Source of the DNA: Thermoflexales bacterium
Lineage (GTDB): Bacteria > Chloroflexota > Anaerolineae > J036 > Brachytrichaceae
NCBI GenBank assembly: GCA_019694215.1
Contig: JAIBCK010000012.1
Span: forward strand, 1 to 50,149
Length of the DNA stretch: 50,149 nt
Direction: 5' to 3'
Below are positions 1-50,149 of this stretch, piece by piece. The notes beneath the pieces were generated by a model. The model worked only from the letters and a program-made list of their open reading frames with translations, was not told where the DNA came from and searched no databases. How positions within the stretch are numbered: position 1 is the stretch's first letter; every line of letters starts with the position of its first letter. Position numbers and translations under genes: made by a program.

Positions 1-207
1 GTCCAACAGCGACCCTTTGCCATGCAGGCACCCCCAACGCATGACGGATGACGCATGACGCGATCGTCTGTCCAACAGCGACCCTTTGCCATGCAGGCAC
101 CCCCAACGCATGACGGATGACGCATGACGCGATCGTCTGTCCAACAGCGACACTTTGCCATGCAGACACCCCCAACGCATGACGGATGACGCATGACGCG
201 ATCGTCG
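1..207. repeat. Tandem repeat, 69-bp unit, three copies
   Basis: Three head-to-tail copies start at 1, 70 and 139. Copies 1 and 2 look identical; copy 3 differs by two substitutions in its first half and one at the last base. Each unit ends in a short internal periodicity built on GCATGACG/GATGACG. The array runs off the left edge, so the true copy number is unknown. It has no spacers and is not a CRISPR. A related piece lies at 2527-2571, beyond the permease genes, in the same orientation. Confidence 0.95.
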
Positions 208-238
208 TTCGACAGACCATAGAACTTCGTCTCGGCCT

Positions 239-244
239 TACAAT
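239..244 (+). promoter_or_regulatory. -10 box TACAAT upstream of the ABC permease gene
   Basis: TACAAT ends exactly 7 nt before ATG 252, the spacing expected if transcription starts at the start codon. An earlier ATG at 243 overlaps the box itself. No convincing -35 is seen. Confidence 0.5.
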
Positions 245-251
245 GCGCTCG

Positions 252-1283
252 ATGTTCTCCTTGCTGGCGCGAAAGGCGCTGCGCATGGCCGCATGTCTTC
301 TGGGTGTGACTCTGCTCATATTCCTGCTCATGCGCGCCATTCCGGGGAATCCCTGGGCCAACTACGCCACTCAGCAACGTTTTGTTTTCGGCGGCCTACC
401 GGACACGAGCTACCAACGCGAACTCATCCGTCGCTACGGCCTCGACCAGCCTGAGTGGCGCCAGTTCACGCGCTATGTCTTTGGCGATTTCGATGCCGAC
501 GGCACATTTTTCTGCGGTGCCGTGTGTGGCAATCTCGGCCCATCGATTCAGTTCCGCGGGCCAAGTGTCCAAAGGATCCTGTTTGATGCCCCTGAGGATC
601 ACGGTTTTCTGGACAGTCGCTTTGGCTACACCCTGCGCATTGTGCTCTTTGGCACGCTGGCCGCCATTGGGCTGGGCGTACCGCTGGGTATCCTCACCGC
701 GACGCGCCCGCGCTCGACGTTCAGTCGCGCGATTTCGTTTGCGCTTGCCGGCCTCGCCTCGGTGCCCAATTTCATCCTCGGCCTGATCGTCATCCTGATA
801 CTCGGCCTATGGTTGAAGATTACGACCGTTATTCCGAACTGGAACCGACCCGGAGACTGGATCGCGCCTGTCCTCGTGCTGGCGGCCGTGCCGATGGCGA
901 CCATCGCGCGGGTCACCCACGCCACCCTCGCCAACATCCTTGGCGAGGACTATGTGCGCACGGCGCGGGCCAAGGGCCTGACGCGCTGGCGGGTGATGCT
1001 CCGCCATGTGCTTCGCCCGAGCCTCGCACCGATCCTGACGTTGCTTGGTCCCCTTTCCCTGGAAATGCTGACCGCCTCGCAAATCGTCGAGGGCCTGTAC
1101 GGCTTTCCTGGATTCGGGCAATCGTTCTTCACGGCGGTGCTCACTCTCGACTACCCGATGATCCTGGGCGTGGCGGTTGTCTATGCCACCGCGATCCTCG
1201 GCGTCAACCTTTTGGTTGGTGTGCTGTGTGAGCTGGTCGACCCGCGCCTGCGGGTGGCGCGGCAGACCGGGGTGACGCGATGA
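252..1283 (+). CDS. ABC peptide/nickel transporter permease, DppB family
   Basis: Inner-membrane permease subunit of a peptide/opine/nickel-type ABC importer (binding-protein-dependent transport family). A hydrophobic segment at the N-terminus leads into a long extracytoplasmic loop that contains two Cys, then five further membrane segments. The cytoplasmic EAA loop (EDYVRTARAKG) is at about residues 232-255, and the C-terminus has the usual DPRLR. I chose ATG 252 because it lies 7 nt after a TACAAT box and begins directly before the first membrane segment; ATG 243 is the alternative. A longer reading from 186 would start inside the repeat array and is unlikely. It overlaps the next permease by ATGA. 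No binding-protein or ATPase gene follows, so those subunits must be encoded upstream or elsewhere. Confidence 0.9.
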   Translation: MFSLLARKALRMAACLLGVTLLIFLLMRAIPGNPWANYATQQRFVFGGLPDTSYQRELIRRYGLDQPEWRQFTRYVFGDFDADGTFFCGAVCGNLGPSIQFRGPSVQRILFDAPEDHGFLDSRFGYTLRIVLFGTLAAIGLGVPLGILTATRPRSTFSRAISFALAGLASVPNFILGLIVILILGLWLKITTVIPNWNRPGDWIAPVLVLAAVPMATIARVTHATLANILGEDYVRTARAKGLTRWRVMLRHVLRPSLAPILTLLGPLSLEMLTASQIVEGLYGFPGFGQSFFTAVLTLDYPMILGVAVVYATAILGVNLLVGVLCELVDPRLRVARQTGVTR

Positions 1284-2188
1284 CGTCGGCCGGCCGCGGC
1301 CGCGCGCCGATCTCCGGCCGAGGCCTATTCGGCCTGCTGCTTTTGGCCTTTCTCCTCGGCGTCGCGCTGTTGACGCCACTGCTCTCGCCGCATGATCCCT
1401 TTGAGTCCAGTTTCACCCAGTCACGCCTGCCGCCCGCGTGGGTGAAGTCTGGCGTCGAATCGGGTCAGGATGAATTTCCGTTGGGCACTGATCGCTTTGG
1501 GCGGGATGTTCTCAGCCGCCTGATCCATGGGACGCGGACGTCCGTGGCGCTCGCGCTCGCGTCGGTCACGCTCGTGGCGGTGATCGGGACGCTTGCCGGG
1601 CTGGCCGCCGGCTATCTCGGTGGCGCGGCCGATGCGCTGCTCAGCTATCTGTTCGACACTGTGCAGGCTGTGCCCGGCATCATGTTCATGGTGATGGTGA
1701 TCCTGATCCTGCGTGACAAGCTGGCCCCGACCTGGTCAAATGGCGTGCTGACGCTGGTGGTGGGTTTCGCTACCGTGGGTTGGGTAGGCCTGGCGCGCGT
1801 CATCCGGGTGACAACGCAGCAGCTCAAGGTGCGTGAGTTCGTCGAAGCGGCGCGTTCGCTCGGCGGCTCGCCATGGCACATCCTCACCCGCCACCTGCTG
1901 CCCAATGTGGCGCATTTGATCGTTGTTTGGATCATTGCGAACATCCCGGCCGTGATTCTCATGGAGGCGCTGCTCGGGTATGTCGGGATCGGAGTGACGC
2001 GCGGGGTGGATGGCGACGAATTTGGCGTGATCAGCTGGGGCGGGCTGATATTTTCCGGCCGCCCGCTGCTCAATTTCAATCCCACGCTGGTGCTCGGGCC
2101 GACCCTGGGCATCCTGCTGATGACGCTCGGTGTGATCCTGCTGGCCGATCATCTGGAGGCGCGCTACCGACGCGCCGATGAGGGCTAG
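1280..2188 (+). CDS. ABC peptide/nickel transporter permease, DppC family
   Basis: Second permease of the same importer, 302 residues. One N-terminal membrane segment is followed by the short FPLGTDRFGRDVLSR-type motif typical of DppC/OppC. Five more membrane segments carry the EAA loop (EFVEAARSLGGSP) at about residues 186-208. Its ATG overlaps the stop of the preceding gene (ATGA), so the two are translationally coupled and presumably form a heterodimeric channel. The substrate cannot be told from the permeases. The operon ends here: the following 388 bp are non-coding and repeat-rich. Confidence 0.92.
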   Translation: MTSAGRGRAPISGRGLFGLLLLAFLLGVALLTPLLSPHDPFESSFTQSRLPPAWVKSGVESGQDEFPLGTDRFGRDVLSRLIHGTRTSVALALASVTLVAVIGTLAGLAAGYLGGAADALLSYLFDTVQAVPGIMFMVMVILILRDKLAPTWSNGVLTLVVGFATVGWVGLARVIRVTTQQLKVREFVEAARSLGGSPWHILTRHLLPNVAHLIVVWIIANIPAVILMEALLGYVGIGVTRGVDGDEFGVISWGGLIFSGRPLLNFNPTLVLGPTLGILLMTLGVILLADHLEARYRRADEG

Positions 2189-2392
2189 GAGACGGCCGAC
2201 GAATCAACAGAAGCACGAAGGGTCGGAGGGATACAACCTCCACAACATCGAAGCATCCTGAGCGGAAGCGGGCGGCCGCAGGCCGACCGCTGAAGTCGAA
2301 GGACGCGCCTGCGGCCCGAAGTCCCGCCCGCATCCTTCGAGTTCGCGACCCGGAATGCGCATCGGAATGGAAGGCCCGCACGGGCGCGGGGC

Positions 2393-2452
2393 GGGCGAAG
2401 CAATCGCCGCTACGCTGCTCCCAGCCTTGACCCGGTGGCGATCGCTTCGCCC
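2393..2452. repeat. 16-bp inverted repeat with one mismatch
   Basis: The arm at 2393-2408 (GGGCGAAGCAATCGCC) pairs with 2437-2452 with a single mismatch across a 28-nt loop. Neither arm is followed by a T-tract, so it is not a standard intrinsic terminator. It may be a small palindromic repeat element. Confidence 0.75.
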
Positions 2453-2526
2453 CTACTGAACTCGCTGAACTCGCGCGTGGAGTCGTCCTTCGGCCCTTCG
2501 TTCTTCTGTTTGCCAGAAGCTCACCG

Positions 2527-2571
2527 CCATGCAGACACCCCTAACGCATGACGCATGACGCATGACGGATT
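2527..2571. repeat. Diverged copy of the left-edge 69-bp repeat
   Basis: This stretch shares the CCATGCAGACACCC core and the run of GCATGACG-type motifs with the repeats at 1-207, most closely with copy 3. Here the heptamer CGCATGA is repeated three times. Direct orientation; it lies on the other side of the permease pair. Confidence 0.75.
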
Positions 2572-2576
2572 GAACG

Positions 2577-4091
2577 CTACTCGTCCCCCGCCGTGCGGCC
2601 CTTGAAAATCAGGTTGATCGGCGTGCCCATGAACCCGAACTCATCGCGGATGCGATTCTCCAGAAAGCGCCGGTATCCGAAGTGCGCCAGCTCCGGGTCG
2701 TTCACGTTGAACACAAAAGTGGGCGGCTCGACGCCGACTTGCGAGGCGAAGTAGATCTTCAACCGGCGGCCGCCGTGCGTCGGCGCGGCGTGTTTCTCGC
2801 TCGCCTCCCGCACGATGCGCATCACATCGCTGGTCGGGATGCGCTGGCTGCGCGCCTCATGCGCGCGCAGCGCCGTCGGCAGCACCTGATCGACGCGGAA
2901 CCCCGTCTGCGCCGAGATGAACATGATCGGCGAGTAGGCCATGAAGTTGAAGCGCTCGCGAGCGACTTCGAGAAAGCGCTCCATCTTCTCGGTCAGCAGC
3001 CCCCAGCCTTCGTGCGGCCGGGCAGTGCGGGCGACCTTTTCGGCGCTCTCGACCATGTCCCACTTGTTCACCAGCAGGATCACGCTCTTGGCCTCGTCCA
3101 GGATGAAACCGGCGATGTGCTCGTCTTGTGCGGTGATCCCCTCGGAGGCGTCGACCAGCAGCAGCGCGACGTCGGCGCGAGAAATGGCCTTGAGCGAGCG
3201 CAACACCGAAAACTTCTCCACGCCCGGCTCGATGGCCCCGCGCTTGCGCATGCCCGCGGTGTCCACCAGCGTGATCGTCGCGCGAAGCGAGTCGTCCTCT
3301 TCCTCGGGTGTTTCGCCGTCCCCGTCGTTCGGGTCACGCGCCTGGATGAACTCGAAGCGCGTGTCAACGGCATCGCGCGTCGTGCCCGGTACGTCGCTCA
3401 CAATCACGCGCGGCTCGCCAACCAGAGCGTTGAACAGTGAGGACTTGCCAACGTTGGGCCGCCCGACCAGCGCCACGCGCACGCTTTCGGCATCCTCATC
3501 CGAGGGTTCGGACAGGTCGCGCTCGCGGATCGCGGCGACGATGGCATCCAGTAGGTCGCCGGTCCCGTCACCCTGCATCCCGCTCACGGCAAAGACCTCG
3601 CCCAGCCCCAGGCCATAGAACTCCGTCGCCGCAAAGCGCGCCTCATTGGCCTCCGCCTTGCTCGCGACGACCATGACGGGCGGCACCGTGTCGCCCTCGC
3701 GTGATCGCGCGCCGAGCTGCTTGCGAAGGATGTCAGCAACGGCCTCGTCGATGGCCGTCAGCCCGGCTTGCGCGTCGGCGGTGAAGAGGATGACATCGGC
3801 GTCCGCTATCGCCGTCTCCGCCTGCTCGCGGATCTCACGCACAAAATCGCGCGACGATGCCGCGACCGGCGCCTGGCGTTGGTCGCGCAGCGATTCGAGC
3901 GGCTCGATGCCGCCCGTGTCGATCAGCGTAAAGGTGACGCCCGCCCACTCGACCGGCGCCTGAATTCGGTCGCGCGTCGTGCCCGGGGCGTCGTCGACGA
4001 CCGAGATGCGCTCCCCGACCAGCCGGTTGAACAGCGTGCTCTTGCCGACATTGGGCCGGCCGACGAGGGCGACAAAGGCGCGTCGTGTCAT
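2577..4091 (-). CDS. der: Ribosome biogenesis GTPase Der (EngA)
   Basis: Essential double-GTPase that acts in 50S subunit maturation; 504 residues. First GTPase domain: P-loop GRPNVGKST (11-19), TTRDR, DTGG (58-61). Second: GRPNVGKSS (210-218), DTAG (277-280), NKWD (342-345). The C-terminal KH-like domain starts at about 400. Two oddities stand out. The G4 motif of the first domain reads SKAE (144-147) where NKxD is expected, and the second domain carries an acidic insertion (about 252-268) before its G3 strand. The start ATG lies 6 bp after the lysC stop, so the two are probably cotranscribed although functionally unrelated. Identification is secure. Confidence 0.97.
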   Translation of the reverse strand: MTRRAFVALVGRPNVGKSTLFNRLVGERISVVDDAPGTTRDRIQAPVEWAGVTFTLIDTGGIEPLESLRDQRQAPVAASSRDFVREIREQAETAIADADVILFTADAQAGLTAIDEAVADILRKQLGARSREGDTVPPVMVVASKAEANEARFAATEFYGLGLGEVFAVSGMQGDGTGDLLDAIVAAIRERDLSEPSDEDAESVRVALVGRPNVGKSSLFNALVGEPRVIVSDVPGTTRDAVDTRFEFIQARDPNDGDGETPEEEDDSLRATITLVDTAGMRKRGAIEPGVEKFSVLRSLKAISRADVALLLVDASEGITAQDEHIAGFILDEAKSVILLVNKWDMVESAEKVARTARPHEGWGLLTEKMERFLEVARERFNFMAYSPIMFISAQTGFRVDQVLPTALRAHEARSQRIPTSDVMRIVREASEKHAAPTHGGRRLKIYFASQVGVEPPTFVFNVNDPELAHFGYRRFLENRIRDEFGFMGTPINLIFKGRTAGDE

Positions 4092-4097
4092 GGTGTC

Positions 4098-5525
4098 CTA
4101 GGCGATGAGGCGGTGCGTGGCGCGCACCGCGTCGTTCGCGGCTGAGCCCTTGACGACCAGGCTGATTCCGCACTCGGAGGAGCCCTGCGCAATGGCGATG
4201 ATATTGATGCCCTGCTCGCCCAACGCAGAAAAGACGCGACCACTCACGCCCGGCGTCTCGGCGATGCCGGCGCCGACCGCAGTGATGATGGCGGCGTCAT
4301 CCAGCACTGAAATGGCGTCGATGTCGCCCTTGCGGATCTCATACTGGAACTCGGACGTGAGCTCGGGCCGCACGCGCTCGATGGCGGCTCGCGGAATGAC
4401 CAGACAGATGTTCTGCTCGGCAGAGGCCTGCGCGAACATGTAGACGCTGGTCCCCGAGCGCGCAACGGCCGTAAACGTACGCGCGGCAATGCCAGCCACG
4501 CCCATCATTCCGCGCCCGGTCACGGTGACCACGGCAACTTCGCGGATGACTGACACGGACTTGATCGGCTGGTCGGCCGGCGCGTTGTCATACACGATCA
4601 ATGTGCCGGGGTGGGTGGGGTTGAAGGTGTTCTTCACCCGCAGCGGAATGCGCTTCTCGACCAGCGGCAGGATGGTCAGGGGATGCAGCACCTGCGCGCC
4701 GAAGAAGGCCATCTCGCTCATCTCGGTCGCGCTCAGGATCTTGATGGTGTGCGCGTCCGGGGCGACGCGCGGATCCGTGGTCAGCACGCCGTCCACGTCG
4801 CTGAAGTTGCGCACCTCGCTGGCTTCGAGCGCATCGGCGACGATGCTGGCGCTGTAGTCGCTCCCGCCGCGCCCCAGCGTGGTCGGCACGCCGCCCTCGG
4901 TTGCGCCGACATATCCGGTCACGACCGGCACTTTGCCGGCCTGCAGCATCGGCAGCAGCCGCTCGCGCAGCTTGAGGCGGGTCGGCTCCATGAGGGGCGC
5001 AGCGCTCTGATACTGCGTGTTGGTCACGACCACTTCGGTGGCATCCACGGCCTCGGCCAGCACGCCTTCGCTGCGGATGACCCCGGCCAGCACGCGCGCG
5101 GCCATGCGTTCACCAAGCCCCGCGATGGCATCGAGGGCGCGCGGGGTGGCCTCGCCCAGCACACGCACACTCGCACACAACATCTCAAAGCCGTCCAGAA
5201 AGCGGTCTATCTCGTCGCCGATCGCGCGGCGCTCGTCCGGGATGCTGATCCCGGCTTCGATGGCGGCATGGTGCTTGTCTGCCAGCTCGCGGCGGGCGCG
5301 CTTGAACGTCTCATCGTCGCCGTTCGCGGCGGCGCGCGCCGCGTTCAACAGCGTGTCCGTGACCTTGACCTGGTCACGGGGATTGGGCGAGCGGCCCATG
5401 GCGGATGTGACGACGATGACGTCATCCCATTCCACGATGGCGTCGCGGGCGATGCGGGCGACCTGGCGCATGGCTGCTGCGTCGCCGACCGAGCTCCCGC
5501 CGAATTTCATGATTAAGCGTGACAT
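4098..5525 (-). CDS. lysC: Aspartate kinase
   Basis: Phosphorylates L-aspartate, the first step towards lysine, threonine, methionine and diaminopimelate. 475 residues. It has the N-terminal KFGGSSVGD nucleotide/substrate motif, the kinase-fold GRGGSDYSA and NFSDVDGVLTTDPR motifs in the middle, and two C-terminal ACT domains suggesting feedback control by end products. I chose ATG 5525, which gives the usual MSRLIMKFGG start and lies 12 nt after a TATAAT box. The longer frame to 5591 would run through that promoter. The leader is only a few nt, which leaves no room for a lysine riboswitch. No homoserine dehydrogenase domain is fused. Confidence 0.96.
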   Translation of the reverse strand: MSRLIMKFGGSSVGDAAAMRQVARIARDAIVEWDDVIVVTSAMGRSPNPRDQVKVTDTLLNAARAAANGDDETFKRARRELADKHHAAIEAGISIPDERRAIGDEIDRFLDGFEMLCASVRVLGEATPRALDAIAGLGERMAARVLAGVIRSEGVLAEAVDATEVVVTNTQYQSAAPLMEPTRLKLRERLLPMLQAGKVPVVTGYVGATEGGVPTTLGRGGSDYSASIVADALEASEVRNFSDVDGVLTTDPRVAPDAHTIKILSATEMSEMAFFGAQVLHPLTILPLVEKRIPLRVKNTFNPTHPGTLIVYDNAPADQPIKSVSVIREVAVVTVTGRGMMGVAGIAARTFTAVARSGTSVYMFAQASAEQNICLVIPRAAIERVRPELTSEFQYEIRKGDIDAISVLDDAAIITAVGAGIAETPGVSGRVFSALGEQGINIIAIAQGSSECGISLVVKGSAANDAVRATHRLIA

Positions 5526-5537
5526 GATGACGGCGGG

Positions 5538-5543
5538 ATTATA
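5538..5543 (-). promoter_or_regulatory. -10 box TATAAT of lysC-der
   Basis: Consensus TATAAT on the minus strand, 12 nt before ATG 5525, implying a leader of about 5 nt. No good -35 at 16-18 bp. Confidence 0.6.
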
Positions 5544-5574
5544 CGGGCCGGGTCCCGTCAAACTGTCACATGGA

Positions 5575-5580
5575 TAGAAT
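5575..5580 (+). promoter_or_regulatory. -10 box TAGAAT of the MFS gene
   Basis: TAGAAT ends 9 nt before ATG 5590. It lies back to back with the lysC promoter in a 64-bp divergent gap. Confidence 0.5.
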
Positions 5581-5589
5581 GCCGCCTTC

Positions 5590-6822
5590 ATGCGCCGTAA
5601 TCCGTATCCCGTCTTTCTGGCCTACGGCTTCAGCCTATCCTTCCTGATGACCATGATCTTCACGGCCAGCGCCGTGTATCAGGTCACCGTGGTTGGGCTT
5701 TCACCGTTGCAGCTGGTCCTGGTTGGAACGCTGGTCGAAGCCGTGGTCCTGCTCTTTGAAATTCCGACCGGCATCGTCGCCGATGTCTACAGCCGCAGGC
5801 TGAGCGTGCTGATCAGCATCGCCATGACCGGCGTCGCCTTTCTGATCGAGGGGCTTTTCCCCTCGTTCGAGGCCATCCTGCTCGCCCAGGTGGTGTGGGG
5901 GATTGGCGCGACGTTCGAGAGCGGTGCGATCGATGCCTGGGTGGTGGACGAAATGGGTGAAGCGCAGTCGGCGCGCGCGTTTCAGCGCGGGGCACAACTG
6001 GACAGCGTCGGCACGTTTCTCGGCGTGCTGGCCGGGATGGCAACAGGTGCGCAGTTCGGGGTCGCCACGCCGGTCTGGCTGGGAGGGCTGGGCCTGCTCG
6101 GCGTCTTTGCCGTCCTTGCCGTGATCATGCCCGAGCGCCACTTCACGCCCGTGCCCACCGCAGCGCGCGGGACGTGGCGTACCTTCGCCGCCATGCTGCG
6201 CGAGGGGGCTGCGATCGTCCGCCGCAGGCCAGTACTGCGCCGGCTGGTCGTCGCCGGCTTCGTCCAGGGCGCCTTCTCCGAGGGCTTTGATCGATTGTGG
6301 ACGCCGCTTGCGCTTACCGTCGCTGCCCCGTTCGGCTTGCAACCCATCGTTTGGCTTGGCATCGTCCGCGCGATTGCGGTGCTGGCTGTCATCCCCGTCG
6401 TCGGGCTGATCCAACACCGCGTGGATGTCGGTTCGGACCGCGCCGTGTCGCGCGCCTTGGTCCTGGCGACCGCCGGGGTGTTGATCGGGCTGGTGGGCTT
6501 TGCCGTCGGGCAGGACGCCGTCATCTTCGGCGCCGCCTATGTTCTGGCGACCACGTTGCGGCGTGCCATGCGACCCATTCTGCAGACCTGGACGAACAAT
6601 CAAATTCGCGGCGTCGAGGCGCGCGCGCGGGCCACCGTGCTGTCCTTCTTCGGCCAGGTGGATGCGATCGGTCAGGTCGCGGGGGGGCCACCTGTCGGCG
6701 CCATCGGCAACCTGTCGCTGCGCGCGGCCATCCTTACCTCCGCGGCCATCCTCGCGCCGGCGATGCTGCTGTATCGAAACGCCAGCGGGGAGACAGCGCC
6801 CAACGATGCCACGCAAGCCTAA
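5590..6822 (+). CDS. Major facilitator superfamily transporter
   Basis: 410-residue membrane protein with about twelve hydrophobic segments. The motif-A-like loop between segments 2 and 3 reads GIVADVYSRRLSV, and a long central cytoplasmic stretch (about 188-210) separates the two halves. Many homologues are annotated as tetracycline or macrolide efflux-like permeases, but nothing here fixes the substrate or direction. It is transcribed divergently from lysC, with a start 9 nt after a TAGAAT box. Its 3' end overlaps the next gene by 17 bp, so the methyltransferase is probably coupled to it. Confidence 0.85.
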   Translation: MRRNPYPVFLAYGFSLSFLMTMIFTASAVYQVTVVGLSPLQLVLVGTLVEAVVLLFEIPTGIVADVYSRRLSVLISIAMTGVAFLIEGLFPSFEAILLAQVVWGIGATFESGAIDAWVVDEMGEAQSARAFQRGAQLDSVGTFLGVLAGMATGAQFGVATPVWLGGLGLLGVFAVLAVIMPERHFTPVPTAARGTWRTFAAMLREGAAIVRRRPVLRRLVVAGFVQGAFSEGFDRLWTPLALTVAAPFGLQPIVWLGIVRAIAVLAVIPVVGLIQHRVDVGSDRAVSRALVLATAGVLIGLVGFAVGQDAVIFGAAYVLATTLRRAMRPILQTWTNNQIRGVEARARATVLSFFGQVDAIGQVAGGPPVGAIGNLSLRAAILTSAAILAPAMLLYRNASGETAPNDATQA

Positions 6823-7369
6823 GCCTCCGCCGCCGCCCAGCGTGCGGCAGGGCTATGTCGAGGAGGGCGTCGCAGGCTACTACCGCCGCCACGCGGCCGA
6901 CTACCGCAATCCGCACGAAGCGATCATCGCCGCCAGCCTCGCGGAGCTCGTCGCACGACAGGGAGTCCTGCCGTCGCCCATCCTCGATCTGGCCTGTGGC
7001 AGTGGTGAGGTCACGCTCGCCCTCGAGGCCCTCGGCGCCCGCGATGTCACGGGCGTCGATCCCTACACCGGCCCGGCCTACCACGCGCGCACGGGTCGGC
7101 ACGCACTGCCGATCTCGTTTGAGGCCATCGCGGACGGCGCGCTCGCGGATCGCCAATTTGCGTTGGTCGTGTGCAGCTTCGCGCTGCACCTGCTGCCCGC
7201 GTCGCGCCTGCCAGGAACGTTGACCGCGCTCAGCCTGATCGCACCTTGTCTTTGGACGTTGTCCCCGCACAAGCGGCCGGTGATCCGCCCAGGCTGGGGG
7301 TGGACGCGCAGTGATGCCTTCACGCTGTCGCGCGTGCACGCCGTTGCTTATCGCGCCGGGACCCTATAA
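6806..7369 (+). CDS. Class I SAM-dependent methyltransferase
   Basis: Small cytosolic methyltransferase of about 187 residues. The SAM-binding motif I reads DLACGSGEVTLALE, followed by the acidic end of strand 2 (GVDPYTG) and a motif-IV-like FALVVCSFALHLL. It begins with a Lys/Pro-rich tail (MPRKPKPPPPPS). The start ATG lies inside the end of the MFS gene; a longer in-frame reading into that gene is not needed. The TAA stop sits within the TATAAT box of the next promoter. The substrate is unknown. Confidence 0.8.
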   Translation: MPRKPKPPPPPSVRQGYVEEGVAGYYRRHAADYRNPHEAIIAASLAELVARQGVLPSPILDLACGSGEVTLALEALGARDVTGVDPYTGPAYHARTGRHALPISFEAIADGALADRQFALVVCSFALHLLPASRLPGTLTALSLIAPCLWTLSPHKRPVIRPGWGWTRSDAFTLSRVHAVAYRAGTL

Positions 7370-7370
7370 T
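7365..7370 (+). promoter_or_regulatory. -10 box TATAAT of homospermidine synthase gene
   Basis: Consensus TATAAT with a weak TTGCTT at 7344-7349 (15-bp spacing). The inferred leader of about 45 nt ends in a GGAGG at 7416-7420, so unlike most genes here this one uses a normal Shine-Dalgarno site. Confidence 0.55.
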
Positions 7371-7423
7371 CCACTATCACATTGACACGCGCGCGCTTTG
7401 CATCGCCCGCGTGCACGGAGGCC

Positions 7424-8881
7424 ATGACGCACATGAAAATTCCCTTTGGTGGTCGCATTCTGGTTCTGGGTTGCGGAGCCGTCTCGCAGTGCCTTCAGCC
7501 ATTGCTGATTCGCCACCTCGACATGGACTTCAGGCGCATCACCGTGATGGACTTTGAGGACATGCGCCACACCATCCCGGACTCGCTCGCCGCGGGGGTC
7601 AACTACGCCCAGGAATACGTCACACCGCGCAACATGGCCATGCTGCTCGAAAAGTATGTCGGGCCCGGAGACCTGCTGGTCGACGTGGCCTGGAACATCG
7701 ATTCGGGCGAGATCATCCAGTGGTGCCACGACCACCAGGTCATGTACATCAACACGTCGGTCGAGCTGTGGGATCCCTACACCGAAAACGAAACCCGCCC
7801 GCCGACCGAGCGCACGCTGTATGTCCGCCACATGGAGTTGCGCAAGCGGGCGCGCAGCTGGGCGACGCCCGGACCAACAGCGCTGGTCGAACACGGCGCC
7901 AACCCCGGACTGGTGAGCCACTGGGTCAAGATCGCGCTCGAGGACGTCGCCAAGGCCATCCTGCAGAACCGCACCTCGCGCGAGCGCGAAGACCTGCTCG
8001 AGCAATACCTGGCCGACGCCGACTACCCGCGCCTGGCCATGCTGACCGGGACCAAGGTCATCCACATCTCCGAGCGCGATACGCAGATCAGCAACCGGCC
8101 CAAGGAAGTGGATGAGTTTGTCAACACCTGGTCGGTGGCGGGCTTTCACGAGGAAGGCATCGCACCCGCCGAGTTGGGGTGGGGGACGCACGAACGGCGG
8201 CTGCCCATGGGCGCGCAGGTGCACCGCTATGGCCCGGGCAACCAGATCTGTCTCAGTCAGATGGGCGTCAATACGCTCGTGCGCTCGTGGGTGCCGACCT
8301 ATGGCGAAATCGTCGGAATGGTCATTCGCCACGGCGAGGCCTTCACGATGGGCGACTTCCTGACCGTCTGGCAGGACGACAAGCCGGTCTATCGCCCAAC
8401 GGTCCATTATGCCTACCAGCCCAGTGATGCCGCAGTCGCATCGCTGCTCGAGCTGCGCGGACGCAACTACCAGCTCCAACCGCGCGTGCGCATCATGAAC
8501 GATGACATCGTCAGCGGGCGCGACGAGCTTGGCGTGCTGCTGATGGGCCATGACATGACCTCGTGGTGGGTGGGCTCGCAGCTTGACATTCGCGAGGCGC
8601 GCAGCCTGGTGCCGCATCAGAGTGCCACGACGCTGCAGGTGGCTGCCTCGATTCTCGGTGCGTTGGCCTGGATGATCCGCAACCCGGAGCGCGGCTTTGT
8701 CGTGCCCGACCAGCTCCCGCACCGCGAGGTGCTCCAGGTCGCGCAGCAGTATCTCGGCCCCACGCCGTCGATCCGCAGCGACTGGACACCGCTCAAGAAT
8801 CGACACGAGCCGTTCGAGAACTGGGGTCGCGGTCGCCCCAACGACGACGACACCTGGCAGTTCGCGTCGTTCCGGGTGTAG
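7424..8881 (+). CDS. hss: Homospermidine synthase
   Basis: NAD-dependent enzyme that joins putrescine or spermidine aminobutyl groups to make sym-homospermidine; saccharopine-dehydrogenase fold, cytosolic. About 485 residues, the family length. The N-terminal Rossmann motif is LVLGCGAVSQ. Characteristic family stretches follow, such as VDVAWNIDSGEIIQWC, YINTSVELWDPY and VEHGANPGLVSHW. Start ATG 7424 has GGAGG four bases upstream; a TTG at 7382 and ATG 7436 are less likely. It is followed after 20 bp by an unrelated gene with its own promoter, so it is monocistronic. No spermidine synthase or ornithine decarboxylase is nearby. Confidence 0.92.
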   Translation: MTHMKIPFGGRILVLGCGAVSQCLQPLLIRHLDMDFRRITVMDFEDMRHTIPDSLAAGVNYAQEYVTPRNMAMLLEKYVGPGDLLVDVAWNIDSGEIIQWCHDHQVMYINTSVELWDPYTENETRPPTERTLYVRHMELRKRARSWATPGPTALVEHGANPGLVSHWVKIALEDVAKAILQNRTSREREDLLEQYLADADYPRLAMLTGTKVIHISERDTQISNRPKEVDEFVNTWSVAGFHEEGIAPAELGWGTHERRLPMGAQVHRYGPGNQICLSQMGVNTLVRSWVPTYGEIVGMVIRHGEAFTMGDFLTVWQDDKPVYRPTVHYAYQPSDAAVASLLELRGRNYQLQPRVRIMNDDIVSGRDELGVLLMGHDMTSWWVGSQLDIREARSLVPHQSATTLQVAASILGALAWMIRNPERGFVVPDQLPHREVLQVAQQYLGPTPSIRSDWTPLKNRHEPFENWGRGRPNDDDTWQFASFRV

Positions 8882-8886
8882 CCTCC

Positions 8887-8892
8887 TATAAT
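8887..8892 (+). promoter_or_regulatory. -10 box TATAAT of the PD40 protein gene
   Basis: TATAAT ends 9 nt before ATG 8902; there is no ribosome binding site between, so a near-leaderless transcript is expected. Confidence 0.6.
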
Positions 8893-8901
8893 CCCCCGCC
8901 G

Positions 8902-10890
8902 ATGTCCGAGATCGAGACGCCGGATCCGCTGAGCGGAGCCGAGTCGGGCGACGCGCCCGCACCGCTCCCGTCACCGGAACCCGAACCTGAAATCCTCGTC
9001 GTGCCGCGACGCAGGCCGCTGCGGCGCGTTGCGCCGGCCGCGCCTGTCGCCCCGGATGTGCCGACGACGCCAGTGGCTCAGACGGGCCGCGCCCGACCGA
9101 CGCAGCCCGAGGCAGAGCGACCGCGCCCCACGCAGCGGTCCCCCATCGCGCAGCGAGGAACCGCGGCGCAACAATCGGCCACGCGTCGCCCGCAGGCCGA
9201 CCCCGTGCTCGGGCCAACGCCGACCAAACGCGGACGCGTCGGTCGCGCCGTCCTCAGCGGGTTGGGTGTGCTCGGCCTGCTCTGCCTGATGCTGGCGATG
9301 ATCGGCGGTGCTGGCCTGCTTGGCGCGCAGGCGGGTGAGCAGGAGCGACAGGTGGTCGCCACGCGCACCGTCCAGGCCTACATCTATGAGCGCTTTCAGA
9401 AGTGCCTCGACTTCAAGAATGCTGGCAACTACCCGCGCGCACAGGTCGAGTGCGAAACCGTCCAGAAGTTCCAGCCCAACCAGCCCGGGATTCGTGATCT
9501 GGTGGCCACCGTCATCGTCGCCCAGACGCCGACCGCCCCGCCGCCACTTCCGACCCCAACGCCGGTGCTGACCGACAAGGGCCAGCTCTTCGAGCTGCTC
9601 AAGACTGCCTTCTCGCGCAAGGACTGGGACACCGTGATCCTGCTTGGCGATCAGCTTCGCGCGTTGGATGCCAACTACGAGGCGGCCAGTGTCGCCAGCT
9701 GGCGCTACGCGGCCCTGACCACGCGCGGCATCGCGCGGCTGCGGGCCGGCGCGATCGAGGCCGGCATCTTTGACCTCGACATCGCCGAGCGCATCCAGAA
9801 GCTGGATGCGAACGCGGCAGCCGAGCGCAACTACGCCGAGCTGTATCAGAACGCGATCAGCACCTTTGGCGCAGACTGGGAGACCGCCATCCGGCGCCTC
9901 ACCCAGCTCTATCAGGCCTCCCCGGCCTACCGCGATGTCGGCGCGCGGTTGTTTCAGGCCTATGTCGGGGCGGGTGACTCGTTCGCCGGGCGCCAGGATT
10001 GGTGCCCTGCCGAAAAGCGTTATGCATCGGCGCTCGCGCTCGTGCCCGGCGCGGCCGGCCTCGACCAGAAGCGCGGCGCGGCGGCGCAGCAATGTCTGAC
10101 CGCAACGCCGGTCCCGATCACCGGCACTGGGACGCTGACCGGCACTGGCGCTGGCGGCGGCGCGCTCGGTGGTGGCCGCCTGGTGTATGCCGGCCCGGAC
10201 CCGACCAACGGCTCGTACTCGCTCTTCATCTCGGATGGCGGCACGGCGCGCTCGCTCGCGCCCGGGGCCGGCCAGCCCACCTATCGCAATGGCGGCGTCG
10301 TCGTCCTCAGCGGTGGCGGTGCGATCCGCACAACGGCGGGTGCCACGCTCCTGGCTCAGGCCGGGCAGTACGGCAGCCTCTCGCCGGATGGCAAACGGGT
10401 GGCCTATGCCGCCGGCGGCGTGGTGTATGTCGCCGGGGTGGGGGGCACGCCTGCGCCGGTCAGCCTGGGCCCGGGCAGCTGGCCAAACTGGGGCCCGGGT
10501 GCGCAGCTCGTCATGCAGTCCTGTCAGCCCGCCGGATGCGGGCTGTGGCTGGTCAACCCTGACAAGCCCGAGGAGAAGACGCGCCTCACCGAGGGCGCCG
10601 GAGATATCAACCCGTCCTGGTCGCCCAACGGTCAGGAGATCGTCTACGCCGGCGGCGGAGATCTCTATGTCGTCACACTCGGCCGGCAGTTCCGCAAATT
10701 GACCGGGGGCATGGGCGTCACGGCGCCAACCTTCAGCCCCGATGGCAGCCGCATTGCCTTCCAGGCCAGCCAGAATGGCACCTGGGGCATCTTTGTCCTC
10801 CCCGCCCACGGCGGTGACCCGACCCGCGTGGTCGAGCTCGGTCCGCAGCATCCGCTGGCTGGCTCCGAGCGCACGGCCTGGATCCCTTAG
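8902..10890 (+). CDS. Membrane-anchored protein with WD40-like PD40 repeats
   Basis: 662 residues. A long disordered, Pro/Arg-rich cytoplasmic tail (1-110) leads to one membrane segment at about 113-142 (GVLGLLCLMLAMIGGAG). An outer helical region (145-400) with tetratricopeptide-like spacing and a PTPT linker follows. The C-terminal part (about 420-662) is a TolB-like beta-propeller with PD40 repeats recognisable by LSPDGKRVAYA, PSWSPNGQEIVYAG and TFSPDGSRIAF. There is no TolB/Pal context. The domain order suggests a surface protein that binds peptides or polysaccharide; the function is unknown. The start follows a TATAAT box by 9 nt. Confidence 0.82.
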   Translation: MSEIETPDPLSGAESGDAPAPLPSPEPEPEILVVPRRRPLRRVAPAAPVAPDVPTTPVAQTGRARPTQPEAERPRPTQRSPIAQRGTAAQQSATRRPQADPVLGPTPTKRGRVGRAVLSGLGVLGLLCLMLAMIGGAGLLGAQAGEQERQVVATRTVQAYIYERFQKCLDFKNAGNYPRAQVECETVQKFQPNQPGIRDLVATVIVAQTPTAPPPLPTPTPVLTDKGQLFELLKTAFSRKDWDTVILLGDQLRALDANYEAASVASWRYAALTTRGIARLRAGAIEAGIFDLDIAERIQKLDANAAAERNYAELYQNAISTFGADWETAIRRLTQLYQASPAYRDVGARLFQAYVGAGDSFAGRQDWCPAEKRYASALALVPGAAGLDQKRGAAAQQCLTATPVPITGTGTLTGTGAGGGALGGGRLVYAGPDPTNGSYSLFISDGGTARSLAPGAGQPTYRNGGVVVLSGGGAIRTTAGATLLAQAGQYGSLSPDGKRVAYAAGGVVYVAGVGGTPAPVSLGPGSWPNWGPGAQLVMQSCQPAGCGLWLVNPDKPEEKTRLTEGAGDINPSWSPNGQEIVYAGGGDLYVVTLGRQFRKLTGGMGVTAPTFSPDGSRIAFQASQNGTWGIFVLPAHGGDPTRVVELGPQHPLAGSERTAWIP

Positions 10891-10914
10891 CGCCCCTCAA
10901 GGAGACGTCCCATC

Positions 10915-12300
10915 ATGTTGGAAACCGTGCTCGCCGCCGCGCGCGCGGGGGAACAGCAATCCCTCGAACACCTGATTGAGCTGTGCGCGATCCCGAGCGT
11001 CAGCGCGCAGCCCGCGCATGCCCGCGATATCCGACATGCCAGCCTGTGGTTGAGCGAACACCTGCGCGACATCGGCCTTCGGGCGGACATGCGCGAGACG
11101 GCCGGCAATCCCATCGTGTACGCCGAGTGGCGGCACCCGGATCCGACCCGCCCAACGGTTTTAATCTACGGTCACTACGACGTGCAGCCGCCCGAGCCTA
11201 TCGAGGCCTGGACGAGCGATCCGTTCACGCCGACCGTCCGGGATGGATACCTCTACGCGCGCGGGGCCAGCGACAACAAGGGCCAGTTCATGGCGCATGT
11301 CTGCGCCGTCGAGAGCTGGATGCGGACGACCGGTGGGCTGCCGTGCAGCGTCAAGTTCATGATCGAAGGCGAGGAGGAGATCGGCGGCACGCACCTTGGC
11401 GAGTTTATCGCCCGCAACGCGGCCTTGCTCGCCTGTGATGTCGCCGTGATAAGCGACAGCGAGCTGCTATCGCGCACCCAGCCCGTGATCACGCAGGGTC
11501 TGCGCGGTCTGGTCTATCTCGAGGTCGAGGCCCGCGTCGCGACGCGCGACCTGCACAGCGGAAGCTATGGCGGCAATGTGCAAAATCCAGCCATGGCGCT
11601 GGCGCAGATTCTGGCCGGGCTGAAGGACGCCGAGGGCCGCGTCACTGTGCCGGGCTTCTACGACGACGTGCGCGTGCTCAGCGTCGCCGAGCGCGCCGAG
11701 CTGGCACGCCTCCCCTTTTCGGAGGCGAACATCGTCGCGGAGACGGGTGCGAGCATGGCCTTTGGCGAGCCCGAGTTTACGGTCACCGAGCGGCGGGGCG
11801 CGCGGCCAACGCTCGAAATCAACGGCATCTGGGGCGGCTACACCGGTCCGGGCTCAAAGACCGTGCTGCCCGCAACCGCTTCAGCCAAGCTGAGTTGTCG
11901 GCTCGTGCCCAATCAGGACCCGGCCACGATCCAGGCCCGCGTTGTCGATGAAATCCGTCGGCGCTGCCCGCCCGGGGTGAGCCTGTCGTTCCTCTTCCAC
12001 GGCATGAGCGCCGGGACGTTGATCGACCTGGATGCGCCGGAGATCCGCGCGCTTCAGGCCGCCGCGCAGGACACCTACGGCGCGCGCCCGCTCTTCGCCC
12101 TGGAGGGCGGCTCACTGCCCGTGGTGCTGGATTTGCAGCGTGCGTTGGGCAAGCCCATCGCGATGCTGGGCTTCGGGCTGCCGGAGGACAACATCCACGC
12201 GCCCAACGAGCGTTTTGCGATCGAGTGCTACGCGCACGGCATCGAGGCGTCGATCCGCTTCCTGGATGCCATCGGCCGCATGCCGTCGGGCCGTGCTTGA
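10915..12300 (+). CDS. M20 family metallopeptidase (dipeptidase)
   Basis: Zinc peptidase of the M20 family, probably cleaving dipeptides or acylated amino acids in the cytosol; 461 residues. Metal and catalytic motifs are present: YGHYDVQPPEP (His ligand with the downstream catalytic Asp), RGASDNKGQ (bridging Asp), EGEEEIGG (catalytic Glu and ligand), and a C-terminal HAPNERF-type His. A dimerisation domain sits in the middle (about 185-340). An AAGGAG ribosome binding site at 10899-10904 precedes the ATG. It lies 24 bp after the PD40 gene and may be cotranscribed. No signal peptide. Confidence 0.9.
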   Translation: MLETVLAAARAGEQQSLEHLIELCAIPSVSAQPAHARDIRHASLWLSEHLRDIGLRADMRETAGNPIVYAEWRHPDPTRPTVLIYGHYDVQPPEPIEAWTSDPFTPTVRDGYLYARGASDNKGQFMAHVCAVESWMRTTGGLPCSVKFMIEGEEEIGGTHLGEFIARNAALLACDVAVISDSELLSRTQPVITQGLRGLVYLEVEARVATRDLHSGSYGGNVQNPAMALAQILAGLKDAEGRVTVPGFYDDVRVLSVAERAELARLPFSEANIVAETGASMAFGEPEFTVTERRGARPTLEINGIWGGYTGPGSKTVLPATASAKLSCRLVPNQDPATIQARVVDEIRRRCPPGVSLSFLFHGMSAGTLIDLDAPEIRALQAAAQDTYGARPLFALEGGSLPVVLDLQRALGKPIAMLGFGLPEDNIHAPNERFAIECYAHGIEASIRFLDAIGRMPSGRA

Positions 12301-12335
12301 GCGCGGCCCGGTGACTTCGTTCTGACGCGGATCGA

Positions 12336-13505
12336 TCAGCACACGTCGAGGGCGCGGGCTGTGTCGCGGATGAAGGGAAGCATCGACAGCCCCCATAGCC
12401 CGTATGCAGCACCCCGCAGCGGCCCGGCCAGGCCTGGGTTGAAGATGCTCAGCCACAGGCAGACGCCGCCCAGCGTCACGGCCACGAGTCCACCCCAGCA
12501 ACCGCCCAGCGTCGCGGACTTCTCGGGATGCCGGGCACGCTGGATCGCCCACGGGATCAGCGCATATCCCACCTGGAACACCCAGCCATAAATCAACGCC
12601 TGCGGTGCCGAGGCTTCGACATCTGCAAGCGGCACCTGCAGCACGCCCAGCAACAGCAGCGGAGCGGAAACGACTGGCAGCAGGATCCAGACATACGCGC
12701 TTAGCAGATGCCACATCCCGGGCGACCACGCCGCGCGCTCGCCCAGAATGGGCTTGACGAGCGACGCCAGAAAGACCAACGTCGAAAGCAAATACAACGC
12801 GATTCCCGGCATGACGAGGTCGTTGTTGCCCAGCCACGGCCCGAGCACCAACAGCAGAGCGCCAAGCGAGAGGGCGGCCAGCAGCAAAGGCCGCAGGCGC
12901 GGCCACGCCACATCCTTGCCCGTGATGGCCGGATAGAACTCGACCAGCAGCCCGGCGAAGACCAAACCCATGAAACCCCAGTTGTTTGCGTGAATGTGCG
13001 CCTCGAGTGCGTTGTGCACGCCAAGCGGGGCGCTCCATCCCAACCACATGCCCGTGCCGAGCAGCGCGCCGATGAACAGGAACAGCAGTCCGGCGATGTG
13101 GAAGCCCAGCGCCGGGGAGGCCGCGACCCCGCCGCGGCTGCGCAGCACCAGCCACGTCAGGATGCCGACATCGACCATGATCAACGTGCCGCCGAAAAGG
13201 ATCATGGGCGGGTTGACCGAGGGAATGCCGACCATCAGGCCGGCGAGGCCGAGGTTGAACAGCACCCACACCAGCAGCGTGCGCCCGGGTCGCTCCGCCG
13301 TCTTGCCCGCGCGCGCCGCCGCCCAGGCGACCAAAACACCGAAAAGGGCCTCGGCCATTACGCCCAGGGTGATGAAGTGCACGCGCAGCCAGCGCAGCCC
13401 CACAAAGGTGGGCAGCAGCCCCAGCGCGTTGAGGGCGGCGTCGACGGCCATCAACAGCGCCAGCAGGGCGAAGAAGAGGGCGGTGACAAAGAAGGGTTTG
13501 CTCAT
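12336..13505 (-). CDS. Multi-pass membrane protein related to heme-copper oxidase subunit I
   Basis: 389 residues, almost wholly hydrophobic, about eleven to twelve membrane segments. Conserved histidines sit within segments: RVHFITLGVMAEALFG near the N-terminus and EAHIHANNWGFMGL in the middle. These resemble the heme-ligand helices of cbb3-like oxidase subunit I homologues and the NnrS-type proteins linked to nitric oxide handling. There is no companion subunit II or III, so it is unlikely to be a full terminal oxidase. The gene follows a Crp/Fnr regulator, consistent with redox or NO control. A GGAGG lies 13 nt before the start. Family assignment is moderate, exact role unknown. Confidence 0.65.
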   Translation of the reverse strand: MSKPFFVTALFFALLALLMAVDAALNALGLLPTFVGLRWLRVHFITLGVMAEALFGVLVAWAAARAGKTAERPGRTLLVWVLFNLGLAGLMVGIPSVNPPMILFGGTLIMVDVGILTWLVLRSRGGVAASPALGFHIAGLLFLFIGALLGTGMWLGWSAPLGVHNALEAHIHANNWGFMGLVFAGLLVEFYPAITGKDVAWPRLRPLLLAALSLGALLLVLGPWLGNNDLVMPGIALYLLSTLVFLASLVKPILGERAAWSPGMWHLLSAYVWILLPVVSAPLLLLGVLQVPLADVEASAPQALIYGWVFQVGYALIPWAIQRARHPEKSATLGGCWGGLVAVTLGGVCLWLSIFNPGLAGPLRGAAYGLWGLSMLPFIRDTARALDVC

Positions 13506-13576
13506 GGTGTGGATGCCGCCTCCGCGCGGCAGCTTTTTGGATCGTCACACCCTACGCAATGTTCGCCCGTCTGTCG

Positions 13577-13590
13577 CCGACTTTTGTCGG
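13577..13590. other. Small palindrome upstream of the oxidase-like gene
   Basis: CCGAC-TTTT-GTCGG lies between the Crp/Fnr gene and the membrane-protein gene. It could be a weak terminator or a regulator site; it does not match the classic FNR half-site TTGAT. Confidence 0.3.
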
Positions 13591-13607
13591 AAATGCCCGC
13601 GCCGCGG

Positions 13608-14312
13608 CTATTGCGCCAGCTTCTCCAGCCCGGCCCGGTTGAGGATCCGGATCTCCTGCCGGCTGGTCGCAATCAGGCGCTCGGCTTCCAGCCCCCGCAG
13701 CGCGCGCTGCACCACATCCGGGACGGTGCCAAGCCGGGAAGCCAGTTCGCCCTGCGTCTCCCAGCGCCGCCGCGCGACGACATCGCCGACGGCATCCTCG
13801 ATCAGCAGCCGCGCCAGCCGCCCCGAGACCGTCCGCAGTGAGAGGTCGGCCACCAGATTGACCAGGTCGACGATGCGGTCGGCCATGCTTTCAATCATCC
13901 GTTGGGCAAGATCGGGCTCGCGGCGCGCCAGATCCATCACGGCGTTCTGGCGCAGCTGCCACGCCCCGGCGTGTTCCAGCGCGATGGCCGTGGCGGGGGT
14001 GGGGCGCCGGGTGAAGGCACCGATCTCATTGAAGGTCTCCCCGGGGCCAAGCAAACGCAACACCTGCTCGCGGCCCTCCGCCGATCCCTTGACCACCTTG
14101 AGCCAGCCGAAGCTCAGCAGAAAGAGGCCGGCGGCCGGATCGCCTTCGAGGAAGACCACTTCATCGGGCACGTACTCGCGCCAGCTCGCACCCTGGGCCA
14201 GCTCGATCAGCGCGGCCTCGCCGAGGTCGTGGAACTCCGGCAGGCGCGCGAGGTGTTCGATCAAGTCCGTGCGGCGGGGTGGGGAGGGTGGCTCCGCCAT
14301 TGGCATGCCCAA
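13608..14312 (-). CDS. Crp/Fnr family transcriptional regulator
   Basis: 234 residues. The N-terminal cyclic-nucleotide-binding-like beta-roll (about 15-130) shows GDPAAGLFLLSFGWLKV and LGPGETFNEIGAF. A long dimer helix precedes the C-terminal winged helix (about 180-225), which contains TQGELASRLGTVPDVVQRALR. There is no N-terminal Cys cluster, so it is not an iron-sulfur FNR; the ligand is unknown. ATG 14300 is an equally good start (MAEPPSP). It lies 16 bp after the DUF47 gene and 102 bp before the oxidase-like membrane gene, which it may regulate. Confidence 0.88.
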   Translation of the reverse strand: MGMPMAEPPSPPRRTDLIEHLARLPEFHDLGEAALIELAQGASWREYVPDEVVFLEGDPAAGLFLLSFGWLKVVKGSAEGREQVLRLLGPGETFNEIGAFTRRPTPATAIALEHAGAWQLRQNAVMDLARREPDLAQRMIESMADRIVDLVNLVADLSLRTVSGRLARLLIEDAVGDVVARRRWETQGELASRLGTVPDVVQRALRGLEAERLIATSRQEIRILNRAGLEKLAQ

Positions 14313-14328
14313 CGGACGAAAGTGATGT

Positions 14329-14949
14329 TCAGGACAGCTTCATCACGACCATGCCGAAGACGTTGGCGGCCGTGTCGGCGCGGTCCGACATGTTGGAGAC
14401 GTGCCGGTAGACCTCGCGCTGCTTGAGCAGGGCGGGCAGGTTGGCTGGGTCGTTGCACTTCGAATACAGGTCTGCCACGGCCACGCGATACAGATGGTCG
14501 ACCTCGTTTTCGAGCTTCTTGGCGCGGCGGGCGTGGTCGCCGGCCACGCGTGGGTTGGCGCTCAGGCGCTGGCAGGCCAGATGCAACTGCTCGGCTTCCT
14601 GCCGCACCAGCGAGACCATGCGGTGCAGGTGCTGATCGCCCTGCACGCCAAAGAACACCAGCTCCTCCAGCGTGGTGAAGGCGTAGTCGAGCATGTCATC
14701 GATGTAGAGCGAGAGGTTGAACAGGTCCTCGCGGTCGATGGGCGTGACGAACGTATTGTGCAGGTCGTCGATCATGATGCGACGCGTCTCATCGGCGTCC
14801 ATCTCGATCGCGCTCAGTTTGTCCACGCCGGCCTGATCGGGTGTGAGCAGGCAGTTCTCCAGCATCTCGATGCCGCGCACGGTCTTGGCGGCCTGCTCGG
14901 TGAGCAGGGCGATGAATCGGTCCTCTTCCTTGCGTTTGCGTCCAAACAC
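14329..14949 (-). CDS. DUF47 (PhoU-like) phosphate transport regulator
   Basis: 206-residue, mostly helical protein of the DUF47/TIGR00153 family, which partners PiT-type phosphate transporters. PhoU-like helical features are visible: DADETRRIMIDDLHNTFVTP and a long helix with DHARRAKKLENEVDHLYR. It starts at GTG 14949 (GTG TTT GGA CGC), with AAGGAG at a good distance, 13 bp after the stop of the PiT gene. The pairing with PiT is typical and supports an accessory role in phosphate uptake. Confidence 0.9.
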   Translation of the reverse strand: MFGRKRKEEDRFIALLTEQAAKTVRGIEMLENCLLTPDQAGVDKLSAIEMDADETRRIMIDDLHNTFVTPIDREDLFNLSLYIDDMLDYAFTTLEELVFFGVQGDQHLHRMVSLVRQEAEQLHLACQRLSANPRVAGDHARRAKKLENEVDHLYRVAVADLYSKCNDPANLPALLKQREVYRHVSNMSDRADTAANVFGMVVMKLS

Positions 14950-14962
14950 GGTCTTGTCTCCT

Positions 14963-15961
14963 TCAGTGTGCCGGGATGAGATTGCTCAGCACCAGGTAGA
15001 GCAGCGCGCTCAGCGCGGCGGTCGCCGGGATGGTCAGCAGCCACGCGATCACGATTTCGGTCAGCACCCCCCAGCGCACCTGTGACACGCGCTCGGCGGC
15101 ACCGACCCCCAACACGGAGGTGCTGACGACGTGCGTTGTGCTTACCGGACCCCCGAGCAGCGACGCGGCGATGATCACCGATGCCGATGCGATTTGCGTG
15201 CTGAAGCTGTGAATCGGTCGGATGCGATAGAACTTGCGGCCGATCGTCGCGATGATCCGCCAGCCGCCCACGATGGTGCCCAGCCCGATGGCGGTGGCGC
15301 TGATCACGATCACCCACCAGGGCACATCAAATGAGCTCTGAAAACCCAGCACCACCAGGCCCAGGGTGATGATGCCCATGGTCTTCTGCGCGTCGTTGGT
15401 GCCATGGCTGAGCGCCAGGATGAATCCGGTCGGCAACTGCGCGCGCTTGAAGAACTCGTTCACGCGCGGTGTGGCGTTGCGCGCTGCAAAACGCATCAAA
15501 GTCATGGTCAACCAACCGGCCACGAACCCGAGCAGTGGCGAGGTGAACAGCGCCAGCGCGACCTTGATCAAACCGGAACCCTCCAGGGCCTGAAAACCCG
15601 CGCTGATGACCACAGCGCCGATGATGCCGCCAATCAGGGCGTGCGAGGAGCTGGCCGGGATGCCGAAATACCAGGTGAAGAGGTCCCACCCGATCGCGCT
15701 GAGCAGAGCGGCCAGCACCACCGTGACCGTGATCGCACCGGGGTGAGCGACCTCTGAGCCGATGGTCTTGGCGACGGCGACGCCGAAGATGAAGGGGCCG
15801 ACGAAGTTGGCGATGGCGGCGAGCGTCAGCGCGCTGCGCGGCGACATCGCCTGAGACGAGATGATGGTCGCGACGACGTTGGCGCTGTCGTTGAAGCCGT
15901 TTAGAAAGTCAAAGGTGATGGCAATGGCGATGAGAATCGCGATGAGCGCAAGTGACGTCAT
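14963..15961 (-). CDS. PiT family inorganic phosphate transporter
   Basis: Low-affinity phosphate symporter in the cytoplasmic membrane; about 332 residues with ten or so membrane segments. Both PiT signatures are present: GFNDSANVVAT near the N-terminus and SHGTNDAQKTMGI in the middle, plus the inverted second half (STTHVVSTSVLGVG). Start ATG 15961 (MTSLALIAIL) places the first membrane segment at the N-terminus; the frame upstream to 15994 adds only a Pro/Arg tail. It heads a block with DUF47 and the Crp/Fnr gene. Confidence 0.93.
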   Translation of the reverse strand: MTSLALIAILIAIAITFDFLNGFNDSANVVATIISSQAMSPRSALTLAAIANFVGPFIFGVAVAKTIGSEVAHPGAITVTVVLAALLSAIGWDLFTWYFGIPASSSHALIGGIIGAVVISAGFQALEGSGLIKVALALFTSPLLGFVAGWLTMTLMRFAARNATPRVNEFFKRAQLPTGFILALSHGTNDAQKTMGIITLGLVVLGFQSSFDVPWWVIVISATAIGLGTIVGGWRIIATIGRKFYRIRPIHSFSTQIASASVIIAASLLGGPVSTTHVVSTSVLGVGAAERVSQVRWGVLTEIVIAWLLTIPATAALSALLYLVLSNLIPAH

Positions 15962-16030
15962 GGTCCGATGCCGCCCGGTGGGGCGGGGGTCCAAAGCTTA
16001 TCACGGACAGCCCGCTTTTCGGGCCTCCGT

Positions 16031-16504
16031 TCAGCCTTGCGCGCGGGGGCGAATCTCGAAAACGGGGATATCGGTCATGATCGCGATGATCTCAGCGTCG
16101 CTGGCATCAACCTTCAGCCCGAGGTGCGGGCGGCCACCGGGCGCGCGCCGCACGTAGTCGCGCAACGGGGCGAGGCGTTCTGCCGGCGCCGTTTCGACCA
16201 GCGTGACATCGACGGCGCGCCCGTGTCTCAGGACGGCGGCACCGCCGGCCGCCCGCACATTCTTCACCCAGGCAGCCCGTTCGCCCAGCATCGACACAAG
16301 GTAGCGGCGTCCTTCAACCTCCCCCACGACGACCGGGAAGTGGATCATCTTGCCGCTCTTGCGTCCGCGCACGGACAGGGTCGACCAGCTCGACGGACCG
16401 ATGCCAAGGCCAAAGACCATGGCGTAGATGGCATTCCAGGCGCGGGCCAGCCAGTTTGGCCGTCCATCGCGATACATCCAACGAGAGAATTTGGGATTGA
16501 CCAT
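16031..16504 (-). CDS. Nitroreductase/quinone reductase family protein (DUF385)
   Basis: 157-residue split-beta-barrel protein of the DUF385 family, which includes deazaflavin (F420)-dependent nitroreductases. The signature TLSVRGRKSGKMIHFPVVV is followed by GRRYLVSMLGERAAWVKNV. Actinobacterial members bind F420; whether this organism makes F420 cannot be seen here, and some relatives use other flavins. It is transcribed away from rpoC and followed by a small GCCCG-CTTTT-CGGGC hairpin (16010-16024) before the PiT gene. Confidence 0.8.
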   Translation of the reverse strand: MVNPKFSRWMYRDGRPNWLARAWNAIYAMVFGLGIGPSSWSTLSVRGRKSGKMIHFPVVVGEVEGRRYLVSMLGERAAWVKNVRAAGGAAVLRHGRAVDVTLVETAPAERLAPLRDYVRRAPGGRPHLGLKVDASDAEIIAIMTDIPVFEIRPRAQG

Positions 16505-16596
16505 GGTTTTCGGGGCTGGCCGTGCCGAATGCTGGCCCAGCTCACTTGATACGGCCGCGGCGGGGCCAGGTAGCAGACCGGGGACGCGGGGTGGGG

Positions 16597-16602
16597 TATA
16601 AT
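16597..16602 (+). promoter_or_regulatory. -10 box TATAAT of rpoC
   Basis: Consensus -10 without a clear -35. It is 110 nt before the rpoC ATG, giving the longest leader seen in the window. Confidence 0.55.
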
Positions 16603-16627
16603 CCCCGGAAATCGAGACAGGAAAGCA

Positions 16628-16699
16628 GTGCTTCTAGAAGCTGAAAAGCGCGGACGATTCTTCGCCCGCGCTCGTTTTGCTGTCTCACGGCCTTTTTGA
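16628..16699 (+). CDS. Possible leader peptide upstream of rpoC
   Basis: A GTG-initiated frame of 23 codons rich in Arg and Phe. AGGAAAG sits just upstream, though closer than ideal. It spans both the palindrome and the terminator-like hairpin and stops 13 nt before the rpoC start. It could be chance; the arrangement resembles attenuator leaders, which is the only reason to list it. Confidence 0.25.
   Translation: MLLEAEKRGRFFARARFAVSRPF
16630..16641. promoter_or_regulatory. 12-bp perfect palindrome in the rpoC leader
   Basis: GCTTCTAGAAGC is fully self-complementary. It lies about 28-40 nt downstream of the -10 box, a position suited to an operator or an RNA element. Confidence 0.5.
16647..16676 (+). 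terminator. Terminator-like hairpin in the rpoC leader
   Basis: AGCGCGG (16647-16653) pairs perfectly with CCGCGCT (16666-16672) across a 12-nt loop and is followed by CGTTTT. The T-run is short, so partial termination or pausing is more likely than full termination. Confidence 0.4.
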
Positions 16700-16712
16700 C
16701 AAGCGAGGTACG

Positions 16713-21089
<4,377 letters not shown>

Positions 21090-21112
21090 TCCGCAACCTT
21101 CCCATGACGCAC

Positions 21113-21141
21113 ACGGGGCCGGCAATGCGCCGGCCCCGTTT
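21113..21141 (+). terminator. rpoC terminator
   Basis: Perfect 11-bp GC-rich stem (21113-21123 with 21129-21139), 5-nt loop, then TTT. It lies 23 bp after the rpoC stop. Confidence 0.8.
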
Positions 21142-21149
21142 CGCGTCGC

Positions 21150-21155
21150 TACAAT
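21150..21155 (+). promoter_or_regulatory. -10 box TACAAT of the lectin-like protein gene
   Basis: TACAAT ends 8 nt before ATG 21164, right after the rpoC terminator. Confidence 0.55.
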
Positions 21156-21163
21156 AACCCCGT

Positions 21164-22015
21164 ATGGCAGACATGCAGCCGAAGCCCAACCGCAAAACGA
21201 ACCCTTCCAAGCCGCAAACGCGCCGCCGTTCGGACCGCCGCGGGAATGCCATCCGCGTGCGCCTGTCCCCGCTTGGTCTGATCGCCATCGTGGGCGTGCT
21301 GGCGGCCGCGTTCTTTGGCCTCCGGGCGCTGGCCAACCGGCCGGCCGCCGCACCCGCGGGTGCACCGCCGCAGGCGGCGGGCTTCAACCCGGTTGCGACG
21401 CCGGTGGCGGGGCTCCCACAAATCGCGCCGACCGCCGTTCCCGCGGGTCCCATCATCATCACGGAGACGATGAAGGGGCTGGGCAACTGGCAGTTCGACA
21501 CGAGCTCCGGACCGGGGTATCGCATCCTGCTGGAGTCCGAGACCTATGTCGCCGAGGCGACCAACGCCGCCGTGGTGAACCTCTACAAGGAAGCGACCTT
21601 CGAGAACGCTGTCGTTGACGTCGACGCGCGCTGGCTGGAGGGCGATGCTACCGACACCGCGCGCTTTGGGCTGACACTGCGCAAGGTCGAGGGCTCGGCG
21701 CTGTATTTCGAGGTCTATCCCCACACGAAGACGTGGATCGTGCAGTCCGGCGAGCTGGTGAATGGCAAGGACACCTTCACCGAGATCAAGAAGGGGGCCA
21801 TCCCAACCCTGGCCCTGCGGGATGCGACTGCCTGGTATCACCTGCGCGCCGACATGAATGGCACGCGCATCAAGCTGTATATCAACAACGTTCTGCTGGG
21901 CGAAGTCTCGACGGCGAAGTCGCAGACCGGCTTCATCGGGCTGATGGCCACGGCGACCGATGGAAAGCGTGGACGATTTGCGTTTGACAATTTCTCGGTC
22001 CGCCAGCTCAAGTAG
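21164..22015 (+). CDS. Membrane-anchored protein with concanavalin-A-like domain
   Basis: 283 residues. A basic cytoplasmic tail (1-43) leads to one membrane segment (about 44-65, LGLIAIVGVLAAAFFGL) and an Ala/Pro linker. The outer beta-rich domain (about 100-283) resembles the LamG/DUF1080 lectin-like fold. Typical pieces are ITETMKGLGNW at the start of the domain, WYHLRADMNGTRIKLYINN, and the closing GRFAFDNFSVRQL. It probably binds or modifies a glycan at the cell surface; no catalytic residues can be named. It ends 13 bp before scpA and may be cotranscribed with it. Confidence 0.75.
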   Translation: MADMQPKPNRKTNPSKPQTRRRSDRRGNAIRVRLSPLGLIAIVGVLAAAFFGLRALANRPAAAPAGAPPQAAGFNPVATPVAGLPQIAPTAVPAGPIIITETMKGLGNWQFDTSSGPGYRILLESETYVAEATNAAVVNLYKEATFENAVVDVDARWLEGDATDTARFGLTLRKVEGSALYFEVYPHTKTWIVQSGELVNGKDTFTEIKKGAIPTLALRDATAWYHLRADMNGTRIKLYINNVLLGEVSTAKSQTGFIGLMATATDGKRGRFAFDNFSVRQLK

Positions 22016-22028
22016 CGCGCAGGGCAGC

Positions 22029-22907
22029 ATGGAAGACACGCAGGACACCCTGCCGCCGGAGTTCCAGCCGGATGAACGCTATGCCGCAGTCGCCTCGGCG
22101 CTGCCGGATGCCCCGTTCACGCTGCGGCTGCCCAACTACGAGGGCCCCCTCGATGTGTTGCTGCGTCTGGTCGAGGAGCGCGAGCTGGAGATCACGGCCG
22201 TGTCCCTCGCGCTGGTGGCCGACCAGTTCATCGCGCACATGCTGGCCATGCCGGCACGCGATCCCAAGTCGATCTCGAGCTTCCTCTCGATTGCCGCGAG
22301 ACTGATCCTGCTCAAGAGCCGCGCTTTGCTCCCGACCGTTGTTCAGCCTGTCGAGGAGAGCGAGGACGTCGACACCGATGATCTGGTCGCCCAGCTGCGC
22401 GCCTACCAGGTCTACAAGCGCGCTGCGCGCATCCTGCGTGCGCGCGAGGAGAGCGGGTTGCGCGCCCACCTGGTCTCGCCGCCGCCGATTGCGCGGCCCA
22501 AATCCACGACACTGCCACTGGACAACATCACGGTGGCGATGATCGCGCGGGCGATGCAGCGCGTCGTCGACCGCCTGATGCCGCCGGAGAACGTCGACAC
22601 CATGCTGTCCGCGTTGCCCTTCACGGTGACCGAGTGTCAGGATCGCATCCTCGACCGATTGAAATCGGCCTCGCGCATGCTCTTCACCGATGTGCTGGTC
22701 GGCGTCAACCTGCGGGTGGAGATCTGCATCACCCTGCTGGCCTTGCTGGAGCTGTTGAAGCGCTACGAGGTGCGGGCCTGGCAGGATATTGCCTTCGGCG
22801 AAATCTTCATCGAGCCCTTTCCCGCCTCCGAGCGGCCGGCGGCTGCGGAGGCTGAGGCGGCGTCATCGGCGCCGGACGCGGGCGTACAGGTCGAGCAGGG
22901 CGGGTAG
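22029..22907 (+). CDS. scpA: Segregation and condensation protein A
   Basis: Kleisin subunit of the SMC-ScpAB condensin complex for chromosome compaction and segregation; about 292 residues. The N-terminal NYEGPLDVLLRLVEERELEI is the ScpA hallmark, and the C-terminal winged-helix part (about 200-270) is clear (TVTECQDRILDRL, LALLELLKRYEVRAWQ). I start it at ATG 22029 (MEDTQDT). The usual partner scpB does not follow; a convergent glycosyltransferase gene occupies that place and overlaps the last 45 bp of scpA on the other strand. Confidence 0.93.
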   Translation: MEDTQDTLPPEFQPDERYAAVASALPDAPFTLRLPNYEGPLDVLLRLVEERELEITAVSLALVADQFIAHMLAMPARDPKSISSFLSIAARLILLKSRALLPTVVQPVEESEDVDTDDLVAQLRAYQVYKRAARILRAREESGLRAHLVSPPPIARPKSTTLPLDNITVAMIARAMQRVVDRLMPPENVDTMLSALPFTVTECQDRILDRLKSASRMLFTDVLVGVNLRVEICITLLALLELLKRYEVRAWQDIAFGEIFIEPFPASERPAAAEAEAASSAPDAGVQVEQGG

Positions 22908-24056
22908 CCGCTCGGGCCAGGCAAAGCGCGCCCAGAGCCGGGCCTGCGCCGCGCGCCCAACCTCTTTCGCATAGGCAGGATTGCCCAACAAGCGTTCGAG
23001 TGCCGTTTCGAAGGCCGCGGCGTCACCCGGCGGCGTGAGCAACGCACTGTTGCCATCCGTAACGTAGTGGCGATTCATCCCGACATCGCTTAGCACCATC
23101 GGAAGGCCGGCGGCCATGTAGTCGATGACCTTGCCCGAGCACTTGGCCCGGTTGATCGGCGTGTCGCGATACGGATACACGGCCAGGTCCGCCGCGACCA
23201 GTCGCTCGACCAGGGCCGCATGGGGCATGAAGCCGTGCAGGTGGATGCGCGCCGCCATCGGGCTGGCGGCGACCGTGGCGGCGAAGGAGGGCAGCCCCTC
23301 GCCGCTGGCAATCACCTCCCAGTGCAGGTCGGGGTGCGCCGCTGCGCGGCCCTCAAAGGCCCGCAACGCAATGTCCATGTCGTTGCGATGTGGGATGGTC
23401 CCGGCATAGACCATCACGGTTCGCCCGGCGTGGCCGAAGCCCGCGCGCAGGGCGTCGCGGTTCGCCTCGGCGCGGGCGACGTCATCGCGCAAGGCTGGCG
23501 CGGGACCGTTGGGCAGGAGGAGTGGGTCCGCGCGTCCCGAGAACGCCCGCGCCCGCTCGCACAGCACCTCACTGGCACAGGTGAGCGCAGCGCCCCGCGC
23601 GCCGGCGCGTCGGACTGTCCAACGTTCTTGCGCATCCAGTCCAAGGCGGATGGGCAGCGAATACGCGCCCTCGCTTGCCCAACCACCCCGGCCCTCCCAA
23701 TCGTCCAGGTCGAGCACGCCGGGCAGTCTGCCCCCGAGTGCGTCAAACGCCAGCGCCCCGGGGCCGACGGGTTTGAAGGCATGCACGAGGTCGGGGGCCA
23801 GCTCCCGCGTTCGACGCAGCAGCTGTGTCGCGAGCGAGCGTTGTGCAAGTGCGCCTGCGCCACTGGCGACGGCGTTCTCATAGCGCACACCGTCGCGCTC
23901 CCAGCACTTGCCGCCGTCCGCAGGATTGTCATAGGGCGGGACGACGACGACCACCTCGTGGCCCGCCGCAACGAGCGCCGCTGCCAGCGGGGCCATCCGC
24001 GCGCTGACCGTCGCCTTGGGCGTGAAGGCGAACGGGGCGACGAAGACGATGCGCAT
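22863..24056 (-). CDS. Glycosyltransferase, GT4-like (GT-B fold)
   Basis: 397 residues. The N-terminal Rossmann half starts MRIVFVAPFAFTPKAT and has AAGHEVVVVVPPYD. The C-terminal nucleotide-sugar half contains VMVYAGTIPHRNDMDIALRA, IHLHGFMPH and the acceptor-end CSGKVIDYMAAGLPMVLSD, the place of the GT4 EX7E region. It probably transfers a sugar onto an envelope lipid or polysaccharide; donor and acceptor are unknown. Its 3' end overlaps scpA by 45 bp in convergent orientation. It starts 7 bp after the SDR gene, so these two are likely one transcript. Confidence 0.85.
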   Translation of the reverse strand: MRIVFVAPFAFTPKATVSARMAPLAAALVAAGHEVVVVVPPYDNPADGGKCWERDGVRYENAVASGAGALAQRSLATQLLRRTRELAPDLVHAFKPVGPGALAFDALGGRLPGVLDLDDWEGRGGWASEGAYSLPIRLGLDAQERWTVRRAGARGAALTCASEVLCERARAFSGRADPLLLPNGPAPALRDDVARAEANRDALRAGFGHAGRTVMVYAGTIPHRNDMDIALRAFEGRAAAHPDLHWEVIASGEGLPSFAATVAASPMAARIHLHGFMPHAALVERLVAADLAVYPYRDTPINRAKCSGKVIDYMAAGLPMVLSDVGMNRHYVTDGNSALLTPPGDAAAFETALERLLGNPAYAKEVGRAAQARLWARFAWPERLPALLDLYARVRRR

Positions 24057-24063
24057 GGGTCGC

Positions 24064-24978
24064 TCAGGCGGTCGGGACCGTCACCCCGGTCAGCCGCTCG
24101 CTCAACGCCCACAGCCGGTCGGCAAGCGCCACGTCGTACGATTCAGGGCTGGAGGGGATGCGTTTGCCGCTCGCCCAAAATGTGCCGCCTTCCGTCTCAA
24201 AGCGCGGATCCACGGCCAGCGCGGCCAGCTCCTCGCCCGACACGCGCGCCGGTCTCGAACCCGGGATCAGGCGCAGCGCCCGGTTGTAGATGAAGCGAGA
24301 CAAGCCGGAGCGCGTCGCACCCAGCGTCTCGGGCACGAAGCCCGGGCAGGCCGCGATCGACAAAACGCCCTGCGAAGCATAGCGCCGGTGCAGGCCATAC
24401 GCAAACCAGACGTTGGCAAGCTTGGTGTTGTTGTAGGCCATGCGCGGCGCATAGCCCTTCTCGCCCTTCAAATTATCGAAGTCGAAACGTGCGCCCGGCC
24501 CGGCCGCACCCTTCATGTGACGGATGGACGACACGCTGATCACGCGGACCGGCGCATGCGTGAGCAGCATCGGCAGGAGCAGCAGCGTCAGCGCGAAGTG
24601 GCCGAGGTGGTTGACGCCAAAGGCGGTCTCGAAGCCATCCTCAGTGAATGTGATGGTCTCGCCCAGCCCGATCGCGCCGGCGTTGTTGACCAGCGCGCGC
24701 GGCACCGGGCCCTCGGCGATCAGCTTATCAGCGGTGCGCCGAATCCCGGCCTGTGAGCCCAGGTCGAGCGCCAGCACGTCGATCTTCGCGCCGGGAAGCG
24801 CGGCGCGAAGCGCCGACGCGGCCGTCTCACCGCGCGCGACATCGCGGGTGGCCATCAGGACAGGGATGCCGCGACGGGCCAGCGCGTGGCACGTCGCCAG
24901 CCCGATCCCGCGGTTGCCGCCCGTCACCAGGACGGGGGCCGCGGAAGCGTCCAACGCTTTCGGTTCAGAATCGACCAT
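24064..24978 (-). CDS. Short-chain dehydrogenase/reductase
   Basis: NAD(P)-dependent oxidoreductase, 304 residues. Cofactor motif TGGNRGIG is at about 19-26, NNAG is in the middle, the catalytic Ser is in ISVSSIRH and the YxxxK pair is in AYNNTK. Length and the NHLGHFALTLLLLPML stretch place it with the retinol-dehydrogenase/WWOX-like SDRs rather than the FabG type. The substrate is not predictable. It lies 5 bp after uvrC and 7 bp before the glycosyltransferase. Confidence 0.88.
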   Translation of the reverse strand: MVDSEPKALDASAAPVLVTGGNRGIGLATCHALARRGIPVLMATRDVARGETAASALRAALPGAKIDVLALDLGSQAGIRRTADKLIAEGPVPRALVNNAGAIGLGETITFTEDGFETAFGVNHLGHFALTLLLLPMLLTHAPVRVISVSSIRHMKGAAGPGARFDFDNLKGEKGYAPRMAYNNTKLANVWFAYGLHRRYASQGVLSIAACPGFVPETLGATRSGLSRFIYNRALRLIPGSRPARVSGEELAALAVDPRFETEGGTFWASGKRIPSSPESYDVALADRLWALSERLTGVTVPTA

Positions 24979-24983
24979 GATGG

Positions 24984-26873
24984 TTACTCCAGTGCCCCCT
25001 TGATGGCCAGCGCGACGTCGCGCGGTACCACTTTGGCGATTGCATCCGGCTCGGCGGCCTTGAGGCCCTCCAGCGAGCCAAAGGTCTTGAGCAGGCGACG
25101 CCGACGTGCCGGCCCGACGCCCGGAATGGCATCCAGCCGTGACGCGAGCCCGAGTTTGGTTCGTTGTGCGCGGTGGCCGGTGATGCCGTAGCGGTGGGCC
25201 TCATCGCGCACCCGCTGCAGGAGAAAGAGCGCCTGCGAGTCGCGCGGCAGCATCAGCGGGTCAGCGTGTCCGGGGCGGAAGATCTCCTCCTCGCGCTTGG
25301 CCAGTCCGATCACCGGCACGACGTGGGCGAGGTCGAATGCCTTCAGCACCTCGACAGCCACGCCGAGCTGCCCCTTGCCGCCATCGATGACGAGCAGGTC
25401 CGGCAGTACGCTGAACGAGGCATCGACCTTGGCCGCCTTCCTGCCCGGATCATGTCGCGCCCCGCCCTCGGCGGCGCCTTCCTCGCCACCGCGCTCCTTC
25501 CAACGCTGGAAGCGCCGGGTCAGGGCCTGGCGCATGGACTCGAAGTCGTTCGGGCCCTCGAGCCCTTTGATGTTGAACTTGCGGTAGTCGGCCTTGCGGG
25601 GCTGGCCGTGCGCGAAGACCACCATCGCGCCGATGATCGCGACGCCCTGCGTGTTGGAGATGTCGAAGCACTCGATCCGCGCCGGTGGATGCGGCAGGTC
25701 CAGGGCATCCTGCAAACCCTTTAGCGTCGCCTCCTGGCGATGCGTGTCGGCCTCCCACTGCGCCTTGAGCGAGGTCAGCGTCTCTCGCGCATTGTCCCGC
25801 GCCAGCGCGAGCAGGTCCTCGTCCGCCTGAGAACGGGCGATGTTCACCCGCACCTCGCCGCCGCGCCGCTGCCCAAGCCAGTTCTCGATGATGTTGGCCT
25901 CGTCGATCTGCGTCGGCAACAGCACATCGGGCGGGACGTGCGCGGCCTCGCCGTAAAACTGGGTGAGAAACGAATCCAGGATCGCGGCCTCGTCCTCGCC
26001 CTCGGCGCCATCCAGCACGAAGTACTCCTGCCCCAGCAGCTTGCCGCCGCGGATGAAGAGGACCTCGACGCAGGTGTCGCCATCCTCGCGCGCAAAGGCG
26101 ATGACGTCCTGATCGCGCATGCTGCTGTTGATGATGCGCTGCTTCTCGGTGACGTGGCGGACGGCCTTGAGCTGATCGCGCAACAGTGCCGCGCGCTCAA
26201 AGTGCATGTTCTCGGCGGCCGTCCGCATGCGCGTCTCGATGTCCACCACGACCTCGTCGCTGCGCCCGTCCAGAAAATCGCACAGACGCTGGATCGTGGC
26301 GCGGTATTCAGCCCGATTGATCGCGCCGATGCATGGCCCGCTGCACAGCTTGATGTCGTAATACATGCAGGCGCGTCGATCCTGGCCGGTGATCTCGCGG
26401 TCGCAATTCAGGAAGGGGAACATCCGACGCAGCGTGTCGCGCGTGCGATACACGGCATCGGCGTTCGTAAAGGGGCCGTAATAGCGCCCGCCGTCCTTGT
26501 CCATCCGCCGCGTCACGACGACGGTGGGGAAGTCATCCTGCCAGGTCACCTTGAGATACGGATAGCGCTTGTCGTCCTTGAGCCGGATGTTGTAGCGTGG
26601 CTTGTAGCGCTTGATCAGCTCGTTTTCCTGGATCAGCGCTTCGAGCTCGCTCCCGCGCACGACGAACTCCAGCCGGGCGATGTCGCGCACCAGGCGGCCC
26701 GTCTTCGGGTATTGCAGCCAGGTCGTCGGGTTGAAATACGAGCGCACCCGGTTGCGCAGGTTCACCGCCTTGCCAACGTAGATGACCTCATTGGCTGCGT
26801 TGTAATACAGGTAGCAGCCGGGAGAGGTGGGGAGGGCGCGAACAGCCGCCTCGAGGTGTTCCGGGATCGACAT
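24984..26873 (-). CDS. uvrC: UvrABC excinuclease subunit C
   Basis: Makes both incisions around bulky DNA lesions in nucleotide excision repair; 629 residues. The GIY-YIG endonuclease at the N-terminus shows GCYLYYNAANEVIYVGKA. The UVR helix pair is near 200-235. The RNase-H-like 5' incision domain has ECFDISNTQG and LLVIDGGKGQL, and C-terminal helix-hairpin-helix motifs include AIPGVGPARRRRLL. A Gly/Glu-rich insertion (about 455-475) precedes the RNase-H core. A LexA-like palindrome lies directly upstream of the start, suggesting DNA-damage induction. Confidence 0.97.
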   Translation of the reverse strand: MSIPEHLEAAVRALPTSPGCYLYYNAANEVIYVGKAVNLRNRVRSYFNPTTWLQYPKTGRLVRDIARLEFVVRGSELEALIQENELIKRYKPRYNIRLKDDKRYPYLKVTWQDDFPTVVVTRRMDKDGGRYYGPFTNADAVYRTRDTLRRMFPFLNCDREITGQDRRACMYYDIKLCSGPCIGAINRAEYRATIQRLCDFLDGRSDEVVVDIETRMRTAAENMHFERAALLRDQLKAVRHVTEKQRIINSSMRDQDVIAFAREDGDTCVEVLFIRGGKLLGQEYFVLDGAEGEDEAAILDSFLTQFYGEAAHVPPDVLLPTQIDEANIIENWLGQRRGGEVRVNIARSQADEDLLALARDNARETLTSLKAQWEADTHRQEATLKGLQDALDLPHPPARIECFDISNTQGVAIIGAMVVFAHGQPRKADYRKFNIKGLEGPNDFESMRQALTRRFQRWKERGGEEGAAEGGARHDPGRKAAKVDASFSVLPDLLVIDGGKGQLGVAVEVLKAFDLAHVVPVIGLAKREEEIFRPGHADPLMLPRDSQALFLLQRVRDEAHRYGITGHRAQRTKLGLASRLDAIPGVGPARRRRLLKTFGSLEGLKAAEPDAIAKVVPRDVALAIKGALE

Positions 26874-26876
26874 GTA

Positions 26877-26888
26877 GAACGAATGTTC
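26877..26888. promoter_or_regulatory. LexA-like (SOS) operator upstream of uvrC
   Basis: GAACGAATGTTC fits the GAAC-N4-GTTC pattern of Gram-positive-type LexA boxes, with a perfect 4+4 palindrome. It sits 3 bp from the uvrC start codon and just downstream of the TAGAAT box, so a bound repressor would cover the transcription start. Confidence 0.55.
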
Positions 26889-26890
26889 GT

Positions 26891-26896
26891 ATTCTA
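26891..26896 (-). promoter_or_regulatory. -10 box TAGAAT of uvrC
   Basis: TAGAAT on the minus strand, 17 nt before ATG 26873, overlapping the TAG stop of the upstream small gene. Confidence 0.45.
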
Positions 26897-27166
26897 CCCG
26901 CCGCCACGGATCAGCTTGAGGTCCAGCTGCGGGCGGAGGCGGGCCAGTGCTTCGGCCTCGCCCTCGACCTGGATGCGCACGCGCCCGACCCGCAGCGAGC
27001 CCAGGATCAGCGGCTCGGCGGGATCGACGCGCCCGCGCCAGCCCTCGCCGAGGAACCAGCCGTCTTCGCCTTCCTGTGCGCCGAGGTCGCGGAAATACTT
27101 GCCCATTAGCCAGGGCGTGATCGAACCGACCGTGATGTCCAGCGGACCTAGGTCATCACCGAACAA
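26894..27166 (-). CDS. MoaD-related protein, C-terminal domain as separate frame
   Basis: About 90 residues, from TTG 27166 to a TAG just before uvrC. Visible features are ITPWLMGKYFRDLGA, a central acidic/Gly-rich part (EGEDGWFLGEGW) and a C-terminal tail ending in three glycines. I recall a two-domain MoaD-related protein of Thermus in which a ubiquitin-like domain is followed by such a domain with the same PWL and terminal GGG features. Here the second domain is in the +1 frame relative to the upstream MoaD-like gene and overlaps it by 11 bp. A GGGAGG five bases before the TTG would allow separate translation. A frameshift, programmed or artefactual, is the alternative. Confidence 0.6.
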   Translation of the reverse strand: MFGDDLGPLDITVGSITPWLMGKYFRDLGAQEGEDGWFLGEGWRGRVDPAEPLILGSLRVGRVRIQVEGEAEALARLRPQLDLKLIRGGG

Positions 27167-27443
27167 GACCGCCTCCCACCGCCGGGAAGAGCTCGACTTC
27201 GTCCTGCTCGCGGATGGGCGTCTCGAGCAGGTGTTCGAGGTAGCGCACATCGCGACCGTTGACAAAGACGTGCACGTAGTTGTGCAGCTGCCCCTTGTCG
27301 TTGAACAGCTCCGCGCCCATGGCCGGGTAGCGCGCCACGACCTCGTCGAGGACGTGGCGGATGGTGGTGCCATCGCTGCGCGCGACCTCGATGGTCTTGC
27401 TGCCGATGACCTGTCGCAGGGTGGCAAAAACACGAACAATCAC
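27156..27443 (-). CDS. MoaD/ThiS-family ubiquitin-like sulfur carrier
   Basis: About 95 residues with the beta-grasp fold of sulfur-carrier proteins. It starts VIVRVFATLRQVIG, has HVFVNGRDVRYLEHL, and ends ELFPAVGGG followed by Leu-Val-Arg. A true MoaD or ThiS ends in a free GG, so this one would need trimming or is not used as a thiocarboxylate donor. GTG 27443 lies exactly 7 nt after a TACAAT box; ATG 27452 overlaps that box and is the alternative start. No other molybdopterin gene is nearby. It is followed by the overlapping second-domain frame and then uvrC. Confidence 0.75.
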   Translation of the reverse strand: MIVRVFATLRQVIGSKTIEVARSDGTTIRHVLDEVVARYPAMGAELFNDKGQLHNYVHVFVNGRDVRYLEHLLETPIREQDEVELFPAVGGGLVR

Positions 27444-27450
27444 GGGCCGC

Positions 27451-27456
27451 ATTGTA
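27451..27456 (-). promoter_or_regulatory. -10 box TACAAT of the MoaD-like gene
   Basis: TACAAT followed by 7 nt and GTG; an ATG overlaps the box. The same geometry is seen at 239 and 40437. Confidence 0.55.
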
Positions 27457-27460
27457 CGGG

Positions 27461-29245
27461 TCAGCGGGCCGCCCCGAACTCGAAGATGAGGAAATCCTTG
27501 CCGCCGCAGTGCGAGCCGGGCACCTGGCGCAGCGCGCCGGCCGGGTAGCGCGCTGCGAGCGCGGCAAGCGACACCTGATCGTTGACGTTCAGCGCCCACA
27601 GGGCACGGTCAGCCGTGACCGGGGCGGTGGCCGGGTCCTTCAGCGAGACCTGCGTGCCATAGACGGCCACGCCGCGCGGGTCGCCCAGCCAGGCACCCAC
27701 GGCACGGTAGTCGATCCAGTGCGGATAGCCGACCATGAAGGCGTTATCGGCGCGCCCGCCTGAGGCGATGAAGCGCTCGAACTCGGCGGCCACGTCGCTG
27801 GCGTTCTGCGCGCGCGGGCAGTAGGCGGCCGGATAGTCGACAAACACACGTTGTGCGTTCAGGGCGATCACGGCCACGGCGATCAGCGCGCCGGCCACGG
27901 GTGCCAACCGGGCAGGCTCGCGCCGTGACCCCGGCGCCGCCGCCCAGGGCGCCGCGCACACCGTCATCAGCATCGGCAGCGCCCCACCGGTGCGGACCAG
28001 GCTCGGGTTCTCGGCGGGGAAGGCCAGCGCCAACGCCGAGGGCAGCAGCATCAGCGCGCCAGCCAGCAGCGTCAGGGCGGGCAGCGGATCTCGCCGGCGC
28101 TGGGAATGCACAACGGTGAGGACGCATCCAACGACCAACAGGACGCCCAGCACCCCATCCAGCGCCGGTTGGCCCGGCAGGCCGACCACCCAGACGTTGT
28201 CCGGGACGACGTGGAACATCAGCGCGACGCGGGCGAGGTTGTCCAGCAGCGTCGCGATCAGGCTCCCCTCCAGCGGCCGCTCGATCCCCGCCACGCGCGT
28301 CGCCGAGCGCAACAGGAGCAGGTCGGGGTGCTCGACGCCGTAGCGGAGCAGGGGGGCCAGCACCAGCAGCATCAGGCCGAGCCCGGCGAGGCCGCCGATG
28401 ACCACGCCTCGTGCGCCGGCGCGATCGCCGCGCCGCCAATGCCACAATGCAACCGCGGCAAGCACAACAGGCACGGCCAGCAGCATGCCGCGAAACGCGG
28501 TGTAACCGAGCAGCCCGATCCCCATTGCCAGGCCGGCCAGCCCCAGCGCGCGGAGCTCGCCGCGTTTCAACCCGCGCAGCAGCAGCCACATCGTCCACGC
28601 GGTCGCGGCCGGCGCAAAGGGATAGCGCAGCCCGAAGCGGGCCGGGATCACCCCCCAACTCGCTACGGCGGCGAAGAGCATGGCCATTGCGGCCGCGCGT
28701 CGCCCAAAGACCTCGCGGGCGAGCAAGTAGACGCCCGGCAGCATCAGCACGCTGACGAGTGAGGTACCGAGCTTGAGCGCCTGAAAATCCGGCCGCAGGC
28801 CGAACAGCTTGATCAGACCGAGCGTCCAGTAGAACTGCCACGGCTCGCGGCCGGTGTTGCGCTCGAAGAAGATGTAGGCGCGTCCCCCGAGCACATCGAA
28901 CACGTCGAGCAGCTTCTCGGCCTGGTCGCTGTTCATGTCGCGCGGGTTCTCGGACAGGGCGACGAAACGAAACGCAACACCGATGGCCAGGACCAGCGCG
29001 AAGATCAGGGCTTCGCGCCGGGTCACGCTGCGAAAGCGCGGGATCGGCCACGGGCCGGGCAGTGAACGCAGCGCGAGCAGCCCAAGGCCCAGGGCCAGCA
29101 ACCACAGGGAGACGTTGAGCGGGGTGAAGCGATTTCCGCCGCTGAAGGCGAACGTGAGCAGCCCGAACAACGCAGCGAGCCAGCCCGCAAACCGGCGCAC
29201 TGCCGGGGCTGGCCCTGCTAGAATCGCTTCTCCATGTGTGCCCAT
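27461..29245 (-). CDS. Glycosyltransferase family 39-like membrane protein
   Basis: 594 residues with about eleven to twelve membrane segments, of the polyprenyl-phosphate-sugar-dependent GT39/ArnT-like type. The first outer loop has ALSENPRDMNSDQAE, holding the acidic residues expected for catalysis. The C-terminal quarter (about 450-594) is a soluble outer domain. It probably moves a lipid-linked sugar onto a protein or lipid outside the membrane. ATG 29245 overlaps the start of the divergent methyltransferase gene by 12 bp; GTG 29200 is a plausible later start that would remove the overlap. It ends just before the MoaD-like promoter. Confidence 0.83.
   Translation of the reverse strand: MGTHGEAILAGPAPAVRRFAGWLAALFGLLTFAFSGGNRFTPLNVSLWLLALGLGLLALRSLPGPWPIPRFRSVTRREALIFALVLAIGVAFRFVALSENPRDMNSDQAEKLLDVFDVLGGRAYIFFERNTGREPWQFYWTLGLIKLFGLRPDFQALKLGTSLVSVLMLPGVYLLAREVFGRRAAAMAMLFAAVASWGVIPARFGLRYPFAPAATAWTMWLLLRGLKRGELRALGLAGLAMGIGLLGYTAFRGMLLAVPVVLAAVALWHWRRGDRAGARGVVIGGLAGLGLMLLVLAPLLRYGVEHPDLLLLRSATRVAGIERPLEGSLIATLLDNLARVALMFHVVPDNVWVVGLPGQPALDGVLGVLLVVGCVLTVVHSQRRRDPLPALTLLAGALMLLPSALALAFPAENPSLVRTGGALPMLMTVCAAPWAAAPGSRREPARLAPVAGALIAVAVIALNAQRVFVDYPAAYCPRAQNASDVAAEFERFIASGGRADNAFMVGYPHWIDYRAVGAWLGDPRGVAVYGTQVSLKDPATAPVTADRALWALNVNDQVSLAALAARYPAGALRQVPGSHCGGKDFLIFEFGAAR
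29219..29224 (+). promoter_or_regulatory. -10 box TAGAAT of the methyltransferase gene
   Basis: TAGAAT ends 9 nt before ATG 29234, without a ribosome binding site. Confidence 0.5.
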
Positions 29246-30061
29246 ACGCGCGAAAACGCCGGCGCGGTTACGAACCCGTACGCCCCGGCCGAACCCCGTG
29301 ATTATCTCTGGAACCAGCTGGCCGAACTGCCCTACTTCCGCGCGTTGTTGCGCGCCGTGGAGTCGCGCTACTACGCCGACCTGCCCATGGTCGCACCCGT
29401 GCTCGATTTAGGCTCGGGGGATGGCAGCTTCGCCCGCCAGACGTTTGGGCGTCCGCTCGACGTGGGCATCGATCCGTGGAAGCCGCCGATGGCAGAGGCG
29501 CGCCGGGTGGGCGCGCACGCCGCGCTCGCGCTGGCCGAGGGCGCGCACATGCCCTTCGCCGATGCCTCCTTCAACACGGTGATCAGCAACTCGGTGCTCG
29601 AACACATCCCGGCCATCGAGCCCGTCGTCGCCGAAGTCGGGCGCGTGCTCAAGCCTGGTGGCCGCTTCATGTTCTGCGGCCCCAACGAGCGTTTCACGGA
29701 GTTTCATGTCGGCGGCAAGCTGCTGGGCGAGGGCTATCGCAATTGGTTCAACAAGATCGCCCGGCATGCCCGGCTGGACAGCGAGGCGGTCTGGCGCGAG
29801 CGCCTGGTCCGGCATGGCTTCGAGGTCGAGCAGGCCTGGCACTACTTCTCGCCGCGCGCGACGCGGACGCTGGAGATGGGCCACTACCTCGGGCTGCCCA
29901 ACCTCATCACCAAGCGGCTGTTCGGGCAGTGGGTGCTCTTCCCCTCGCGCGCAAATCCTGCGTTGCGTGCGTTGTACGCCTGGCTCAAGCCGATCTACAA
30001 CGAGCCCACCGGAATGCCGGCGACGCAGCTCTTCGTCGTCGCCCGCAAGCGCGAGGTCTAA
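29234..30061 (+). CDS. SAM-dependent methyltransferase (Methyltransf_11-like)
   Basis: 275-residue class I methyltransferase. Motif I is VLDLGSGDGSFARQ (about 57-70), followed by GIDPWKPP. Motif IV/V stretches are FNTVISNSVLEHI and EVGRVLKPGGRFMFC. The C-terminal third has aromatic and basic residues and may bind a lipid or glycan acceptor. Its position beside a GT39-like enzyme and other glycosyltransferases suggests modification of an envelope glycan or lipid carrier, but the sequence alone does not show this. It overlaps rnhB by 4 bp at the 3' end, convergently. Confidence 0.85.
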   Translation: MCAHTRENAGAVTNPYAPAEPRDYLWNQLAELPYFRALLRAVESRYYADLPMVAPVLDLGSGDGSFARQTFGRPLDVGIDPWKPPMAEARRVGAHAALALAEGAHMPFADASFNTVISNSVLEHIPAIEPVVAEVGRVLKPGGRFMFCGPNERFTEFHVGGKLLGEGYRNWFNKIARHARLDSEAVWRERLVRHGFEVEQAWHYFSPRATRTLEMGHYLGLPNLITKRLFGQWVLFPSRANPALRALYAWLKPIYNEPTGMPATQLFVVARKREV

Positions 30062-30690
30062 CGGAGCGTTGCGGCCACCGGTTTGAAGCTGCGGCGATGC
30101 TCGGGGCAGGGGCCAAGCCGCGCCAGCGCCGCGGCATGCGCGGCGACGCCGTAGCCCTTGTGGGCGGCAAAGCCAAATCCGGGGAAGTCGGCGTCGAGCG
30201 CCGTCAGGCGCGCATCCCGCGCGGTCTTGGCGAGGATGGAGGCCGCGGCCACCGAGAGGCTGATCGCATCGGCGAAGTTGAAGACGCGCTGCGGCAGGTC
30301 GAGTTCGGTCAGGTGCACCGCGTCGATGACCAACGCGCCGGCGGCGGGGTGTAGCGCGGCAATGGCCCGCCGCATCGCCAGCCGTGTGGCCGGCAGGATG
30401 CCCAACGCATCGATCTCGTCCGCTTCCGCAAAGCCCACCGCCCAGGCCACAGCTTCCGCTCGAATCACCCCGGCATAGTGCGCACGCGCGGCCGCAGTGA
30501 GTTGCTTGGAGTCGGTCACGCCGCGCAGGTGGCGCGTTGTCACCGGCCCGAGCGGCAGGATGACGGCCCCGGCACTGACCGGCCCCGCCCAGGCACCACG
30601 GCCGGCTTCGTCGACGCCGGCGATGCGGGCACCGGTCTCACGGTGCAGCGCACGCTCGACGCGCAGGGTGGGGCGGGTGGGGAGGGCCAT
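30058..30690 (-). CDS. rnhB: Ribonuclease HII
   Basis: Cleaves RNA in RNA-DNA hybrids, including single misincorporated ribonucleotides; 210 residues. The catalytic DEAGRG is at 27-32 (Asp27, Glu28). The third carboxylate lies in LVIDAVHL and the fourth in SILAKTARD, and FGFAAHKGYG is also typical. It is 18 bp before the GT2 gene's stop in the same direction, so it probably heads its own short transcript or is read with upstream genes. Complete and ordinary. Confidence 0.95.
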   Translation of the reverse strand: MALPTRPTLRVERALHRETGARIAGVDEAGRGAWAGPVSAGAVILPLGPVTTRHLRGVTDSKQLTAAARAHYAGVIRAEAVAWAVGFAEADEIDALGILPATRLAMRRAIAALHPAAGALVIDAVHLTELDLPQRVFNFADAISLSVAAASILAKTARDARLTALDADFPGFGFAAHKGYGVAAHAAALARLGPCPEHRRSFKPVAATLR

Positions 30691-30708
30691 CGCACCTGCG
30701 GCCCGGGT

Positions 30709-31470
30709 CTAGCGGTGCTTGTAGGCGCCGCGCAAATCGGCCATCCGGATCTGCAGCAGTTCCATCACACCGCGCAGCGAGTCACGCACCAGGTTGACCC
30801 GCCGGGAGTGCTGGTAGTCCCACTCGACCGGGACCTCGCGCACCTTGTATCCCAGACGCTTGGCGACGAAAAGCAGCTCGACGTCGAAGCCGGCCGTCAC
30901 CTTGGCCCCGCTGGTCTCATGCGCATCCGCCAAACGGTAGAAGTGCAGATGGTCGAGGATGGGCCGGATGGCGTCCCCGCGGAAGGCCTTGAACCCGCAC
31001 TGGGTATCCGTGATCTCGGAGAAGCCCAGGATGACGTTGCGCAGCAGCATCTGCCCGCGCGACATCAGCATGCGCCACCACGGCGCGTTGCGCCGATACG
31101 TGCCGCGCGAGCCGATCACGACGTCGAAGCCGCGCTCGAACCAGGGCAGGATGAGCTCAGACTCGGACAGGGGCGTGGCCTGATCCATGTCGCTGAACAG
31201 GACGATTTCGCCTTTCGCCTCTAGCAGCCCTGTGGAGACGGCATACGCCTTACCGCGATGCGGGTTGCGAACCAATCGCACGCGCGGGTGTTCAGCGGCG
31301 AAGGCCTCGATCAGCGCGGCGCTGTCATCGGCGCTGCCGTCGTCGACGACGATGACCTCGCTCGAATACGCCTGACTGGCCAGATACTGCTCGACCTTGT
31401 CCAGTGCCCCGGCCTTGAGGTTGCCGCTTTCGTTGTAGGCGGGGAGCACAAGGCTGAGACGCGGTTTCAT
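30709..31470 (-). CDS. Family 2 glycosyltransferase, dolichyl/polyprenyl-phosphate type
   Basis: 253 residues, GT-A fold. LSLVLPAYNESGNL opens the domain, VVDDGSADDS and LFSDMDQATP (the DxD-like site) follow, and QCGFKAFRGD is typical of polyprenyl-phosphate glucosyltransferases. No membrane segment is evident, so it would work at the inner face of the membrane. It could supply the lipid-linked sugar for the GT39-like enzyme at 27461-29245, which is an inference from family pairing. The start is 9 nt after a TATAAT box. Confidence 0.88.
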   Translation of the reverse strand: MKPRLSLVLPAYNESGNLKAGALDKVEQYLASQAYSSEVIVVDDGSADDSAALIEAFAAEHPRVRLVRNPHRGKAYAVSTGLLEAKGEIVLFSDMDQATPLSESELILPWFERGFDVVIGSRGTYRRNAPWWRMLMSRGQMLLRNVILGFSEITDTQCGFKAFRGDAIRPILDHLHFYRLADAHETSGAKVTAGFDVELLFVAKRLGYKVREVPVEWDYQHSRRVNLVRDSLRGVMELLQIRMADLRGAYKHR

Positions 31471-31479
31471 CGCGGGCGG

Positions 31480-31485
31480 ATTATA
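31480..31485 (-). promoter_or_regulatory. -10 box TATAAT of the GT2 gene
   Basis: TATAAT on the minus strand, 9 nt before ATG 31470. Confidence 0.6.
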
Positions 31486-31500
31486 TCGTCCCGGTCTCGT

Positions 31501-32445
31501 TCAGCGCAGGCCCGAACGCAGGGCCGCGGCGTAGGCGCGCACGCGTTGCGCCCGCAGTGCGCGCTTGCTGCCGAGGACGCCTTTGGCCGCCTCGATCATC
31601 AGCTCAACCGCGAACCCGAGCAGGGCCGCAGCGCGCACGATCCCGCCGGCCAGCGCGCCGTGGTGCTTGCTGAAGTAGCGCGCCCGGCTGGTATTGAACA
31701 GGATCAACCGCCGCTCGCTGACCTGGTCGCTGCTACGAGCTTCAAAGTGGGTGATCTTCGCCGCGGGCGTCCACCACACCGACCAGCCCGCCGCCTTCAC
31801 GCGCCGGCACCAGTCGATCTCCTCCGAATACATGAAGAAGCTCGCCTCGTCCAGCCCGCCGACGGCATCGATGACCTCCCAGCGCGTCAGCATCGCCGCG
31901 CCCACCACCCAGTCCACCTCGGCCGGCGCGTCGTCGGGCAGGTCCTCCGCCCGGTATCGTGCGAGCACCCGGCGCGGTGCGATGCCGCGCAGCCAGGTGC
32001 TCTCAAACAGGCCAGTGGCCAGGGTGGGGAAGCGCCGCCGTGACGACTGTGGTGTCCCATCCCCGTAGACCAGCCGGGGACCGACCACGCCGGCCCGGGG
32101 ACGCTCGCGCAGGAAGGCGAGCAGCGCGTCCAGCGCGCCGGCGGGAACGACCGTGTCCGGGTTGAGCAGCAGCGCAGTATCGCCAGCGTGCGTTGTGCTC
32201 AGGGTGCCGCGTGCCGCGGCGATGGCATCGTTGTTGCCGCCGGTAAACCCGCGGTTCGTTGTGTTGCGGACCAGCGTGACGTCGGGGAAATCGCTCGCGA
32301 CCATGTCGGCCGACCCGTCGCCGCTCGCGTTATCGACGACCACGATGCGCATGGCCTCGCGGGTGGGGGCGTACGCGTGCAGCGAAGCGAGACAGGCGCG
32401 CAGGTCCTCGCGCGTGTTGAAATTGACGATGTGGACGGTCAGCAT
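31501..32445 (-). CDS. Family 2 glycosyltransferase, rhamnosyltransferase-like
   Basis: 314 residues, GT-A fold. Motifs: VHIVNFNTREDL, VVVDNASGDGS, LVRNTTNRGFTGGNN and LLLNPDTVV (DxD-like). FFMYSEEIDWCRRVKAAGW is the conserved acceptor-side region. It resembles WbbL/RfbF-type enzymes that add deoxyhexoses to polysaccharides. The C-terminal helical region (about 250-314) may lie on the membrane. It ends 16 bp before the GT2 promoter and starts 15 bp after the polyprenyl synthase gene. Confidence 0.88.
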   Translation of the reverse strand: MLTVHIVNFNTREDLRACLASLHAYAPTREAMRIVVVDNASGDGSADMVASDFPDVTLVRNTTNRGFTGGNNDAIAAARGTLSTTHAGDTALLLNPDTVVPAGALDALLAFLRERPRAGVVGPRLVYGDGTPQSSRRRFPTLATGLFESTWLRGIAPRRVLARYRAEDLPDDAPAEVDWVVGAAMLTRWEVIDAVGGLDEASFFMYSEEIDWCRRVKAAGWSVWWTPAAKITHFEARSSDQVSERRLILFNTSRARYFSKHHGALAGGIVRAAALLGFAVELMIEAAKGVLGSKRALRAQRVRAYAAALRSGLR

Positions 32446-32460
32446 GACCGGCTCACGGCG

Positions 32461-33483
32461 CTAGTGGCCGCGCCCGATGTATTCGTCCGCCAGGGCGATC
32501 AAGGCATGCCGCGACGGGCTATCGGAGAGCGCGTCCAGCGCACGGATGGCATCACCAGCGTAATCGTGCGCGACGCGTCGCGCTTCTTCGATGGCCGGCG
32601 AATGGCGAATGCGATCGACCAGCCGGTCATAGGTCGCGCGGTCACACTCGCCGCGCATCGCGCAGGCCAGGTCCGGGTCGGCGGGATTGAGGCGCGCGTA
32701 GCGCAGCGTCGGGAGGGTGATCAACCCGCGCCGCAGATCGGCCCCGACCGGTTTGCCCACGCTGCTCTGCTCGCCGGTGAAATCCAGGATGTCATCGACG
32801 ATCTGGAAGGCCATCCCAAACCCGTGCCCGTAGGCGCGGAGGGCCGCCAGTTGCTCGCTCTTCGCCGCGCAAACATGCCCCATCGCGGTGGTGGCCAGGA
32901 CGAACATCGACGCCGTCTTGGCGTAGATGCGGCGTTCGTAGTCCTCGCGCGTACCGCGCTCTGTCCAACCTGAGAAGCTCTGCCGCAACTCGCCGGCGAC
33001 GATGACGCCGAGCGTTTCGGCGAACAGCTTCATCGCGGGCATGCTGTTGGCGGCGGCCGCCAGCTGGGCGGCGTAGGCAAACAGAAAGTCTCCGGTCAGC
33101 ACGGTCGCCACGGGTGTCCAGGCGGCGTTCAGGGTCGCCGCGCCGCGCCGCATGAGCGACCCGTCGATCAGGTCATCGTGCACCAGCGTGGCTGTGTGCA
33201 GCATCTCCACCGCTGCGGCGATGTTGATGGCTTCCTCGCTCGGGGTGGGATGGCCAAGCGCCCCCGCGACGAGCAGCGCCACGGTGGGCCGAATGCGCTT
33301 GCCGCCGCTCGACAGAATCACCTCGACGGCATCGCGCAGCCCGGCGGGCTCGATGGCCGGCACGGCATGCAAGGCCGCCTCGACGCGCTTGAGCTGCGCG
33401 CGTACGAGATCAGCCGCCAGGGCGTGCGTCACGCGTGGGGCCGCGGTCTTGATCACTGTGGTCATGGGTGCGATTGCGGTCAT
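32461..33483 (-). CDS. Polyprenyl diphosphate synthase
   Basis: Trans-prenyltransferase that elongates isoprenoid diphosphates for quinone tails or lipid carriers; about 340 residues. First Asp-rich motif HDDLIDGS with the upstream GGKRIRP, second motif QIVDDILDF. The length and the residues before the first motif (TLVH) point to a long-chain product, but chain length cannot be read safely. ATG 33483 follows GAGGGAAGG by a suitable distance, although a TAGAAT box ends one base before it; a promoter start there would favour ATG 33465 instead. It fits the envelope and carrier-lipid theme of its neighbours. Confidence 0.9.
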   Translation of the reverse strand: MTAIAPMTTVIKTAAPRVTHALAADLVRAQLKRVEAALHAVPAIEPAGLRDAVEVILSSGGKRIRPTVALLVAGALGHPTPSEEAINIAAAVEMLHTATLVHDDLIDGSLMRRGAATLNAAWTPVATVLTGDFLFAYAAQLAAAANSMPAMKLFAETLGVIVAGELRQSFSGWTERGTREDYERRIYAKTASMFVLATTAMGHVCAAKSEQLAALRAYGHGFGMAFQIVDDILDFTGEQSSVGKPVGADLRRGLITLPTLRYARLNPADPDLACAMRGECDRATYDRLVDRIRHSPAIEEARRVAHDYAGDAIRALDALSDSPSRHALIALADEYIGRGH

Positions 33484-33484
33484 G

Positions 33485-33490
33485 ATTCTA
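33485..33490 (-). promoter_or_regulatory. TAGAAT box at the polyprenyl synthase start
   Basis: TAGAAT ends one base before ATG 33483. If used as a -10 box, the transcript would begin inside the frame and translation would start at ATG 33465. Confidence 0.3.
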
Positions 33491-33541
33491 CCTTCCCTCA
33501 AAGCGCTGTCTTGTCAGCGCGTTGCGGTTGAGGGTCGGACG

Positions 33542-34345
33542 TCAGCGGGTGTTTGCCTGTGCGGAACTTGACTCGATCTTGAAGAGTGAGTGCGCATTTT
33601 GGGTGGTCGCGGCGGCCACCTCGGCGAGGTCGATGCCGCGTATCACCGCAAGGCGCGCCGCGACGTCGGCCACGTGTCGGGGCTCGTTGCGCCGCCCGCG
33701 CCAGGGGTCGGGTGTCAGATACGGGCTGTCAGTTTCGAGGACGAGGCGCTCGAGCGGCGCGTCTTGCGCGATGGCCCGCAGCGTCTCGGCCCTGGGGTAG
33801 GTGAGTGGCCCGCCGATCCCCAGCCAGTAGCCGCGCCGAATCGCCTCACGCGCCTGGTCGGCATCCCCGGAAAAGGCGTGCAACAGCACCGGGACGGCCC
33901 CGGGGCCGCTGTTTTCGGCCGCCAGCACGTCCAGCGCGTCCGCCATGGCGTCGCGGCAGTGGATGATCACCGGGACGCCGTGCGCGCGCGCCAGCGCGAT
34001 CTGTCGCACAAAGGCGGCCTTCGCGACGTCGACAGGATGGCGGTTCCAGTGATAGTCGAGGCCGATCTCGCCCACGGCGACCACCCGCGGCTGCGCGAGC
34101 AGCGCTTCGAGCGACGCCAGCACGGCATCGTCGAGCTCCCCCGCGTCGTTTGGATGCACGCCCACGGCCGCCCAGACGTCCGGCCGCTGCCCGGCCAGCG
34201 CCGCCGCGCGTTGGCTGCTGGCCAGATCAAAGGCCGGATTGAGGAAGGCTGTGACGCCGGCCGCGTGCGCGCGCTTGAATGCCGCGCCGCGGTCGCCGTT
34301 GAAGGCCTCCACGTCCAGGTGACAGTGCGTGTCGAAAAGGGTCAA
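33542..34345 (-). CDS. tatD: TatD family metal-dependent hydrolase
   Basis: 267-residue TIM-barrel DNase/hydrolase. All expected ligands are visible: DTHCHLD (His7, His9), [10 protein letters not shown] (Glu), PVIIHCRDA (His), LLHAFSG (His) and LETDSPYL (Asp). Members have 3'-5' exonuclease activity and roles in oxidative DNA damage repair. It starts with TTG 34345, whose last two bases form the TGA stop of the phosphohexomutase gene (TTGA), so it is coupled to that gene. The rare start and overlap suggest low, coupled expression. Confidence 0.93.
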
Positions 34346-35769
34346 GACGAGAGGCCTGCGATCTTGACGCCGTCCTCGAGGATGGGCCGCACCAGATCCT
34401 TGTGCGTGGTCTCGGTGTAGACGCGCACGAGGGGCTCCGTGCCGCTCATGCGGACGAGCAGCCAGCCGCCATCCTCGAGCTCGAACTTGTAGCCGTCCAT
34501 CGTGTTCTTGCCCGTGACCTTGAGCCCGCCAATCGTGGCCGGCTTCGCGGTCTCGAGGCGCGCGCGGGTGGCTTCACGCTGCTCGGGCGTGCAGCGCGTG
34601 TCGATGCGGTCGTAGTAATGCGCGCCGACCTTGGAGAACAGATACTGCAGCAGGCCCGAGGCAGTCTTGCCGGTCTTGACCATGAAGTCGAGCAGATACA
34701 GGTTGCCGAGAATGCCGTCCCGCTCCGGCACATTGCCGCGGAAGGCGAAGCCGCCACTCTCCTCGCCGCCGATCAGGGCGTTGGTCTCGGTCATCTTCGG
34801 CGCGACGAACTTGAAGCCGACGCCGGTCTCATGCACCGGCACATCATAAAGGCGGCCGAGTTTCTCGAGCATCGACGTGGTGCTGAGCGTCTTGACGATG
34901 GGTCCGCGCTGGCCGCGCAGCTCGAGCAGATACAGCGCGAGCAGCCCGAACACCGAGAGCTGGTTGATGAAGACGCCGTGCTCGTCGCCAAACCCGCAGC
35001 GGTCGGCGTCGCCGTCGGTGATGCAGCAGGCATCGGCCTTCTGCTCAACGGTCGTTCGCAACCCAACGTCGACGTTGGGCTGGATGGGCTCGGGCCGGCG
35101 CATCTCGGGGAAGACCGGGTTGCGCGTGTTGTGGATCTCGTGGATGCGCGTCTTGCCGCCCCCGATCAGGCGCGGCAGCCAGCCCGCGCCGTTGCCCCAC
35201 ATCGCGTCCATGACGATGTTCAGCCCGGCGTTGCGGATGGCCTCCAGGTCGACCAGCGTCTTGAGGTTGGCGATGTAATCCGTCGAGGCATCGAACTTCT
35301 CGATCAACCCCTGCTTGACGGCGCGCTCGTAGGCCAACGTTTTGGCACCACCTGCGGCCGGGATGCCGGCCTCGATGCGCTTGAGCCCCTCCGGGTCGAT
35401 CGCGCCGCCCGTGGCCCCGCGCACCTTGAAACCGTTGTCCTGCGGCGGGTTGTGGCTGGCGGTGATGTTGATCGCCCCCAGGGCGCGCTTCGCTGGCACC
35501 GCAAACGCGATGACGGGGGTGGGGGTGGCGCCATCGGTGAGAAACACCTTGATCCCGTTGCCGGCCAGCACCTCGGCGGCGGTCGCCGCGAAATCCTCGG
35601 ACTGGAAGCGCTTGTCGTGGCCGATCACGGCACTGGGGGCTTCGCCGGGCCGGGCGGTGGTCAGGATATAGCTGGCATAGCCCTGCGCGCAGCGGCGCAC
35701 GTTCTCAAAGGTGTAGTCGTCGGCGATGCGGCCGCGCCAGCCGTCCGTGCCGAACTTGATGTCGCTCAT
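34342..35769 (-). CDS. Phosphoglucomutase/phosphomannomutase
   Basis: 475-residue alpha-D-phosphohexomutase interconverting hexose 1- and 6-phosphates, feeding nucleotide-sugar supply. The phosphoserine loop is NITASHNPP (Ser105), the metal loop is TDGDADR, the sugar loop is GGEESGG and the phosphate loop is [10 protein letters not shown]. The substrate (glucose, mannose or glucosamine) is not decided by these motifs. GACGAGG lies just before the ATG. A GATAAT box at 35818-35823 overlaps the end of the yvcK-like gene. Together with the many glycosyltransferases nearby, it fits exopolysaccharide or envelope glycan synthesis. Confidence 0.92.
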
Positions 35770-35817
35770 GGAAAACCTCGTCTTGGAAAGAATGTCTCGG
35801 GCGGCGCCGAGAGATGA

Positions 35818-35823
35818 ATTATC
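35818..35823 (-). promoter_or_regulatory. -10 box GATAAT of the phosphohexomutase gene
   Basis: GATAAT overlaps the TAA stop of the preceding gene; the leader of about 40 nt includes a GAGG ribosome binding site. Confidence 0.4.
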
Positions 35824-36835
35824 GCCTACCGGCCGGGCGCGTCGCCATCAACTCCATCAGGGCGGTTGCCACAGCGGCCGGATCATGCCGGATCGAGTCC
35901 TGCTTCTGCCAGAGATCGCGCTTGGTGTCGGAGAGCTCGGCCAGGTCGCGCGCCACCGGCGCCACGCCGAGGCTGCGGATGCGCTCTTGTTCGGCTGCGG
36001 TTGGGAGCAGCACATGCACGCCCTCCGCCGCATACAGGCGGCTGGCATGGGAGGACGGCGCGCGCGTGTTGAGCAAAGCGTAGTCGAGCACGCCCGGCCC
36101 CAGATACCCCACGATCTGGCGCACATGGTCGAACAGCGTGTAGCCATCGGTCTGCCCGGGCTGGGTGGTGTTGTTGCACACATACACGACCGTCGCCGAG
36201 GACTCGCGAATGGCGGTCGCGATGTCTTCGAAGGCGAGGCAGGCGATCACCGTCGTGAACAGGCTGCCTGGCCCGATCGTGATCAGGTTGGCATCCCGCA
36301 GCGCCTGCAGACAGGGCTCATAGGCGCGCGCATTCGGGTCCTGGATGAAGACGCGCTTGATGTCGGCCTTGCCCAACGCACGCACATTGAACTCCTGCTC
36401 GATCACACTCCCATCCACGAGCTCGGCGCAGATGTGCGTGCTGCTGACAGTGACGGGCAGGATGTTGGCCTTGACGCCCGCGAGGTTCTGCATGAGCTCG
36501 ACGGCCTGGCCGAAGTGGCCGGTCATCTGTGTGATGGCGGCCAGCATGAGGTTGCCGAAGGCCACCCCGTCCAACGGTCCGTAGTTTGGCACCTTGAGTC
36601 GGAATTGCATCAGTTGCGCCAGAAAGGCCTCATTTGACGCCAGCGTTGCGATGGCATTGCGGATGTCGCCGGGGGCGGGGATGTCGGCCAACGCGCGCAC
36701 CTTGCCCGTGCTGCGGCCGGTGTCGGTCACGGCCACGATGCCGGTCAGATTGTCCAGGTGCTCGCTCAGCCCGAGCAACACTTGCACGGCGCCGCATCCG
36801 CCGCCGATCGAGACCGCCTTGATGGGGTGTGTCAT
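35819..36835 (-). CDS. YvcK/CofD-like protein (gluconeogenesis factor family)
   Basis: About 338 residues. In Bacillus the family binds UDP-sugars and links carbon supply to cell-wall synthesis; CofD relatives make F420 precursors. The N-terminal [16 protein letters not shown] loop is clear. The family motif usually written DDGGSSG reads TDTGRSTG here, a noticeable change. Other conserved parts: [37 protein letters not shown] and [17 protein letters not shown] chose ATG 36835 ([13 protein letters not shown]), preceded by GAGGTG and a TACAAT box. The usual rapZ/whiA neighbours are missing. Confidence 0.85.
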
Positions 36836-36852
36836 GCTTTCACCTCGCCGCG

Positions 36853-36858
36853 ATTGTA
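36853..36858 (-). promoter_or_regulatory. -10 box TACAAT of the yvcK-like gene
   Basis: TACAAT 17 nt before ATG 36835, leaving a leader of about 10 nt that includes GAGG. Confidence 0.5.
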
Positions 36859-36877
36859 GTCGGCGCGGCAAAGGGTG

Positions 36878-36883
36878 TATCCT
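36878..36883 (+). promoter_or_regulatory. Weak -10 box TATCCT of the SCO1-like gene
   Basis: TATCCT ends 10 nt before ATG 36894; four of six consensus positions match. It is divergent from the yvcK-like promoter about 20 bp away. Confidence 0.35.
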
Positions 36884-36893
36884 CAGCCGTGCC

Positions 36894-37514
36894 ATGTTGA
36901 AGAAAGTGATCTTTGTTGCCTTGATCGTCCTGGCCGCCCTGTCTGGGGTGCTCGTGGCGAAGATGATCGCGGACCCACCAAACTACGCGCCCGTCGCACA
37001 AACCGGCGGAATGGTCGTCTCGAATCCGCGTGTCATCCCGGACTACCGGCTCGTCGACATGAACGGCAAGCCCTTTGAACTCTCATCGCTGCGCGGCAAA
37101 TCGGTGTTCGTCTTCTTTGGTTATACTTTTTGCCCGGATGTCTGCCCGCTCACGCTGGCCGAGCTAAAGCAGGTCAAGGCGCTGCTCGGGCCACAGGCTG
37201 CCAACACGGTCTTCCTCTATGTCAGCGTCGATCCCGAGCGCGACACACCGGCGGTGCTAAAGACCTACGTGACCGCGTTTGACCCGGAGTTTCTGGCGGT
37301 GACCGGCGACATCGACACGGTGCGGCGCTTTGCGACGGAATTCGGCGCGGCCTTCGAGAAGCAGCGCCCCGAAGGGACGTCGGCGACGTATCTGGTCAAC
37401 CACACGGCCTTCACCTACCTGCTCGATGCCGACGGCAAGTGGCGCATGACCTTTGCCTACCGCACGCCCGTAGACGCTGTCGCCCGCGACGCTGGAAAGT
37501 ACATCGCGAGATAG
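36894..37514 (+). CDS. SCO1/SenC family copper chaperone
   Basis: About 206 residues. One N-terminal membrane anchor (about 3-24) is followed by a thioredoxin-fold outer domain. The copper-binding Cys pair is in FCPDVCP (Cys80, Cys84) and the third ligand is His170 in LVNHTAF, so all three ligands are present. SCO proteins deliver copper to the CuA site of cytochrome c oxidase or handle thiols. No oxidase genes lie next to it, so its partner is elsewhere. Longer in-frame readings into the divergent gene are not needed. It is followed by a bidirectional terminator. Confidence 0.92.
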   Translation: MLKKVIFVALIVLAALSGVLVAKMIADPPNYAPVAQTGGMVVSNPRVIPDYRLVDMNGKPFELSSLRGKSVFVFFGYTFCPDVCPLTLAELKQVKALLGPQAANTVFLYVSVDPERDTPAVLKTYVTAFDPEFLAVTGDIDTVRRFATEFGAAFEKQRPEGTSATYLVNHTAFTYLLDADGKWRMTFAYRTPVDAVARDAGKYIAR

Positions 37515-37540
37515 CGCCGCCGATGTAGCGCCGGGCCCCG

Positions 37541-37577
37541 GAAAAACAGACACGCCGGACATGACGTCCGGCGTGTT
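37541..37577. terminator. Bidirectional terminator between SCO1-like and S1-domain genes
   Basis: Perfect 11-bp stem (37550-37560 with 37566-37576) and a 5-nt loop. On the minus strand it is followed by CTGTTTTTC, a good T-tract; on the plus strand by TCGTTTC. It serves two convergent genes. Confidence 0.85.
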
Positions 37578-37613
37578 CGTTTCTTCGCGAGGAGCCCACG
37601 CGCCAGGGCGCGC

Positions 37614-38600
37614 TCAGGCGCTCTTCTGCTTCTTGAGCTGTTCGAGCGTGCGCTCGAGCGCCTCGTTCAGCTGGCGCTGCTTCTTCTGCGGCTTGGCCGC
37701 TGTCGCAGCCGCATCGGCGTAGCCACGCTGGCCGGCGCGCGCCTTCTGCAGCGCCGCAGCCATCGGGGAGATCTCCTCCTCGGGGCCGCTTGATAGCGCC
37801 ATGTCCTCAGGGTTGATCCCTTCCATCTTCAGGTCGATGCGCTTGCGGGTCGGGTCGACGAAGGTCACCCGCACATCGATCTCCTCACCGACCGCGACAA
37901 AGTCGCCGACGTTGATGAAACCGCCACCAAACGACGCGGCCTTGAGCAGGCCCTCGCGCTCGGCACCAATCTCGATGTAGGCGCCGTTGCGCTCGATGCG
38001 CGCGACCTTGCCCTTGAAGACGTCGCCCTTCTTGATCGACTCCCACGGCAGGGCGGGCGGCTCGATCATGGTGAAGCCGACGCGGCGCTTCTGCTCGCTG
38101 GCTTCCATCACCCAGACTTTCTCCAGCACATCGCCCACCTTGGGGCGATTGGCCGTCGTCATCAGGTTGAAGGGGACCAGGCCATGCTTCGGCCCGTCGA
38201 AGTCGACAAAGGCGCCGAACTTCTCGACGGCGACGACCTTGACGTTTTCGAGCACGCCACCGATGCGCAGATCGCTCCAGTCCATCGTCGGCGGCTTGCG
38301 CATGTCGAGATCCACGCGGTGCTTCTCGGCATTGATCGCCGTCACATACACCGAGATGGGATCGCCCGCCTTGAAATGGTCGGCTACGCGGGTAACCGCG
38401 CCGCCGTCCGGGGCCAGCATCTTGGAGATGTGAACATAGCCGTCGACGCCTTCGAGATGCACGAGGGCACCCCCAAGATCGACGCGCGTAACGGTCCCGG
38501 TATGGTGGGACTTCAGGACAACGCCCTCGGGCATTGCGACGGCAGGGCTTGCGGCCGGTGCTTCTGGGGTTGCTTCAGGGGTAATGACTTCGGTACTCAC
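37614..38600 (-). CDS. S1 RNA-binding domain protein (RpsA-like)
   Basis: 328 residues with three S1 (OB-fold) repeats at about 28-100, 112-180 and 188-262. Recognisable pieces are TGTVTRVDLGGALVHLEGVDGYVHIS, split here as TGTVTRVDLGG and GVDGYVHIS, then FGAFVDFDGPKHGLVP and NGAYIEIGAEREGLLK. The tail (about 275-328) is charged and Ala/Lys/Gln-rich. It is shorter than the six-repeat ribosomal protein S1 of enterobacteria but in the range of reduced S1 proteins, so it may bind mRNA on the ribosome. It starts at GTG 38600, which overlaps the rsmI stop (GTGA), with GAGGAG upstream. Confidence 0.85.
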   Translation of the reverse strand: MSTEVITPEATPEAPAASPAVAMPEGVVLKSHHTGTVTRVDLGGALVHLEGVDGYVHISKMLAPDGGAVTRVADHFKAGDPISVYVTAINAEKHRVDLDMRKPPTMDWSDLRIGGVLENVKVVAVEKFGAFVDFDGPKHGLVPFNLMTTANRPKVGDVLEKVWVMEASEQKRRVGFTMIEPPALPWESIKKGDVFKGKVARIERNGAYIEIGAEREGLLKAASFGGGFINVGDFVAVGEEIDVRVTFVDPTRKRIDLKMEGINPEDMALSSGPEEEISPMAAALQKARAGQRGYADAAATAAKPQKKQRQLNEALERTLEQLKKQKSA

Positions 38601-39454
38601 GACTCGCTCCTCGGATAAATTGCAGCAGAGTATTTTACCCTATCGATTTCCCGGGTCACGTCGCGGCGCGACCAGCCCGACAACGCGGCGACCTGAGCGG
38701 CCGCATCCCGCCCGGAAACGCCCCGCGCCAGCCGCTCCCGAAGCTCGGCGTGCACCCGGGCCTCCTCCCATACCTCGCTGACCCCCGTGACGGCCCCGGC
38801 CAGGACCACGACGAACTCCCCGCGCGGCGGATGCGCCTGGAGGTGGGCGACCGCCTCATCGCAGCGGCCGCGCCAGAAGGTCTCAAACCGCTTGGTGAGC
38901 TCACGCGCCAGGCACAGCCCGCGCGACGGGAAGGCGGCGGCCAGCGCGGCAACGGTCTCCCCGATCCGGTGTGGAGCCTCGTAAAGGACCGTTGTGCGGG
39001 TCTCTGTGCGCAACTGCGCAACCCAGTCTGCGAGCGCGCCCGCCCGACGCGGGGCAAAGCCCACAAAGACGAACTGGTCGGTCGGCAGCCCCGATGCGCT
39101 CACGGCCGCAATCACCGCGCTGGGGCCAGGGACAGGAGAGACGGTGTGGCCGGCGGCCAGCGCGGCGTTGACCAACTCGAAACCAGGATCGCTGATGCCC
39201 GGCGAACCGGCGTCGCTCACCAGGGCCACGTCGCCGCGCTCGAGCGCCTGTAGCAGCGCGCCCTCGCGTCCGCCCTTGTTGTGCTCGTGATAGCTCGTCG
39301 TTGGCGTCGTGATCGAATGATGGTCGAGAAGAATGCGCGTTGTGCGAGTGTCCTCCGCCGCGATCAGGCTGACCTCGCGCAGGATGCGCAACGCGCGCAG
39401 GGTGATGTCCTCCAGATTGCCGATGGGCGTGGCGACGAGATAGAGGGTGCCCAT
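38597..39454 (-). CDS. rsmI: 16S rRNA (cytidine(1402)-2'-O)-methyltransferase
   Basis: Methylates the ribose of C1402 in the 16S rRNA decoding centre; tetrapyrrole-methylase fold, 285 residues. Hallmarks: LYLVATPIGNLEDIT at the N-terminus, AAEDTRTTRILL, SDAGSPGISDPG and PVPGPSAVIAAVSASG, then RELTKRFE. The C-terminus has the short helical domain typical of the family. It lies 4 bp after the parvulin lipoprotein gene and overlaps the S1-domain gene, forming one operon. Confidence 0.96.
   Translation of the reverse strand: MGTLYLVATPIGNLEDITLRALRILREVSLIAAEDTRTTRILLDHHSITTPTTSYHEHNKGGREGALLQALERGDVALVSDAGSPGISDPGFELVNAALAAGHTVSPVPGPSAVIAAVSASGLPTDQFVFVGFAPRRAGALADWVAQLRTETRTTVLYEAPHRIGETVAALAAAFPSRGLCLARELTKRFETFWRGRCDEAVAHLQAHPPRGEFVVVLAGAVTGVSEVWEEARVHAELRERLARGVSGRDAAAQVAALSGWSRRDVTREIDRVKYSAAIYPRSES
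38632..38637 (-). promoter_or_regulatory. Possible internal -10 box TAAAAT for the S1-domain gene
   Basis: TAAAAT within the 3' end of rsmI, about 31 nt before GTG 38600; a GAGGAG ribosome binding site follows. Confidence 0.35.
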
Positions 39455-39458
39455 CGCG

Positions 39459-40424
39459 CTACCGCAGTCGCTCGATCGTCGCCGCCTTGCGCAGCTTTTC
39501 GAGATAGGCCTGAACCGCCGCCTGTTGCAGGGCGGCCTGGTCGTCGGCGCTGAGCGGGCGGGTCTGGCGCTCGGTCACCTTGATGACGTGAAAGCCAATC
39601 GGGCTGGACACCACCGCCGAGATGCCGTTTGGCTGCAGCGCAAAGGCGGCGGTCTCGACCTCCTGCCACACCAGGGTGCCCGTCCCGCGGGTGAACCAGC
39701 CCAGGTCCCCGCCGGCCGATTTGGTGCTGGTGTCGATGCTGTAGGTCTGCGCGAGCGCCGCGAAATTTCCACCCGCGACAGCCTGCGCGCGGACGCGATC
39801 GGCCTCGGCCTTTGTCGCCAGGACGATGTGCCAGGCGTGCGCATACTCGGCCGTGCGCGGCATCCCGGCGACGATGCGCTCGCGCAGCGCGGCATACACC
39901 AGATCGGCGCGGGCCATGCGCCGCGCGTCATCCTCGGTCATCACGTTCTGCTTCAGCCAGGCCTCGAAGGCCGGCCGCCCGCCGCGATACTGGATCAGCG
40001 TCTTGATCTCATCATCGACATCGCGCTCGCTGATGGTGATCCCCAGCCGTTGTGCTTCCTGGTCGAGCAGTGCGCGGTCGATCAGGGCATCCAGCGCGAC
40101 TGCGGTGAGTTGGGTCGCCAATTGTCGGCCGGCCGCGGAGGCGGGATCCGGCCGCGAGGGATCGGCCGCGATGTAGCGCGCCAGCTCGGCCTCGAACGCC
40201 GAAAGGGGGATGTCCTGCCCGTTGACGCGCGCGGCGACCGGGCCGCGGGTCGGTGCGGGCGTGGCGGTTGGCGGCGGCGGCGGGGTGTTCGTGCGCGGCG
40301 CCGCAGTGGCGTTGAGCGCGCCGGGTGCCACAGGAACCGGCGTCGTGGTGGGCGCGGGGGTGGGGGTGTTGGAGCAGGCGCTGAGGATCAGGCCGAACAG
40401 CGCAAGGGCGCGGCGGAGTCGCAT
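39459..40424 (-). CDS. Parvulin-type peptidyl-prolyl isomerase lipoprotein
   Basis: About 321 residues. A short signal peptide ends in the lipobox LSAC (Cys17), so the protein should be lipid-anchored outside the membrane. A Thr/Pro-rich linker (about 20-62) is followed by a SurA-like N-terminal helical region and the parvulin domain (about 205-305), with HIVLATKAEADRV, GGDLGWFTRGT and GFHVIKVTER. It assists folding of exported proteins, as PrsA or SurA do. ATG 40424 is exactly 7 nt after TAAAAT and gives a clean signal peptide; ATG 40433 overlaps that box. Confidence 0.9.
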   Translation of the reverse strand: MRLRRALALFGLILSACSNTPTPAPTTTPVPVAPGALNATAAPRTNTPPPPPTATPAPTRGPVAARVNGQDIPLSAFEAELARYIAADPSRPDPASAAGRQLATQLTAVALDALIDRALLDQEAQRLGITISERDVDDEIKTLIQYRGGRPAFEAWLKQNVMTEDDARRMARADLVYAALRERIVAGMPRTAEYAHAWHIVLATKAEADRVRAQAVAGGNFAALAQTYSIDTSTKSAGGDLGWFTRGTGTLVWQEVETAAFALQPNGISAVVSSPIGFHVIKVTERQTRPLSADDQAALQQAAVQAYLEKLRKAATIERLR

Positions 40425-40431
40425 GGCCGAC

Positions 40432-40437
40432 ATTTTA
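40432..40437 (-). promoter_or_regulatory. -10 box TAAAAT of the parvulin gene
   Basis: TAAAAT, 7 nt, then ATG 40424; an ATG overlaps the box, as at 239 and 27456. Confidence 0.55.
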
Positions 40438-40461
40438 AGGCCCCGGCCCGCAGTCTCGCCC

Positions 40462-40716
40462 TCATCCACGCCGCCGCGTCGCTCGGATGATCCAGGCGCC
40501 CGCAAACACGAACATGCCGGCGACGCCGGCCGCAAACGCGGTCACGACAAAGGCGGCCGCCAGCGCATTCGCCTCGTGGTCGTCGATGCGGCCCGCCAGT
40601 ACGGCCGTCTTGGTCTCAGCCACATACTCGGGCCGCGGCGCAACGGGATGGGCAAACTCCGCCAGCGCGCGCTCGAGCGCGCTGACATCGTGAGCGTGTT
40701 GTGCGCGCGCGCTCAT
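40462..40716 (-). CDS. Small membrane protein, putative anti-sigma partner
   Basis: 84 residues. A soluble N-terminal part with an amphipathic helix (DVSALERALAEF) leads to one membrane segment at about 50-75 (ALAAAFVVTAFAAGVAGMFVFAGAW) written in two parts: ALAAAFVVTAF and AAGVAGMFVFAGAW. A basic tail RRRG ends it. Its ATG overlaps the sigma-factor stop (ATGA), the usual arrangement for ECF sigma/anti-sigma pairs. The zinc-binding HxxxCxxC motif of classical anti-sigma factors is absent, so the role rests on context. Confidence 0.6.
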   Translation of the reverse strand: MSARAQHAHDVSALERALAEFAHPVAPRPEYVAETKTAVLAGRIDDHEANALAAAFVVTAFAAGVAGMFVFAGAWIIRATRRRG

Positions 40717-41312
40717 GGCTGTGCCTCCATCAACTCGCGCAATTGCTCGAGGGTGCGGTGATACAGCGACTTGATGGCGCCCTCGCTTCGGCGCATGATC
40801 ACGCCGATCTCAGCGTTTTGAAGCTGCTGCGAGAACTTGAGCGCGATGAGCTGCTGGCGCTCCTCGGGCAGCCGCGCAAACGCCAGCGCCAGGCGACGCT
40901 GATCGAGGCGCAGGTCGATGGCGTGGTCGGCGTCGTCGTGGTGATGGACTTCGCGGCTGGTCATGTCCTCCAGGCTGACCTGGGGATGCCGGCCATTGTC
41001 ACGGTGGAAGTTGGCCACGACGTTGTGGGCGATGCGATACAGCCACGCCGTGAATGGCACGCCACGGTCGTCGAAGCGCTGGATGTGCTTGAGTGCCCGC
41101 ATGAAAACGCGCGCGTTCAGGTCCTCCGCATCCTCGCGGTTTCCCACCCGGTAGTAGACGTAGCGATAGATCGTTGACACGTGCCGCTCATACAGGATGC
41201 CAAAGACCGCCGGGTCCTCGCGCGCCGCCAGCGCCAGCTCCTTGTCGCTGCGCGGATCAACGCCGCTTTCCCCGTCTTCGGCATCGGTGCTTGCTTGGTA
41301 TTGAGACAGCAT
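40713..41312 (-). CDS. ECF-type RNA polymerase sigma factor
   Basis: About 199 residues. Region 2 shows FGILYERHVSTIYRYVYYRV and REDAEDLNARVFMRA, then PFTAWLYRIAHNVV. Region 4 (about 135-190) has FARLPEERQQLIALKF and a helix-turn-helix AEIGVIMRRSEGAIKSLYHR. ATG 41312 is used; GTG 41321 lies within a hairpin. The promoter overlaps that of the divergent glycosyltransferase. The gene is coupled to a small membrane protein that may hold it inactive. The signal it answers is unknown. Confidence 0.9.
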   Translation of the reverse strand: MLSQYQASTDAEDGESGVDPRSDKELALAAREDPAVFGILYERHVSTIYRYVYYRVGNREDAEDLNARVFMRALKHIQRFDDRGVPFTAWLYRIAHNVVANFHRDNGRHPQVSLEDMTSREVHHHDDADHAIDLRLDQRRLALAFARLPEERQQLIALKFSQQLQNAEIGVIMRRSEGAIKSLYHRTLEQLRELMEAQP

Positions 41313-41319
41313 AAAGAAC

Positions 41320-41338
41320 ACGCGCCGGGGCGGCGCGT
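41320..41338. other. Hairpin in the sigma-factor leader
   Basis: ACGCGCCG-GGG-CGGCGCGT: an 8-bp perfect stem with a 3-nt loop. It fills most of the sigma-factor mRNA leader, ending 7 nt before ATG 41312 with no visible ribosome binding site. Confidence 0.6.
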
Positions 41339-41344
41339 TTCGGC

Positions 41345-41354
41345 ATTCTATAAT
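41345..41354. promoter_or_regulatory. Overlapping divergent -10 boxes
   Basis: ATTCTATAAT contains TATAAT (41349-41354) on the plus strand for the glycosyltransferase, 8 nt before GTG 41363, and TAGAAT (41350-41345) on the minus strand for the sigma factor. The two boxes share two base pairs, so only one can be used at a time. Confidence 0.6.
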
Positions 41355-41362
41355 GTCTTTTC

Positions 41363-42295
41363 GTGATATCCGTCGTCATCCCGACCTGGAACGGTGCCCA
41401 CCACTTGCCGGTCTGCCTCCAGGCGCTGCGGCGACAGACCACGCCCCCGTGCGAAGTGCTCCTCATCGACAACGCGTCGACCGACGACACGGCGGCGCTG
41501 GTCGCGCGCGACTTCCCCGAGGTCACCCACATTCGGCTGCCCAGCAATCAGCTCTTCGCGGGCGCATGCAACGTCGGCCTGCGGGCTGCGCGCGGCGATG
41601 CCATCGCGCTGCTCAACAACGACACGGAGGCCGATCCGCGCTGGATCGAGCGCGTCCAGGCCACGCTCGATGCGCATCCGGAGGCCGGTTTTGTCGCCAG
41701 CAAGCTGCGCCTGTTCGATGCGCGCGAGAAGCTGCACTCGGCCGGCGACTTCTACTCGGTACGCGGGGTGCCGGGCAACCGCGGGGTCTGGCAGATCGAC
41801 GCGGGTCAGTTTGACCAACCCCATGTCTTTGGCGCCTGTGGCGCGGCTTCGGTCTACCGCCGCACGATGCTCGACAAGGTCGGGCTGCTCGATGAGACCT
41901 TTCAGTTTTCCTGCGAGGACGTCGACCTGTCGTGGCGCGCGCAGCTGGCTGGCTACCGTTGTGCCTTTGCCAGCGATGCCATCGTCTATCACAAGGTCAG
42001 CGCGACCGGGGGCGGCACGCTGAACAGCTACTACGACGGCCGCAATTTCCTGTGGCTGCTATTCAAGGATGTCCCGGGGGAAGTCTGGCGCGCGCATGCC
42101 GGCCGCATTCTGCGCGAGCAGCTCTCGATCACCTGGTCGGCGCTGAAAGCCTGGCGCGGGAAGGCCGCCCGCAACCGCCTGAAGGGCCAGCTGGCCGGCT
42201 GGCTTGGCGCCCCGCGCATGCTCGCGCGCCGACGCGCCGTGCAACGCACCCGCGTCATCGACGGGCCGGCCGTCCTCGCGCTGCTCTCGCCCTGA
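41363..42295 (+). CDS. Family 2 glycosyltransferase
   Basis: 310 residues, GT-A fold, starting at GTG 41363. Motifs: VVIPTWNGAHHLP, LLIDNASTDDT, ALLNNDTEADPRW (DxD-like) and a C-terminal FSCEDVDLSWRAQLAGYR. It resembles rhamnosyltransferases and the enzyme at 31501-32445. The last 70 residues are basic and may lie on the membrane. It is transcribed alone and divergently from the ECF sigma factor, through overlapping promoters. Sugar and acceptor are unknown. Confidence 0.88.
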   Translation: MISVVIPTWNGAHHLPVCLQALRRQTTPPCEVLLIDNASTDDTAALVARDFPEVTHIRLPSNQLFAGACNVGLRAARGDAIALLNNDTEADPRWIERVQATLDAHPEAGFVASKLRLFDAREKLHSAGDFYSVRGVPGNRGVWQIDAGQFDQPHVFGACGAASVYRRTMLDKVGLLDETFQFSCEDVDLSWRAQLAGYRCAFASDAIVYHKVSATGGGTLNSYYDGRNFLWLLFKDVPGEVWRAHAGRILREQLSITWSALKAWRGKAARNRLKGQLAGWLGAPRMLARRRAVQRTRVIDGPAVLALLSP

Positions 42296-42307
42296 GCGAC
42301 GGCGCGC

Positions 42308-43564
42308 CTAACGCGTCGGCGGTGCGGTCGGCGGTGCGCCGCGGGTCGGGCGCCAGACAAAGCGCCGCGCCGCGCTGGGCGGGCTGACATCGCGGTAGGT
42401 GCGCGCACCGGTGACGGGATCGACCGCGACCAGCTCCTTGACCTGCACCCACCAGGCAAACGATTGCTGTTCGAGCCCGCCAAGCAGGCTGGTCGCCAGG
42501 CGCAGTGAGGTCGCCTTGGTTTCGAAGATGGGCACCAACGTCGCCCCGGCCGGCTGGACTTGCACGACATACCACTCGTTCTCGCGCAGCAAGCCCGATG
42601 ACAGCCAGCGCAGCGTGAGGGTGTCCTCGGTGGCGGTGATGGTCTCGCCATCCAGGGGCGCGGTGAGCTGCGGCGCGGCATAGCCGGTGCGCGGCGTTGG
42701 CGTCTGCGCGATGATCGGCGTGTTGGTGATGGACGGCGTCGGTGTGGCGAAGATGAGCGTCAATCGTTGCCCAATGGTGATGCTGCAATCCTCATCCAGC
42801 TTGTTCTGCTGGATGATTTGCCGCACCGGGATGCGGAAGCGTTCGGCGATGATCCCGCACACATCACCCGGTTTGACCTCGTAGACGAGTTGCGGCGGCA
42901 GGGTGGCGGTGGGCTGCGGCGTCGCCGTCGGCTCGCGCGTCTCACCCGGGCGCAGGGTGGGTGTCGGTCCCACGGTCGGCGTATACCCCGGGATCAGCAG
43001 CTTGGCCCCCTCGACGATGAAGCAGCCACCGCCGATGGTGCTGATGTCGTTGTAGTCGGTCAGCGTGTCGACGCTGATGCTGTAATCCGCGGCGATGCTG
43101 CCGCAGGTGTCCCCAAAACGTACGACATACGTGGCCCGCGGCGCGACCGTGGCGGTGGCCGCCGGCGGCCGCGTGGCGGTCGGGGGCGGGGTGAGCGTCG
43201 GGCGGGGTGTGTTTGTCGGCTGGCGCGTGGCGGTCGGGGCCGGCGTCGCGGTCAAGGTCGGTGGCGCGGCGGCCCCAAACCCGCTCTCCAGGATCGAGCC
43301 CGCGCCCAGCGCGAGCAGGCCGATCACGCCGACGACGCCGATCACGCCCCAGGGCAGGCGCCGCGCAACGTTGAGCAGGCGGCCGCGCAGGGTCGGCGCG
43401 GCAGGCGGCAGGGCCGCCTGCGCGGGTGCCGCGTGTTCGGGCTCGACCACGACGATGATCGGGTCCGAGGCCTGCCCGCAGATGGGGCAAATTGCAGCCT
43501 CGGCCGCGATCTTCGAGCTGCATGAGGGGCAGCGTCGCGTGGCCTTTGCAGAGGAAGTCTGCAT
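42308..43564 (-). CDS. Zinc-ribbon, single-pass membrane protein with LysM domains
   Basis: 418 residues. The N-terminal cytoplasmic zinc ribbon has CPSC (12-15) and CPIC (26-29). One membrane segment (about 72-92, GVIGVVGVIGLLALGAG) is followed by a Thr/Pro-rich linker with PTATRQPTNTPRPTL. Two LysM domains (about 144-192 and 225-275) follow, each with a Cys pair that could form a disulfide, then a beta-rich C-terminal domain (about 295-400). It should span from cytoplasm to cell wall, binding peptidoglycan or related glycan outside. Its operon link to the HD gene (18 bp apart) is possible. Confidence 0.8.
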   Translation of the reverse strand: MQTSSAKATRRCPSCSSKIAAEAAICPICGQASDPIIVVVEPEHAAPAQAALPPAAPTLRGRLLNVARRLPWGVIGVVGVIGLLALGAGSILESGFGAAAPPTLTATPAPTATRQPTNTPRPTLTPPPTATRPPAATATVAPRATYVVRFGDTCGSIAADYSISVDTLTDYNDISTIGGGCFIVEGAKLLIPGYTPTVGPTPTLRPGETREPTATPQPTATLPPQLVYEVKPGDVCGIIAERFRIPVRQIIQQNKLDEDCSITIGQRLTLIFATPTPSITNTPIIAQTPTPRTGYAAPQLTAPLDGETITATEDTLTLRWLSSGLLRENEWYVVQVQPAGATLVPIFETKATSLRLATSLLGGLEQQSFAWWVQVKELVAVDPVTGARTYRDVSPPSAARRFVWRPTRGAPPTAPPTR

Positions 43565-43582
43565 GCGTTGGACGGGACGCGC

Positions 43583-44182
43583 TCAGGCCGCCCGCACACC
43601 ATCCAGGCCAAGCCGGGCCGCATCCGCCTGCATGGCCGCCAGCACGATTCCGATGTGCTCATCGAGCGGGACGCCGAGGTTGGCCGCCGCGTGCTCGATC
43701 TCCTCACGATGCACGCCCGCCGCAAACGCCTTCTCCTTCCACTTCTTCTTGATCGAGGAAAGCTGCACGTCCGCGACGTTCTTGCTGGGGCGGACAAAGG
43801 CGACGGCGGCAACGAATCCCGTCAGCTCATCGACGGCGACCAGCACCTTTTCCATCGCGCTCTCGGGCGCAACGCCCGTGCGCTCGGTGGCGTGGGCGAG
43901 GATTCCCCGCAGAATGGGCTCCGGCCAACCCAGCGAACGCAGGTGCTGCACGCCCATGATCGGGTGGCAGGTGTCGCCCGTCAGGGTGGGGTAGCGCTGA
44001 TAGTCGAAGTCGTGGATCAGCCCGAGCAGCCCCCATTCCTCGGGATCCCCGCCGTAGCGCGGCGCATACGCGCGCATGGCGGTCTCGACCGAGAGCATGT
44101 GGCGGATGAGGGCCGGGTCACTCGTCCATTCAGTCACCAGCGCCCAGGCTGCGGCGCGATCATGCCGGGGGGATTGCGTCAT
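43583..44182 (-). CDS. HD-domain phosphohydrolase
   Basis: About 199 residues, all helical. Metal-binding residues of the HD superfamily are visible: RHMLSVETAMR (first His), GLIHDFDYQRYP (HD pair) and HPIMGVQHL / LAHATERTG (further His), with VAVDELTGF later (Asp). Such proteins hydrolyse nucleotides or phosphate esters; the substrate cannot be told. ATG 44182 is 8 nt after a TAAACT box; the earlier ATG 44200 lies upstream of it. It is divergent from the cytochrome gene. Confidence 0.85.
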   Translation of the reverse strand: MTQSPRHDRAAAWALVTEWTSDPALIRHMLSVETAMRAYAPRYGGDPEEWGLLGLIHDFDYQRYPTLTGDTCHPIMGVQHLRSLGWPEPILRGILAHATERTGVAPESAMEKVLVAVDELTGFVAAVAFVRPSKNVADVQLSSIKKKWKEKAFAAGVHREEIEHAAANLGVPLDEHIGIVLAAMQADAARLGLDGVRAA

Positions 44183-44190
44183 AAGCGACG

Positions 44191-44196
44191 AGTTTA
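44191..44196 (-). promoter_or_regulatory. -10-like box TAAACT of the HD gene
   Basis: TAAACT ends 8 nt before ATG 44182 on the minus strand; a weak match but with the spacing seen repeatedly here. Confidence 0.35.
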
Positions 44197-44288
44197 GCAT
44201 GCGGGCGGCGCGCGCTGTGCGGGTGTGATGAACACGCTCTCATCGCCCCTTCATGACCGCGCGAGAAGTGAAAGCGAGAATCAACCTC

Positions 44289-44717
44289 ATGATGAAACGC
44301 CACCGACCCCTCAGCCTTGCCGTGGCCGGCCTCGTCGTGATCGCGGCGTCGACGGGCATTGCGCTGGCCACGCGGCCCGGTCAGCCCGCCGTCGCCGGGG
44401 ATCCCTCCAGCCTCGGCGCGCCGGCCGCATTGACCAACAGCGTCTTCGTGCCCGTTGTGCGCAACGCCCTGTGGGTGACGACGACGTCGTCGACCAACGC
44501 CCGCATGCTGGCCGCGAACTGCTTTCAGTGCCACGGCACCGATGGTCACGCCGTCGACGGCATGGATGGGCTTGCCGGCAAGTCGGCGCCCGACATCGTC
44601 AACGACATGCGAGACATGAGCGCCGGCACCATCGGCAACAACATCATGCGCGCGCATGCGCGCTCCTACACCGAGGCGGAGATCCAACTGATCGCCGACT
44701 ACTTCTCGAAGCAGTAA
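44289..44717 (+). CDS. Cytochrome c, sulfide dehydrogenase cytochrome subunit type
   Basis: About 142 residues. A signal peptide (MMKRHRPLSLAVAGLVVIA) is followed by one class I heme-binding site CFQCH at 78-82. IMRAHARSYTEAEIQLIADYF near the end, read here as IMRAHARSYTEAE then IQLIADYF, is typical of small c-type cytochromes. With the flavoprotein gene 12 bp downstream it forms the pair expected of flavocytochrome c sulfide dehydrogenase. ATG 44253 is an alternative start with a longer basic N-terminus. The protein should be exported by Sec and take electrons from the flavin subunit. Confidence 0.82.
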   Translation: MMKRHRPLSLAVAGLVVIAASTGIALATRPGQPAVAGDPSSLGAPAALTNSVFVPVVRNALWVTTTSSTNARMLAANCFQCHGTDGHAVDGMDGLAGKSAPDIVNDMRDMSAGTIGNNIMRAHARSYTEAEIQLIADYFSKQ

Positions 44718-44729
44718 GGGGGAAACGAC

Positions 44730-46031
44730 ATGATTTCACGACGAAAACTCCTGGCTTCGATGGGGGCCGGCCTGGTGGGGCTGGGCGCACAACGGGCGCT
44801 CTCGGCCGCCGCGCGGTTGGAGCCGATTGCGCTGGCTGCGCCAAACGAAGCCCCGCGGGCCGTCACGGCGGTCTCGGGGCGCGTCATCGTGGTGGGCGGC
44901 GGGATGGGCGGCGCGACGGCCGCACGCTTTCTCAAGCGCTGGGGCGGCAGCCAGCTCCAGGTCACGCTGATCGAGAAGAACGCCAGCTACCAATCGAACA
45001 TTCTGAGCAACCTCGTCCTGACCGGGCAGCGCACGCTGAGCAGCCTGCAATTCAGCTACGCGGCGCTGCGCACGGCCGGCGTCAACGTCGTGCAGGCCGA
45101 AGTGCTCGCCATCGACCCCGTCGCGCGCACCGTGACGCTGTCAAACGGACAGACCCAGCTCTACGACCGGCTGGTGCTCTCGCCCGGGATCGACTTCGAC
45201 CTGCTCCCGGGCATGACCGACTACAACGACGTCGTGCATGCCTGGCAGGCCGGGCCGCAGACCACGCGCCTGGCCCAGCAGCTGCAGGGCATGCCGACCG
45301 GAGGCGTGTTCGTCATGACCATCCCGGCGGCGCCGTATCGCTGCCCGCCCGGGCCGTATGAGCGCGCCTGCGTGGTGGCCGACTACGTCCAACGGCTCAA
45401 GCCGGGCGGCAAGGTCATCGTCCTGGATGCCAACCCCAACGTCATGGCGGAGCGCCACACCTTCGAGACCGCCTTCGCCGGCCTGTTCGCGAACACCGTC
45501 GAATACCATCCCGGCGTCGTGATCAACAGCGTCGACGTGGCGGGGCGCAACATCGACACGAACCTCGGCGTCATCCACGCCGACGTGCTCAACCCCATCC
45601 CGCCGCACCGCGCGGGCAGCCTGGTGCGCAATGCCGGGCTGGCCAACGCCAGCAACGGGCGCTGGGCGGGCGTCGATGTGCTGACCTACGAGTCCACTGC
45701 GCAGCCGTATATCCACGTGCTGGGCGATGCGAGCGCGACCACACAGCCCAAGGCCGGTCACATCGCCAATGCCGAGGCGAAGGTCTGCGCCGATGCCATC
45801 CTGCACGTCATGGCCGGGGAGCCGGTCAACGCGGCCCCGGTGACGAACTCGGCGTGCTACTCGCCGATCACTGCCACCACGGCGTCCTGGCTCACGGCGA
45901 TCTATCACTATGACCCGGTCAGCAAGACGATGAAGACGCCGGGCCCGATGGAGGCCGACACGCCGTCGCTGGAGAGCTTCGCGAAGATGAATGGCTGGTT
46001 CGCCAACCTGATGAAGGACAGCTTCGGCTAA
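44730..46031 (+). CDS. fccB: Flavocytochrome c sulfide dehydrogenase flavoprotein subunit
   Basis: FAD-dependent sulfide oxidoreductase, 433 residues. The N-terminus has a twin-arginine signal (SRRKLLASMGAGLVGLG). The FAD-binding motif VIVVGGGMGGATAARFL is near 51-67. The redox Cys pair is Cys205 in APYRCPPGPYERA and Cys376 in NSACYSPI, matching the FccB family. The C-terminal domain has the FCSD flavin-binding arrangement. It oxidises sulfide or a related sulfur compound outside the membrane and passes electrons to the cytochrome encoded just upstream. AAGGGGGA precedes the ATG. Sulfide as substrate is inferred from family. Confidence 0.88.
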   Translation: MISRRKLLASMGAGLVGLGAQRALSAAARLEPIALAAPNEAPRAVTAVSGRVIVVGGGMGGATAARFLKRWGGSQLQVTLIEKNASYQSNILSNLVLTGQRTLSSLQFSYAALRTAGVNVVQAEVLAIDPVARTVTLSNGQTQLYDRLVLSPGIDFDLLPGMTDYNDVVHAWQAGPQTTRLAQQLQGMPTGGVFVMTIPAAPYRCPPGPYERACVVADYVQRLKPGGKVIVLDANPNVMAERHTFETAFAGLFANTVEYHPGVVINSVDVAGRNIDTNLGVIHADVLNPIPPHRAGSLVRNAGLANASNGRWAGVDVLTYESTAQPYIHVLGDASATTQPKAGHIANAEAKVCADAILHVMAGEPVNAAPVTNSACYSPITATTASWLTAIYHYDPVSKTMKTPGPMEADTPSLESFAKMNGWFANLMKDSFG

Positions 46032-46040
46032 CGCACGACG

Positions 46041-46697
46041 TCAACGGATCGGCTCGGGCGTGCCCAGCACCGGTGTGGTCTGCGCAACGTAGCGTTGCAG
46101 GATGGCGTAGGGCAGGGCGGCGACCTCGCGCAGCTCGTTGGCCGTGCCACCGGCATACACGCGCAGGTCGGCGGCGTAGCCGGTCACATGGATGCCAAAG
46201 CTCTCGCACAGCAGCAGCGCGCGTGGCAGGTGGAAGCGCTGCGTGACGAGCACGGCCTGGTTCAGACCGAAGATCGCGCGGGCGCGGTAGCAGGTGTCAT
46301 ACGTGCTGCGCCCGGCGTAGTCCAGCACGATGTCTTCGTCGCGCACGCCCAGCCGCAGCGCCACCTGGCGCATCGCCTCGGGCTCGTTGTAGTCGATGAA
46401 GCGGTTGTCGCCGCTCATCAGCAGCTTGCGCACCTTGCCGGCGCGATAGAGCTCAACGGCGCGGGCGACGCGGTCCTGCAGGATCGGCGTGGCGATGCCG
46501 TTGCGGACCGCTGCGCCAAAGACGATGGCAACCGGCGCGCTGGAGGCCTGTGGCGCGTCCTGCGCGATGCGCCCGGCGGTCCCGGCAACGGCCGCGATTC
46601 GGACGACGCCCAGCACCCACAAGCCATACAGGCCGAGACCCAGGGCGAGTCGAAACAGCCGTGCCAGGGTGCGCAGCACGGGTCGGCGCCGTCTCAT
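46041..46697 (-). CDS. YdcF/SanA-like DUF218 membrane protein
   Basis: About 218 residues. A basic start (MRRRRPVLR) leads to one membrane segment (about 12-38), then a DUF218 domain facing outward. IVFGAAVRNGIATPILQDRV and LLMSGDNRFIDYNEPEAM are typical of the SanA/ElyC group, and LVTQRFHLPRALLL is the conserved second motif. Members are linked to envelope integrity and carrier-lipid metabolism; the reaction is not established. The ATG overlaps the cytidine deaminase stop (ATGA). Confidence 0.85.
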   Translation of the reverse strand: MRRRRPVLRTLARLFRLALGLGLYGLWVLGVVRIAAVAGTAGRIAQDAPQASSAPVAIVFGAAVRNGIATPILQDRVARAVELYRAGKVRKLLMSGDNRFIDYNEPEAMRQVALRLGVRDEDIVLDYAGRSTYDTCYRARAIFGLNQAVLVTQRFHLPRALLLCESFGIHVTGYAADLRVYAGGTANELREVAALPYAILQRYVAQTTPVLGTPEPIR

Positions 46698-47167
46698 TCG
46701 CCGTCGCGCAGCCGGAAGCCACCCGGCAGCAGCGCGTCGCTCGACGTCACGCGGTAGCGGCCCCTGGCATCGGCGACCACGACCGTGATGTCGCGCGCGG
46801 TGGCGAACTCGTGGATGATCTGGCGGCAGGCCCCGCACGGGGTGCCGCCGTCCTCGGTAATCACGGCGATGGCGACGAAGTCGCGCACGCCCTCGCTGAT
46901 CGCCTTGCCGATGGCGATGCGTTCCGCGCACTGGGTCATGCCAAACGAGGCGTTCTCGACATTGCAGCCGGCGAAGATCTCCCCGTTCGCGGTGAGCAGG
47001 GCGGCGCCGACCTGATAGTGTGAGTAGGGCGCATAAGCCAACGCACGAACCTGACCCGCGACCGACAGCAGAATCTGGATGGTCTCGGGATCAAGCGTGG
47101 CGCTCTTCGCGCGCGTCTTCGCGGTCGTCGCCTTCTTCGCTTTCCGGGGCGGGTTTCGGGTCGGCAT
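46694..47167 (-). CDS. cdd: Cytidine deaminase
   Basis: Zinc hydrolase converting cytidine and deoxycytidine to the uridine forms in pyrimidine salvage; 157 residues. Signature: YSHYQVGAALL, GCNVENASFG, CAERIAIG (zinc Cys and catalytic Glu) and TPCGACRQ (two zinc Cys). The first 25 residues form a Lys/Arg/Thr-rich extension not usual in the family. That extension is encoded within the end of the upstream CBS-domain gene (77-bp overlap). No later start codon gives a better N-terminus. The next gene overlaps by ATGA. Confidence 0.93.
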   Translation of the reverse strand: MPTRNPPRKAKKATTAKTRAKSATLDPETIQILLSVAGQVRALAYAPYSHYQVGAALLTANGEIFAGCNVENASFGMTQCAERIAIGKAISEGVRDFVAIAVITEDGGTPCGACRQIIHEFATARDITVVVADARGRYRVTSSDALLPGGFRLRDGE

Positions 47168-48416
47168 GGGTGGCCTTCACTTTGCCGATGCGTCGGTCGC
47201 TGACGGCGAGCACTTCGAGCACAACGCCGTCATAGCGCACCGTGGCACCGACGCTTGGGATTTCTCCCAGTTGATCCATGATGAAGCCGGCGATCGTGTC
47301 GCTGTCATCGGTTGGCAGCTCAGACTTCATCAACTCGTTGACATCGTCGATGGACATCCCGGCATCGAGCATGTAGCCACGGCCGTCCTCGAGCGCCACG
47401 TAGTCGGGCTCCTCGGTGTCGTACTCGTCCTGGATCTCGCCGACGATCTCCTCGAGGATGTCCTCGATCGTCACCAGCCCGGCCGTGCCGCCGTATTCAT
47501 CCACGACGATGGCGACGTGCACGCGGTTGGCCTGCATCTCCTGCAGCAGCGCGTTGACGGGTTTGGCCTCGGGGACGAAGTAGGCCTTGCGGGCAATCGT
47601 GTCGAGTCCGGGCGAATCACCGTCGCGCAGCACGCGCAGCAGGTCCTTGCCATACAGCATCCCGACGATGTCGTCGATGGTCTCACGGTAAAGGGGGACA
47701 CGCGAATGCCCGCTCTCGATGATCGTGTCAAGTGCCTCGCGCAGTGGCGCCGTCACATCCAGGGCGATGATGTCGATGCGCGGCAGCATCACCTCGCGGG
47801 CGATGGTATCGCCAAAGTCGAGGACGGAGAGGATCATCGCCTTCTCCTCCTCCTCGATCACGCCCTCCTCCTGGCCGGCATCGACGATGCTCTTGATCTC
47901 CTCCTCGGTGGCCACGGCCGCGTTGGCGCGGCGGTGCCCGCCAAGCGGCATCGAGAGCAGGTTGCTCAGCCAGATGGCCAGCCGGACGAGCGGGGCCAGC
48001 AGGATGCTCGCCACCTGCATCGGGCGCACGGTGGCCAGGGCGATGGGCTCGGCGTAGCGCGCGGCCAGCGTCTCGGGCACCAGGCGCCCGAGCACGAACA
48101 GAATCATAACGGTCAAAAACAACACCACGGCATACGCGGCGAGGTTGACGACCTCGGCGCTGACCGCACCCCCGACCAGCGAGGCGAGGCCATCGCGCAG
48201 CAGGGGCACGAAATCGAGCGCGGCCACGGCCGCGGCCGCCCATGAGCCAAAGGTGGCGCCCAGCTCGGCCGTCGCCAGGAGCTGGCTCGAGTTTTCGGCC
48301 AGCTGATGGATCACCCGCGCCGTGGCATCACCGCGTTCCTCGAGCTCGTCGAGGCGCGACTTGCGCATGTTGATCAGCGCCCCGCGGGCGAGCGCAAAGA
48401 ACGCTCGCATCGCCAC
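47091..48416 (-). CDS. CNNM/CorC-type membrane protein with CBS domains
   Basis: HlyC/CorC-family protein, 441 residues as written. The order is CNNM (DUF21) membrane domain (about 1-170), a CBS pair (about 195-330, REVMLPRIDIIAL and VHVAIVVDEYGGTAGLVTIED in two parts: VHVAIVVDEYGG, TAGLVTIED), and a CorC/HlyC C-terminal domain (about 345-425). Probably involved in divalent cation (Mg/Co) transport or its control. GTG 48416 is the first standard start, but it cuts the first membrane helix. In-frame codons upstream (to about 48452) encode LAISILLFALAVAM, which would complete it, preceded by AAGAGGAAG and a CTG. The true start is therefore uncertain. The glmU stop lies in this overlap. Confidence 0.9.
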   Translation of the reverse strand: MAMRAFFALARGALINMRKSRLDELEERGDATARVIHQLAENSSQLLATAELGATFGSWAAAAVAALDFVPLLRDGLASLVGGAVSAEVVNLAAYAVVLFLTVMILFVLGRLVPETLAARYAEPIALATVRPMQVASILLAPLVRLAIWLSNLLSMPLGGHRRANAAVATEEEIKSIVDAGQEEGVIEEEEKAMILSVLDFGDTIAREVMLPRIDIIALDVTAPLREALDTIIESGHSRVPLYRETIDDIVGMLYGKDLLRVLRDGDSPGLDTIARKAYFVPEAKPVNALLQEMQANRVHVAIVVDEYGGTAGLVTIEDILEEIVGEIQDEYDTEEPDYVALEDGRGYMLDAGMSIDDVNELMKSELPTDDSDTIAGFIMDQLGEIPSVGATVRYDGVVLEVLAVSDRRIGKVKATHADPKPAPESEEGDDREDAREERHA

Positions 48417-48445
48417 GGCGAGCGCAAACAGGAGAATCGAAATCG

Positions 48446-49825
48446 CTAACAGGGTTCTTCCTCTTGTGACTGAACGGGTTTGGCCGGCAGGGGCCGCGCC
48501 GGCACACCGGCGACGCGCGCGCCGGGCGGCACATCGCGCGTGACGACCGAGCCGGCCCCGGTCAACGCGCCCGCGCCAACATTGACCGGCGCAACCAGCA
48601 TGGTATCCGATCCCACCAGCGCGCCCGCGCCGACGGTGGTCCGGTGCTTGTGCGTGCCATCGAAATTGCAGGTGACGACGCCGGCGCTGATGTTCGCCCC
48701 GGCGCCGACCTCGGCATCGCCGACATAGCTGAAGTGGCCCATCTTGACGCCCTCGGCCAACGTGCTGGCCTTGACCTCGGCGAAGTTACCAAGGTGCACG
48801 TCCGGGCCGAGCACCGCGTCGCCGCGGATGCGCGAGAACGGGCCCATGCGCGCGCCGGCTTCCAGGCGGGAGGCCTCGACGACGGATTGCAGCACCACGC
48901 AGTTCGGGCCGATCTGCGCATCGACCAGCACGCTGTTGGGGCCGATCACGCTGCCGGCCTCGACGCGGGTGGTGCCGCGCAGGTGTGTGTTGGGTTCGAG
49001 CGTGACGTTCGCGGCCAGCACGACGTCGTCGTCGATGTAGGTGGTGGCCGGGTCGATCATCGTCACGCCCTTCAACATCCAGGTCTTGTTGATGCGCCGG
49101 CGCAGGGCGGCGTCGGCGTCGGCCAGGTCGGCGCGGGTGTTGATGCCGATGAAGGCGTCGGCGTCCTCGCTTGGCGTGGCGATGACCTCGCGGCCATCGG
49201 CCACGGCCAGCCCGACCAGGTCGGTCAGGAAATACTCGCCCTTGCGTGGGTTGGGCGTGATGCGGGCCAGGGCCGGCCACAGCCAGGCCGCGTCAAAGCA
49301 GTATAGCCCAACGTTGAGTTCCCGGATGCGGCGCTGTTCGGGCGTGGCGGCGACCTCCTCGACGATCTCGCGCACGGTGCCGTTGGCATCGCGCACGATG
49401 CGGCCGAAGCCGCGCGGGTTGTCGGCCAGCAGGGTGACCATGGCGATGGCGGCTCCGCGCTCGGCCCGCGCCGCGCTAAGTGCGCGCAGCATCTCGGGGG
49501 GGAGCAGGGGCATGTCGCCATACAACACGGAGACGGCGTCACCGCCCAGCGCGCGCGCGGCCGCCTCGGCGGCCATCACGGCGTGGCCGGTGCCGAGGGG
49601 CGGCGATTGCAGCGCGTAGTGCAGGTCCGGGCCGAGGGCGGCGGCGATGGGGCCGGCCGTCTCCGGGCTGACCACGACGATGGGCGTCTGGCCGTGGGCA
49701 GCAATGGCGACGTCGATAGCGCGGCGGAGCAGGCTCTTGCCGCGCACGGTGAAGAGCGGCTTCGGCAGGTCCGAAACCATGCGGGTGCCTTTGCCGGCAG
49801 CCAGGACGATGGCGGTCGTTGTCAT
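48446..49825 (-). CDS. glmU: Bifunctional UDP-GlcNAc pyrophosphorylase / GlcN-1-P acetyltransferase
   Basis: Makes UDP-GlcNAc for peptidoglycan and other glycans; about 459 residues. The N-terminal nucleotidyltransferase has the signature LAAGKGTRM and LYGDMPLL. The C-terminal left-handed beta-helix acetyltransferase (about 240-440) shows hexapeptide repeats, with SYVGDAEVGAGANISAG and TVGAGALVGSDTMLVAPV. Both halves look complete. ATG 49825 (MTTTAIVLAAGKG) is chosen; the upstream extension would be encoded in the tRNA terminator. It heads a four-gene minus-strand unit with the CNNM, cdd and DUF218 genes. Confidence 0.95.
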   Translation of the reverse strand: MTTTAIVLAAGKGTRMVSDLPKPLFTVRGKSLLRRAIDVAIAAHGQTPIVVVSPETAGPIAAALGPDLHYALQSPPLGTGHAVMAAEAAARALGGDAVSVLYGDMPLLPPEMLRALSAARAERGAAIAMVTLLADNPRGFGRIVRDANGTVREIVEEVAATPEQRRIRELNVGLYCFDAAWLWPALARITPNPRKGEYFLTDLVGLAVADGREVIATPSEDADAFIGINTRADLADADAALRRRINKTWMLKGVTMIDPATTYIDDDVVLAANVTLEPNTHLRGTTRVEAGSVIGPNSVLVDAQIGPNCVVLQSVVEASRLEAGARMGPFSRIRGDAVLGPDVHLGNFAEVKASTLAEGVKMGHFSYVGDAEVGAGANISAGVVTCNFDGTHKHRTTVGAGALVGSDTMLVAPVNVGAGALTGAGSVVTRDVPPGARVAGVPARPLPAKPVQSQEEEPC

Positions 49826-49855
49826 GTCAGTCAAGCGGCCCGTCTTTCCGGGGCC

Positions 49856-49902
49856 GAAAACGGATGAAGGCGGAAGGATACGCCATCCTTCCGCCTTCAT
49901 CC
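49856..49902 (-). terminator. Terminator of tRNA-Gln transcript
   Basis: Perfect 18-bp stem (49862-49879 with 49885-49902), 5-nt loop, followed on the minus strand by GTTTTC. It lies between the tRNA and glmU. Confidence 0.85.
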
Positions 49903-49916
49903 TTCCACATTCAAAG

Positions 49917-49988
49917 CTGGGGAGGCTGGATTTGAACCAACGATTACCTGATCCAGAGTCAGGTGCCTTACCACTTGGCCACTCCCCA
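49917..49988 (-). tRNA. tRNA-Gln (anticodon CTG)
   Basis: 72-nt cloverleaf on the minus strand. Acceptor stem TGGGGAG/CTCCCCA with U1-A72 as usual for glutamine tRNAs, discriminator G73, D-arm GCCAAGTGGTAAGGC, anticodon stem CCTGA/TCAGG with loop CTCTGGA, giving anticodon CTG, and T-loop GGTTCAAATCC. The 3' CCA is not encoded. It has its own -10 box and terminator. Confidence 0.95.
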
Positions 49989-49999
49989 ATGCGGCAAGC

Positions 50000-50005
50000 A
50001 TTTTA
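50000..50005 (-). promoter_or_regulatory. -10 box TAAAAT of tRNA-Gln
   Basis: TAAAAT on the minus strand, 11 nt before the tRNA 5' end. Confidence 0.5.
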
Positions 50006-50037
50006 CCATGGCGGAGTGCCGTAGGGTGCATCCGGCA

Positions 50038-50149
50038 TTAGGGGTGAGTGCGACGCCAGAAATCGGCATACGAGCCGCTGAGCTCGGCCATGTGGAAGGG
50101 AAGGAGGTTGGAAATGCCCTGCCTCGACCATTGCATGCCCGAGCTGGCG
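50038..50149 (-). CDS. C-terminal tail of a possible transposase (partial)
   Basis: An open frame entering from the right edge ends at TAA 50038, leaving 36 residues. The visible tail has GMQWSRQGISNLLPFH and SGSYADFWRR. From memory, this resembles the conserved C-terminus of ISKra4/UPF0236-type transposases (Gly-x-x-Trp-Ser, then a Leu-rich helix and Trp). That is a weak match on a short fragment and could be another family. The gene lies upstream of the tRNA promoter, 33 bp from its -10 box. Confidence 0.4.
   Translation of the reverse strand, partial: ASSGMQWSRQGISNLLPFHMAELSGSYADFWRRTHP

What the first reader, a model, noticed from the sequence alone, without database searches (positions are those of the whole stretch)
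26894..27456. MoaD-related protein split into two overlapping frames
The MoaD-like domain ends FPAVGGG then Leu-Val-Arg-stop. The next frame (+1) overlaps it by 11 bp and encodes a domain with PWL and a terminal GGG that I recall as the second half of a single MoaD-related protein in Thermus. A GGGAGG sits 5 nt before TTG 27166, so separate translation is possible. A +1 frameshift near CGG-TGA, or a sequencing error, would instead fuse the two. Both parts carry glycine tails, which matters for thiocarboxylate or conjugation chemistry.
Basis: partly seen in the sequence, partly recalled or inferred. Interest (0 to 1): 0.7.

Follow-up and report, generated by a model that had tools for sequence, protein, structure and literature searches.

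The report
Coupled MoaD-like and DUF1952 tail proteins
Two small neighbouring bacterial genes, one for a ubiquitin-like sulphur-carrier protein and one for an unrelated fold that also ends in a fixed arginine-glycine tail, are truly separate, overlap by 11 bases, and across many relatives sit beside a tungsten enzyme gene, so they are probably its dedicated maturation pair.

Summary
A MoaD/SAMP1-type ORF (27452-27156, ends FPAVGGGLVR) overlaps by 11 nt an ORF in another frame (27166-26894, DUF1952/PF09189, ends LIRGGG). The sequencing-error and frameshift readings fail. A same-genus genome has the same split at the homologous codon; 45 of 49 surveyed loci are split; the frame relation varies between relatives; fusion arose about five times. 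In all 42 resolvable split loci the second gene starts within -10 to +8 nt of the first gene's stop, as expected for translational coupling. DUF1952 has a TBP-like fold and ends exactly in R-[GA]-G-[GA]-stop in 49/49 loci, while the MoaD tail has extra residues in about half. In 37 of 48 relatives a tungsten-type aldehyde:ferredoxin oxidoreductase (AOR) gene lies convergent and downstream; a haloarchaeal plasmid has a similar layout. Best reading: two proteins acting together in AOR tungstopterin maturation (association shown; chemistry inferred). MoaD-AOR linkage and a haloarchaeal TBP-like GG protein were already published; the bacterial DUF1952-AOR link and invariant tail I did not find described.

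The parts
27156..27452 (-). MoaD-like / SAMP1-type gene, 98 aa from ATG 27452; ends FPAVGGGLVR-stop
   Evidence: PF02597 59.5 bits; NCBIfam SAMP1 NF041918 89.6 bits, cut-off 60, and moaD_arch 73.5 bits; bacterial moaD TIGR01682 20 bits, below its cut-off of 66
26894..27166 (-). DUF1952 gene, 90 aa from TTG 27166; ends LIRGGG-stop; TBP-like fold in the model
   Evidence: PF09189 40.6 bits; AlphaFold2 pLDDT 90; best structure match 1V8C C-terminal domain, Z 11.7 against 7.7 for the next entry
27156..27166 (-). 11-nt overlap of the two genes (TTG start to the end of the MoaD TGA)
   Evidence: sequence; TTG aligned with the GTG start of the same-genus homologue
27172..27177 (-). GGGAGG, ribosome-binding-like motif 5 nt before TTG; these bases also encode part of the MoaD VGGG tail
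   Evidence: sequence
26897..26914 (-). codons of the DUF1952 C-terminal tail L-I-R-G-G-G
   Evidence: R-[GA]-G-[GA]-stop in 49/49 loci
24984..26873 (-). uvrC, next gene downstream, 20 nt after the DUF1952 stop; neighbour only, not part of the module
   Evidence: Pfam UvrC domains; different neighbour in relatives

Best explanation
Two separate proteins made from overlapping, probably translationally coupled genes. The first is a MoaD/SAMP1-type ubiquitin-like sulphur carrier. The second, DUF1952, is a small TBP-like-fold protein with an invariant C-terminal R-[GA]-G-[GA] tail projecting from its last helix. Together they form an accessory pair dedicated to tungsten-type aldehyde:ferredoxin oxidoreductase. 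Most likely the MoaD-like protein, after trimming of its LVR extension, carries the thiocarboxylate sulphur for the tungstopterin dithiolene, and DUF1952 binds the same carrier, E1 or apo-enzyme through its tail. Shown: two genes, coupling-type spacing, conserved tail, AOR linkage. Inferred: sulphur chemistry, trimming, and what the DUF1952 tail does.
For: Split in 45/49 loci, including the same genus. In all 42 resolvable split loci the second start lies -10 to +8 nt from the end of the MoaD stop, 29 of them overlapping. AOR lies downstream and convergent in 37/48 relatives, 30 of them within 300 bp, and in most further loci. All 46 DUF1952-positive class genomes have AFOR_N, against 303 of 396 overall. 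Own AOR (C120) is 84% identical to the G001 AOR that adjoins the pair. Own genome has a separate canonical moaD-moaE, so this pair is an extra copy. Similar layout on a haloarchaeal plasmid. In L105 and L118 DUF1952 directly follows AOR on the same strand; in L105 a MoaD gene lies about 1.5 kb away on the other strand, so the two genes need not be adjacent. AOR-linked MoaD was proposed for tungsten cofactor (PMC1779556); a MoaD-type Ubl supports tungsten cofactor in Thermococcus (PMC11323500).
Against: In the window's own genome the pair is not beside AOR but between a PMT-like gene and uvrC. No biochemical test exists for DUF1952. Seven of 49 DUF1952 tails end in Ala and half the MoaD tails are extended, so a classical terminal-Gly thiocarboxylate is not guaranteed for either. 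AOR is common in this class, so genome-level co-occurrence is partly phylogeny.
Confidence: 0.62

Rival explanations
1. One protein broken by a sequencing error, or joined by programmed +1 frameshifting at CGG-TGA.
For: Thermus 1V8C and five loci (L075, L082, L083, L087, L113) are fused in one frame. One relative, L069, has a G-run at the junction and no clear start, and may hold a real indel.
Against: Same-genus split at the same codon; 45/49 split; frame relation varies (+1, +2, or 0 with a stop between); starts cluster at the stop codon; in L105 the two genes lie apart.
Confidence: 0.03
2. DUF1952 is itself a second, non-beta-grasp ubiquitin-like carrier or modifier: its RGG tail is adenylated by the E1 and thiocarboxylated or conjugated, with the MoaD-like protein as partner.
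For: R-[GA]-G-[GA]-stop in 49/49 loci with no extra residue, at mean pairwise identity 40%; in fused forms it is the only free tail; haloarchaeal arCOG06308 (TBP-like fold, GG tail, beside MoaD) was proposed as a ubiquitin analogue (PMC2948915) and a Salarchaeum DUF1952 homologue sits near a SAMP1-type gene.
Against: Seven of 49 end in Ala; the fold differs from E1 substrates of known structure; no conjugate is known.
Confidence: 0.25
3. The pair works as one stable complex, DUF1952 being a non-catalytic scaffold or chaperone for MoaD or apo-AOR, the tail being a docking peptide.
For: Repeated fusion, about five origins on the tree; tight coupling; tolerance of terminal Ala.
Against: The R-[GA]-G core is invariant, more than a generic docking peptide needs; in L105 and L118 DUF1952 is not beside MoaD.
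Confidence: 0.3

Closest known systems
Thermus thermophilus MoaD-related protein (PDB 1V8C)
   Same: Same two domains in the same order, a Gly-Gly motif after the first and a terminal GGG
   Different: One fused chain; here two overlapping genes
AOR-linked MoaD genes (Iyer, Burroughs and Aravind 2006, PMC1779556)
   Same: Extra MoaD beside AOR, apart from the Moco operon; Thermus is on their list
   Different: In the passages I read, no DUF1952 partner, no coupled split and no convergent order are described
arCOG06308 (Makarova and Koonin 2010, PMC2948915)
   Same: Small TBP-like-fold protein with C-terminal GG next to a MoaD-like gene
   Different: Haloarchaeal; identity with DUF1952 is inferred from the Salarchaeum homologue; AOR is not listed as its neighbour there
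MoaD-MoaE linear fusion cleaved by JAMM (Deinococcus DRJAMM, PMC8832034)
   Same: MoaD fused to a partner and cut to leave a C-terminal Gly, a precedent for processing of the fused forms
   Different: Partner is MoaE, not DUF1952; no processing shown here
Aromatoleum aorD/aorE (PMC6365974)
   Same: MoaD-like genes in an AOR operon, proposed tungsten-cofactor maturation factors
   Different: AorD and AorE are both described as MoaD-like; no comparison with DUF1952 was made

Membership tests
DUF1952 (PF09189) | score above the Pfam cut-off | tested here: met
   40.6 bits against 22
DUF1952 (PF09189) | fold of the 1V8C C-terminal domain | tested here: met
   predicted model pLDDT 90; 1v8c Z 11.7, rmsd 1.9, 85 residues
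SAMP1 / moaD_arch ubiquitin-like proteins | score above the NCBIfam cut-off | tested here: met
   NF041918 89.6 bits (cut-off 60), TIGR01687 73.5 (49.5)
SAMP1 / moaD_arch ubiquitin-like proteins | protein ends exactly at Gly-Gly | tested here: not met
   window ends GGG-LVR; 22 of 45 split loci, the window included, have at least one extra residue
canonical bacterial MoaD | TIGR01682 cut-off and moaE neighbour | tested here: not met
   20 bits against 66; the genome's moaD-moaE pair is elsewhere, on C115
AOR-linked MoaD (tungsten cofactor) | gene adjacent to AOR | tested here: inconclusive
   met in 37/48 relatives including the same genus, not met in the window's own genome, where AOR is on another contig
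arCOG06308 | homology to the haloarchaeal TBP-like GG protein | tested here: inconclusive
   Chloroflexota DUF1952 profile finds Salarchaeum P0003 (KAIRAGG end) with E 3.6e-17 in a SAMP1/AOR cluster; the arCOG membership of P0003 was not looked up; Pfam gives P0003 no family
programmed frameshift gene | conserved frame relation and site | tested here: not met
   three frame relations among relatives
thiocarboxylate sulphur carriers | E1-dependent adenylation and thiocarboxylate | not testable with these tools
   needs biochemistry

The most novel reading that the evidence does not exclude
DUF1952 is a ubiquitin-type tail carrier on a non-ubiquitin (TBP-like) fold, found in bacteria and haloarchaea, activated or recognised through an invariant R-[GA]-G-[GA] end and dedicated to tungsten AOR, working beside a beta-grasp carrier.
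Probability: 0.22. Interest if true: 0.8.

Novelty: new variant of a known kind. Interest (0 to 1): 0.5.

Why it matters
It gives a domain of unknown function, solved in 2004 and named in none of the held papers (0 papers for DUF1952), a concrete and testable role in tungsten-enzyme maturation. It shows that the Thermus fusion is one of several fused forms of what is usually two coupled genes. It links a bacterial Pfam domain to the haloarchaeal TBP-like GG proteins proposed as ubiquitin analogues. The invariant arginine-glycine end on an unrelated fold makes it possible to ask whether ubiquitin-like tail chemistry exists outside the beta-grasp fold.

Tried and rejected
Sequencing error or frameshift: rejected (see rivals). 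A link to uvrC: rejected, since the neighbour differs in relatives. JAMM/Prok-JAB presence as a predictor of extended MoaD tails: uninformative, 55 of 58 genomes have one. Weak DUF1952 hits L013 and L015-L017 set aside as chance: no MoaD beside them and two contain stops. The L003 ThiS hit on C8 was first taken for the globin protein; it is a Ubl-E1-rhodanese fusion next to a JAB gene. First genome-contig scan with the window protein found nothing. Plasmid search with a consensus DUF1952 found nothing; the 1V8C sequence found only MoaD halves, which led to the haloarchaeal cluster. Natronococcus plasmid: DUF1952 homologue present, no MoaD or AOR found in the 10 kb held. Halopiger: match in two pieces, not pursued. 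The tail codons as a universal ribosome-binding site: a full GGAGG occurs only in some split loci, so not claimed. MoaE was not among the 50 entries listed by the structure comparison, which excludes nothing.

Full report
What is there. Both ORFs are on the minus strand. The MoaD-like ORF runs from ATG 27452 to TGA 27156 and ends FPAVGGGLVR. The second runs from TTG 27166 to TAG 26894 in another frame and ends LIRGGG; they overlap by 11 nt. Pfam gives ThiS (59.5 bits) and DUF1952 (40.6 bits), both well over the cut-offs. The best solved relative of the joined sequence is the single Thermus chain 1V8C (E 3e-23). NCBIfam places the first protein in the SAMP1/moaD_arch group, not in canonical bacterial MoaD.

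Not an error and not a frameshift. DUF1952 was found in 46 of 396 genomes of the class. Record titles of relatives name Chloroflexota, in part Anaerolineae, and two Planctomycetota. I fetched 48 loci from relatives and, with the window, scored them with local profiles: 4 are fused in one frame, 45 are split. The same-genus genome G001 is split at the homologous codon (GTG against TTG), its MoaD ending exactly in VGGG. The DUF1952 frame relative to MoaD is +1, +2 or 0 with a stop between, depending on the locus. In 42 split loci with a resolvable start, the start lies -10 to +8 nt from the last base of the MoaD stop, and 29 overlap it, mostly as ATGA or TAATG/TGATG; three split loci (L054, L059, L069) gave no start near the stop. 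This is the usual spacing for translational coupling; coupling itself is inferred. A tree of both domains together (63 rows) needs five changes between fused and split, four of them forced by well-supported branches; the window's sister is the split G001 (100/97). Long branches (Thermus, L083, L113, L119, Salarchaeum) make the exact number unsure. Both ORFs show dN below dS against G001.

The tails. DUF1952 ends in R-G-G-G (30), R-A-G-G (12) or R-A-G-A (7) directly before the stop in 49 of 49 loci, at mean pairwise identity 40%; 24 further loci, partly the same genomes, fit, one with R-S-G-G. The MoaD-like tail ends exactly at the last Gly in 23 of 45 split loci, carries 1-3 more residues in 18 and longer ends in 4. 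So the stricter terminus is that of DUF1952. The window's LVR extension would have to be trimmed for thiocarboxylate chemistry. JAMM proteases cut MoaD fusions to leave a C-terminal Gly in Deinococcus (PMC8832034), and the window genome has a Prok-JAB gene, but so do nearly all these genomes, so this is a possibility only.

Structure. The window's DUF1952 was modelled with 14 homologues (pLDDT 90): strand, helix, three strands, long helix to residue 87, free GGG. The 1V8C C-terminal domain is the clear best match (Z 11.7; next 7.7). The name TBP-like for this fold rests on my knowledge of SCOP; the match to 1V8C is the tool result.

Context. In 37 of 48 relatives an AOR gene (AFOR_N and AFOR_C) lies downstream on the opposite strand, in 30 within 300 bp. 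Several of the 11 without it are short contigs. All 46 DUF1952-positive class genomes have AFOR_N, against 303 of 396; phylogeny inflates this. In L105 and L118 AOR directly precedes DUF1952 on the same strand. Many loci also carry a protoglobin protein with a ThiS-like C-terminal part. In the window's own genome this protein and an AOR (84% identical to that of G001) lie together on contig C120, while the pair sits on C14 beside uvrC. The genome has its own moaD-moaE on C115, and a single ThiF-type E1, fused to a Ubl and a rhodanese-like part, on C8.

Archaea. On a Salarchaeum plasmid a SAMP1-type gene (ending VAGG plus ten residues), a small gene, and an 85-aa gene ending KAIRAGG are followed by a small gene and an AOR on the opposite strand. 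The 85-aa protein matches the Chloroflexota DUF1952 profile at E 3.6e-17, though Pfam itself gives it no family. This fits the description of arCOG06308 (PMC2948915), but I did not look up its arCOG.

What is known. MoaD-AOR linkage and a tungsten-cofactor role were proposed in 2006, with Thermus on the list (PMC1779556). MoaD-type Ubls serve tungsten cofactor in Thermococcus (PMC11323500). TBP-like GG proteins were proposed as ubiquitin analogues in Halobacteria (PMC2948915). No held paper names DUF1952. What I did not find described is the usual two-gene form, the DUF1952-AOR link and the invariant tail.

Verdict. An ordinary, conserved two-gene module rather than a broken gene; interesting because it points an uncharacterised, oddly tailed domain at tungsten-enzyme maturation.

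Noticed in passing
L066:3521-4522 (minus), L130:6672-7640, and homologues in many loci: Protoglobin domain with a ThiS/MoaD-like C-terminal part ending PPGR without Gly-Gly, beside AOR and often beside the MoaD-DUF1952 pair; no held paper names protoglobin and MoaD together.
   Followed up: partly
G000 C8, L091:5647-7557 (minus): Prok-JAB gene next to a Ubl-E1-rhodanese fusion and an apparent cystathionine gamma-synthase-like gene, probably a separate sulphur-carrier system.
   Followed up: no
L069 junction (G056): MoaD runs 42 residues past VGGG and the DUF1952 frame lacks a clear start; a G-run at the junction may hold an assembly indel.
   Followed up: no
relatives L043-L089: The convergent, tail-to-tail order of DUF1952 and AOR is conserved over much divergence, which is unusual for genes not in one operon and is unexplained.
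   Followed up: no
L110 (G584): DUF1952 homologue ending RSGG with no MoaD or AOR found within the 3.2 kb held.
   Followed up: no
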